From Homarus americanus (Eukaryota > Arthropoda > Malacostraca > Decapoda > Nephropidae): 64,000 nt of DNA. The position numbers were made by a program, and so were the translations under genes. The stretch lies in contig NW_024737042.1 of NCBI RefSeq assembly GCF_018991925.1, positions 16,185,504 to 16,249,503 of the forward strand, read 5' to 3'. The stretch's first letter is position 1. Every line of letters starts with the position of its first letter. Positions 1-64,000 of this stretch are shown here, in pieces. A model generated the notes under the pieces. It was given only the letters and a program-made list of their open reading frames with translations. It had not been told where the DNA came from and searched no databases.

Positions 1-207
1 ACTAACGCGGGTAAAAATGTGAAAGGAAAAAGAATTAAGAGAAAGGGGTGGTTTTAGCGAAAACAGAACGAGGTGTATGAAGCACAATTGGTTATTACTG
101 GTTTACACAGAGCGAAAAAATTCAGTTAAAAGTGAACAAGTGGAAACAGATTAACCAATGAAAAAACAGGTTCTGATCAAACACGGTGTTGTAATTGGCT
201 GGTAAAG

Positions 208-328
208 CCCTGTCGCGAACCACGATTCAGACGCGTGAACCCGAAGCACTAGACACTGATACATTATTCTGTCCATAAATACTTCGGATTCAAGAGTCTG
301 AATCTCGGGGTTCATGGTTCGCGACAGG
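208..328. mobile_element. Fold-back MITE-like inverted repeat
   Basis: The two ends are inverted copies. The left arm begins CCTGTCGCGAACCA and the right arm is its reverse complement, ending TGGTTCGCGACAGG. The internal arms also pair (GATTCAGAC..TGAA.CCGAAG) apart from about ten extra bases in the right arm. No coding capacity. A related half-copy occurs near 12115-12185 (AGATTCAGACTCGTGAACCC), so the sequence is dispersed. No clear target duplication was found. Confidence 0.5.
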
Positions 329-409
329 ACTTTTTTGGGTAACTGTACATAGTGTTGATGGACCAAAAGGTAGCGAGGTACTGCCGAGTAATTTGTGTGC
401 ATAGACTAT

Positions 410-411
<2 letters not shown>

Positions 412-450
<39 letters not shown>

Positions 451-487
451 CAATGACTGCAATACGAATGCCCGCAAAAATTAAACA

Positions 488-546
<59 letters not shown>

Positions 547-796
547 CTCATCACGATTGTGGTTTTTGAACTAGCGACGCGCTGGTTGTTCCCAGACTCA
601 TTATCCCCTCATTCCCATTCCCATTCTCATTCCCATTCCCACAGAAACTGCAAACTGGTTTCCCATTGTGTACTCTGAGTGTAATTAATATAATGTCTCT
701 CATTAACACCTTGTATCTTCTCCTTATTATTATTATTGTGTCAGTATTGTCGTTCGTTATCATTGTCTCTCATCTCTTATTGTTTGACGTAGCGCT

Positions 797-870
<74 letters not shown>

Positions 871-1032
871 CATCTTTAATCCACATACTAGATAAAAGAC
901 CATATCCTGTGTCTTGCCTCCCGGTCATTTACAATTTATGTGGAGGTCTTTGTGGGAGAGAGACATCAATCCTCATATTGTTAAGTGTGTGTGTGTGTGT
1001 GCGTGTGCGCGCGCGTGTGTGTGTGTGTGTGT
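412..1032. repeat. Microsatellite cluster: (AC)n, (TC)n, (TC)n, (GT)n
   Basis: Four perfect or near-perfect dinucleotide tracts: AC at about 412-448, TC at about 491-542, TC at about 799-868, and GT with GC interruptions at about 985-1032. The stretches between them show no recognisable gene. Open frames across these tracts are low-complexity products. Confidence 0.95.
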
Positions 1033-2080
1033 GGGTACAATTTTTCTCAAGTGATTTCCGAATTCTCAAACAAACAAACAAAATCCTACGTTTATTCCCT
1101 TTGTAACTTAAAACCACCAATCCCAATTACGATAACTATTCCCATTGTGTTATCGAAATCTTATTTTTCTACCAATTTCCAGGTTGTAACTTAATGAAAC
1201 CAGTTAAATGTGTTATCTTAATATTTAAAGGTAAAAAAAAAAAATCTTACTATGCCTTAATTCCCGACCACGTATTAAGTTACCTGGTGGACTAAATAAT
1301 ACATAATCTGTATATGCTCTTGGGGTATTTTCGTCTCCCAGGATGCTAAGACCAATAGACTTTTATTGCTGTATATACCTGTATGAACATATAATAATGG
1401 TTCTGTATAGCAGGTATGTTCAATGGTTTGGGTTAAGTTAGGTTAGGTTAGGTTAGGCTACATTAAGTAAGTTTAGGTTAGTGAGATTTTATTTTCAAAT
1501 TTACAGAGATTCTTAAATAGGTAGGTAGTGGTACATTCACACTACACCTCCAGCACTTCCTATAGTTCCTGGCCATACATTTACACAATATTGACTCATA
1601 GGCTTATCAATGTTTTCCTAAAGACTCACAAATATTCAGCAATCAATCACCCAAGAACGTCCCTTGAAAGAGACGAGAAGAGAGAGAGAGTTGAGTCTAC
1701 TGTATAGCGATGAGCGTGAATGAGATGAAAGCATAGCGGCCAGAGGTTTATAAGATAACATTACCGCGAGGAATTTGTATTATATTATTAGCCACCGCCC
1801 TATACAGTGTAAGAGTATACCGTATAAAATAGAATAATATAAAATGTTAGAATGTCTTACAAATAAACGCTCATAGTCTTCCGTTAGAATATTATCAGGT
1901 AACATGAGCATATTGTGAGGTGATAACAAGAGCCTGAGAGCCACTGTTATTGTTTCCTCCTCCTCCTCCTCCTCCCGTCGGTGGCGTCATTGAGGTAATT
2001 GTTATTGTGACGGTGGTAATGGTGTAAGCGCCGAGGTAACGACATCTACTTACTACAGTAATTCATTCGTCTCAATTATT
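1033..2080. other. Non-coding stretch with a short telomere-like run
   Basis: No gene recognised. At 1431-1458 there is a run of GGTTA units, the arthropod telomere motif TTAGG, followed by degenerate units. A short (TCC)n lies at about 1957-1975. The rest is AT-rich unique-looking sequence. Confidence 0.5.
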
Positions 2081-2182
2081 TTCTTTTTCTTCTTTCTTCT
2101 TCTTCCTTCTTCTTCCTTCTTCTTCCTTCTTCTTCCTTCTTTCTTCTTTCTTCTTCTTTCTTCTTCTTCTTTCTTCCTTTTG
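2080..2182. repeat. (TTC)n microsatellite
   Basis: TTC/TTCC-rich tract of about 100 bp. Its minus strand reads as a Lys/Glu/Arg-rich open frame of no biological meaning. Confidence 0.9.
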
Positions 2183-2648
2183 TTGTTTTTATCTCCATCG
2201 TCACCACCAGTTGGAGGGAGAGACCTAGCCAGCGCCATGTATATGTATAGGGTGAGTCTTGCCAACTTAGTTCGAGCGCGAGGTTAACAAAATGGCGACT
2301 GGTGATAAAACTCTTGAAAAACAAAAAAATAAGTAAATAAAATTACTGACTCAAACATGATGTCATCTGCTCGCTTGGTGATTATACAGTAGACCAATAC
2401 TTGGAGAGATAGATCACGCAACGACTTATAATACACAAGACGGTTCACAACACAAGGTATACAATATGGCGCTGGCTAGTTTATAGTTGGCGTAACTTTC
2501 CCTATAGAAGAACCTGGACCTGGTTTAATATATAAAAAAATCGATTTTTTTTCTTACGACTGATATTTTTTTTTGGTATTGTATATTATTTAAAAATCCT
2601 GATCTTTTCTTCTTCCGTTAACAAATATATGTTTGTTACCTTCGAATT

Positions 2649-3134
2649 CAGGTTATATAAATAATTACAGGTGTTAGGAACAGGTATTAGCACACAGGTT
2701 ATATAAACAAGTACAGGTGTTAGGAGCAGGTATTAGCACACAGGTTATATAAACAGGTGACATAAACAATTACAGGTGTTAGGAGGAGGTATTAACGCAC
2801 AGGTGATGTAAACAAGTACAGGTGTTCGGAGCAGGTAATAGCACACAGGTGATATAAATAATTACAAGTGTTAGGAGCAGGTATTAGCACACGGATGATA
2901 TAAACAAGTACAGATGTTAGGAACAGGTATTAGCACACCGGAGATATAAACAAGTACAGATATTAGGAGCAGGTATTAGCACGCGGGAGATATAAAGAAG
3001 TACAGGTGTTAGGAGCAGGTATTAGCACACAGGTTATATACACAATTACAGGTGTTAGGTGCAGGTATTAACGCACAAGTTATATAAACAAATACAGGTG
3101 TTAGTAGCAGGTATTAGCACAGGTTATATAAACA
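2649..3134. repeat. 46-bp minisatellite, left part
   Basis: Tandem copies of a roughly 46-bp unit containing ACAGGTGTTAGGAGCAGG and TATTAGCACACAGG. About ten units are visible, with scattered substitutions. The array is interrupted at 3135 by a LINE and resumes at 5245. Confidence 0.92.
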
Positions 3135-5244
3135 ACATAAGAACATAAGAATGGAGGAAACTGCAGCGGGCCTATTGGCCCCTACTGGGCAGCCCCATGC
3201 ATTTACACCCAACCCATATTGCTCATATGTCCATCCAACCTATGTTTGAAGCTATCCAGCGTATTCATGTTAATGATGATGTTTGGTAACTTGTTCCACT
3301 CATCCACTACTCTATTTCCATACCAATGTTTACCTATCTCGCGCCTGAATATAGATTTGTTTAATTTAGTACCTATTGTTACGAGTTCGCTCCTGGTTGG
3401 ATAGTTTGAGTACCTTTGTTATATCACATTTGTTTAGCCATGACTTCCATTTATACACCTCGATCATATCGCTCTTCACTCTACGTCTATCGAGGGGGTG
3501 CAAATTAAGATGACTTTAACCCAGTGCTTCTTAAACTGGTGAATGGTTCACCCTTGGGTGAATGAAATTTATGTTTGGGTGAATGAAACTAGAGGGGTGA
3601 ATGAAATAGTAAGGGTGAATGAATTAATCTTGATTGCGTTATCAAGATTTGTATGACTAAATAGCTTCCAATTAAGTGCCAGCCACGTCACAAAATTATA
3701 AATAAGAAAGTTTATGGTTATTATATGACAGAAAATGAGCTTGCTTTATACTGTAAGAGAAAATTTATTTGTTTACATGATTGATTAGATGGTCCAACTC
3801 ACCATTTGCCTCCTGCTGGTAAGTGCTTGCATTCTGCTTATAAACCTTGAAGATATGGCATGAATGATCCGTAGTTCTTCATCCTAATGTTTAATAACTA
3901 GGGAGGATAAAATCTCAGTAAGGTTAATAGTTGTAGAGAATAATGCACTTTGACAGGAAGGCCATAGAATATCCATGGGGTTACGCAATGTTACAGTATG
4001 AAATTTCCATGAAAATTTTGACTTTTTGTTGGTAAATATATCAATAATTGTGTTGAAAAAGCTGGGAAATTATTTTATTATTAATGTTTTCCCATGTAGG
4101 TTTTCGTCCTAAACACAGTGATAATAGTTAAAATTTGGGGAAATGTACAGTTACGGAAGTTAAGTCGGGGGTGAATGAAATTTGGTTATACTGACCTAAG
4201 GGTGAATGGCATTAATAAAGTTTAAGAAGCACTGCTTTAACCTGTCTCTTTACTCAAGGTTCCTAATACCCGGGATTAGTCTTGTTATTCTCCTCTAAAT
4301 TCTTTCTAGGGATTTTATATCCATTCTGTAGTACGGTGACCAGAACTGAACTGCGTAATCCAAGTGAGGTCTCACAGGCGCAAGATATGGTTTTAGGGTG
4401 ACCTCGCTAGTCTTGTAACTAACACTCCTTTGTATCAACCCAAGTACTTTGTTCGCCTTGTTTGAGCAAATACACATTGTTTACCTGGTTTAAGATCCCT
4501 ACTTAGCATTACTCCTGAATCTTTCTCACAGTCGGATTTTTCTATGACAATGTTGTTCATCTGATATCTGGTTTCTCTGTTTACATCTCCTAGACTAAGC
4601 ACTTTACATTTGCCACAATAAATTTCATCTGCCATTTTTCAGACCATTCGAAAAATTCATTTAGATCTTCCTGTAGTTTTGCGGAGTCCACATCAGATTT
4701 AATTATACGCCCTATTTTAGTGTCATCAGCAAATTTACTTATGTTGCTGTCTGCACCCATATCTATGTCGTTTATGTATATAATGAATAATAATGGTCCA
4801 AGTACTGAGCCATGGGGTACTCCACTAGTGACGTTACTCCAACCGGATTTAGTGCCGTTAATGCTCACTCGCTGTTTCCTGTCCTGTCCTGTAACCACGC
4901 CCTAATCCATTTTAGAATATCTCCTCCAATGCCATGAGCCTCCACTTTTCGTATTAGTCTTTCTTGGGGGACTCAGTCGAAGGCTTTGCTAAAGTCGAGA
5001 TATACCACATCATAATTGTGCCCATCGTCTACTGATTCGAATACAGCTGAAAAGAATGTTAATAGATTAGTTAGACATGAACGCCCGCTTGTGAAGCCAT
5101 GTTGGGAATCATTGATCAACTTGTGCTTCTCCAGGTGATTTCGAATAGAATTTGAAATTATTGCTTCCATTAATTTGCCTACAGTACAATTGATGTTAAA
5201 CTGATTGGACAGTAGTTAGAGGATAGTGATCTATCTCCCTTCTT
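3135..5244 (-). pseudogene. CR1-like LINE, 5'-truncated, with hAT insertion
   Basis: Minus-strand non-LTR retrotransposon fragment. From 5244 leftward it covers the reverse transcriptase: a QHGFTSGRSCLTNLLTFF segment and YLDFSKAFD near 4973-5100, then GVPHGSVLGPLLF and FADDTKIGR near 4720-4860 (the FADD catalytic box), then the C-terminal region ending near 3220. The 3' end is the sequence beginning ACATAAGAACATAAGAATGG (read on plus). The same end is shared by the copies at 34081 and 44725, so this is one family. It is 5'-truncated at the start of RT, frameshifted, and split by a 713-bp hAT element at 3522-4234. The QHGFTSGRS and FADD motifs fit the CR1/L2 group; the exact clade is inference. 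It sits inside the 46-bp minisatellite. Confidence 0.88.
3522..4234. mobile_element. Non-autonomous hAT element with 8-bp TSD
   Basis: A 713-bp insertion bounded by perfect 16-bp terminal inverted repeats (CAGTGCTTCTTAAACT at the left, its reverse complement at the right). It is flanked by an exact 8-bp duplication, CTTTAACC, at 3514-3521 and 4235-4242. Eight-base target duplications and CAGNG-type ends are hallmarks of the hAT superfamily. The interior carries several GGGTGAATGAAA repeats and no open frame of note, so it is non-autonomous. It interrupts the CR1 copy, so it is younger than that copy. Confidence 0.9.
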
Positions 5245-5896
5245 TGGTACAGGTGTTTGGAGCAGGTATTAACACACACAGGTAATATAAACAAATACAG
5301 GTGTTAGGAGTAGGTATTAACACACAGGTTATATAAACAAATACAGTTGTTAGGAGCAGGTATTAACACACACAGGTAATATAAACAAATACAGGTGTTA
5401 GGAGTAGGTATTAACACACAGGTAATATAAACAAATACAGGTGTTAGGAGTAGGTATTAGCACACAGATAATCTAAACAAATACAGGTGTTAGGAGTAGG
5501 CATTAGCACACAGGTTATATAAACAAGTACAGGTGTTAGAAGCAGGTATTGACGCACAGGTTGTATAAACAAGTACAGGTGTTAGGAGCAGGTATTAACG
5601 CACAGGTTATATAAGCAAGTACAGGTGTTAGAAGCAGGTATTAGCACACAGGTTATATAAACAAGTACAGTTGAGTATTAGCACACAGATAATCTAAACA
5701 AATACAGGTGTTAGGAGTAGGCATTAGCACACAGGTTATATAAACAAGTACAGGTGTTAGAAGCAGGTATTGACGCACAGGTTGTATAAACAAGTACAGG
5801 TGTTAGGAGCAGGTATTAACGCACAGGTTATATAAGCAAGTACAGGTGTTAGAAGCAGGTATTAGCACACAGGTTATATAAACAAGTACAGTTGTT
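5245..5896. repeat. 46-bp minisatellite, right part, with 221-bp higher-order duplication
   Basis: Continuation of the array at 2649-3134, about fourteen units. The block at 5461-5675 is repeated almost exactly at 5682-5896, giving a higher-order period of 221 bp made of several 46-bp units. Confidence 0.9.
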
Positions 5897-6380
5897 ATTA
5901 TGTATGTGTATGAGAGCAAAAGGAGAATTTTTACACGCGATTCTTTGTCATTTTATTGAGAAAAAATCTTTATTATTATTTTACCTTCACGCAGAACCAC
6001 ACACTCGTCAAAGCTACAGGGGAGGGGGGGGGTAATGTTAGGGCGGCCATAGGTGATTAAAAATGAAAACAACCCAGAAAAAAACAGAACATATTAAAAC
6101 ACAAAACGAAAATTTACCAAGAAAAATAAACCCAAACATCAAAATAAAATACAGATACAAAAAAATAATAATAAAAAACAAATCGAGATAGAAAACACTA
6201 AAAACAATAAAAAAAAAATCCACCAAAAACTCACGATCAGAGTAACAAGAAGTAAGAGCACCAAGACTACAGGAAGGAAGTTTTGTCAAGTATTCTCCAA
6301 AAACGCTGAGACGAGCTGAGTTTACGAGATTGACTGAAGCACTTATTGTTTGGGTGACCAGGAGTACATGATAACACAGA
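5897..6380. other. AT-rich stretch with no recognised feature
   Basis: A-rich, low-complexity DNA. Minus-strand open frames here are F/L/I-rich products of base composition. I see no gene. Confidence 0.4.
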
Positions 6381-6395
6381 CCTTTGAGTGTAAGA

Positions 6396-6673
6396 AGATA
6401 CGCCCACACACACACACACACACTCACACACTCGTGCAACACACACACCTACACATACACACATCCATGCAACACAATTACCCACATTCATCCATGCAAC
6501 ACAACTCCAATGCAACACACATACACACACACACACACAGATACACACATTCATGCAACAGAAATACCCACATTCACCCATGCGACACAACACCACTGCA
6601 ACACACACACACACACACACATCAATGCAACACAAATACACCCACATTCACCCATGCGACACAGCACCACTGC

Positions 6674-6714
<41 letters not shown>

Positions 6715-6761
6715 ATGCAACACAAATTCCCACATTCACCCATGCGACACAGCACCAATGC

Positions 6762-6802
<41 letters not shown>
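6396..6802. repeat. Composite (AC)n minisatellite, period about 90 bp
   Basis: AC tracts alternate with a spacer of the type CCATGCAACACAAATNCCCAC followed by ATTCACCCATGCGACAC. The compound unit recurs about four times. Long His/Thr-rich and Cys/Val-rich frames on both strands are artefacts of the repeat. Confidence 0.9.
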
Positions 6803-6803
<1 letters not shown>

Positions 6804-7080
6804 TTCGTACAAGCAAGCATCTATTTGTTACCATCGAGGCGTGAAGTCAATATGTGTAGTCAGTTGAAGCAAACCTTGGTGGAGGGAGATAGAGAAAGAG
6901 ATAGAGAGAAACGATACTTTTCCTCGTTTAAATGTGTGATTTTCAGGAGAACTGGGAAGATATATTGAGAGTGGCTGATTTATCGCCTGGTGTGATGAGA
7001 GAAGAAAAAGAGAAGATAATCTATTTGAGGAAGAAAATGGAGAATCGGGGAGAGGGAATTTTAATGTTTTTCATGAAAGA

Positions 7081-7083
7081 AGA

Positions 7084-7151
<68 letters not shown>
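7081..7151. repeat. (TC)n microsatellite
   Basis: Dinucleotide TC tract with two TG interruptions. The region just before it (6803-7080) is GA-rich and has no recognised gene. Confidence 0.92.
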
Positions 7152-7504
7152 ACATAAGACTAACTCTGGATGTCCTTAGATCAAAAACCCTAATGGATGA
7201 AAAAAATAAATTCCCCTTAAATTTCCACACATCTCAAGGCTTGGACCATTCCTGCGCCTACCAGATACCCTATTCTTATTTACCCTCTACTAGTCAATTT
7301 TTTTTCCCAGGCCTATCCTTATCTTCAAGAGGTCCTGGTCGATAGAGGCTCTTTACAACGTGTCTTAACCATGTCTCAGTGCCTTTCACCTCCCATTACC
7401 ATCTCTCACTTCTTGATTGAATCCATTTGTGTCTTTTTTTTTTGTGTTTGTGAGAAATATCTACGTATGCTTCTCCAGGTAGATTCAGTTTCACCCCGGA
7501 TGTG

Positions 7505-7745
7505 TTTCTCTGCCGGATATACAGTAGAAGATAAAAAAGCCGGATATAGAAAGAAAAAGACGGATGTAGATGATAACAAAGTCGGATATAGACAGAAAAG
7601 GCCAGATACACGACCGTAAGAGCCGAATGTAGAAGACCTCCCAAAACTTTTGATAGAAAAGACCAAAAAGCCGGTTATAGATGATAAAAGGGTCAGATAT
7701 AAAAGACAAAAGCCGGATATCCATGACCAAAAAGCCGGAATTAGC
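7505..7745. repeat. Degenerate GCCGGATATA-type minisatellite
   Basis: About ten diverged copies of a 20-27 bp unit with the core GCCGGATATAGA followed by an A-rich spacer (GATAAAAA). Copies vary in length and sequence, which suggests an old array. Confidence 0.75.
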
Positions 7746-7875
7746 AACTGAATCGCATCCATTCCGATGTCCGAAAATGAAACAGTTTTAACCTAAATAA
7801 ACGTCCATGGTGTTAGGCTAATTTTCGGATAAGGGGAAACAATTTATATTGGAAATACTGAATTGCAACTAGTTA

Positions 7876-8046
7876 CAGTGTGAGGTGGACGGGAGGGAAA
7901 AGTGAGGAAGGATGGGAGAGAGAGGGAAGGAGAGAGGGGAGGGAATGAGAGGAAAGGGGGAATGGGAAAGAGAAAGGAAAATAGGGGGAAGAGAGGGAGG
8001 GGAAGGGAATGGGAGGGTGGGGAGGAGGGAAGGGGGTGAGAGATGG
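7876..8046. repeat. Purine-rich GGGA tract
   Basis: About 170 bp almost purely of G and A on the plus strand. No gene. A short (GT)n follows at about 8110-8136. Confidence 0.85.
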
Positions 8047-8105
8047 AGTAGCATTACATTACCACGGGGCGTCCCAATATAGTGTATGTTTGGTTCGTTT
8101 ATATT

Positions 8106-8136
<31 letters not shown>

Positions 8137-8346
8137 GCCAGAGGTTTTGCATATTGACAACACACACACTGTGGTTATTGTCACTCCAACAGAGCTACAA
8201 TTACAGCACAACAAGCATAAAATTGGTCATTCCACACTACAATACTTGGAATATTGTAGTGATGCTGTAGTCAAAAGGTACATTACGATACATGCAATAT
8301 TGTTGCTCCATTGTCACTAGTTCTACGTTACCAGCGGCATCAGGAC

Positions 8347-8775
8347 AATACCCACAACGACAATACAATGACTACAATAGTGATACAATGCCCACAATAA
8401 TAATACAATGACTACAATAGTGATACAATGCCCACAACAATAATACAATGACTACAATACTGATACAATGCCCACAACAATAATACAATGACTACAATAG
8501 TGTACAATGCCCACAACAATAATACAATGACTACAATAGTGATACAATGCCCACAACAATAATACAATGCCCACAACAATAATACAATGACTACAATACT
8601 GATACAATGCCCACAACAATAATACAATGGCTACAATACTGATACAATGCCCACAACAATAATACAATGACTACAATACTGATACAATGCCCACAACAAT
8701 AATACAATGACTACAATACTGATACAATGCCCACAACAATAATACAATGACTACAATACTGATACAATACCCACA
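8347..8775. repeat. 37-bp minisatellite
   Basis: Tandem units of 37 bp containing ACAATAATACAATGACTACA and ATACTGATACAATGCCC. About eleven copies, some shortened. CAATG recurs several times within each unit, so the array may have grown from a shorter repeat. Confidence 0.93.
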
Positions 8776-8936
8776 ATGAGAATGCAATACTTCTAATATC
8801 AATACAGTAGTCATTATACTCAAACAATATTTTCACTTTACTGGACCAGGAACTACAGTGCATGACACCTTAGACAAACAACTCTCTTATGGGTGTTTTA
8901 CTGTGCACTACAACTCGGGTTATATGCCCTGATTGA

Positions 8937-9535
8937 GTGCGAGTGGGAGAGTTTTATAAAGTGCGTGTTGGAGTGTGTTATAAAGTGCGAGTGGGAGAGT
9001 GTTATAAAGTGCGTGTGGGAGTGTGTTATAAAGTGCGAGTGGGAGTGTGTTATAAAGTGCGAGTGGGAGAGTGTTATAAAGTGCGTGTGGGAGTGTGTTA
9101 TAAAGTGCGTGTGGGAGTGTTATAAAGTGCGTGTGGGAGTGTGTTATAAAGAGTGCGTGTGGGAGTGTGTTATAAAGTGCGAGTGGGAGAGTGTTTATAA
9201 AAGTGCAGTGGGAGAGTGTTATAAAAGAAGTGCGTGTGGAGTGTGTTATAAAGAATGCGAGAATTGGGAGGGAGTGTTATAAAAAAGTGCACGTGTGGGA
9301 GAAGTGTTATAAAGTGCGTGTGGGAGTGTGTTTGATATAAAGTAGAGTGGGAGAGTGTTATAAAGTGCGTGTGGGGAAGTGTTATAAAGTGCGTGTGTTA
9401 TAAAGTGCGTGTGGGAGTGTGTTATAAAGTGCGAGTGGGAGAGTGCTATAAAGTGCGGGTGGGAGTGTGTTATAAAGTGCGAGTGGGAGAGTGCTATAAA
9501 GTGCGGGTGGGAGAGTGTTATAAAGTGCGTTTGGG
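8937..9535. repeat. 24-bp minisatellite
   Basis: Tandem units of about 24 bp with the core GTGCGAGTGGGAGAGTGTTA followed by TAAA. Two alternating variants (GAGTGGGAGA and TGTGGGAGTG) are interleaved. Several units near 9190-9300 carry small insertions. Because the period is a multiple of three it yields long spurious open frames. Confidence 0.93.
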
Positions 9536-9701
9536 AAGGTATTTTCCATCCTTAAGACCCACTATTACAATAAAGTTCTTGAAATTTAATATATTTATGT
9601 GTTGATTATATAAAGAGCAAATTAATACTGAGGATGAGAGGTGGAAGAGGGATAGAATAGGTGATAATGAGAAGGTATAGTTTAATGTATGATATAAGGT
9701 T

Positions 9702-9738
9702 GGTTAGGTTAGGTTAGGTTAGGTTAGGTTAGGTTAGA
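9702..9738. repeat. Interstitial telomeric repeat (TTAGG)n
   Basis: Seven consecutive GGTTA units, the arthropod telomere motif. The array is flanked by direct repeats of about 25 bp (TATAGTTTAATGT.TG.TATAA.G) at about 9676-9699 and 9740-9763. Confidence 0.9.
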
Positions 9739-9964
9739 TATAGTTTAATGTTTGGTATAAAGGAGAGAACCTGTGGAATATGGTATAGTTCCCCCTTAAA
9801 GAAAACAGTGATAAGAGGAGGAGAGATGAGTGTCTTATACCCCCCTCCCCACACACACACACACAAGGACGGTAATAAGAGTGAGGGCGAGATGTGAAAA
9901 ATGGGAAGCATCAGAGTCCACTAATGAGACAGGTCCGTCTTGTTATCGTCGCGAGGGCAAAATA

Positions 9965-10405
9965 CCTACCACTCCAGCATCGAGGGTGACGTGGACGACC
10001 TACCACTCCAGCATCGAGGGTGACGTGGACGACCTACCACTCCATCATCGAGGGTGACGTGGATGACCTACCACTCCAGCATCGAGGGTGACGTGGACGA
10101 CCTACCACTCCATAATTGAGGGTGACGTGGACGACCTACCACTCCAGCATCGAGGGTGACGTGGACGACCTACCACTCCAGCATCGAGGGTGACGTGGAC
10201 GACCTACCACTCCAGCATCGGGGTGACGTGGACCTAGCATCGAGGGTGACGTGGACGACCTACCACTCCAGCATCGAGGGTGACGTGGACGACCTACCAC
10301 TCCAGCATCGAGGGTGACGTGGACGACCTACCACTCCAGCATCGAGGGTGACGTGGATGACCTACCACTCCAGCATCGAGGGTGACGTGGACGACCTACC
10401 ATTCA
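9965..10405. repeat. 34-bp minisatellite (GGGTGACGTGGACGACC type)
   Basis: About thirteen units of 34 bp with the core CATCGAGGGTGACGTGGACG followed by ACCTACCACTCCAG. One unit is shortened near 10220-10240. The unit contains TGACGT, a CRE-like hexamer, in nearly every copy. Confidence 0.93.
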
Positions 10406-10475
10406 TAAAAAACAATCACTTGAAAAACTGGCGACAGTGAGACCTATATGGAGCGGATAGTCCGTAATATCGATG

Positions 10476-10509
10476 GTCCGTTAGATGTGAAACTCTCCAT
10501 CTAACGGAC
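10476..10509. other. Perfect 12-bp hairpin
   Basis: GTCCGTTAGATG at 10476-10487 and its exact reverse complement at 10498-10509, separated by a 10-base loop. It lies just after the 34-bp minisatellite. The function is unknown, and no U-tract follows. Confidence 0.6.
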
Positions 10510-10795
10510 TATATGGAGAAATAAGTTCGTTATATCGAGGGTCACCATTAACATCAGACGGAAGGTTACAACAACAACAACAACATAAAAAAGAAAAAGC
10601 AAGAGAGAGAGAGAATACTCCACAATTCAGAAATGGAAATAGTCTCCTTTGAAAGACTTAAAAGACAAACCAAACAAATTGAGAACATTTTTGACACCAA
10701 TTAAATTCGTCTCGTCGTCATTAACCAAGCAGGACCCTCTTGTTAAAACTTACTAAACTGAAGTTGTTGTAAACGTCTCGTCAACTTCTTCAGGA

Positions 10796-11490
10796 GGTGG
10801 TAAAGGTGGTGGGTGATGTGGTGGGTGATGTGTCGTGGTGGTGGTTGATGATGGATGATGGTGGGTGATGTGGTGGGTGATGTGTCGTGGTGGTGGTTGA
10901 TGATGGATGATGGTGGGTGTTGGTGGTGATGGTGGGTGATGGTGGGTGTTGGTGGTGATGGTGGGTGATGTGGTGGGTGATGTGTCGTGGTGGTGGTTGA
11001 TGATGGATGATGGTGGGTGATGTGGTGGGTGATGTGTCGTGGTGGTGGTTGATGATGGATGATGGTGGGTGATGTGGTGGGTGATGTGTCGTGGTGGTGG
11101 TTGATGATGGATGATGGTGGGTGATGGTGGGTGATGGTGGGTGTTGGTGGTGATGGTGGGTGGTGGTGGGTGATGTGGGTGATGGTGGGTGATGGTGGGT
11201 GTTGGTGGTGATGGTGGGTGGTGGTGGGTGATGTGGGTGATGGTGGGTGGTGGTGATAATGGTGATGGTGTAAGTGGTGGTGTTGGTAGTGACCAAATGG
11301 TGTTGGTGGAAGTGGTGTTATGGGTGGTGGGTGGTGGAGGTAGTGGGTATTGGTGATGGTGGAAGTGGTGGAGGTAGTGGGTGATGGTCGAAGTGGTGGT
11401 GGCAGTGAGTAATGGTGATGGTGGTGGTAGTGGGCAATTATGATGGTGGAAGTGGTAGTGGGTGATGGTGATGGTGGAAGTGGTGGTGGT
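10796..11490. repeat. GGTGGGTGATG-type minisatellite
   Basis: About 690 bp built from GGTGGTGATGGTGGGTGATG modules. A longer unit including GTGTCGTGGTGGTGGTTGAT recurs about six times, so there is a higher-order structure of about 55-60 bp. The minus strand reads as His/Pro/Thr-rich frames that I do not regard as genes. Confidence 0.92.
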
Positions 11491-11584
11491 AGATCAGGAG
11501 ACAATGCTATTATTATTGTTATTATTCTGAACCCAATATATGTGTGTGGCTCATAATATGTTATTGTTGTTAATAAATATATGA

Positions 11585-11835
11585 AGTCTCGTTCAAGATT
11601 CTTCGAACACTGATGGAGACAGCTGGCAACTCCAACCCGTTTGTTTACTATAGTACGTAGTAAAATTATGAATAAATGTAAAAGTGATCGGTGATTGGTT
11701 ACTTAGTTTCCCTTTGCTTAATTTAATGGTTGGGCTTTGTTGTTTCGTATTATATTATATTCCGTACTATAGTAAACAAACGGCCTTAAGTTGCCAGCTG
11801 TCTCCATTAGTGTTCGAAGAATCTTGAACAAGACT
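11585..11835. mobile_element. MITE with terminal inverted repeats of about 72 bp
   Basis: A 251-bp element whose ends are inverted copies, close to 90 percent identical by eye. The left end runs AGTCTCGTTCAAGATTC and so on to GTTTGTTTACTATAGTAC. The right end is its reverse complement. The central 100 bp is AT-rich and non-coding. No unambiguous target duplication is visible, so the superfamily is not assigned. Confidence 0.8.
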
Positions 11836-12569
11836 GTACAAAACCTAACCTAACCAATCCTAACCAAAACAAAACTAATCTAACCTAACGTTACCTCCGC
11901 CCCCTCTTCTCTTATTATCTAGTCATCTCTCTTCCTTATCATCGTAATTTACAAGGCTTAGATACCTAGAGGGAAGGTATGAACGGTGAAGGTTGAAGAA
12001 TACAAAAGCAAAAATTAGCCCAACAGGTCTTCATAGGCGTCATCTTGAGACCCATATTGGCTGAAACTGTACAGTCAGCTACTAAAGTCTGTTGCCTTTC
12101 CTTCTGAACCACAAACCCAGAGAGATTCAGACTCGTGAACCCGAAGCAAAAGACTGATGCTTTATTATATTTATAAATGTTACTTAAGGTCTATCTTAGA
12201 GGGGTGAGTGTGTGTGTGTGTCTTCACTCAGGTGTGGGACAATGTTTGGTATGGACTCAGGCCCCACTACCTGTACTCAGAGCTATGTTATGTTTACTTT
12301 AAAATAGTTGTATTGGTTTAGGAGTGGAAGCAAGGCAGATATTGTGGTGTGTTACCCAACTGTTGACAGGTCAGCTGGCAGTAGAGAACTTAATGTGTCT
12401 CGTTCCAACACTTACAAGACAAGAATAAGTATAGAGTCCAGTTAAAACGAATATTCATTGAAGAAAGTACACGTCGTTAAATAATTTAATGATGTCATTC
12501 AGCAAGTAAATAAATGAGGTAATATGTTTCTGCAACGTGAGTTGAGGTGAGGTAATAGGTATTTTATCA
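11836..12569. other. No recognised gene; degenerate telomere-like and MITE relics
   Basis: CCTAACC-type units occur at about 11843-11890. A half-copy of the 208-328 inverted-repeat element lies at about 12115-12185. The rest is unique-looking sequence in which I recognise nothing. Confidence 0.4.
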
Positions 12570-13137
12570 GTTTTCACAAAAGAAATTCGCGAGGAAATTC
12601 CAGTGGTGGAACTGATATTTAGGGGAAAGGAAGAAGAGGAATTAATGAATATCACTATCAGAAAAGAGGATGTTCTTAAGAGGATAAATAAACTAAAGAA
12701 GACAAAATCTCCAGGGCCGGATGAAATTTTCCCTCGAGTCTTGAAAGAGTGTAGGGAACAGATTAGCGGACCCCTCGTAAATTTATTTACAAAATCATTA
12801 GACACCGGAGTTGTGCCAGACTTGTGGAAACAGGCAAATGTAGTACCCATATTCAAAAAGGGAGACAGAGCATCACCGTCAAATTACCGGCCGATCAGTC
12901 TGACGTCAGTAGTGGGGAAATTTCTTGAATCAATTATAGCAGATAGCATCCGATCGCATTTAGAGAAAAGCAGATTAATCTACGACTCTCAACATGGGTT
13001 TACAAAGGGAAAATCTTGTCTAACAAATCTGCTGACGTTTTTTTAGGAAAGTCTTCGAGGTAGTAGATAATGACGAAAATTACGATGTTATTTACTTAGA
13101 CTTTAGCAAAGCATTTGACAGAGTACCGCATCAGAGG
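12570..13137 (+). pseudogene. CR1-like LINE reverse transcriptase fragment
   Basis: Plus-strand frame covering the N-terminal half of a non-LTR reverse transcriptase: KSPGPDEIFPRVLKE near 12704, VVPIFKKGDRASPSNYRPIS near 12840, then QHGFTKGKSCLTNLLTFF near 12990. A one-base frameshift follows near 13040, before YLDFSKAFDRVPHQR at about 13095-13137. It is clearly related to the minus-strand CR1 copies at 3135 and 44725 but diverged, so it is a sister family. At 13137 the sequence switches abruptly to a different LINE 3' region. The endonuclease, the FADD box and the C terminus are absent. Confidence 0.85.
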
Positions 13138-13460
13138 CAGTAGACTGCCAAAACAGCTACTTTACAGTCGCCTAACGAATAGTAAACGTAACGTTGGCGG
13201 GCAACTGAAGAGGTATAAGGATAGTCTTAAGACGATTACTCCACACCGTAACGCTTGGAGGAGCACCACGCGAGAAGGTGCCAATACTTTCGAGTTAGCC
13301 CGACTGCATACCGAGGCAGACAAGCGCCAACGCCGGAAAGACGCTGCCGCCGCCCCTCCAGCACTACAGTAGATGTAGCCCTCCACATGTGCAACATCTG
13401 TGATCGACCCTCCCGTATCGGCCTCTCTAATCACCTCAGAACTCACCAACGAAGGTGACA
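13138..13460 (+). pseudogene. C-terminal fragment of a second LINE with zinc finger
   Basis: The frame begins LPKQLLYSRLTNSKRNVGG, then LKRYKDSLKTI, and after a frameshift near 13370 ends in CNICDRPSRIGLSNHLRTH at about 13388-13450. That last segment is a C2H2-like finger (C-x2-C, then H-x3-H). This layout, a GGQLKRYKDSLK-like segment followed by a terminal finger, is common at the C terminus of LINE reverse transcriptases in invertebrates. It abuts the CR1-like RT fragment at 13137 in the same orientation, so the pair is a chimera. Family assignment is inference. Confidence 0.65.
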
Positions 13461-13534
13461 TCCTCAATAACTCATATCATTGTATCATACCTGGATGATC
13501 GTCATACTCGATTCCTAGTGACAGCAAAGTAGTA

Positions 13535-13695
13535 ATAGGTGAGGGGAGATGAGGTGAGGTGAAGATGAGGAGATGGTAAGGTGAGGTGGTGTAGATGTAG
13601 GTGAGGTAAGCTGCGGTGAGGTGTAGGTGAGGTGAGGTGAAGATGAGGTGAAGTGAAGATGAGGTAATGTGAGGTAAGGTGAGTTGGTGAGGTCA
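13535..13695. repeat. GAGGTGAGGTGAAGAT-type short minisatellite
   Basis: About 160 bp of GAGGTGA and GAAGATGAG modules, irregular in period. Confidence 0.8.
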
Positions 13696-14250
13696 GTGAT
13701 GTAACTTTTCATGCATCTCGTTTTTTTTTTTAGAAAGAGGGAGATTTACAGAGACACAATCATCGTTATCACGTTATGAAAGCAAGAAACGTGGGAGGGA
13801 GACACTGAAGATATGCGACAAGATATAAGAAGCAGTTTGTGAAGCTTTGTGGAGTCGTCTAATGGCGTCGACGACTCGTCAACATGTAACGCAACGACGG
13901 GAGCGATTTATTGTGCTGTTGTGTTACAGAGGAAATGCGACAATGTTGGTGAATACTTGCCGTCAAGAACCTCTTTGTCTACAGTCATGTAGCAACATTC
14001 CGCCAGCTGCTGAATCTCCACATCAACGCACAAAGAGAATACCTTATCAGACTGAGGTAGAACAATCGTGGGCGAATTCTGCTTACCGCGCCATAGCTGC
14101 CTCCCACACACAGACCAGAGTCCGGCCAAGGCTGCCTCACACGATACTCCAACTCTCAACACTGCCAAAGGCTTTGAGGGGTGACCTGCAGCGACCGGAG
14201 TTTGAGCGTAATGTTGAAAAATATATACTCATACTGTGAACAAAGTGCCA
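13696..14250. other. Unique-looking stretch, no gene assigned
   Basis: A 130-codon plus-strand frame (13847-14239) and an overlapping minus-strand frame (13908-14168) exist. Neither has a recognisable domain, splice context or family signature. I do not call a gene here. Confidence 0.3.
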
Positions 14251-14254
14251 ACAA

Positions 14255-15240
14255 AGTGGTCCCTTGATGATTGTGTTTACAGAGTCCCTTGATGTTTGTG
14301 TTTACAGGGTCCCTTGATGTTTGTGTATACAAGGTTCCTTGGTGTTTGTGTTTACAGAGTCCCATGATGTTTGTGTTTACAGGGTCCCTTGATGTTTGTG
14401 TTTACAGGGTCCCTTGATGTTTGGGTGTACAGAGTCCCTTGATGTTTGTGTTTACAGGGTCCCTTGATGTTTGTGTTTACAGAGTCCCTTGATGTTTGTG
14501 TTTACAGGGTCCCTTGAAGTTTGTGTGTACATGGTCCTTTGTTGTTTGTGTTTACAGAGTCCCTTGATGTTTGTGTTTCTGCCTTGATGTTTGTGTTTAC
14601 AAGGTCCCTTGATGTTTGTGTTTACAGGGTTCCTTGATGTTTATGTTTACAGGGTCTCTTGATGTTTGTGTTTACAGGGTTCCTTGATGTTTGTTTTCAC
14701 AGGGTCCCTTGATATTTGTGTTTACAGGGTCTCTTGATGCTTGTATTTACAGGGTTCCTTAATGTTTGTGTTTACAGGGCCCCTTGATGTTTGTGTTTAT
14801 AGGGTCCCTTGACGTTTCTGTTTACAGTGTCCATGTTTTTGTTTATAGAGTCCCTTGATGTTTGTGTTTACAGGGTCCCTTGATGTTTGTGTTTACAGGG
14901 TCCCTTGAAGTTTGTGTGTACATGGTCCTTTGTTGTTTGTGTTTACAGAGTCCCTTGATGTTTGTGTTTACAAGGTCCCTTGATGTTTGTGTTTACAGGG
15001 TTCCTTGATGTTTGTTTTCACAGGGTCCCTTGATATTTGTGTTTCTGCCTTGATGTTTGTGTTTACAGGTTCCCTTCATGTTTGTGTTTACAGGGCCTTG
15101 ATGTTTGTGTTTATAGGGTCCCTTGACGTTTCTGTTTACAGTGTCCATGTTTTTGTTTATAGAGTCCCTTGATGTTTGTGTTTACAGGTTCCCTTCATGT
15201 TTGTGTTTACAGGGTCCCTTAGTGTTTATGTTTATAGAGA
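14255..15240. repeat. 25-bp minisatellite (GTTTACAGGGTCCCTTGATG type)
   Basis: About 985 bp of tandem 25-bp units with the core GTTTACAGGGTCCCTTGATG followed by TTTGT. There are variants with CAGAG, CAAGG and shortened units. Segments near 14510-14600, 14890-15060 and 15100-15200 repeat earlier combinations of variants, which suggests duplication of multi-unit blocks. Confidence 0.93.
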
Positions 15241-15339
15241 CCTTAAAGGAAAATACACATTTACCTAACTTAACCTACTTCTACCTAATATTTACTTGTG
15301 GCTCCAATCTCAACTTCTACTTGTGGATCTTCACTACCT

Positions 15340-16394
15340 TTTGTCTTAACTGAGCCTGTAATCTTCACTACCTTCTGTCGTCACTGAGCCTGTAATCTTC
15401 ACTACCTTCTGTCGTAACTGAGCCTGTAATCTTCACTACCTTCTGTCGTAACTGAGCCTGTAATCTTTACTACCTTCTGTCTTAACTGAGCCTGTAATCT
15501 TCACTACCTCCTGTCTTAACTGAGCCTGTAATCTTCACTACCTTCTGTCTTAACTGAGCCTGTAATCTTCACTACCTTCTGTCTTAACTGAACCTGTAAT
15601 CTTCACTACCTCCTTTCTTAACTGATCCTGCAGTCTTCACTACCTCCCGTCTTAACTGAGCCTGTAATTTTCGCTACCTCACTGCCTCCTGTCTTAACTG
15701 AGCCTGTAATCTTCATTACCTCCTGTCTTAACTGAGCCTGTAATCTTCACTACCTCCTGTCTTAACTGAACCTGTAATCTTCACTACTTCCTGTCTTAAC
15801 TGAGCCTGTAATCTTCACTACCTCCTGTCTTAACTGAACCTGTAATCTTCACTACTTCCTGTGTTAACTGAACCTGTAATCTTCACTACCTCCTGTCTTA
15901 ACTGAGCCTGTAATCTTCACTACCTCCTGTCTTAATTGAACCTGTAATCTTCACTACCTCCTGTCTTAATTGAACCTGTAATCTTCACTACCTCCTGTCT
16001 TAACTGAACCTGTAATCTTCACTACTTCCTGTCTTAACTGAGCCTGTAATCTTCACTACCTCCTGTCTTAACTGAACCTGTAATCTTCACTACCTCCTGT
16101 CTTAACTGAACCTGTAATCTTCACTGCCTCCTGTCTTAACTGAGCCTGTAATCTTCACTACCTCCTGTCTTAACTGAGCCTGTAATCTTCACTACCTCCT
16201 GTCTTAACTGAACCTGTAATCTTCACTACCTCCTGTCTTAACTGAGCCTGTAATCTTCACTACCTCCTGTCTTAATTGAACCTGTAATCTTCACTACCTC
16301 CTGTCTTAACTGAACCTGTAATCTTCACTACTTCCTGTCTTAACTGAACCTGTAATCTTCACTACCTCCTGTCTTAACTGAGCCTGTAATCTTC
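15340..16394. repeat. 34-bp satellite, forward orientation
   Basis: About thirty units of 34 bp containing CTGAGCCTGTAATCTTCACT followed by ACCTCCTGTCTTAA. The array runs directly into an assembly gap at 16395. The same satellite occurs in inverse orientation at 27875-28860. Confidence 0.95.
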
Positions 16395-16494
16395 NNNNNN
16401 NNNNNNNNNNNNNNNNNNNNNNNNNNNNNNNNNNNNNNNNNNNNNNNNNNNNNNNNNNNNNNNNNNNNNNNNNNNNNNNNNNNNNNNNNNNNNN
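16395..16494. other. Assembly gap (100 N)
   Basis: Exactly 100 N bases, the conventional size for a gap of unknown length. It lies between the 34-bp satellite and an LTR fragment, so the satellite length and the neighbouring junction are not reliable. Confidence 1.
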
Positions 16495-16859
16495 TGAAGC
16501 AAGTGGACGTGGGGGAGGCAATACAAGATACAAGTACTTAAGTGAGGAGCTGAGATGGCTGACGAGTAAGGCTGAGTATTGTAGAAGACGGTAGGTAGTC
16601 ACTGTCCGTAGGTTTAGAGGATAGATGATCCTGTGGTCACTTCCCAGAGCCAAGTCCTCTCCTCGAATTGGAGCTCACAAAGAAGACTTGGAGGAAGTGA
16701 CGCAACAACCAGGATATGGAGAAGGGAAACCCCGGAGTGTTAACTAAGACGAGTCATACTCGTGTCTCGTCCCTAGATGGCGTTGCTCGTGGTGCTGGGT
16801 AGGTAGATCAGGACAATAGATGGCGTGGTTCGTAGTGCTGGGTGGAGGGGTTCGTAACA
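16495..16859. mobile_element. Partial LTR of the inner Gypsy family
   Basis: The sequence matches the right 350-370 bp of the LTRs at 53009-53627 and 58805-59433: TGAAGCAAGTGG, GACGAGTAAGGCTGAGTATTG, TAGGTAGTCACTG, the paired GATGGCGT segments, and a terminal TTCGTAACA. Its left part is lost in the gap. It ends at the conserved CA. Whether it is a solo LTR or part of a longer copy cannot be told. Confidence 0.85.
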
Positions 16860-17440
16860 AAACCCTTAAGGCCTGCATCTGTTGGTGTAACATAATTATA
16901 TTGAGTGCCCTTTAGGCCTATTCATGGTGGAATTAATAATTTCTTATTTTTATACCACTTCTGCAGTGGTGGATATTATTTTGTGAAAATCCTTAAGGCC
17001 TGTTTCAGGTGTGCAAGCAACACTTCTTAATACTTTGAATTTATTGTTGTCTAATGAGGCATTGTCTGAGTTTCTAATAATTTCAATATCATGTATAACT
17101 TTTATTCCCCAGAGTAGTGTTTTAAGTTCAAGTTAAGAGGTGCGTATATTGGTGTACCATTATTTGATTGTGTCTGTAGTGTTGGAGGGAATATAAGTGT
17201 CTAAATTTTACAGTGTGTCTCATTCATCCCAGTCACAGACGCTATCCTTCCACGGGTCACGGACAAGTCATTTTGTTTAGTAGATTTAAGTGTTCTTGTG
17301 CTGGTTCGGGATTTTTCTCAAAGGGGCGCTTCCACTGCAATTACCATCTAACAATCTTTAATAAACCCCAAGTCAAGTGAGAAATTAAAGTCCAGTAAAT
17401 TCCGACCGGTTACATATATATATAAAATCAGTACATGACT
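16860..17440. other. Unassigned stretch between LTR fragment and PLE
   Basis: No recognised gene. On the minus strand about 60 codons without a stop are present at about 16952-17132, with ordinary amino-acid composition. This may be a relic of element coding sequence, for example the missing N-terminal part of the adjacent Penelope-like element, but no motif supports that. Confidence 0.3.
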
Positions 17441-17465
17441 GCGATTATAAAATATTGTGAATTAG

Positions 17466-21066
<3,601 letters not shown>

Positions 21067-21127
21067 GTATGTACATACGAACATACGTACTAGGCGGCTG
21101 CATTTATGAAAAAAACCCACCTTGCCC

Positions 21128-21352
21128 TAAAAAAAAATTCCTACAAAAGGTTTCTCAACTGTTTATTGTAGTATCAGGTATGCTTAATAACATATCAAAA
21201 GTCTACCACAGTCTGGCCACGAGAAAGGTCTAATTTTCAAGATGGCGTCGAATAGCCACCAAATCCTAAAAATGCCTGTTACTCCTTCATTATTCATCCT
21301 AGAGAAGTAATTTTGATGTCTAACCCCATGTTTTGGTGGCCTAGGAATCTGT
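21128..21352. repeat. Left terminal inverted repeat of the nuclease element
   Basis: It pairs with 23925-24148 in inverse orientation. Shared landmarks are CTGTTTATTGTAGTATCAGG, CATATCAAAAGTCTACCACA, CGAGAAAGGTCTAATTTTC, AAGATGGCGTCGAA and TTCATTATTCATCCTAGA. One sub-terminal repeat unit is included. Confidence 0.88.
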
Positions 21353-21420
21353 TTGGCGTGTTAAAAAAGCGACATGTTTACATAATTGTGAAACCAAGAT
21401 ACAATTTGCTTTGTATGACT

Positions 21421-23495
21421 GTTTATTTACATTATTGCCTGCCAATATTTGCCGCCGCTGGGCACTACAACTATCTGAAATCTGCATATTGCTATGTCCA
21501 AGAAATGTGCCAACTCGAGGCTAGACATCCTGATATATATGACAGACAAATTTTCTAGGGGTTTCCATGTGATCCGCCGCAGCAACCAGTGCTGGGCAGG
21601 CCTTAGCTCTGACCTTGTGAGCGAGCAGACACTAATGCGGTCCTTAAAGAGTAGTGGAGGCTTGACTCATGGAATGACTCAGTGGAATGACTGAAGAAAT
21701 GCAGCCTAGTGTTATGGACCATGTCCATACCCATCACATCTGAGTACAACAATGCCATGCAGGAATTCAATCACCTCACCTACATAATCAGCGAGCAACA
21801 CCGAGAATTAACAGAAGCAAGGATGAAACGAGATCACTCTGACCTGGAAAAGATCAAGGAAAAACTGTCCACATGCATGCCATTTTCTCCAGACCCATCT
21901 CTGAGAAACATCATTACTGGTTTAGTTGCCAAAGAGGATGTGAATGTGCATGAGTATGAGACTGTTGGGAATGAGATTATTGAAAAAATGGTTGGAAAAC
22001 CTGTTTTTGGGATCTCATTCAAACGGAGAGACCGGGCTAAAACCCTCGCACATGAGTCCACCATCAAATTTGCCCAAGGCCGAACCATTGATCTTGCTCT
22101 GCTGTTCCAAAGATTTCTGGTTCTGTCAAAAACCCGAGACCTTTCCTTAGAAGATGTAATGAGCTATGAGCTCAGCCCATTCCCTACAGCCCTGTTTGAA
22201 GCCAAGGAAATCTTTCGTAAAGCTGACAAGCCCCAACTAGCACTTGCAGTTGCTGAGTATTCAAGCAAGAAATCAAAAGAAGCTGTCATGGATTCTATCC
22301 CACTAACTGAAAATTATGTCCTTGACGGTGGTTCTCTGGTTCATCACTTGCCATGGAAAAAGGGTGACAGTTATGGTGCCATTGCACGGATGTATGCTGA
22401 CTTTACCATACGCCATTATGGAAAAGCAACCGTAGTTTTTGATGGCTATAGTGAAGGTCCTTCCATCAAAGACAATACGCATCAGCGACATGGGCAAAAC
22501 ACCCGCCCGATCATCAGCTTCAATGCAAAAACTGAGTTTGTTGGAAGAAAGGATGATTTCCTTTCCAGATTTTGCAACAAACAAGGACTTATTGATCTTG
22601 TAACTGAGGAACTACAAAAGAAGGGCTGCACTATTATCAATGCATTAGGGGATGCAGACATGGACATTGTCAAGGCTGCAATCAAGGCGTCACAACATCA
22701 GCTCACGACCTTGATAGGGGAGGATACAGACCTGCTCATTCTTCTCCTCTACTATGCTGAAGCAAACAATAAGGGCCTCTATTTTCGTTCGGATAAGTCC
22801 ACAGTTCCTAAGGTGTACAACACCAGTGAGATGAAACAAGTCCTGGGTAGTGACATGTGTTCTCAGTTGCTGTTTATCCACGCTTTCACAGGATGTGACA
22901 CAACTTCCCGCATTTTCAGTGTTGGCAAAAAGTCAGCGTTCCAGAAACTTGTGAATGGTGAATTGACCATTCAGACCTGTGCGAATGCGTTTCTGCTCCC
23001 AAATCAAGCAAACAGTGTCATAGAGGACCTTGGGAGCAAGGCGATGGCAGTTCTGTTTGGTGGCAAGAGTACCGATTCACTTGCCTCTTTGCGCTACAAC
23101 CTTTTGATCAAGAAAATTGTCTCCGCCAAGTCATTTGTTACCCCAGAACGTCTCCCTCCTACCAAGTCCTCGACTAAATATCATAGCTTTAGAGTGTATT
23201 ACCAGATCATGGTGTGGACTGGAAAGGAGAGTGACATGAATGCAGTGGATTGGGGATGGAAACTGGAGGACAATCAGTTTGTGCCAGTTATGACCAAGAA
23301 AACTGCTGTGCCAGAAAGCCTCCTGCAGATGGTCCAATGTACTGTAATTGCACAACTGCCCGCCGAACACATTGTAGTTGCAGAAGATACGGACTACCAT
23401 GCACACCCGCTTGTGGACCATGTCAAATTGAAAACTGTGAGAATCCACATAATCAGCCTTTACAGGAGGAAGAGTGTGACTATGACTATTTGTAA
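21421..23495 (+). pseudogene. FEN1/XPG-like (PIN superfamily) nuclease with CXC tail
   Basis: One protein spread over four frame segments. 21421-21558 reads FAAAGHYNYLKSAYCYVQEM. 21545-21690 reads FSRGFHVIRRSNQCWAGLSS, then MRSLKSSGGLTHG. 21691-23340 is the main 550-codon block. 23338-23495 reads CNCTTARRTHCSCRRYGLPC, then TPACGPCQIENC. Frameshifts lie near 21550, 21688 and 23340. The nuclease signature is in the main block: VVFDGYSEGPSIKDNTHQRH near 22435 (compare the VFDG loop of FEN1), NALGDADMDIVKAA near 22640, GEDTDLLILLLYYA near 22717, and HAFTGCDTTSRIFSVGKKSA near 22880. The last resembles the GCDY..GVG..A segment of XPG/FEN1 nucleases. The acidic residues D/D, D.D and GCD fall where metal-binding residues lie in that family. 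The tail resembles a tesmin/TSO1-type CXC zinc-binding motif. Similar large uncharacterised proteins are, from memory, multicopy in many invertebrate genomes. The N terminus appears truncated. Confidence in the fold is moderate to high; the role is unknown. Confidence 0.72.
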
Positions 23496-23574
23496 ACCTG
23501 GTTCAGATCAAAGGCATTTTTCAGAAATATTTATTATGGGATTTGTTATAACTTCTTACCAGTAATCACTACAC

Positions 23575-23925
23575 TTTGTCAAATATGCTAATTGGTTTCC
23601 TAGATGCCCAAAACAAGGGGTCAGGGCCCAGAATTACCTGTCTAGGATGAATAATGATGGAGTCATTGGCATTTTCATAGTTTGGTGGCAATATTTGTCC
23701 GCCATCTTGGATTTTGTAATTCTGTAATCACTTCACAATTATTTCAAATATGCTAACTGGATTCCTAGATCCCCAAAACATGGGGTTAGACAACGAAATT
23801 ACTTGTCTAAGATGAATTAGAAAGAGTAATGGGCATTTTCATAGTTTGGCGGCCATATTGGTCCTCCATCTTAAATTATGCAATTATATAATGACTTCAC
23901 TATAATTTAGATATGCTAATTGGAT
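23575..23925. repeat. Sub-terminal tandem repeats, period about 164 bp
   Basis: Units start near 23579, 23744 and 23907 with the landmark ATGCTAATTGGATTCCTAGA. Each is followed by CCCCAAAACA.GG, a GTCTAGGATGAAT segment and a CCATCTT motif. The third unit merges into the right TIR. A related unit in inverse orientation is in the left TIR. Confidence 0.88.
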
Positions 23926-24148
23926 TCCTAGATCCCCAAAACATGGAGTTAGGCATCAAAATTACTTGTCTAGGATGAATAATGAAGGAGTAACGGGCAT
24001 TTTAAGGATCTGGTGGCTAACTTCGACGCCATCTTGAAAATTAGACCTTTCTCGTGGTTAGACTGTGGTAGACTTTTGATATGTTATTAAGCACACCTGA
24101 TACTACAATAAACAGTTGAGAAACCTTTTGTAGGAATTTTTTTGGGGT
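23925..24148. repeat. Right terminal inverted repeat of the nuclease element
   Basis: Inverse copy of 21128-21352, continuous with the third sub-terminal repeat. Beyond it lie about 30 bp of weak similarity, then ATACATAC-type microsatellite. Confidence 0.88.
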
Positions 24149-24159
24149 CAAACCATATT

Positions 24160-24316
<157 letters not shown>

Positions 24317-24344
24317 AGTAAATCACTCTAGGTGCGCTTGATCC

Positions 24345-24537
24345 AGGTATATGCTGATAACCGCAAGGAAAGAAGAAAACACGAAGTTCCCAAGCGCTTT
24401 CGTGTAATTCACATCTTCAGGGGTGAGTACAGACTAAGGAGAAGTACAAAACAAGCTGTATATATACAGAGGAGGGTGAGATCAGGCCCACAATGGTCAG
24501 TTATTAGGTAATGACCCTACTAATCTTTAAAAAGCAC
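24345..24537 (-). mobile_element. Penelope-like element 3'-end fragment (copy C)
   Basis: It matches 17611-17800 in the same orientation: AAGGAAAGAAGAAAACACG, CCCAAGCGCTTTCGTG, GGGGTGAGTACAGACTAA, CAGAGGAGGGTGAGA and CTACTAATCTTTAAA. Only the 3' untranslated end is present. It stops abruptly at 24537, where Helitron coding sequence begins. Confidence 0.9.
24381..24430 (-). ncRNA. Hammerhead ribozyme-like motif, PLE copy C
   Basis: Third copy of the same layout (CTGAAGA, GTG/CAC stem, GAAA, AGCGCT, U, GGG, with upstream CCC). All core positions are unchanged relative to copy B, including the single unpaired base before stem II. Confidence 0.5.
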
Positions 24538-24540
24538 CTT

Positions 24541-27500
24541 CATACGACTCAACCAAAAGAAGCTCAGGGTTGATGACTGCATTCATCTGAGAGATGTAAT
24601 AGCAAGGGATGGACATGTGGGCAATGTTGGACAGCTGGTGATTCTCCCCTCTTCCTTCACTGGAGGTCCGCGATACATGCATGAAAAGACTCAGGATGCC
24701 ATGACCTACGTCAGAAACTATGGACGACCAGATCTCTTCATTACTTTTACATGCAACTCTGTATGGACTGACATAACAGAAGCTCTAATGGAAGGCCAGA
24801 AAGGACAAGATCGGCATGACATTATAGCGAGAGTATTTCGTCAGAAAGTAATCAAACTCATGGACTTGCTTACAAAAGCATCAATCTTTGGCCCTACACG
24901 GTGCTACATGTACTCCATTGAGTGGCAGAAACGAGGTCTACCACATGCCCATGTCTTGATCTGGCTGAAAGAGAAACTTCGACCGATCATGATTGACAAC
25001 TGCATACGAGCAGAGTTTCCTGATCCAGAAGAAGATCCAATTCTCTATGAGATTATCAAGAAGCAAATGATTCATGGGCCATGTGGACCATTCAACAGAC
25101 ACTCTGCTTGCATGAAAGATGGACGTTACACCAAAAACTCCCCAAAAGACCTGATAAAGGATACTCAGAGTGGAGAAGATGGGTATCCTCAGTACAGGAG
25201 AAGAGCGCCAGGCGATGGATGTTTTACAGCAGTGTTGCGACCTGGAACAGACAGTGAAATAACAATAGACAACAAATGGGTGGTCCCCTACAATCCTCTT
25301 TTGAGTAAAGCATTCAATGCGCACATCAATGTGGAGTTCTGCAATTCAGTCAAGTCCAACAAGTATGTCTGCAAATACGTCAACAAAGGCTCTGACCAAG
25401 CGATCTTTGCATTGGAAAAGGATGGAAATCATGAGGTGACACAGTTTCAGCAAGGCCGTTATATATTCAGTAATGAAGCCCTATGGAGAAATTATAATTT
25501 TTCCATACACGAACTATGTCACACAGTAGTTCATCTGGCTATTCACCTGGAAAATGGACAAAAAGTATACCTCACAAAAGAGTCCCTCCAAAATCAAATG
25601 GCAAATCCTGCTGATACGACCTTCACTGCATTTTTCAAGCTTTCACAGGAAGATGAGTTTGGTCAAATACTCCTGTATGTTGACGTACCCAAGTTCTACA
25701 TATGGCAGGCTTCAATGAAAAAGTTCCAGAGAAGAGCTCAAGGATCCGATGTTGAAAGATATCCAGGGATAAAGTCAGGCAATGCTTTGGGACGTGTCTA
25801 CACAGTTCACCCCAACAACTTTCAATGCTATTGTTTGAGGCTACTTTTGCACCACATCCGTGGCCCAACATCATATGCAGCACTCTAGACAGTGAATGGA
25901 CAAGTCTGCAGAACCTATGAGGAAGCGTGCAATCTCCTTGGCCTACTGGAAGATGATGGTCACTGGAATGACACATGAGAAGAGGCAGCAGCTACTCAAT
26001 CGCCAATGAGAATGAGGAACTTGTTTGCCATCATGATTGCTATATGTGGACTTTCCAACCCAAGCCAGCTCCGGAAAAACCACCAAGAAAGTCTTTCAGA
26101 GAATCTGCTTCATCAAGCAAGAAGAGAACATCCTGGTCAAGAGACTGAGTTCATGGATGACATGTTCAACAGGGCTCTGATCATGCTGGAGGACAAAGTG
26201 ATGGAGCTATGCGGAAAAAACCTGACTGAGTTTGGATTGCCTTCCCCAAACAGAGAGGAACCAGTAGTTGCAAACAGGGAGTTGCTCAGAGAGACAGACT
26301 ACTCAGTTGAAGTTCTGGTGAATTTTATTAAAGAAAATGAGCCTCACCTGGTGACTGATCAAGCAAATGCTTATGAACAGATCTTGCAAGCGATACAATC
26401 AAAGCAGGGAGGTATGATCTTTCTCGATGCACCTGGCGGGACAGGAAAAACATTCCTGATCAACCTTCTGTTGGCCAAAGTACGTCATCAGGGGAAAATT
26501 GCTCTTGCTGTGGCATCCTCAGGCATTGCTGCAACACCACTAGAAGGAGGACGTACTGCACACTCAACTTTTAAACTGCCTCCCAACCTCGCTCACAATG
26601 AGAATCCAGTGTGCAACATTAAAAAAGGATCGGCAAAGGCAAAACCCTTAGAAAATGCAGCCTCATAGTCTGGGATGAATGCACTTCTCACAAGTTAGCG
26701 TTTGAAGCATTGGACAGGACCTTGCAAGACATACGAGAAAATGACCATCTCATGGGTGACATTACAATGGTCCTTGCTGGAGACCCTACCTGTCATTCCT
26801 CGAAGCACTCCAGCTGATGAACTGAATGCGTGTGCCAAGGCATCATACCTTTGGAGAAGTGTTCAGGCACCCACCCTATCCACAAAAACGAGAGTACATC
26901 TACAAGGAGATCAGGATGCTGGACGGTTTGCAAACCTTCTACTACAGATTGGGAATGGAACTTTCCCTGTTGATTCAGAAGGACAAATAATCATTCCTCA
27001 AGGATGTGGAAATGTTGTAAAGTCCTCAACTGAGCTCACTAACATGGTCTACCCAAACATTATCCACCACTACAAGGATCACAAGTGGCTGCGTGAACGC
27101 GCAATTCTGGCACCAAAGAATGAAACAGTGGCCGAAATCAACATGACTCTACTCAGACAGCTTCCAGGCAGTGAAACCTCATTAAAATCTGTTGATACAG
27201 TAATCGACCAGGACCAAGCAGTCCAGTACCCTGCAGAATTCCTTAATTCTTTGGATCCCGCTGGAATGCCTCCTCACCACCTCACTCTCAAGATTGGAAT
27301 TCCTATAATGCTTTTAAGAAATCTTGAACCACCAATCCTCTGCAATGGCACAAGACTGATGGTGAAGAACATGATGCCACATGCACTGGAAGCTACAATA
27401 CTGACAGGAAAAGCTAAAGGAGAGTAAATTTTTATACCAAGGATACCTCTCATCACCACTGACCTGCCATTTGACTTCAAGCGACTTCAGTTCCCGGTTA

Positions 27501-27700
27501 AAGTGAGCTTTGCCATGACCATCTACAAAACCCAGGGACAGTCCCTAAAGATGGTTGGCCTAAACCTGGTGTTTCCTTTCTTCTCTCATGGACAGTTCTA
27601 TGTTGGATGCTCCTGAGTGGGAACTGGCAAAAATTTGTACACACTTGTTGCTAATGGCAAAACCAAAAATGTGGTCTACCTTACTGCACTACAGTGAGAC
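24541..27700 (+). pseudogene. Helitron RepHel (HUH replicase + Pif1-like helicase)
   Basis: The Rep part starts in frame at 24541. It shows SSFTGGPRYMHEKTQDAM near 24655, RPDLFITFTCN near 24725, the HUH motif in GLPHAHVLIWL near 24935-24965, and the catalytic tyrosine region YVCKYVNKG near 25363-25390. The Pif1-like helicase follows: Walker A in APGGTGKTFLINLLL near 26429, the Walker B-like IVWDEC near 26670, and the C-terminal MTIYKTQGQSL near 27515. HUH nuclease fused to a SF1B helicase is the rolling-circle replicase of Helitrons. Damage: in-frame stops at 25886-25888, 25976-25978 and 27425-27427, and frameshifts near 26640 and 26780. A typical RepHel exceeds 1,300 residues. Here about 1,050 codons remain and the zinc-finger-containing N terminus is lost. 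It is inactive as it stands. Confidence 0.9.
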
Positions 27701-27705
27701 AATAT

Positions 27706-27777
27706 GGAACCTCCCGGAAGGTGGCGTCCTACCGTGGCCTAGCGAAAGAGCCTCCCGGAGGGCGGCGATTCCGCTAG
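27706..27777 (+). other. Helitron 3' terminus with duplicated hairpin-CTAG module
   Basis: Two successive modules are present: CCTCCCGGAAGG..GGCCTAG (27712-27742) and CCTCCCGGAGGGCGGCGATT followed by CCGCTAG (27751-27777). The second also has GCGG/CCGC arms just before TAG. Helitron 3' ends carry a GC-rich hairpin roughly 10 bases before a terminal CTRR, with insertion next to T. The second module is followed by T. Confidence 0.65.
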
Positions 27778-27874
27778 TGTATAATATATGTATAATACAG
27801 TTATATGCAATACAGTTTGTTTTAATACAATAAGAAAAAGATATAGTTGAGAATACAGACTCAGGTGTGACAGA

Positions 27875-28860
27875 AGGTAGTGAAGATTACAGGCTCAGTT
27901 AAGACAGGAGGTAGTGAAGATTACAGGCTCAGTTAAGACAGGAGGTAGTGAAGATTACAGGCTCAGTTACGAGGTAGTGAAGATTACAGGCTCAGTTAAG
28001 ACAGGAGGTAGTGAAGATTACAGGCTCAGTTAAGACAGGAGGTACGAGTAGGTATTACGGCAGTAGACAGAGGAGTGGATTAAGGCTCAGTTAAGCAGGA
28101 GGGAAGAGGTAGTGAAGATTACAGGCTCAGTTAAGACAGGAGGTAGTGAAGATTACAGGCTCAGTTAAGACAGGAGGTAGTGAAGATTACAGGCTCAGTT
28201 ACGAGGTAGTGAAGATTACAGGCTCAGTTAAGACAGGAGGTAGTGAAGATTACAGGCTCAGTTAAGACAGGAGGTAGTGACGATTACAGGCTCAGTTAAG
28301 ACAGGAGGTAGTGAAGATTAAAGGCTCAGTTAAGACAACGAGTAGTGAATATTACAGGCTCAGTTAAGACAGGGAAGATAATTGAGATTACAGGCTCAGT
28401 TAAGACAGGAAAGATGGTTGAGATTACAGGCTCAGTTAAGACAGGAAAGATGGTTGAGATTACAGGCTCAGTTAAGACAGGAAAGATGGTTGAGATTACA
28501 GGCTCAGTTAAGAGGTAGTGAAGATTACAGGCTCATTTAAGACAGAAGGTAGTGAAGATTACAGGCTCTGTTAAGACATAAGGTAGTGAAGATTACAGGC
28601 TCAGTTAAGACAGAAGATAGTGAAGATTACGGGCTCAGTTAAGACAGGGAGTAATGAAGATTACAGGCTCAGTTAGGACAAAAGGTAATGAAGATCACAA
28701 GCTCAGTTAAGACAGAGGGTAGTGAAGATCACAGGCTGAGTTAAGAGATTGTAGTGAAGATTACAGTCTCAGTTAAGACTGAAGGTTGTGAAGATTACAG
28801 TTTCAGTTAAGATAGAAGGTAGCGAAGATTACAGGTTCAGTTAAGACAGATTGTAGTGAT
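27875..28860. repeat. 34-bp satellite, inverse orientation
   Basis: Same unit as 15340-16394 read on the other strand (AGATTACAGGCTCAGTTAAG followed by ACAGGAGGTAGTGA). About twenty-nine units, with more divergence toward the right end. A block of GAAAGATGGTTG-variant units lies at about 28390-28500. Confidence 0.95.
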
Positions 28861-29131
28861 ATACCGGGTAATATCTAGATGCTTTCTTTTAGCCGCAGGT
28901 CTCCCCAGCCATCACTCGCTCACATATCCCCCCAAAAACAAACTCTTTTTTTAATATCTTCTAGGAATAGTTTAAATATAATTCTTGTGCGGTACGAGGA
29001 GCCCCATCACTCGCACCTTCACCTCTGGACCCGAGTCTGATTTGCATATAAAAAGAAATTCCGATAACAGTGAGCTAGCTAGCCTTTGGAATGTAATTTT
29101 TTTCCTTTTATATCGGTAACTTGTTGGACGT

Positions 29132-29135
<4 letters not shown>
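28861..29135. other. Unique-looking stretch, nothing recognised
   Basis: No gene motif seen between the 34-bp satellite and the following (TC)n. Confidence 0.3.

Positions 29136-29194
<59 letters not shown>
29136..29194. repeat. (TC)n microsatellite
   Basis: Perfect TC tract, followed by CCTCCTCC-rich pyrimidine DNA up to about 29375. Confidence 0.95.
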
Positions 29195-29198
<4 letters not shown>

Positions 29199-29507
29199 CC
29201 CCGTTCTGTTTTCTTTCTTTTTTCATTATTTTCATCTCTAGTTTCTCTTATTTACCTCCTCCTCCGCCTCCCTCCCACATTCTCCTCCTTCCCACCCTTC
29301 TACATCCTCCTCCTCCTTTACCCTTCTCCACCACCCTCCTATATCTTCTTCCTCCTCCTCCTCATCCTACTCCATAATTCCGGGCTCATATTCACCTGAG
29401 GATCAAAAGTCACTTAGGCTTAACTACGCGCGGCAACATGAACCGTAATAATGGGGGATAGTTAATGATGTACCTGACGTGGTGATGTAAGTCATAATAT
29501 AGAACAC

Positions 29508-30285
29508 CCTCCTTCCTTCCTTCCTTCTTTCTTCTTACTCCTTCCTTCTTCCTTCTTCTTTCCTCTTTCTTCTCCCTCCTTCCTTCTTCCTCCTCCTTCC
29601 TTTTTTCTTTCCTCTCCCCATCCTTCTTTATTTTTTGTAGATGTAAGGAGCATTCATTTACCTTTACTAATTTAATGTCCCCCCCTCTCTCTCTCTCTCT
29701 CTCTACGTTTTTTTTCCTTCCTTCTCTCCTTCTTCCTTTCCTTTCTTTCCCCTCCGCCTCTCCTCTTCACTTGTCTTCCTCTCGTTTCTCTTCACCACCT
29801 ATACAGCCGTATCACCCGTCCCTTCTTCTCTTCTTTTCCCTTCTTTCATTTCTCTGTTCTATCTTCTTTACTCACTGCTCTTCCCAACCACTGACTCTCA
29901 CCTTTCTACCTCTTTCTCCTCATCTCCTCCTCTCCTCTCATGTCACTATTTTCACTCTCCCTCTTTCCCACACCTTATCTGTCTTTCTGTCCCTCTCTTT
30001 CTCTACACTCTCTCTCTTTCTCTCATCCCTCTCCCTTTCTCTCCCTCAATTCCCTCTCCCTCTCTCCCTCACGTTCTCTTCTTTTATCTCCCCCTTCCTC
30101 TCTACTCCCCATTCTCTCTTCTTTTCTCTTCCTCTGTTCCTTTATATTTTCCCTCTTTCCTTTACCCTCTCTCCCTTTCTTCCTCACCCTCTCTCCCACT
30201 CTTCCTCACTCCTTCTCCGTCTATCCCTCACCCTCTCTACCATCCTCCATCTCCTTCATCCGTCCTTCCATCTATCTACTGCAGC
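29508..30285. repeat. Long polypyrimidine region
   Basis: About 780 bp of nearly pure C and T on the plus strand (CCTTCC, CTCTCC and TTTCTC mixtures), interrupted by a short AT-rich piece near 29625-29675. The Ser/Leu/Phe/Pro-rich plus-strand frames here are compositional. Confidence 0.88.
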
Positions 30286-30329
30286 GACAGAAGAAATTTT
30301 CAGGTTGGCTTCTTTACCTGACTCTGATG

Positions 30330-30755
30330 TCCTAAAGGGGTGTTCTAAGTGTCCTAAAGGGGTGTCCTAAAGTGGTGTTCTAGAGGGGTGTCTTAAATGC
30401 GTTCCTAAAGGGGTCTCCTAAAGGGGTGTCTTTAGGGGTGTTCTAAAGGGGTGTCCTAAAGGGGTGCCTAATGGGTTGCCCTAAAGGGATGTCCTAAAGA
30501 GGTGTTCTAAAGGGGTGTCCTAAAGGGGTGTCCTAAAGGGGTGTTCAAAAGGGGTGCCTAAAGGGATGTTCTAAAGGGGTGCCTAAAGGGGTGTTCTAAG
30601 TGGTGTCCTAAGCGGTGTTTGAAAGGGGTGTTCTAAAGAGGTGTCCTTAAGGGGTGTTATAAAGGGGTGTTCTAAGGGATATTCTAAAAGGGTGTTCTAA
30701 GGGGTGTCCTAAAGGGGTGCCTAAAGGGGTGCTTAAAGGGGTGTCCTAATTCTTT
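30330..30755. repeat. AAAGGGGTGTCCT minisatellite, period about 13 bp
   Basis: About thirty units of 11-14 bp (AAAGGGGTGTCCT, AAAGGGGTGCCT, AAAGGGGTGTTCT). It is followed by a GA-rich tract at about 30795-30885. Confidence 0.92.
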
Positions 30756-30885
30756 TACCCAATTTAATTCATATATTGCATTATATATTATGTAAATGAG
30801 AGAGAAAAAGAGAAAGACAAAAAGAGAGAAAAAATAGAGACAGGCAAACAGAGAAAGAGAGAGAGAAAGAGAAGAGAAAGAGAAC

Positions 30886-31190
30886 GTAATCAAAAACCAC
30901 AATTAAAAAGTTAAATTACAATATAGAAATAAAATATACTCACTCATATAACACATCACAGTATAGTAAAAGTATACTCAATATACCCAGCCCGTATACT
31001 CTTCTACCTTATTGTTCTAAAGAATATACAGAAATGCAAATTAATCTAAATTACTGTTAAGTAAATTAGTGTTATGTACAGTATTAAGTTACGATATTAT
31101 AGGTAAAAAGTCTGCAGGTAAAAGTGAAGGTTTTTATTCGGGTATCATCATTAGGTTTAGGTTATCGTGTATGAGGTGTTTCGTTACTAG
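30886..31190. other. AT-rich stretch with no recognised feature
   Basis: No gene or repeat family recognised. AT-rich, with scattered stops in all frames. Confidence 0.3.
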
Positions 31191-31250
31191 TGTGTGTGTG
31201 TGTGTGCGTGTGCGTGTGCGTGTGTGTGTGCGTGTGTGTGTGTGTGTGTG
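31191..31250. repeat. (GT)n microsatellite with GC interruptions
   Basis: GTGTGTGCGTGTGCG-type tract. Confidence 0.93.
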
Positions 31251-31464
31251 TTCACAATAATATATGATAAGTGTTACATAAAATATATATACCAACACTG
31301 AGTTATCTTTACACTTGTAGCAGCAGCCAAAGGGATTATCCCCTCACAGGAAGCGTCGAGGCGTGAGGAGGAAGAATAGATTCACTCCATCACAACTGAG
31401 AGACGAGGATAATCTATATATTGAAACCCTGTCAAATATCTCGTGTATAAATCTTGCCTCCTAA

Positions 31465-31629
31465 CAAATATTAATAATAACAATAATACTGATAGTAATA
31501 ACGATAATAATGATAATAATAATAATAGTAATAATAATAACGATGATAATAATAATGATAATAATAATAATAATTACGATAATAACGGTGTTAATAATAG
31601 TAATGAGAACGATAAGAACGATAATAACG

Positions 31630-31691
<62 letters not shown>

Positions 31692-31851
31692 TATAGTAAT
31701 AATAAGAATATTAATAATTACAATAATAACGGTGTTAATAATAGTAATAATAATAATGATAATAAAAATAATAATAATAATAGTAATAACGGTAATAATG
31801 ATAATAATAATAGTAATAATAAGAACAATAATAACGATGATAATAATATTG

Positions 31852-31898
<47 letters not shown>

Positions 31899-32005
31899 GG
31901 TGTTAATAATAGTAATAATATGAACGATAATAACGATGATGATAATAATAATAATAATATAATAATAATTACGATAATAACGGTGTTAATAATAGTAATA
32001 ATATT
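31465..32005. repeat. (AAT)n array with regular AACGG variants
   Basis: About 540 bp of AAT/GAT/AAC triplets. A variant block TAACGGTGTTAATAATAGTA recurs four times (near 31583, 31727, 31896 and 31978), so the array has a higher-order arrangement. The Asn-rich, Ile-rich and Leu-rich frames are artefacts. Confidence 0.93.
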
Positions 32006-32216
32006 CAGTGTCCCTACGAGACCTGGTATTGGTGAAGACAATGGTAACAATGAAGTTTTCAGAATTACCAAGGCGAGGACGAGATTTCGGGAGACAATGG
32101 TTGTGGCGCCTCTCAGGTGTGTAAGCGTGAGTCTAACCAGTGTCCTCTTGTGAGAATTGTGAATAACATACACCACCTAACCCATATCAAAAAAGTGGAA
32201 ATCAAAGCCGATGTGT

Positions 32217-34080
32217 GTAATAATAATAATAATAAACGGTTTATTAATAAAGTTGCAGCCGGTGGCTGAAAATATACAAACTTACATGTGATTTAGACAT
32301 AATGATATGCGTTCAATACATTTACAGGGCTATACAGTACATAAATCAGGAGTTGTTTATTATTTTAACAATGGATGGGATGGTGCTATTCTTATATATG
32401 TCAGTGCGGGCTCTAATGGGCAGAATTTTGTTGTGGTGGCGGACTGCGCGAGGTGGGCGGGGGGCTGCCGGTGGCAGGAGGTGGCGATGACAAGGATGGT
32501 GCAGTAGTCCACTGCCAAACCTTGCTAGTGCTTGGTGGTGGAGGTCACTGAGGGATGGCATTTCCAGGATGGAGAGAGCAATGTTGTAGCCGGAGTAGTC
32601 TGCGCCGAGCATGATTCTGCAGGCCCTTTTCCCTACCTTCTCTAGTTGACGTTGTTGGGTAGAGTTGAGAGAAGACGACCAGGCTGGTGACGCATACGTT
32701 AATTTGGGGAGAATAAAGGCGTTGTAGATAGTCCTCAGCTCTGGCGTGGGTGCCCCAAGTGACCTGAGTCGTCGTAGCATGTAGAGTCGGTACGAGGCTG
32801 CCTTGATTGTGTTGTTTACATGGGCCTTCCTGTCCAGTTCGTGGTCTATGGTAACACCCAGGAGTTTGGCAGACTCCACTAACTGGAGAGGATAGGTGCC
32901 CACTGTGACTGCTGGAGCTTGCACTGGAGTGGTGGCGGTATTGATGTGCATGACTACGGTTTTGGTGTGGTTGATGGTGACCTTGTTCTCCATAGTCCAT
33001 GCCTGTAGCCTGTCCAGGGTGCCTTGTAGCGATGAGTAATCCGGTGAGATGTTGTCCACTGTAACCCCCACATTGCAGTCATTCACGTACTTCCACCGGT
33101 GAGGAGTGCCCGATAGAGCGTCGTTGATCAGGATTAGGCAGGACAGTGGTCCCATCTTGGTCCCCTGGGGAACATAGCAGGTGAGGTGTTGGAATGTGGA
33201 GACAGAACCTGACTGCCTGACGACGCTCACTCAGGAAATCAGTGAGCCATGAGACCAGGTAGGTGGGCAGCCCTAGTGAATGGCCTTGTTGATAACAGTG
33301 CAGTGATCAACAAGGTCAAAAGCCTTCCTGAAGTCAACAAGGGCAACGGCCAGTGATGTCTTACGTTTCTTCAGGTTTTTGTGCAGGAAATCCATGAAAC
33401 TAATAAAGCAGTGTGATGTAGAGGAGGTCCTCATATTGCCAAATTGCTGTGGATCAATTGACTGAAAAATACTAGCCAATGCCCACTCAAAAACAAAGTC
33501 TTCACAGAATAGACTGGGTATGGGGGTAATGGCAACTGGCCTGAGGTCGTTAGGGGACTGTGGGGTGGGGACCTTGGGGATAGGGGTGACAATTGCGGTT
33601 TTCCATTCATTAGGGTATTTGATCTGTCTGAGGGATGCATTAATAATTAATAGAACAGAGAGGGGTGGCAAGTTCGACTGCAAACTCCTCATAAATTTTG
33701 ATTGGGAGGTCAATTGGGGTTGTGGAGAGTTTGGATTTAAATTTCAGGAGTTTGTTGGCAATTTCAAATGGTTGAACACTGGGAGGGGGAAGGTAAGTAA
33801 GCCGGGAGGAGAGTGAGGTCAAGATTGGGTAGGGTATGACATATGGTAGCAAAGTGGTAATTAATTATCTCAGCTGCCTCCTCACTTGGTAAATGAGAGA
33901 TGATAGGAAGCGTGGGAGACTGACGGTTAAGACCACAGAGATCTTTTACCTTGGAGTACCACTGACCGATGCAGACCTCCTTGAGGCCGTGCACTTTCCT
34001 GGGATAATAAGACTTCTTTGCTGACTTGATTTCCCTGATGACCTGGTTACGTAAACTTTTGTACAGGCGGTTGTTGGTGT
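32217..34080 (-). pseudogene. LINE (non-CR1-copy family), RT with C-terminal region
   Basis: Minus-strand non-LTR retrotransposon. From the right there is a pre-RT segment, RNQVIREIKSAKKSYYPRKV near 34030. RT follows with YPNEWKTAIVTPIPK near 33600, VALVDFRKAFDLVDH near 33320, VPQGTKMGPLSCL near 33150 and WKYVNDC near 33075-33100. There the usual YxDD is YVND, so one catalytic aspartate is lost. The C-terminal part includes AVTVGTYPLQLVESAKLLGV near 32880 and VGKRACRIMLGADYSGYN near 32600. Frames break near 33680 and 33250. The 3' end is an AATAAACCG-type tail followed by (TTA)n, and the same tail recurs at 43107-43210. The layout fits L2/CR1-group LINEs; the clade is uncertain. The right end abuts a CR1 copy at 34081. 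Confidence 0.85.
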
Positions 34081-34652
34081 ACATAAGAACATAAGAATGG
34101 AGGAAACTGCAGCGGGCCTATTGACCCATACTGGGCAGTCCCGTTTATACCCAACCCCTATTGCTCATATAAGCATCCAACCTATGTTTGAAGCTATCCA
34201 GCGTATTCGAGTTAATGATGATATTTGGTAACTTGTTCCATTCATCCACTACTCTGTTTCCAAACCAGTGTTTATCTATTTCACGCCGAAATCTAAATTT
34301 TTCTAATTTAAAACCATTTACGAGTTCGCTCCTGGTTGGATAGTTTGAGTACCTTTGTAATGTCCCCTTTGTTTAACCCTGACTTCCATTTATACACCTC
34401 TATCATGTTGCCCCTCACTCTACGTCTCTCGAGGGAGTGCAAATTAAGATGCTTTAACCTGTCTCTGTACTCAAGGTTCCTGATGCCCGGGATTAGTCTT
34501 TTCATTCTCCTCTGGATTCCTTCCAAGGATTCTATATCCATTCTGTAATACGGTGACCAGAACTGAACTGCGTAATCCAGGTGAGGTCTCACAAGCGCTA
34601 GATATAATTTTAAGATGATCTCGCTAGTCTTGTAACTAACACTCCTTTGTAT
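34081..34652 (-). pseudogene. CR1-like LINE 3' fragment
   Basis: Minus-strand 3' end of the same family as 3135-5244 and 44725-48581. It encodes the C-terminal part (SVSYKTSEIILKLYLALVRP, HLDYAVQFWSPYYRMDIESL) and ends in the shared ACATAAGAACATAAGAATGG terminus (plus-strand reading). Its 5' truncation point is near 34652, next to a (GT)n tract. It lacks the FADD box. Confidence 0.88.
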
Positions 34653-34665
34653 GCCTTGTTGCACT

Positions 34666-34666
<1 letters not shown>

Positions 34667-34710
<44 letters not shown>

Positions 34711-34908
34711 CGTACGTACTTAGGTATCCGTGTAAACTCTGGCTTCAGATAACAAAGAAATAGGGATAATGGTAAACCAATTCTCCGGATCACAACAACT
34801 AGCCAATACCGAGACATTTAAATGCATGGAAGTCCAGCAGGTGACGCCTGTTAGTGTCAATATGCTGTTTCTTATTCACATACTCGATATAAAGTGGTCA
34901 TGATTTTT

Positions 34909-34955
<47 letters not shown>
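34667..34955. repeat. (GT)n and (TC)n microsatellites
   Basis: GT tract at about 34667-34703 and TC tract at about 34912-34955. Nothing recognised between them. Confidence 0.93.
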
Positions 34956-34958
<3 letters not shown>

Positions 34959-35318
34959 CTGTGTGTTCTTCCCGGTCACAAATAACCTAACCTAGCCGAA
35001 CTTACCCTATCTTCATCGTAACCCATCGTAACCTAAAGTAACGGAACCTAACCTAACCAGATTTAACATATTTAATCAAACCTATGTTAACCTACCCTCA
35101 TCTTAATCTGAGTTACTTTACATTGTCATTTGTTATTGTATTCAAACATGTTATATATTCCCACGACTGTTTACAACTGTGTATGTGAAGATGTCAGCTG
35201 GCAATAATAGTTGATTATTTAGTGAACGATAATTATTTACTTTAATGATTTTTGTTGTCATCATTATATTTGTTAATTATTTCTTGTAATCATTAATATT
35301 ATTAATTAATTATTATTA

Positions 35319-35320
<2 letters not shown>
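34956..35320. other. Degenerate CCTAACC units, otherwise unassigned
   Basis: Scattered CCTAACCTA/CCTAACCGAA-like units at about 34985-35110 resemble decayed telomere repeat. Sequence to 35320 is AT-rich with no gene. Confidence 0.35.
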
Positions 35321-35321
<1 letters not shown>

Positions 35322-35353
<32 letters not shown>

Positions 35354-35422
35354 ATTATTATTATCATTGTTGTTGATAGTAATAGTATTACTATCATCAT
35401 CATCATCATCATTAATCATACA
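35322..35422. repeat. (TTA)n and (ATC)n microsatellite
   Basis: TTA triplets followed by ATC triplets. No gene is seen from here to 35626. Confidence 0.9.
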
Positions 35423-35626
35423 TGTCATCACAGAGGAACTATTCGTACGAACATTTTCTACCCAAATCATGGACTTGTCGTTTTGTATCTTGGTAAACTT
35501 TGCAGATGTTTATTCCTAACACTCAGACCTTAAAAGTTAATGAGAAAATCGTCACTCACGCTGAGACAAACTTCAGCAACTGTCAGGTACATCAGGTGGA
35601 GTTAGTGTGTTGATTAATGCTGGAGT

Positions 35627-35692
<66 letters not shown>

Positions 35693-35884
35693 TTCCATCC
35701 ACTTGCTTCTGACGTTCAATCCACTTGCTTCTGACGTTCAATCCACTTGCTTCTGACGTTCAATCCACTTGCTGACACTCCCATGGCTGTTTCCTGACGC
35801 CCCACTCAGACTCCTGCCGGGTAATGTAGACCATACCTGAGATTAATTCATTAGCGTTTTGTTTACCTTACAACAATCTGCATA

Positions 35885-35949
<65 letters not shown>

Positions 35950-35963
35950 GTGTGGGAGAGACG

Positions 35964-36006
<43 letters not shown>
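35627..36006. repeat. Microsatellite cluster with 22-bp repeat
   Basis: TC tract at about 35627-35688. Then three to four copies of a 22-bp unit GTTCAATCCACTTGCTTCTG followed by AC (35690-35775). Then TC at about 35887-35946 and AC at about 35964-36005. The intervening unique DNA has no recognised gene. Confidence 0.9.
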
Positions 36007-36008
<2 letters not shown>

Positions 36009-36292
36009 CTTTGTAGCCAGTTCTTGTTAATATCATTGTTGTTCACTTGGAGTCGCTGATTATCTCGTGCACACTTTTTTCCCGCCATTACCACCACTAC
36101 GCAGAGAATCTTGACTCGCATCTCTGTGTTTAATGTGTCGAGTCTCTTGTTCCCGGCGCCATTAGACCGCTTCATAAAAACGGTTTATTTCCCTCTTGAA
36201 GCTGTTGTGAGCTCCCTTCTGCAACGTCCGCAGGAGACGCCACCTGCTGCAGGAGTCTGGTGAAGTGTTTAATTCTTTGGTTAGGTTAAGTC

Positions 36293-37013
36293 TGGTCTGG
36301 TCTGGTCTGGTCTGGTCTGGTCTGGTCTGGTCTGTTCAGGTTAGTTTAGTTTAGTCTAGTTTAGTTTAGTTTAGTTTAGTTTAGTTTAGTTTAGTTTAGT
36401 TTAGTTTAGTTTTTTAGTTTAGTTTAGTTTAGTTTAGTTTTTTAGTTTAGTTTAGTTTAGTTTAGTTTAGTTTAGTTTAGTTTAGTTTAGCTTAGTTTTT
36501 TAGTTTAGTTTAGTTTAGGTTAGTTTTGTTTTTTAGTTTAGTTTAGTTTAGTTTAGGTTTTTAGTTTAGTTTAGTTTAGTTTAGTTTTTTTGATTAGTTT
36601 AGTTTAGTTTAGTTTTTTAGTTTAGTTTAGTTTAGTTTAGTTTAGTTTAGTTTTTTAGTTTAGTTTAGTTTAGTTTAGTTTTTCAGTTTAGTTTAGTTTA
36701 GTTTAGTTTTTAGTTTAGTTTAGTATAGTTTTTTAGTTTAGTTTAGTTTAATTTAGTTAAGTTTAGTTTAGTTTTTTAGTTTAGTTTAGCTTAGTTTAGT
36801 TTAGTTTTTAGTTTAGTTAGTTTAGTTTTTTAGTTTAGTTTTTTAGTTTAGTTTAGTTTAGTTAAGTTTTTTAGTTTAGTTTAGTTTAGTTTTTTAGTTT
36901 AGTTTAGTTTAGTTTAGTTTTTAGTTTAGTTTAGTTTAGGTTAGTTTTTTGGTTTAGTTTAGTTTAGGTTAGTTTTTTAGTTTAGTTTAGTTTAGGTTAG
37001 TTTAGTTTAAGTT
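36293..37013. repeat. (TCTGG)n then TTTAG-type pentamer array
   Basis: Eight to nine TCTGG units are followed by about 670 bp of AGTTT/TTTAG pentamers. Longer T-runs (AGTTTTTTAG) break the array at roughly regular 30-70 bp intervals. TTTAG differs from the arthropod telomere unit TTAGG by one base. Confidence 0.93.
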
Positions 37014-37967
37014 ATGTAGTGATGGGTTGTCAGACCACAGCTTACATCTCAGAAACAGTCCAGACTTGACCCGACATTAGGGGGGTCAAGTGTAAGGGTA
37101 ACCACTCAAGGAGTTACAAATCAACTGGCTCCCCCCCCATGTCACACGGCGGCAACAAACATGTAAGAAGGCACCGGCCGACTCTCTTCCAATATACACA
37201 ATAACCTACACCGCAGAAGAAGTCCAGACCTGACCTCACATTAGCCAGGTCAAATGTAAGGAGACCCTTCGCCGCCCCCCCGATCAGCTCAACCTGACGG
37301 CTCGCCTCCCAATATATAGGACGTCCTAGTCCTCTCCCTCAGAGAGAGAGTGTGTCTTGTAACCAGGAAGGGCCAGCTACCACGTCCCCAGTCCCGCTCG
37401 AGAGAAGCCCGCCACTAAGTGTAACGAAGTCTCAGCCGGGTCCATCGACAGAGTGCTGTCAACTCAACGTGTAACAGTAAGTGCTGGCTGTGTAGACGGT
37501 AGAAGTGCGGTGATCCCGAACCTCCCCAACGATCGACTTAGTGAAGTGCCCATTCTAATTGTGAGGTTAGGTTATACGAGAATACCATAGTCTATCATAA
37601 ATTTTGTACGAACCCCCCCATTAATCCCCCCTATTGAACTAGTAAAATAAAGCTGTAACACGCATTGGTGTTTTATATACTACACTTGTACTGTGCCTGT
37701 GCTAATATACAGTGTTGACATCACACCCTTGAGACATGCTACCATTTCCTCTCGCTATAATATTCTACTACTATAACCTCCTAACTTACCTCTTCATGTG
37801 AGATTTTGTCTCATTACAGTTAGATTATTTCCTACATAAAACCATGACAACAAAATACAGCACTGCCAGCAGTAAATATAATCAGATAGTCATCACAAAA
37901 TCGAAATGATTTATTCAGTGTAGAATATATAGAAGAAAAACTAACTGCTTTAGTTGTAATGAATGAC
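37014..37967. other. Unassigned stretch, possible solo LTR
   Basis: No protein recognised. Two related segments about 150 bp apart (near 37059 and 37211) share CAGTCCAGAC.TGACC and a CATTAG..GGTCAA.TGTAAGG motif. An AATAAA lies near 37646. The stretch between the pentamer array and the satellite has the look of an LTR or promoter-like insert, but I could not find matched ends or a target duplication. Confidence 0.3.
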
Positions 37968-40900
37968 ATTGTGGTGTGATGTTGTGATGTGTTGTGATGT
38001 TATGTTGTGATGTTATGTTGTGATGTGATGTTGTGATGTGATGTTGTGATGTGTTGTGTTGTGATGTTATGTTGTTATGTGATGTTGTGATGTGTTGTGA
38101 TGTTATGTTGTGATGTGATGTGATGTTGTGATGTGATGTTGTGATGTGTTGTGATGTTATGTTGTTATGTGATGTTGTGATGTGATGTTGTGATGTTATG
38201 TTGTGATGTTATGTTCTGATACTGTGATGCCATGATGTTATGTTGTCATGTTATGTTTTGATACTGTGATGTTGTGATGTTATGTTCTGATACTGTGATG
38301 TTGTGATGTTATGTTGGGATGTTGTGATGTGATGTTGTGATATGTGATGTTGTGATGTTATGTGATGTTATGTGATGTTTTGATGTTTTGTGATGTTGTG
38401 ATGTTATGTTGTGATATGATGTTGTGATGTGATGTTTTGATATGTGATGTTGTGATGTTATGTGATGTTATGTGATGTTTTGATGTTTTGTGATGTTGTG
38501 ATGTTATGTTGTGATATGATGTTGTGATGTGATGCTGTGATGTTATGTGATGTTATGTGATGTTTTGATGTTTTGTGATGTTGTGATGTTATGTTGTGAT
38601 ATGATGTTGTGATGTTATGATGTGAAGTTATGTAGTGATGTGATGTTGTGATGTGATGTTATGTTATGATGTTATGTTGTGATGTGGTGTTATGTTGCAC
38701 TATTATGTTGTGATGTGATGTTGTGATGTTATGTTATGTTGTGCTAGTATGTTGTGATGTTATGTTATGTTGTGCTACTGTGTTGTGCTGTTATGTTGCA
38801 ATGTCGTGTTGTGATGTGATGTTCTGCTGTGATGTGTTGCGATGTTGTGTTGTGATGTTGTGATGTGATGTTATGTTGTGATGTTATGTTGTGATGTTGT
38901 GATGTTATGTTGTGATGTTGTGTTGTGATGTTATTGTGTGATGTTGTGTTGTGATGTTATGTTGTGATGTGATGTTATGTTGTGTTGTGATGTTGTGATG
39001 TTAAGTTGTGATGTTATGTTGTGATGTGATGCTATGTTGTGTTGTGATGTTGTGATGTTAAGTTATGATGTTATGTTGTGTGGTGAAGTCGTGTTGTGAC
39101 GTTATGCTGTGATGTGTTGTGATGTGATTTTATATTGTGCTGTTATGTTGTGATGTGATGTTAAGTTGTGATTGTGTTGTGATGAGATGTTGTGATGTGA
39201 TGTTGTGATGTGTTGTGATGTTATGTTGTTATGTGATGTTGTGATGTGATGTTGTGATGTTATGTTGTGATGTTATGTTTTGATGCTGTGATGCCATGAT
39301 GTTATGTTGTCATGTTATGTTTTGATACTGTGATGTTGTGATGTTATGTTCTGATACTGTGATGTTGTGATGTTATGTTGGGATGTTGTGATGTGATGTT
39401 GTGATATGTGATGTTGTGATGTTATGTGATGTTATGTGATGTTTTGATGTTTTGTGATGTTGTGATGTTATGTTGTGATATGATGTTGTGATGTGATGTT
39501 TTGATATGTGATGTTGTGATGTTATGTGATGTTATGTGATGTTTTGATGTTTTGTGATGTTGTGATGTTATGTTGTGATATGATGTTGTGATGTTATGAT
39601 GTGAAGCTATGTAGTGATGTGATGTTGTGATGTGATGTTATGTTATGATGTTATGTTGTGATGTGGTGTTATGTTGCACTATTATGTTGTGATGTGATGT
39701 TGTGATGTTATGTTATGTTGTGCTAGTATGTTGTGATGTTATGTTATGTTGTGCTAGTGTGTTGTGCTGTTATGTTGCAATGTCGTGTTGTGATGTGATG
39801 TTCTGCTGTGATGTGTTGCGATGTTGTGTTGTGATGTTGTGATGTGATATTATGTTGTGATGTTATGTTGTGATGTTGTGATGTTATGTTGTGATGTGTT
39901 GTGATGTTATTGTGTGATGTTGTGTTGTGATGTTATGTTGTGATGTGATGTTATGTTGTGTTGTGATGTTGTGATGTTAAGTTGTGATGTTATGTTGTGA
40001 TGTGATGCTATGTTGTGTTGTGATGTTGTGATGTTAAGTTGTGATGTTATGTTGTGATGTTATGTTGTGATGTGATGTTATGTTGTGTTGTGATGTTGTG
40101 ATGTTAAGTTATGATGTTATGTTGTGAGGTGAAGTCGTGTTGTGACGTTATGCTGTGATGTGTTGTGATGTGATTTTATATTGTGCTGTTATGTTGTGAT
40201 GTGATGTTATGTTGTGATTGTGTTGTGATGAGATGGTATGCTGTGATGTGTTGTGATGTTATGTTGTGATGTAATATTGTGGTGTTGTGGTGTGATGTGA
40301 TGTTATGTTGTGCTGATATGTTGTGATGTGATGTTGTGTTGTGATGTGATGTTATGCTGTGATGTTATCATGTGATGTGATGTGATGTTATGATGTTATA
40401 TTGTGTTGTGATGTTATGCTGTTATGTCGTGATTTTATCTTGTGATGTTATGTGATGTTATGTTGTGATGATGTTATATTGTGATGTTATGTTGTGATGT
40501 GATATTGTAATGTTGTGATGTGATATGATGTTATGTTGTGATGTTGTGTTTTGATGCTATGTTGTGATGTGATGTTATGTTGTGTTGTGATGTTGTGTTA
40601 TGTTGTGATGTTATGTTGTGAGGTGATGTGTTGTGATGTGATGCTATGCTGTGATGTGTTGTGATGTGATTTTATGCTGTGCTGTTATGTTGTGATGTGA
40701 TATGATGTTTTGTTGTGATGTGATATTGTGATGTTGTGTTGTGATGTTATGTTATGTTGTTATTGTGTTGTGATGTGATGGTATGCTGTGATGTGTTGTG
40801 ATGTAATGTTATGTTGTGATGTGACATTGCGATGCTGTGGTGTGTTATGACGTTATGCTGAGCTGTTGTGATATGATGTTGTGTTGTGATGTGATATTGT

Positions 40901-41021
40901 GATGTTGTGAAGTGATGTTATGCTATGATGTGTTGTGATGTGATGTTATGTTGTGATGTTGAGTTGTGATGTTGAGCTGTCATGTGCTGTCATGTTGTGA
41001 TGTCATGTTGTGATGTTATGT
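37968..41021. repeat. TGATGTTATGTTG satellite, part 1
   Basis: About 3 kb of TGATGT/TTATGT/TGTTG modules with a short period of 5-10 bp. A higher-order period of about 1 kb is visible: CCATGATGTTATGTTGTCAT near 38228 recurs near 39293. GTTGCACTATTATG near 38693 recurs near 39672, and GCAATGTCGTGTTG near 38797 recurs near 39776. Confidence 0.95.
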
Positions 41022-42224
41022 TGTTGAACCGGCTGGTTAATTCCAAGTTAACCAGGTTGGTACATTTATATTATATTGGGCTTTAGTAACTAAACCCAAT
41101 TGAAGTTTCTGCTTTTATTAAAAAGTATTATTTATATAATTCCTGAGTGTAGATCAACCGTAACTTCCACTATTTATGAGCGTGAAGAGAGAGGACGGCG
41201 GCTATGTAAATAGACCGTGTAATCAACGTCCGTTCGATTGAAGAGTATGAGTCTGATTAGCCGTGGGCGCCGGCTTATGCAAGCTGACACATGTGCTGAC
41301 ATATAGTCAAATGAGCCGCACCCCAAGGAAGCTACCATTCACGTGATCTGGGCATGACAGCTCATAGCCAGTGGAAAGTTACAGGGGATGAATTTGAATA
41401 TAAATCAAATGTAAAGAACCCATTTATATAATACTTCTGTTGATGATACAGGGGCCATTACATTGTAACAAAGGACTGTTTTGATTACCTTTTATATATT
41501 TTTTTATTTACTTATTTATATTCCTTATTCTTACTTCTATTTATTGATTTACTCTTTTACTTCTATTTATTGATTTACTCTTTTACTTCTCTTTTACTCT
41601 TTCTTTTCCATTCCTTTTATTCTTTCTTTTCTTCTGTCTCCTTGAGAAGGGAAGGAGTGAGAGGTAATTGCTTATATTTGCGGTTAGCCTGAGAGACAGG
41701 AATATAGGCCTACAGTGGCTCTCACACCAAGGGAAGACTGAGAAGATGGATAGCTGGGGCCTAAGATACAACAATTAACAGAGGGGAAATATGAAAATAG
41801 TATTACTGTACAATTCTAAAGACATGCATGACAATGTTTTAGTCAACACAAGGGAATTGAGAACTAATCATAACGGTTCTTTATTTATTAACGACGTTAA
41901 TCAAAATGAAGTTACACTTCAAAACAATAACCTATCTTCCTAGCTAGCTAACCAGAAGTCATATGAATAATAATACATTTCATGAAATGGATCAAACCTA
42001 ATAGGCACTCACATTATAGCCGGCCATATGAAGATGACCCCCTACACGTCCACACCGCATTCTCTCCAAAAACAGACTGCTTTTTTTCAAAAAGTGTCGC
42101 CCACAAAGGGACGCTACATCTTTCATGACGTCACGTCCCACGGCTTTCTCATTGGTCAAGGCAAGGCCTAAGGCATTTACTCTATTGGCTCGAAATTGGC
42201 GGGAACACTCCTGACATTGTTACA
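41022..42224. mobile_element. Solo LTR-like insertion with ATGT TSD
   Basis: A 1,203-bp insertion in the satellite, starting TGTTGAACC and ending TTGTTACA (TG..CA ends). It is flanked by ATGT at 41018-41021 and 42225-42228. No coding sequence was recognised. Four-base duplications with TG..CA ends fit LTR retrotransposons. It could be a solo LTR or a small TRIM-type element. The flanking satellite is itself rich in ATGT, so the duplication alone is weak evidence. Confidence 0.65.
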
Positions 42225-42352
42225 ATGTTGTGATGTGGTATTGTGATGTTGTGTTGTGATGTGATGCTATGTTGTGCTGGTATGTTGTGCTGTTATGTTG
42301 TGATGTGTTGTGATGTGATGTTATACTGTGATGTGTTGTGATGTGATGTTAT
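42225..42352. repeat. TGATGTTATGTTG satellite, part 2
   Basis: About 130 bp of the same satellite between the two LTR-like insertions. Confidence 0.92.
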
Positions 42353-42963
42353 TGTTACGAGTGAGCGTTCCATCGATGGTTATGGATTCGCAACGTGAAT
42401 CTTTTGTTTGTGACGTCATTTCTGCCGCGTCCGCTCGCTTTGTTTACTTTAGTATGGGCCCAGCAGTGTTTAGTTAAGTACAGAGTATCTCCTTTCTTAT
42501 TTTACAGTATATTTCTAGTGGTATAACGTGTAAACCTTGCTCGACTTTTATAGCACCAAGTAAAGTATTATTTGTGAAAGATTATTGTTAATCATATTTT
42601 GGAGTTCCACGGAAAATAACTTACTTATTTATGAGGTTTCGTGTGGTGGATAGACCACGCTGTTTATTGTAGTTTCTAGACTAAATAAGTCTTTACTTAT
42701 GTGTTCATTATTTTTTCACTCGATTGAGTCATTTATTTGATCAGATTTGATTTGTATTTGTTTATTTTTGTACATACTGATATATTTATTTTATTGATTA
42801 TTTGTTAATATATTCTGTTATTAAAACTACTGCATGTATTTCAATATACCCCATAGTAATGAGGTGATAATTTGGTGGGATCTATTCCTGGACCTATAGT
42901 ACAAAGTGTAATTTGTGAATTTGTGATATTGTTACACCCTTAGGAGGCCCAAGGGTCGTAACA
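42353..42963. mobile_element. Solo LTR with TTAT TSD
   Basis: A 611-bp insertion with inverted termini TGTTACGA and TCGTAACA, flanked by TTAT at 42349-42352 and 42964-42967. The ends resemble those of the inner Gypsy family (TGTTACGA at 58805), but the interior does not match, so it is another family. No coding sequence. Confidence 0.75.
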
Positions 42964-43106
42964 TTATGTTGTGATGTGTTGTGATATGACCTTGTAATGA
43001 GTAATGTTGTGTTGTGATGTGTTGTAATTTGATGTTGAGATGTGATGTTATGTTGTGATGTGATGTGATGTTATGTTATGTTATGTTGTGTTGTGATGTG
43101 ATGTTA
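42964..43106. repeat. TGATGTTATGTTG satellite, part 3
   Basis: About 140 bp of satellite between the solo LTR and the LINE tail. Confidence 0.92.
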
Positions 43107-43154
<48 letters not shown>

Positions 43155-43335
43155 CATTATCGGTTTATTGAAAAAGACGGCAGCCCAAAGGCTGAAAATA
43201 TACATTGGACAAAAATGACTTATTACATACAAAGACATGGGGTGGGTTGGTCGTTTAACAAAAGCTTTCATTACTGAAAGATGAAGGAACATGAATTGAA
43301 CATATAAATTATTATAGTTTACAGTTGATGGCCCG
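43107..43335 (-). mobile_element. LINE 3'-tail fragment with (TAA)n
   Basis: (AAT)n at about 43107-43154, followed by CGGTTTATTGAAAAAGACGG and CAGCCCAAAGGCTGAAAATA. This is the same 3' terminal sequence as the LINE at 32217, in the same minus orientation. The coding part is not recognisable, so this is a short or internally replaced copy, or a SINE sharing the LINE tail. Confidence 0.7.
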
Positions 43336-43795
43336 GGCCTTGACTGGTCATGGAGACACCAGGTGGTGTAGTGTTCACGTGGTGTAGTAACTCGTTCTCG
43401 GGTGCTGATATGAAGGACCTCACGTGGTCATGGGGACACCGGGTGGTATGGTGTTCACGTGGTGCAGTAACTCGTCCTCGGGTGATGATATGAAGAACCT
43501 CACGTGGTCATGGGGACACCGGGTGGAGTGGTGTTCACGTGGTGCAGTAACTCGTCCTCGGGTATTGATATGAAGGACCACCGTGGTCATGGGGACTCCG
43601 GGTGGTGCGGTGTTCACGTGGTGTAGTAACTCGTCCTCGGGTGTTGACATGAAGGGCCTCACGTACTCATGGGGACACCGGGTGGTGTGGTGTTCACGTG
43701 GTGCAGTAACTCGTCCTTGGGTGTTGATATGAAGGACCTCACGTGGTCATGGGGACACCGGGTGGTGTGGAGTGGTTTCACAGTGCCCCACCCTG
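43336..43795. repeat. 80-bp minisatellite rich in CACGTG
   Basis: About five to six units of 80 bp containing TTCACGTGGTGCAGTAACTC, CTCGGGTGTTGATATGAAGG and CTCACGTGGTCATGGGGACA. Each full unit carries two palindromic CACGTG hexamers (E-box type). Open frames on the minus strand come from the repeat. Confidence 0.92.
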
Positions 43796-44216
43796 CTGGG
43801 TAGTGTTGTGTTATTTCGTAGTCAGGTGTGAAGCCGACCCACTGTTATTCCCAGGGTGGACTGATTAGCACCTCCTTGTCAGAAGACGGCGGTCAGTTCC
43901 CAGGGGTGCTTATCTCACTGGTGGGTCACGGCTCTCACTGGTACTGTCTAGTGCTGAATTCACTGGCTTAAACACTGTTCATCACTGTTCAACACTGGTC
44001 CCACTTCTTTCCGAAACGAAATTGTCACTTTTGATTATGTTGATATCCCGGTGGTGAGAATGGGTCGGGGAGAGGGGCTTGGGGAATGGGCCGAACATTG
44101 GCCAAGGGGGGCCGCTACTCACAGGAGCAGCGCCTGAATAGGTCTTGACCCTCCGGTGGTCAGGGATGTAGTGATTGATGTTATGTTGTGAAATGTTGTG
44201 ATGTGATGTGATGATA
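43796..44216. other. Unassigned stretch, then last satellite remnant
   Basis: 43796-44160 shows no recognised gene. At 44165-44216 the TGATGTTATGTTG satellite reappears, so 43107-44160 as a whole looks like an insertion into that satellite. Confidence 0.5.
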
Positions 44217-44378
44217 TGCAGCAAATTCATAATTTATTCTCTCAGATTATATCTGTGTATATAGCTGCTTCGACAATAAATGAAAAAACAGCATGAAGTG
44301 TTTACATCAAGCCCTGCCACTTAAAGAGTTCCAGAACTTATTTTAAACAATTAATGTGATACCAAAACAGCTATCACA
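44217..44378 (+). mobile_element. Putative 5' LTR end of the outer Gypsy element
   Basis: It lies between the satellite and a primer binding site and ends in CA at 44377-44378, three bases before the PBS. It contains an AATAAA at 44274-44279. A TG at 44217 would give a short LTR of about 160 bp. No second copy was found in the window, so its left limit is uncertain. Confidence 0.4.
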
Positions 44379-44381
44379 TAT

Positions 44382-44399
44382 TGGTGGCAGCCGTGAGAC
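44382..44399 (+). other. tRNA-Leu-like primer binding site, outer Gypsy
   Basis: TGGTGGCAGCCGTGAGAC closely matches the complement of an animal tRNA-Leu 3' end (TGGTGGCAGCGGTGGGAT, recalled from family knowledge). The first ten bases are identical. It lies three bases after a CA end, as expected for an LTR retrotransposon in plus orientation. Confidence 0.55.
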
Positions 44400-44724
44400 G
44401 AATGCTAAAAACGAGTGCAGTACTGTACTCAGAAACCATGATTACTGATTAACCAAGTGACCCAAGTGTCACTTTAAATAAATCATCAACAAACAAGCAA
44501 TTTCAAGTAAAATAAGTGGACAGTGACTATAAACACTTCCAAAACGTATACACAGAAACTCAGTGGCAATATAGACAATATTAAAGACTTGCAGACATAG
44601 CAGTCACCCCCCCCCACCCCCCACCAATACTAGCATACAGCTCATGGTCACCCGACTGGAGCCTAGATCAACCAAGCCTACCCGAGTGTTGTCTTATTGT
44701 AGCAGCCAGCTCACGGCCAGCCAA
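44400..44724 (+). other. Outer Gypsy leader, left of CR1 insertion
   Basis: Non-coding leader between the PBS and the CR1 insertion, with a C-run near 44608-44624. It continues at 48582 on the other side of the CR1 element, where the 10-bp sequence GCCAGCCAAC is duplicated. Confidence 0.5.
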
Positions 44725-44829
44725 CATAAGAACATAAGAATGGAGGAAACTGCAGCGGGCCTATTGGCCCATACTGGGCAATACCATTTATACCCAACCC
44801 CTATTACTCATATAACCATCCAACCTATG

Positions 44830-47715
44830 TTTGAAGCTATCCAGCGTATTCGAGTAACTTGTTCCATTCATCCACTACTCTGCTTCCAAACCAGTGTTTA
44901 CCTATTTCGCGCATAAATCTAAATTTGTCTAATTTAAAACCATTGTTACGAGTTCGCTCCTGGTTGGATAGTTTGAGTACCTTTGTAATGTCCCCTTTGT
45001 TTAGCCCTGGCTTCCATTTATACACCTCCATCATATCGCCCCTCACTCTACGTCTCTCGAGGGAGTGCAAATTAAGATGCTTTAACCAGTCACTGTACTC
45101 AAGGTTCCTAATGCTCGGGATTAGTCTTGTCATTCTCCAAGGATTCTATATCCATTCTGTAATATGGTGACCAGAACTGAACTGCGTAATCCAGGTGAGG
45201 TCTCACAAGCGCAAGATATAATCTTAAGATGACCTGGCTAGTCTTGTAACTAACACTCCTTTGTATGAACCGAAGTACGTTTTTAGCCTTGTTACAAGCA
45301 AAAACACATTGTTTACTTGGCTTAAGGTTCCTACTTATCATTACTCCTAAATCTTTCTCGCAGTCGGATTTCTGAATGGCATCGTTGTTCATCTGGTAAC
45401 TGGTTTCCCTGTTTACATCTCCTATACTGAGTACTATACATTTTGTCCACGTTGAATTTCATCAGCCATTTTTCAGACCATTCGAAAAATTTGTTTAGAT
45501 CTTCCTGTAGTTTTGCGGAGTCCTCTTCAGGTTTAATTACACGTCCTATTTTAGTGTCATCAGCAAATTTACTTATGTTGCTGTATATGCAGATATCTCT
45601 GTCGTTTATGTGTATAATAAATAATAATGGTCCAAGTACTGAGCCTTGGGGAACTCCACTATTGACGTTGCTCCAATGGCATTTAGTGCAGTTAATGCTC
45701 ACTCCCTGTTTCCTGTCCTGTAACCACGCCCTAATCCATTTAAGGATATTACCTTTGATGCCATGTGCTTCTACCTTTCTAATTAGTCTTTCGTGGGGGG
45801 CTCTGTCGAAGGATTTGCTAAAGTCGAGATATACCACATCATAATTGTGCCCCTCGTCCACCGATTCGAAAACTGATGAAAAGAATGTTAATAGATTAGT
45901 TAGACATGAACGCCCGCTTGTGAAGCCATGCTGGGAATCATTGATCAATTGGTGCTTCTCCAGGTGATTTCGAATAGAGTTTGAAATAATTGTTTTCAGT
46001 AATTTGCCTACTATTGATAATAGACTGATTGGACGGTAGTTAGAGGGTAGTGATCTATCCCCCTTCTTGAAAATCGGTATTACATTCGCTATCCTCCAGG
46101 ATTCTGGTACTACACCTGTTTTTAAGGACATGTTAAACAACTTTGCTAAGAGCATACTAAGCTCTTCCTTACATTCCTTTAACTGGCAAATATCTCATCG
46201 GGACCGGGTGACTTATTAGGCTTTAGTTTGTCTATTTGCTTACTAACATCGTTACTAGTCACTACTATCTCCCTTAATTTGTTTTCTTCACTATCTCTGA
46301 ATAGAGTCGGTGCCTCGGGTATCATGTTTAAATTTTCGCTGGTGAAAACTGTTGAAAAATATTTATTCAGATTATTGCTCATTTCTCTGTCGTTATCAGT
46401 TAGGTCGAGGGTATCTGACTGTATTGGTCCAATCTTTCCTCGTGTTTTAGTTTGATACATTTGATAGAATCCTTTGGGGTTTGTCTTCGCCTCCCTTGCT
46501 ATCTTCACCTCATTATTTCTCTTTGCTTTCCTTATCTTGGTCTTAACCCTAATGGCCAATCCTGGAGGTAAATTTCGCCACGATTTATCCTTCTACCTAT
46601 AGCCTTCCTTTGGACAATAATGTTCTTTAAATAACTATGTAACCATTTAGGGTCATTGTTGTCTGAGCTGAGTTTTTTATGGTATGTTCTGCCTTTGTGC
46701 ATTAAGTAACTCATTATTTAAATTGTCGTGGAACTCGTTAATCTCAGATCTCGTTATCAGGTCGGTTTCAACCGTCAGGTTCATGGGTGGGGTGAGGTCG
46801 GTGTAATTCACCCCCAAGCGAGATACCCCTTCTCTCAACTGCCTTTTCAAACTATCAAAGTTTGCTCTTCTGAAATCTGGGACTTTTGTGGAGTTTTCCT
46901 TTCGTCTGCCCTGAAAATCTAACTGGAATCTAATTTCTTTGTGATCTCTGTTTGCAAATTCGTTCCCTACCTCGACATTGCTAATGAGGTTTTCTCTGTT
47001 CGACAAAACTAAATGGAGTATATTATTACCCCGTGTGGGTTCGATTATGTTGATTTAGGAAACAGTCCTGGATCGTTTCGAGAAAATCCACTGATTCTGA
47101 GTTACCCGTAAGGTCAATCCAATCTATTTGGCCAAGGTTAGAGTCGCCTACTATACAGACTTTGCTGTGTATGGAAGCCCTGCGCACTTCATCCTAGATA
47201 AGTCGCTCATTAACTCTATCAAGATTGAGAGGTCTATATATTATTCCTGTGATTAATTTTTCCCTACCGTCGATTAATTCTATCCAAATTGTTTCTGTAT
47301 TCCGCTCAGTTTTTATTTCCTTATTTATTTCACACTTCATATTATCCCTGACATAGATTGCTACTCCGCCTCCTTTCCTAGTCTGCCTATCGGTATGGAA
47401 TAATTTGTAACCTGCAATTTGGTATTCGACAGGTAACGCATGTGAGTCCAGGTTGATCCATGTTTCAGTGAATACTATTATATCGATTTTTTCGGTACAT
47501 ACCAAGGCCCTAATATCATCCATTTTGTTTCTCATACTTCTACTGTTCGCATAGTAGACATTTAAGTTAGTCGTGTTCTCAGTCCTCCCTTTAACGCGTT
47601 TAGGTTTGAACTCCCTGTCTAATTTAGTTTTGTCATCATTCCTAACACTATTTCCCTGTAATCTTTCACTTTGTTTACCCGCTCCCACTGCAGTCTCCTC
47701 CACCCCCGTGCCCTT
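44830..47715 (-). pseudogene. CR1-like ORF2 (endonuclease + reverse transcriptase)
   Basis: The N-terminal APE-type endonuclease is read at 47715-47194: LNVYYANSRSMRNKMDDI, IDIIVFTETWINLDSHALPV, and GGGVAIYVRDNMKCEI. The RT is read at about 46240-45330: KSPGPDEIFAS, VIPIFKKGDRSLPSNYRPIS, QHGFTSGRSCLTNLLTFF, YLDFSKSFDRAPHERLI, GVPQGSVLGPLLFIIHI, and FADDTKIGR near 45550-45580. The C-terminal part runs to about 44837 (HLDYAVQFWSPYYRMDIESL). The endonuclease nicks DNA and RT copies the element RNA at the nick (target-primed reverse transcription). Frameshifts lie near 47190-47010, 46680, 46180, 45400 and 45120, so it is inactive. The start codon is not certain. Confidence 0.9.
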
Positions 47716-47724
47716 ATGTTCCCC

Positions 47725-48516
47725 TAGTAGTTTAAAGACTTCGATATCTTTTGAACTGCCCCTTCTAGAGACCCAGCCAGGGTTTCCACCCTATCCCGAG
47801 ACAGGTGCGCCCCATCCCTAGCACAAAGGTCCCTTCTGCCGTAGAAGTTGTCCCAGTTGTCAATGAATGGGACTGATATTGACTTGAAATATCTGTCAAG
47901 ATGGCCGTTGACACCAACTGCCCTTGACTACCATTCATTGCCAACTCTCCCTCTAGGCAGGACACCACATATGATAGGGGTCCCTCCCTTAGTCCTAATA
48001 CGATCTATAGCTGTCTTGAACTTATCAAGAAGCTCCTCGCTCCTACACCGGCCAATATCATTGCCTCCTGCACTGAGGCAGATAATGGGTTTGTTCCCAT
48101 TATCAGACAAGATATTGTCCATCCTGTCAACTATATTCCCCACCCCAGCTACTGGCAAACACACCCTCATCCTATTTATATTTTTACCACAAAAGGCTCT
48201 GTCCAAGTACCATACCTGTGAGTCGCCAACAATTAAAGTTTTTGTACCTTCCTTGTCAGCCCTGTCCCTGACTGTACTAACGTCCAATTCGTCTATCAAG
48301 GGACTGAACGAGTTGGTACACTTAGCTGTTGTTGTTGTCGTTGTTGTCATATCCTTGGTGTGTTTTTTCACCACCAGTTTGGTCGTCCCTCTCCTCACAA
48401 CCTTAGTTTTTGTCAGACACCATCTCTTCTTTTAATTTCAAGTTCTCTAACTTGGCCCTCTCCAACTCGGCGCACAAAAGCGCACACCCTCGACCACACG
48501 TAGCACTGGCCATATC
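47725..48516 (-). pseudogene. CR1-like ORF1 with SGNH esterase domain
   Basis: It begins MASATCGRGCALLCAELERA at 48516, with a short coiled-coil-like ELERAKLENLKLKEE segment. Then come a basic/Thr-rich linker and an esterase: TLIVGDSQVWYLDRAF near 48230 (GDSQ, block I serine), ICLSAGGNDIGRC near 48065 (GGND, block III), and RDGAHLSRDRVETLAG near 47800 (D..H, block V). ORF1 esterases of this type are characteristic of CR1-clade LINEs. Frameshifts lie near 48410 and 47935. The ORF stops at about 47725, a short distance before ORF2. Confidence 0.85.
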
Positions 48517-48581
48517 TGATAATTATCCCTCGGGAGTTAACCCTGCCGTGACCTTTCCTCTAGTGAAGTCAGAACCAGACA

Positions 48582-49193
48582 GCCAGCCAACCAGCAACCA
48601 GCACTACAACATAGGAGTACTTGGAAGGTTGTCATCGTGGTTCCAGACAAGCAAATAGCCTCTTGCTTGAGCAATTAAAACTCGCCAGTGCACAAGACAA
48701 GTCAGCCCCCAGGTTGATCGCCACAAGACAGGTTAGCCCCAGGTTGATTACCGCAAGGCGGGTCAGCCCCCCAGATTGATCTCCTCAAAACGTTTGACGT
48801 CATCCATCCCAGAGTAGGACTTCATCTACTTCTGACGTCATCACCCGGCGTCGTAACTCTATGGACTCTTCACCCAGGTAGATCACAAACAATCATTCAT
48901 TTACAGACTACACAAACACAGGTGAACTTCAAGAAGTCTTCAAACGTAGTCAATATAAAATATTAGCTATTTGCACAACGGTTTAAAAGCAAAATTTATT
49001 AAACACATTTAGAAAGTAAGAGAGGACTTACATAAAGTCTATACTGTATATATTTTCTATACTTTTACATACTTTTCATACTTTTTATACTTTTTATATT
49101 TTTTTTATTTTTCTCTTCAGTTCCATAACTCATCCTTGAGTGGGTAACGTAGTGAGTCTTATGCTGCAAGTGAAGTGATAAATATTCCTATTT
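48582..49193 (+). other. Outer Gypsy leader, right of CR1 insertion
   Basis: Non-coding leader continuing from 44724. It includes about three copies of a roughly 35-bp repeat (CAAGACAGGTTAGCCCCAGG type) at about 48690-48790. No other feature is recognised before the gag start at 49194. Confidence 0.5.
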
Positions 49194-51330
49194 ATGGACC
49201 CTTTTTCAAAAAATTTGGGTTGCAAACAGGAAATTAGTGACTTAGACTCTGATAGTCAGTCATCTACAAATTCAGAAGAGCTAGTGGTAACTAGAGGTAA
49301 CACCTACCGACTCTTTTGCGAGCTGTGAAAATTTCATAGATTCTCAGTTCGAGGACTTACACAGTAAACAACTAAGGTCAGGGAACATTTATCCATTACC
49401 TTTACCTGTTAATAGCGCCAGTGCCTTAACTAACACAAAAAATGGCGACAGGTGGTTCTACTAACCCACAGACTTCATCGGGCTGTCAAACTGTAAGAAT
49501 ACTTCCAAATAACATTAAGGTATAAGAATTTACTGCAGAGGATCCAGATTATATTTTCTTAACATTTTTGCATAAGTGTGAAGATGTAATGAGAAACAAT
49601 AGTGTTACTAACGATGAGGATAAAATCCCATACATCCGAGACAACGTCAAAACCGGTAGTCGGGCAAAAAGAATGATGTACGTTTCAGCCATTGATGAGG
49701 CAACAGATGAGTATCCAACACTTAAGAAGCAATTTTTCGGGTCAGGTACCAAAGGAGGAGATTACTTGGATTTTCAAAATGGCAGAGCGTACACGTAACA
49801 GTGTGTTTGCAAACAATGCACAAGATGCACAGGTTTTAACCAGACACGCTAAGATAGATCTCAAAACTTCCATGGCATCCTCAGATTGGTGTGATGACGA
49901 AGAAAAATTACCTAAAGAAAATTTCTACAATATCATTGAGTTCCTACAGTTTATCATGGCGCTACACGAACCTACACGCAAGGCAGCCAGAAAGAAGAAT
50001 TTAAAGTAGGGGCTAAGCTTGTAGACTATATGGAAGAAATTTCGGATCACCTGAAGAATTGTCACTCCAGAGTCCGGCAGGGTGACAATTCTTCAGGTGG
50101 GATATCCTGGGGCGACGATTCTTCAGGTGGCAACACCTGGGGTGACAGTTCTTCAGGTGGGGTCAGGACCCTCCACGGTTGTTAATCTTCAGGTGAGTGG
50201 AGTCAGGACCCTCCAGTCTGGTAGGAGGACTATATAATAGTAAATGGGCTCAAAAATTTTTAGTCATAATCATCAGTCGACCATGGGTTTTCGGTATCGT
50301 CGATACGAGCAGGAGCCCTTCAATTGGCTACATGGAAATTGTCGAGACAAGGGATGCTGCCACCCTTCTTCCTATAATACTCAAAGTGGTTCAACAAGGA
50401 TCAGTCATTCACAGTGATGAGTGGAGAGCATACCGCAATATTCAAGGTCTTGGATACACGCACAGAACTGTGAACCAGTCAATTTTGTGGATGTGAATAC
50501 TGGTGTGCACACAAACGATTGAATCATATTGGAACAAGAACAAGAGTTACATCAAGACCATGCGTGGCTGCAAACGAAGCTTTTTAAATTCTTACCAACA
50601 AGAATTCATGTGGAATGATCGTTTTTCTGATAATCCTCTGGAAATTTCATGTCAACAAATTGCTGTTCAGTACCCTTTGTAATATGCATCACAATAAAGA
50701 TGCATGACACAAAGGAATATATTTATGTTATCCTAATTATACAAATTATATTCACTGTGGGCCGGGGTGACGATTCTTCAGGTGGAGCAGGCTGGGGTGA
50801 CAATTCTTCAGGTGGGATATCCCGGGGTGACAATTCTTCTGGTGGACATTCTGGGTACGACGATTCTTCAGGTGATCCGAAATTTCCGAACCGGTGGAAA
50901 TAACTCCTAGGGCTCGGTCTGTAGAGCCCGTAACCAGTTCTAAGGAAGAACCACAAACTGTCACCGGAACCAAACCCAAAAAGATACCTTTTTGCAAAAT
51001 TTGCAAACGTAAGGGACGTGCCACAAAAGTTTATTGGTTTGGAGGACAAAAGGACAAAAAACCAGCTAGCCCGCGGCAAGATCAAGGGAAAGGATCCTCT
51101 CGGGACTTGAAAAATTCAGAGAGTCCTACTAAACCAAAAAGTCCAAAAGGACACTACACAGCAAATAAAATGCCTACAAACACTAAAGGCACCCCGAATA
51201 AATGGTGTTTGCTATGTCTCCATACCACAATACAGAAGATTGCAAGATTCTACAGTGCCTGAAGCAAGAGATTGCAAACCAACGAGAGACAAGTCCACAA
51301 CCTTCGGGGAAAGATGCAAGCGTCCAACAA
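49194..51330 (+). pseudogene. Outer Gypsy gag, split by a Merlin fragment
   Basis: ATG at 49194 opens MDPFSKNLGCKQEISDLDSD. A later segment reads DPDYIFLTFLHKCEDVMRN near 49540-49600, then ATDEYPTLKKQFFG near 49700. A linker of Gly-Asp/Asn-Ser-Ser-Gly-Gly repeats (30-bp period) occurs at about 50068-50165 and again at about 50755-50880, interrupted by transposase sequence. After it come FCKICKRKGRATKVYWF (50990) and a zinc-knuckle-like C-x2-C..H..C at about 51208-51245 (WCLLC, then HNTEDC after a one-base frame change). The multiple stops and frameshifts make this a relic. Gag would form the particle and bind RNA through the knuckle. Confidence 0.75.
50180..50745 (+). pseudogene. Merlin/ISXO2-like DDE transposase fragment
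   Basis: The frame from about 50265 reads WVFGIVDTSRSPSIGYMEIV, then HSDEWRAYRNIQGLGYTHRT near 50412. After a frameshift near 50492 it reads TQTIESYWNKNKSYIKTMRG near 50513, then FSDNPLEISCQQIAVQYP. The order (G-x-V/I-D, then SDEWRAY with the second Asp, then a Glu in IESYWN) is the DDE layout of IS1016/ISXO2-type transposases, represented in animals by Merlin elements. The N-terminal zinc-binding part is missing and the termini were not found. It lies inside the Ser/Gly-repeat region of the outer Gypsy gag. Confidence 0.8.
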
Positions 51331-51429
51331 TACGATCTAGGTTAATGTCCACGGTGCAAGAAAACAACACTTCCATCACCGGCTCATTAATCTCCGCGTT
51401 AAACAAAGTGGAGGTGTTGACTGTACCAG

Positions 51430-51935
51430 CGAGGAGAGGTAACAATCAGTTATCCCTAGATAATAGATATGGGAGCCTGTGTCAATGTTATCTCATTAGC
51501 GTCATTCAGGGAACTCAAGCGACGATATCCTCCTAATTAGTGGCCAATAAGACCTACAGACATCCCTCTGTCCGGTGTATCAGAAATCCAATTAGACATA
51601 GCGGGGGTGACAACACTGCCAATCCGTTTTTCTAGGTCCAGTAAAGCTTTTCTGGAGGATTTCTACATAGTCAAGGCATTCTCTTTGCCAGCGGACGGGT
51701 TAGTTGGTCTTTCCACACTAAAGCAGAACAACATTAACGTTCAGCCAAGAAATCACACCATAACGCATAACTGTAAAACTTACAACGTGATGCAAACTTC
51801 ACATCCATTGCTTACCTCGGGTGTTCGTGTAATAACTGCCTCGACAGGCGCGGGGGAGTCTATCGCACAGAATCAATTAGTTACGGAGTCACTCCCTGAC
51901 ACTCCACCTAGTATCTCAAAGGACATTTGGGATTA
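51430..51935 (+). pseudogene. Outer Gypsy aspartic protease region
   Basis: LDIDMGACVNVISL near 51457-51498 corresponds to the retropepsin active site. The usual DTGA is DMGA here, so the catalytic Asp is kept and Thr is changed. The frame continues through LSGVSEIQLDIAGVTTLPIR (51571) to ADGLVGLSTLKQNNINVQ near 51690, where an (I/V)LG motif is expected. A stop near 51535 and a further stop at 51933 break it. The protease would process Gag-Pol. Confidence 0.7.
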
Positions 51936-52389
51936 AAGTGGCAGGAACTGGATTCTAACACATGCTGTGTTAACTGGTGTACAACGGTTACATAGTCAGG
52001 AACTAACTAGTCACAGTATGATTGCCAAATGTAAGTGAAGGAACAGATGTTGTGTGTCTGGGTGAAAGTGCACGAATGAAAGGTTGGTTACTTGAGTCTA
52101 CCTTATGCACAGTCAGATCAGGTAGTCTCATAGATGTCCTCGTTCTCAATAGAACTGGGGGACCTATAACTTTAAGAAGGGTATGTTGTTTAGGCAATTT
52201 CCTTGTTTATGGCAAAGCGGTCGTCGCAGAGCCAATAGAATTACCAATAGGTAGTATAACACAAGGGGAATCGAATGAAAAATCACGTATTTAGATAAAA
52301 TAGAGTTAATAGCGCCACACGTGAAAGTAATCGATCATCCTCAAGGCATTACCTGGAGAACCCCTAGGTAAAACAACGTTAACAAACCA

Positions 52390-53008
52390 TCACATTCCAT
52401 TCAAGCTGGACACTCACCCGATCTACATACCAGCATAAAGGCTGCCCCACAGCCAAAGGGCTGTAGTCAACAAATGGTACAAGAAATGGTGGAACAAAAG
52501 GTAATCCAACCTTCATCATCACCATGGAACTCGCCTCTATTCCTAGTTCCCAAGAAAGATGGGTTTTTCGACGAGTCAACCAAGCTACTGTACCAGACAG
52601 GTTCCCAATACCTGTCCAAACTGACTTACTACAGTCTCTAGGAAAAGACAACGCCCTCTTCAGTAACCTAGATTTACTTAGAGGGTACTGGCAAATTCCC
52701 TTACATGAGGAATCCCGCGAGGTAACTGCGTTCACTACACCAGTGGGACATTTCGAATTCTTACGAATGCCATTTGGTTTGAGGAATGCCCCGCTAACAT
52801 TCCAAAGAATGATAAATACTTGTTTGCTGGAATGATAGGTAACACAGTCTATGCCTATCTAGATGATCTTAATATAGTAAGCAAAGATTTACAAAGTCAT
52901 TTAAAGAAACTACGAGAAGTTTTTACAAAGCTACAAATAGCTTTCCAAATGTGAATTTCTCAAATCCAGAATCCAATTTCTCGGACACGTAGTGGATAGC
53001 AACGGTAT
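52390..53008 (+). pseudogene. Outer Gypsy reverse transcriptase, N-terminal part
   Basis: The RT of a Ty3/Gypsy element starts at about KLDTHPIYIPA (52408). It continues with VIQPSSSPWNSPLFLVPKKD (52502), DRFPIPVQTDLLQSLG, FSNLDLLRGYWQIPLHEESR (52661), FLRMPFGLRNAPLTFQRMIN (52759) and AYLDDLNIVSKD (52852, catalytic LDD), then IQFLGHVVDSNGIV, ending at the inner insertion at 53009. Frameshifts lie near 52440, 52520, 52560 and 52830. The downstream half (thumb and RNase H) resumes at 59434, on the other side of a 6.4-kb Gypsy element in the opposite orientation. Confidence 0.88.
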
Positions 53009-53627
53009 TGTTATGAGTTGGGGATTTAGAAACTGGTTTAGAATATAGTTAAAAGTCTACCCAGATCCCAACAGGCAACAACAATAAAAAAACTAAACAA
53101 ACAAAGACAATCGGACTATAAAAGGGTAGACAAAGGATGCGAGTTTTTGTTGTGTATAATAAAGTACAATAAATTCCTTAACAAAATATCCAACTTTCTA
53201 TAATTTACCCCTTAACCATACTTAACTTAAAACATACGCTAAACATTGGCTTAACAGTATATACATATTTATACAACATACAACAATCTGAAGCGCGAGG
53301 AGGTAATATAGGTTACAAATACTCAAGTGCGGTGCTGAAGTGTCTGGATGAGTAGGGCTATATTGAAGAAGATGGTAGGTAGTCACTGAGCCGTAGGTTT
53401 CCAGGATAGGTGATCCAAGTGTGTGGTCACTTCCCAGAGGAACTGGAACTCCTCGATCCGGAGCTGATGAGGAAGAGTTGGAGGAGGTGACGCAACAACC
53501 AGGATATAGAGAAAGGAAACTCGGAGTGGTGACTAAGACTAGTCATACTCTGGTTTCGTCCCCAGATGGCGTTGCTCGTGGGTGCTGGGTAGGTAGATCA
53601 TGACAATAGATGGCGTGAATTGCAACA
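53009..53627 (-). repeat. Inner Gypsy LTR (3' LTR)
   Basis: It begins TGTTATGAGTTGGGG and ends GCAACA in the plus reading. It matches 58805-59433 along its length (TTAGAAACTGGTTTAGAATA, GATCCCAACAGGCAA, CAATCGGACTATAAAAG, TAGGTAGTCACTG, AGATGGCGTTGCTCG). Because the element is on the minus strand this is its 3' LTR. Confidence 0.92.
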
Positions 53628-53634
53628 CACCCTC

Positions 53635-54960
53635 CAAAGACCCTCCGTGAGCTGGCCAAGGAGGTGATCACATGGTGCTGCCTGAGAGTAGCTGCTGCAT
53701 TTCCACTGAGCTCGATAAGGAGTCCGTAATCAGGTTGTCCACCCCCTTTATGTGCCGGACTTGTAGATTATAGGGCTGGGTGAGGGAGAGCCCAGCCGAG
53801 GATTCGCTGGTTGAGGTCTTGTTGGTTTGGATGAACGTGGAGTGTTATGGTCGGTAAAGACTAGGGTGGTTTGTGGGCGAAATTGAGGTAACATTCAAAC
53901 TTTTATTGCCAACACCAGAGCCAGGGCCTCCTTCTATGGTCGAGTAGTAGGTCTCGATGTTTTTCAATCCTGGCGGAGTAGTATGCCACAAGAGGGTGAA
54001 GGACATCAGTGGTTGGCCGGGTTAGAGCATAGACTTCATCCACACCGCTTAGCGCCGATTTGCAGATGGAAGGGCAAGGTGGTCAGGGTGGACTTACAGG
54101 CTTGGAGGCAAGGGAAGGGCTTTGAGGTGGTGGAAAGACTGGTCGCACCTCTGGTTCCAGATGTAAGGGACCGCAGAACTGGTAAGGCCCAGGAGGGTCC
54201 GCCACGCTGGAGAAGCTACTGCAGAACCGACGGTAGTAGCCGACATCCCCAGGAAGCGCATGAGTTCCTTCTCGTCCGAGTGGGGAAGGATAAGATGGCT
54301 TTAACGTTTGCGTCCTTGGGTCTCACCATACCATGTCCAACGATATGTCCCAGGTAAGTTTTACTGAGGCCCGGGCCAAAAAGCAGATTTAGCCAGGTTT
54401 ATGGTGAATCCAGTCTCTTGCAGTCGTGCTAACAGTATCTCCAAACGCACCAGATGTTCGTCCCAGCCGTCCGACACCACCTCACCAAGTCATCCAGGTA
54501 GGCGAACGAAGTCCCACCTAGGTCCTGAATTAGGTAGTTGATGGCCCTCTGAATGTGGCCGGAGCATTAGAAAAGCCAAACGCCATATAACCAAATATTG
54601 AAAAAAGACCAAAATGGAGTTATAAATGCCGAGATTATTTTTTTGCCCTATCCGTGAGTCCCACTTGATAATATCCTTTCAACAGGTCCATTTGGTACTG
54701 ATAAATCTTGCACAGCCTATGCTGTCTATTATATCTTCAATCAAAGGTAAAGGGTAGGAGTCTGGAGTAGTGACCTGGTTCACTTTACGATAATCGGTAC
54801 AGAAACGAAAAGTGCTATCGGGTTTTGGAATGAGAAGGCAAGGTGAAGCCCAGGGGAGGTACTAGGCTTTCCTCAGCTGCTATGTTTTAACAAAAAAATC
54901 TACCTCCTTTTTTCATAAGCACTTTTTGTGGATTTAGTCGATATGCTGATTGCCTAATGG
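53635..54960 (-). pseudogene. Inner Gypsy reverse transcriptase and RNase H
   Basis: The minus strand from about 54960 reads PWASPCLLIPKPDSTFRFCT, then DYRKVNQVTTPDSYPLP near 54740-54870, and AYLDDL near 54487-54504 (catalytic LDD). It continues with YLGHIVGHGMVRPKDA near 54300-54370, KEALALVLAI near 53910-53940 (RNase H) and HIKGVDNLITDSLSS near 53690-53740, the usual end of Gypsy RNase H. Repeated frameshifts prevent a single ORF. The left LTR follows directly, with no integrase between, which is the key to the unusual gene order. Confidence 0.85.
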
Positions 54961-55249
54961 GATGTACATCATCTGAGATTAGCTTAATATCATATGTTTA
55001 AGTATATTGCAAAACCCTGGGAGGTCTGACGACTTTAGGAAATGTTGATAATAACTTAGTGAGATCATTTGCTTGAGATGGATTCAGAACAGAAAATACT
55101 CATCCAAGTTGTTGAGTATGTGACTGTTAGCAGGGTTCTCTTTTTAGGTAGAGGGAAGTCTAAATTCTCCACAGGTCCATGTCATTGTCTCCGGCTCCGG
55201 CCCCTGACAAAGCCGTATGCAATACAGGTAGGCTTATAGCCTCTGGATG

Positions 55250-56090
55250 TCTTCCTCTGACTGCCTGGAATGGTAAAGCTTCATGAGATTACTGAATAAG
55301 TTGTGAATCTTTTCTTATGATCAGGAGTATGGACTATACAGTTGAGGAGATAGCTTATTAGCATTGATTTGAATGTTTTGATGGAACCTGCTCCAAGCAA
55401 CCTTTGGGATTGTGGGTGGTGTCAAGATGTACAATGGTCCACACTGAGGCCCTTCTCATCACCTGTTTTGAAAAAAATTGCTTGTAAAATTGGTGCCCTG
55501 ATCGGATTGGATCTCTTTAGGAATGCCTACTGAAGTGGAAAGGTGCAAAAAGAGGCTTGATTATTTTGAAGTGATGCTTTTAAGGGGAAAGCCTCAGGAT
55601 AACGTGTGTACTGATATCCATAACTGCAGAGCAGGAATTGATTCTTCTAGTCTTTTTTGGTAATGGGGCCAGCCCACATTAACTCACGTAAATAATCTTT
55701 TTCAAAATGGTGTAGAAAAATACTGGGATGGGCTTAATGGGAGAGCTGCTGGTATACTTTCATTTGGTTTTCCTACCATTTGACAAATATGACAAGATTT
55801 TAGGTACTTTGACACACATCCTTCCTAAGTCCAGGCCACAGTAATAGTGTTGGAGGAGCTTTTATATGTTTTCAGGATTCCCAAATGTCCTGAAATACCA
55901 TCATGGGCAAGGGCAATTAATGCTGGTCTGACTGAGGAGGGAATTACTTACTCATGTATTTCAGACCACGTGTCTAGATGGGTATGCTCAGGGGGTCTAT
56001 GAAATTTTATCAAAACCCCTTCCTGATAATAAAAACAAGGAAGGGTGGTGCCATAATCTTACCCTCAACTGCCGCATGATGAAGTTTATT
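55250..56090 (-). pseudogene. Inner Gypsy integrase, upstream of RT
   Basis: The minus strand shows the HHCC zinc-binding domain as IALAHDGISGHLGILKTY near 55880-55930, then SCHICQMVGKPNESIPAAPI near 55740-55800. The catalytic core follows with EIQSDQGTNFTSNFFQ near 55470-55520 (second catalytic Asp in SDQGTNF). Downstream residues resemble a GPQCGP..H-type segment, but the frame is broken. It precedes RT in the direction of transcription, unlike standard Ty3/Gypsy pol. Confidence 0.82.
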
Positions 56091-56499
56091 CTTTCAAAAG
56101 ATGGATCAGATTGTTGGGCTTTAATGAGCTCATCCTACTAATGGTCTTATTGTACAGATCTTCTGTGGGTAGGAAGATATTGAGGTGGTTTTAGATGAAG
56201 AGGGCTCCATTTCGCACACTCTGTGACCGGGTGACAGCACAAGATGGAAAAGGTGAGGAATAGTTTTCCAAGGTCAGTGGTGGAGCGACAGGTAAGGGAG
56301 AGTCGACTGTCTTATGTTGGGAACCACTAGATTCCTACCAAGTCACAATACCCACACAAATGAATGCCGCCTCACAGGCATTGGATCTTTCCCTAATGGC
56401 TACTTGCACTTCCCCAGTAATCAAGGGACATTGAGGTGCACTCTAGCCAAGGGATAGGTAGGATGAGAGATCTGAAATTAGAACACTCTCATTAGTAAA

Positions 56500-58000
56500 T
56501 GCTGCATATAACAGGAATGACGTTAAACAGGAGGGATATATTGTGCTGCGCCCGTATCACGTAGTATACGAATAGGAAAGAACTAGACCCCTCTATGATT
56601 GAAATTTTTCCCCTCATAGGTGAATGAAGAGAAGAGATCCTGATGGGGCCTTTCCACATTGGTGGTTGCTATTGGTTTGAATTCTTGGGATCCAGGGAAC
56701 TATTTTTAGAAGTTCGACACTTTGGGTGCGTTTTACAAGACTGCATCGTATGGCCTGGTTTTACAGTAAGAACAATAAAACTTGGCTTGCATCAGGGGGT
56801 AGGTGTGGGACCTTTCGACCTACCACTCACGTCCCCCAAGGTTATCATCAGAGGAGGACCTAACATGCTGGAAAGGCCCACGTTCCCCTACTGCCCAGCG
56901 AGACCCACCAGTAAGGCGTGCACGCGATCAGCCAGCGCCCAGCCGCATCGCTCCCAAATTAACCTCTCCACGCCTCCTCCACATGCTTCAAGATGTGAAA
57001 TGGTATCTTGCTCTTCCACTCCTCCAGGACTACCAAATTTAACAAATCCTGAAATGTGGAGGTCTCTGTAGCCTCTAACCACTTCTTGAAATCTCCAAGC
57101 TTTTCTTGAGCAAACTCAAATAAAGGTGTGTGTGAAAATGTTTTGGTTAGTTTTACGAAACTTCTGCCGGTATCTATCTGGCGTGATAGCATAAGAGGTG
57201 AGGATATTCTTTTTACAGTTATCATAATCATCAGTCTGGTCTAAACAGTTATAAACTCTTACGAGCCTTACCACATATAATTCTAGGAATCTTCAACACC
57301 ACACCCACTGGTCCTTAGGCCACATTCTTCCCGGCTATTTTCTCAAAGTCCTAAAATGACCCGTCCATATCGGATTCATCAAACTCGGGAACAAGAGAAT
57401 AAGCATTAGCAGGGTTAAAAGCAGCTAGTCTCTTCTTTAATGCCACTTCTTTTGATTTAAACTCCGGATGTTAGGGTGACTTCTGCCCTTTCACCTGTAG
57501 TTCTTCCAGTCTAACCTCCTGTCTAACTTGGCCTGCAGTGTTCCAACTTTTCCTCATGCTCCAACTTGGCCTGTTCCATCCCTTTCCCCTCATGCTCCAA
57601 CTTGGCCTGTTCCAACTTTCCTCCTGGGTTCCAATCCTGGCCTGTTCCAACTCATGCCCAACTTGGCCTGTTCCAACTCATAATTACCCAACTTGGCCTG
57701 TTCCAACTCATGCTCCAACTTGGCCTGTTCCAACTCATGCTCCAACTGGAGTTCTTCTATTTGATTTGGAACTCGAACCTAGCTCGTTCTAGTTCTAAGG
57801 CGTCTACTCTTTGTGTTTTTCTGAGGGCTAGCCACAGACCTGAGGCAACTTCTCTCTGGAGTGAGGAGGGGTGGTGGATAGTGGTTGAAGTTTCTGACAT
57901 GTGGGCGTTAATTGGCTATCAACATGATTCTTCTAAAACTTTGTTGAACCAACATTTCAATTACCTGATTTTTAACACTTCCTTAGTCATTTCGTTGTGA
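56500..58000 (-). pseudogene. Inner Gypsy gag, zinc knuckle and protease
   Basis: The minus strand from the right starts with a coiled-coil-like array at about 57540-57750 encoding the 9-residue repeat EHELEQAKL (27-bp period). Then comes a gag segment, KTFSHTPLFEFAQEKLGDFK and TFQDLLNLVVLEEWKSKIPF near 56990-57160. A zinc knuckle (CSYC..GHTMQSC) near 56740-56790 needs one frame change. The retropepsin active site RILRDTGAA lies at about 56548-56575 (DTGA intact). The frame is interrupted in several places. This is a normal gag-NC-PR order for an LTR element. Confidence 0.78.
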
Positions 58001-58804
58001 ATATGGATATTGTAATAGGTGGCTATTCCTTTCCATTCTTTCTTCAGAATATTAACACGTAATTTATTGCGGAAGGATTTTCAATAAAATCCTGGAGATC
58101 AAAACCTGAGGTGCCATTGTTAGAAAAAACTAGATAAATTAACCAATGGCCAAAAGATAAGATGCGGATTGTCTCTAAGAAATATCACGGCAGTGGATAA
58201 ATCCAGAAAGTCCTGAAACTACCTGCTATACCTAGGAAATTACACTCTCGTGAATATTGTTCTTCTGATAAGATCCTTAGATAAGGATAAGAGACTTTAA
58301 AAGATACTTGAAACAGGAAGGGCGTATTATGGCATTATTATAAAGATCCGATAAACAACCCTTGAGTTACTTTTATCATTGACCTTTAATGAGATAATGA
58401 GAAGAAATCAATAATTGAGGCTTTATAATTATGGGGTCCTGGTAGAGCGGGGTGTGTCTCAAGATATCACTTCACCCTAAACTAGTGACTATTATGGAAC
58501 AGCTTACTCTGGAGCGAGGGTACGGCATTGGGAACAGGATCCGGATTTTCCGCTACCATTAAGACTTTACTACACGACTGCTCACGCGGTAATAACAGAT
58601 AAGCCTTATGACACTCGGAACCAAATATCCTACGCTCCGTCACTCTTACTGTACGATAATACCAATATATGCACACACACATGAAGGAACTTAAACTCAC
58701 CATAAAGCAATTGTGAACACAAGTGACTGGGAGGAATAATTAACAAGGAGTAAATAAGGGGAAGAAATATGGCACTTAAGGTCGGGTCCTGTCACGTCGC
58801 TATT
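58001..58804 (-). other. Inner Gypsy 5' leader region
   Basis: Non-coding or decayed leader between the 5' LTR (58805-59433) and gag. I could not identify a primer binding site next to the LTR on the minus strand. No other gene is recognised. Confidence 0.4.
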
Positions 58805-59433
58805 TGTTACGAAGTTGGGGATTTAGAAACTGGTTTAGAATATAGTTAAAGTCTACCCAGATCCCAACAGGCAAATAAATAATAAAAACTAAAACAAAAC
58901 AAAGACAATCGGACTATAAAAGGCACAAAGGATGCGAGTTTTTTGTGTATAATAAAGTACAATAAATTCCTTAACAAAATATCCAACTTTCTATACTTCT
59001 TAACACCCTTAACCATACTTAACTTAAACATACACAACATTGGCTTAACAGTATATACATATTTATACAACATACAACAATCTGAAGCAAGTGGAGTGTG
59101 GAGGTAAATATAGGGTTACAAATACTCAAGTGTGGTGCCGAAGTGTCTGACGAGTAGGGCTGAGTATTGAAGAAGATGATAGGTAGTCACTGTGCAGTAG
59201 GTTTCCAGGATAGGTGATCCAAGTGTGGTCACTTCCCAGAGTGAACTGAACTCTCCTTGATCCGGAGCTGATGAGGAAGAGTTGAGGAGGTGACTCAAAC
59301 AACCAGATATAGAGAAAAGGAAACCCGGAGTGGTGACTAAGACTAGCTCGGTACTCGGTTTCCTGTCCCTAGATGGCGTTGCTCGTGGTGCTGTAGGTAG
59401 ATCATGACACAATAGATGGCGTGGTTCATAACA
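58805..59433 (-). repeat. Inner Gypsy LTR (5' LTR)
   Basis: It begins TGTTACGAAGTTGGGG and ends TTCATAACA in the plus reading. It matches 53009-53627 and the fragment at 16495-16859. Most differences are small indels. It is followed by the GTAT duplication. Confidence 0.92.
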
Positions 59434-60110
59434 GTATACACACAGTAGATTGTAAGGTAAAGGCGGTAAAGCGGTTCCTTTGTCCCAAGAATGCAGATTA
59501 AATTTCTGCTCCTAATGCTCAGTCTTCTTCCGCCGCAGCCGCCAGTCTCTCACCACTAAACTTCTCAAAAAGGACACAGGGTATAAGTGGAACAAAGAAC
59601 AAGAGGACAGTTTTATCGCCCTTAAGAGCGCCTTAACGGACGCTCCATTATTAGCCTTTCCGGACTACACGAAGCCATTTACCATGTGCACCGATGCCTC
59701 CAGCTTAGGGCTAAGGGCTGTGCTTATGCAAACTGATCATCGAGGGAAGTGGCGTGTAATAGCATACGCCAGTCACACCCTCAACTATGCAGAAACACGT
59801 TATTCAGCTACTCACTTGGAAGCATTAGCTGTAGTGTGGGCTCTCAAGCATTTTCGGGATCTCATTTTTGGATATCCGATCACAGTCCACACAGATCATG
59901 TAGCCGTGACAGAACTATTTCATGAGAAGAATTTATCAGAGCGTTTAGCGCACTGGTATCTGACCATACAGGAGTTCGCACCCAACTTCCGGGTATTTGC
60001 CGGGTCGTGAGAACGTGGTACCTGTTTCGCCATCCAGACACATAGCTCCTGTCACGCCATTCACTCACGTTCAATCTCTGTCACAGTTAAGGTGGAACAA
60101 CTACAGGATT
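59434..60110 (+). pseudogene. Outer Gypsy RNase H, right of the inner insertion
   Basis: Continuation of the outer pol broken at 53008. After a decayed thumb region, LLKKDTGYKWNKEQEDSFIA and LAFPDYTKPFTMCTDASSLG (59650-59706) open the RNase H. It continues with AYASHTLNYAETRYSATHLE (59764), ALAVVWALKHFRDLIFG and VHTDHVAVTELF (59887). The frame ends at 60009, and a shifted GRENVVADALS-like segment follows. The catalytic acidic residues D (CTDAS), E (THLEAL) and D (HTDH) are visible. Integrase is not recognisable downstream, so the outer element seems truncated here. Confidence 0.85.
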
Positions 60111-61210
60111 CACTGTGGTCCAAGGTAATCTACAGTATGCCTTAGAATCGGGAGATGAGGTTTGAGCCATGGCACGACATACTGTATTCGCTCAGTAAAA
60201 ATAAAACGAGGGATTCTAAAGAGTCATGAGGCACACGTTGATCCCAATAGGCATTTCAGTTAGCCTCTGTAGGATGCGTGTTAGCCGGATGGCAAAGCCA
60301 ACTCTAAAAATGCAGTTTTCCGCAGCAGGCTTACTCCTTCCAGAAGAAAGTATAGCCAGATTGCCCGTGAGAGTTGGCCCTCATCTGGGAGCCGGACTCA
60401 CTAATGGCTGCTATTTCTGATGTTATACCTTGGCTAGCTCTTTTGCCACAAGGGCAATTCGTCTTTCAGGATCGTGCCTATTTGTGCCAGTATCCAGAAG
60501 GGTCCTGACATTCCATGCAGCAAACTATAAGAGGTTGTATGGTTTGTATTTGTTTGATCTGTGATTTTGATTGTGTTTTCGACCGCATAAGGATGACCTT
60601 ACTGCGCGTTGCCCAGTCAGGTTGGGTTTTAAGCAGGCAATGCTTAGGGTCCGCCGATAGCCCAGCTTGTTGGGTTTCGGCCTGAGTAGCCTGTCCATCA
60701 GTCATTCCCTTCGTCCGCCAGTGTAGTCATTGGGTTTCCACGGTGGTCACCTCTTCCGCCTATACCGCCGTTGGGGTCTTGTTGGAGCTCTGTAAGCATG
60801 TTCGCCTGATGCGGGGCTCCACCGCAGATTTTTCGTTCGCGGTCTACTCCCGTAGACTTATACCTATTAAGGTTAATCCGGAAGGCAGCGGGACAATGGC
60901 TGGTAGGCGCCAGGATGTGTCCACATGCCAGTGGGCCTATGTGCCGTCCCTCTGGGGCCCACTGCTACTCCGAGATCCCCTGCTGGTCTAGCCTGGGCCC
61001 ACGAGGCACCCAGTTACCGCCGTTGCCACGAGGAGGCACAACGGGAGTCTTGATGGTGAGGAGGCTGTGTACTGGCAGGAGAAGGCTTATGCAAGTTGCT
61101 TCCCTGTTCGCCACGAGGGCTAGGCAGCTGCGGTAGCTGAAAGCGAGAGAGAGCAAGCAGTACTTGCACCTTAACACTAACATAATGCTGCCACACTAGA
61201 CGCATTTCAC

Positions 61211-61215
<5 letters not shown>
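60111..61215. other. Unassigned stretch after outer Gypsy RNase H
   Basis: A 64-codon frame at 60226-60420 may still be decayed Gypsy sequence, but I see no integrase HHCC or D..D..E motif. 60420-61200 is GC-richer than the surroundings and holds no recognised domain. Confidence 0.35.

Positions 61216-61217
<2 letters not shown>

Positions 61218-61266
<49 letters not shown>
61218..61266. repeat. (AC)n microsatellite
   Basis: Perfect AC tract after CACCCACCC. Confidence 0.95.
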
Positions 61267-61267
<1 letters not shown>

Positions 61268-61489
61268 CTTCCACAAACAATCGTAACTTTTGCATGCAAA
61301 CATAATAATTTCTCTGATAACCTCCCTGACGAAGGTCTATCCTCTGTGGGTTATTTCCCTCTAGCCAATGAGAGACGCCGTAAATTCTCATGAACTCAGA
61401 GGGTGTCGGCGTTAGCATCTGTGGGGGGAACTTTGGCGTCATTTAATCTCCATTTTTTGTATTTTTTTATGAAATTTCTGGGACTGTGT

Positions 61490-61985
61490 ATGTTGGAGGA
61501 GGAAGAGGTGAAGGAGGAGGTAAAGAAAATGGAAAATAATGTGGTATGGATGGGAAGGAGGTGGTGGTAGTGATGAAAGAGACGGGGGAGGGAAGGTGGA
61601 GGGGGAAGAGGAGCAGGGGGAGGTAGCGAAGATGGATAATAATTTAGAAGAGGTGGTATGGATAGGAGACGAGGGTGAAGAAGTGGTGGTAGTGATATTG
61701 GAAGAGGTGGGGAGGAAGGTGGAGTGAGGAGGAGGATGTGGAGGGAGAAAAGAGAGGGAGAAGACGGAAGACAAGGAGGGAGTAGGAGGGAGGGAGGGTG
61801 AAGAGAAAAAGAGAGGAGGGGCTGTAAGAGAAGGGGAGATGAAAGAAAAGAAGAAATTGAAGAAGGATAAGGAGGATTGGGCAAGAAGGGCAGTTAACTT
61901 AAAGGAAAAAGAGAAGGAGAGAGATTAGGAATAAACAGTGTATAGTGGTACAGGGTGATGGGTGGGGAGAGAGGTATGGGTGGGG
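61490..61985. repeat. Purine-rich GGAGGA region
   Basis: About 500 bp strongly enriched in G and A on the plus strand. It is followed by GGTGGG/GCAGGTG units to about 62070. Pro/Ser/Leu-rich minus-strand frames are compositional. Confidence 0.85.
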
Positions 61986-62189
61986 GGGGGTACAGGTAGT
62001 GGGTGGGACGCACAGGTAGTGGGTGGGTGGTGCAGGTGTCAGGGTAAGGTACAGGTGTCGGTGGTGAGCTAAACACCTGTTATCAACTCCTATAACCACA
62101 CACCACAAAGGGAATCGTCATGAATTTCTCTGACGGTAATGCAGATACTTTCATAAATCACATATGGTCTGATGGTTGTGTTATGTAGT

Positions 62190-64000
62190 GTTTAATGGTG
62201 CTGTTCTGTATGGTGCTGCGTGTGTTTGGTTGTGTGTGGTGTGTTTGCTGTGTGGTGTATGTGTTGGTTGTAGCCGTGTGTGTTTGGTTGTGTGCTGCAT
62301 GTGTTTGGTTGTGTGGTGTGTGTTTGGTTGTGTGGTGGTGTATGTTTGGTTGTGGGCTGTGTGTGTGTTTGGTTGTGTGGGTGTGTGTGTGTTTGGTTGG
62401 AGTGGCGTGTGTTTTGGTTGTGTGGTGTGTGTGTGTTTGGTTGAGTGGCGTGTGTGTTTGGTTGTGTGGTGTGTGTTTGGTTGTGTGCTGTGTGTGTGTG
62501 TTTGGCTGGGTGAGCTGTGTGTGTTTGGTTGTGTGCTGTGTGTGTTTAGTTGTGTGCTGTGTGTGGCTTGGTTGTGTGCTGTGTGTGTTTGATTGCGTGC
62601 TGTGTGTGTGTGTTTGGTTGTGTGGTGTGTGTGCTTGGTTGTGTGCTGTGTGTGTTTGGTTGTGTGCTGTTTTGTGCTTGGTTGTGTGCTGTGTGTGTTT
62701 GGTTGTGTGCTGTGTGTGTTTGGTTGTGTGGTGTGTGTGTGTTTGGTTGTGTGGTGTGTGTGTTTTATTGTGTGCTGTGTGTGTGTTTACTGTGTGCTGT
62801 GTGTTTGGTTGTGTGGTGTGTGTGTTTGATTGTGTGCTGTGTGTGTTTGGTTGTGTGCTGTGTGTGTTTGGTTGTGGGCTGTGTGTGTTTGGTTGTGTGC
62901 TGTGTGTGTGTTTGGTTGTGTGTGTGTGTTTGATTGTGTGCTGTGTGTGTTTATTGTCTGCTGTGTGTGTTTGGTTGTGGGCTGTGTGTGCTTGGTTGTG
63001 TGCTGTGTGCGTGTTTGGTTGTGTGCTGTGTGTGTTTGGTTGTGTGCTGTGTGTGTTTGGTTGTGTGGTGTGTGTGTTTACTGTGTGCTGTGTGTGTTTG
63101 GTTGCCTGCTGTGTGTGTTTGGTTGTGGGCTGTGTGTGCTTGGTTGTGTGCTGTGTGCGTGTTTGCTGTGTGCTGTGTGTGTGTTTGATTGTGTGCTGTG
63201 TGTGTGTTTGGTTGTGTGGTGTGTGTGTGTTTGATTGTGTGCTGTGTGCGTGTTTGGTTGTGTGGTGTGTGTGTTTGGTTGTGGGCTGTGTGTGTTTGTT
63301 GTGTGCTGTGTGTGTTTGGTTGTGTGCTGTGTGTGTTTGGTTGTGTGCTGTGTGTGTGCTTGGGGTGTGTGTGGGTGTGTGTTTGGTTGTGTGCTGTGTG
63401 TGCTTGGGTGTGTGGTGTGTGTGTGTGCTCGCTGTGCTGTGTGTGTTTGGTTGTGTGGTGTGTGTGTGTTTTCATTGTGTGCTGTGTGTGTGTTTGATTG
63501 TGTGCTGTGTGTGTTGGTTGTGTGGTGTGTGTGTGTTTGATTGTGTGCTGTGTGTGTGTTTGGTTGTCTGCTGTGTGTGTGTTTGGTTGTGGGCTGTGTG
63601 TGTTTTTGGTTGTGTGCTGTGTGTGTGTTTGGTTGTGTGCTGTGTGTGTTTGATTGTGTGTGTGTGTGTTTGGTTGTGGGCTGTGTGTGTTTGGTTGTGT
63701 GCTGTGTGTGTTTGGTTGTGTGCTGTGTGTGTTTGATTGTGTGCTGTGTGTGTTTGGTTGTGTGGTGTGTGTGTGTTTGGTTGTGTGGTGTGTGTGTTTG
63801 GTTGTGTGGGTGTGTGTGTTTGGTTGTGTGCTGTGTGTGTGTTTGGTTGTGTGCTGTGTGTGTTTGGTTGTGTTCTGTGTGTGTTTGGTTGTGTTCTGTG
63901 TGTGTTTGGTTGTGTCTTGTGTGTGTGTGTTTGGTTGTGTGCTGTGTGTTTGGTTGTGTGCTGTGTTGTTTGGTTGTGTGGTGTGTGTGTGTTTGATTGT
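62190..64000. repeat. TG-rich minisatellite, period about 21 bp, open at window end
   Basis: About 1.8 kb of GTGTGTTTGGTTGTGTGCTG-type units with GGTGTGTG and GATTGTG variants. It yields a 513-codon Cys/Val/Leu-rich frame by virtue of the period and a lack of stops. It is not a gene. The array continues past position 64000. Confidence 0.95.

Follow-up and report, generated by a model that had tools for sequence, protein, structure and literature searches.

The locus raised the question of whether a structure-specific nuclease can serve as the only enzyme of a mobile element. In the 64,000-nucleotide stretch of Homarus americanus DNA that was analysed (the window), the initial annotation had described an element bounded by inverted repeats, whose single broken gene encodes a FEN1/XPG-like nuclease, and had suggested that this combination would be a new type of mobility module. 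The description of the element itself holds. It occupies positions 21091..24171 (+ strand; 3,081 bp), as delimited by the termini of its family and a 3-bp duplication. The left inverted repeat (21091..21336, + strand; aligned part 21122-21336) has the terminus TAGGCGGCTG and the right one (23936..24171, - strand; aligned part 23936-24151) the terminus CAGCCTACTA, both placed by the family alignment, in which the ends read TAGGCGGCTG... and ...CAGCCGACTA. The two repeats agree at 203 of 213 aligned positions, with an alignment score of 186 compared to at most 25.5 in 200 shuffles, and a subterminal tandem repeat (23579..24003, + strand; period 164, 2.6 copies) is related to their inner part. 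With the termini so placed, the trinucleotide TAC stands on both sides (21088..21090 and 24172..24174). However, as the element sits inside a (TA)n tract, this duplication is weak as proof of insertion, and the proof is supplied by the family.

The surroundings of the element are also repetitive. Two copies of a sequence, apparently the tail of a Penelope-like element, stand in opposite orientation at 20739-21070 and 24204-24537 with 92% identity and enclose both the element and the (TA)n tracts. A weak GIY-YIG match (E 0.0032, below the Pfam cut-off) was detected at 20383-20718. A 454-residue frame at 24524-25888 matches the Pfam family Helitron_like_N (E 1.2e-46).

The coding part of the element begins with a broken remnant on the + strand (21436..21690), which represents the end of a putative transposase part and corresponds to the 1,454-residue relative P0001 from residue 774 onwards, including a segment with a conserved glutamate. 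In the reading-frame list it is followed by a 624-residue frame running from stop to stop (21691..23565, + strand). Residues 179-530 of this frame (22225..23280, + strand) have the predicted fold of a FEN1/XPG-like nuclease, with acidic residues at frame positions 212, 251, 321, 323, 345, 347 and 403. The CXC-like cysteine-rich tail that had been noticed in another frame lies at 23337..23492 (+ strand).

To establish how far this structure is shared, the left 241 bases of the element were compared with the window's own genome (2.2 Gb), which gave at least 56 matches, a lower bound since 40 of 115 candidates were scored. Of these, 25 could be assigned to left ends and 15 to right ends, and the remaining 16 match inner repeats in part. 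Setting aside the window's own left end, 20 of the other 24 were retrieved, making 21 loci with the window included, and both ends were present in 16 of these. The paired-end counts leave out L016 and L022, which are cut at contig ends, L020, whose terminal part is missing, and L012 and L024, in which the stretch contained no right end. L018 and L023 contain large inserts, apparently retrotransposons, in which gag- and pol-like frames are present. L011 and L027, and likewise L020 and L021, lie as pairs on one contig with identical left flanks, and segmental duplication thus adds to the copy number. An independent search with the protein sequence of the window frame yielded at least 93 matches (71 of 2,581 candidates scored). 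Three of the loci found in this way, L029, L030 and L031, were selected for the length of their open frames (763, 832 and 681 residues, respectively) and are excluded from the counts of paired copies. A predicted H. americanus protein, P0012, shares 90% identity with the window frame, to which L030, from the window's own genome, is equally close.

An exact 3-bp target duplication flanks 13 of the 16 paired copies and a 4-bp duplication none, while left and right flanks taken from different copies agree in 13 of 240 control pairs. As L011 and L027 occupy one shared site, the independent cases amount to 12 of 15. Exact duplications are lacking in L018 (GAT/GAG), L026 (CTG/CTA) and L023, and in the last of these the duplication GTA/GTA would result if the end were moved one base further left. 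Moreover, the insertion site of L021 exists unoccupied in a repeat family: among the 43 matches listed after 40 of 3,193 candidates had been scored, 37 cross the junction, three are located at occupied copies and three are short downstream pieces. In the base-by-base alignment, made for L032, this unoccupied site shows no gap at the junction and carries the three bases once. The suspicion that the gene family is carried by a mobile element is supported: the nuclease gene travels on a multicopy element with terminal inverted repeats.

The claim that the nuclease is the only enzyme did not survive the comparison of copies. L011 and L027 span nearly all of P0001 (residues 1-1454), with broken frames, and in both of them the nuclease forms the C-terminal portion of a long protein with a conserved D-D-E set in its centre. 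L011 measures 5,627 bp, or about 5.4 kb without a private insert of about 0.2 kb. P0001 itself is encoded in a single frame on a public contig and shares 81% identity with the L030 frame. None of the examined loci of this genome has an uninterrupted copy of 1,454 residues; the long protein is present here in pieces, and in one frame in natural relatives. Of 6,180 candidates in the search for such relatives (upper protein length 1,456), 244 proteins reached E ≤ 0.001, and among the 120 listed at least 21 have 1,400 residues or more. From these 120, 30 were picked for alignment, mostly by length. The order of domains in P0001 is zinc-finger-like N-terminal parts, the central D-D-E domain, the nuclease and the cysteine-rich tail. 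D433 is kept in 29 of the 30 aligned relatives (the exception starts later), D588 also in 29 (the exception has N) and E835 in all 30. Similarly, the nuclease residues D1065, D1104, D1174, D1176, D1198, D1200 and D1257 are kept in 30/30 relatives, and all seven are present in the window frame. Each of the nine tail cysteines is found in 29 or 30.

The order of strands and helices of the central domain in the structure model of P0009 fits an RNase H-like DDE core. Judging from this predicted secondary structure and from the conservation, the central domain is likely a DDE transposase. The structure lists of the long model were filled by matches to the nuclease part, so that the absence of a listed fold match for the central domain does not speak against any fold family there. 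For the nuclease part, comparison of the model indicates the fold of EXO1/FEN1 with 12-16% identity in the structural alignments. The nuclease is thus predicted to have the FEN1/XPG fold, in agreement with the initial annotation. Neither the window frame nor the pieces of the long protein matched a nuclease or transposase family in Pfam. The only Pfam match in the central region is the unnamed family DUF6589 (PF20231), below its cut-off, which was detected in 6 of the 30 relatives (best E 6.7e-05). In P0103 it covers residues 198-435, again below the cut-off, and takes in the second aspartate at 201; sub-threshold matches after the second aspartate were likewise observed in P0103, P0105 and P0056. 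These sequence matches hint that DUF6589 could represent the transposase core; the name had no mention in the literature searched. Sequence comparison of the window frame, L030 and the A1 profile with the PDB gave nothing meaningful, and IMG/VR, scanned with A1 (two peptide patterns), yielded no relative.

Taken together, we consider it very probable that the window element is a non-autonomous derivative, shortened by internal deletion, of a cut-and-paste DNA transposon of the AcademX type, a lineage assigned by described features, since the nuclease, the 3-bp duplication and the element length agree with what is described for AcademX and Academ. Nuclease-encoding transposons with terminal inverted repeats already bear the name AcademX, a lineage of Academ (PMC10045372), which removes the novelty proposed for the module. 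A DDE transposon with an XPG-like nuclease from some other superfamily would be another reading. It gains some ground from the fact that kinship to Academ was judged by features and that Pfam names neither part of the protein, but the combination of a nuclease with 3-bp duplications is the one reported for AcademX (PMC10045372) and the element length agrees with that of bivalve Academ elements, whose consensus sequences average 5,565 bp (PMC10294476), which makes such an origin improbable.

The copies also explain why the window element looked as it did. Relative to L011, a main deletion of 1.7-3.2 kb, with private ends in each case, was found in 14 of the 15 other paired copies, the exception being L027. 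In 11 of these 14 deletion copies the aligned segments share 1-6 bases at the main junction, where overlaps of 1-2 bases carry little meaning, and extra bases are present in the remaining three. The window copy has lost 2,566 bp, including both conserved aspartates, and its junction at 21434..21436 consists of three bases common to both sides. It appears to encode a C-terminal nuclease alone because the internal deletion removed the putative transposase half. The nuclease core is intact in five paired copies (the window, L009, L011, L027 and L028), represented at fractions of 0.99 in L010 and 0.69 in L019, and absent from 9 of the 16; both aspartates are retained in L011, L027, L014, L015 and L026. 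Both halves are thus combined only in L011 and L027, which share one duplicated site. The initial annotation would have been refuted by repeats whose copies usually enclose a known transposase and not this gene. The copies come close to that outcome, except that a single gene encodes both the putative transposase and the nuclease.

A new type of mobile element whose only mobility enzyme is a structure-specific nuclease could still be read from the window copy, L009 and L028, which have complete ends and the whole nuclease core and neither aspartate. Yet 14 copies derive from a longer element by deletions whose end points differ from copy to copy, three of the nine copies without the core keep both aspartates, and in natural relatives a single protein contains both parts. 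As L011 and L027 also carry the upstream D-D-E part, this reading is refuted for the present family, and we regard it as highly improbable.

It is equally hard to credit that a host FEN1/XPG-type gene was captured by, or came by chance to lie between, unrelated inverted repeats, an idea suggested by a fold that is that of host repair nucleases and by the lack of Pfam transposase matches, but rejected because the nuclease shares its ends with many copies, is joined to the upstream part in one reading-frame unit, in P0001 as in other relatives, and recurs inside inverted repeats at two divergent loci of the same genome. One of these, L033, corresponds to residues 747-1439 of P0001 at 58-62% identity, with the first half absent, and sits within an inverted repeat of 118 bp that spans about 3.0 kb. 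At the other, L034, fragments that correspond to residues 5-1447 (44-64% identical) are distributed over both strands and enclosed by a 298-bp inverted repeat with a total span of about 6.1 kb. Outside this genome, the predicted protein P0032 of the hagfish Eptatretus burgeri has two OST-HTH/LOTUS stretches followed by the nuclease and CXC tail, and shares 83% identity with the lobster-type L030 frame across 457 aligned positions. P0032 is possibly a domesticated fusion or an artefact of the gene model, and its sequence similarity could be a lead towards horizontal transfer.

For the AcademX-type transposon we propose a parent element of about 5.4 kb encoding one protein of about 1,450 residues. 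This protein would have zinc-finger-like parts at its N-terminus and, in its centre, a DDE transposase of the RNase H-like type into which a long helical stretch is inserted, followed by the FEN1/XPG-like nuclease and the CXC tail. The central domain would cut the ends and join them to the target with a 3-bp stagger, and the nuclease may trim branched intermediates such as flaps when the element is excised or inserted. The window copy, with complete ends and no transposase half, would have moved, or could move, only in trans, and the varied private losses are consistent with faulty repair followed by such movement. In addition, a small frame-breaking deletion is common to L011, L027 and L030 and does not occur in L014 or L026, suggesting renewed movement or duplication of a copy whose frame was already broken. 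It is conceivable, if unlikely, that deletion copies with a long nuclease-plus-CXC frame, such as L029, L030 and L031, produce truncated proteins that repress or assist the full transposase in trans, in which case the nuclease-only product would have its own role in the family. The element is ordinary for its kind, and its nuclease shares one transposon protein with a likely transposase. The case illustrates that internal deletion can leave a transposon seemingly with an accessory enzyme alone. At the same time, the natural copies with and without the fused nuclease allow its need in cis to be examined in this genome.

Among known systems, FEN1, EXO1 and XPG/Rad2 resemble the window nuclease in predicted fold and in the seven acidic positions, but here the nuclease belongs to a transposon protein, in which a CXC tail follows it. 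The nuclease of AcademX is of the XPG type. Kolobok lineages likewise pair a DDD/E transposase with a nuclease, but the accessory nucleases named for them are of other types, namely lambda-exonuclease-like, His-Me finger and DnaQ (PMC9587614). AcademH belongs to the same superfamily according to the literature, but is described as having duplications of 9 or 10 bp and a helicase, compared to 3 or 4 bp and a nuclease for AcademX (PMC10045372). The 3-bp duplication of the window family and the absence of a helicase among the 15 Pfam families that had a match in at least one of the 30 relatives at an E-value of 0.5 or lower led us to reject AcademH. With AcademX, the family shares the encoded nuclease, a duplication within the stated 3-4 bp, inverted ends and a length near 5.5 kb; the window copy differs in being internally deleted and frame-broken, and the likeness is one of described features.
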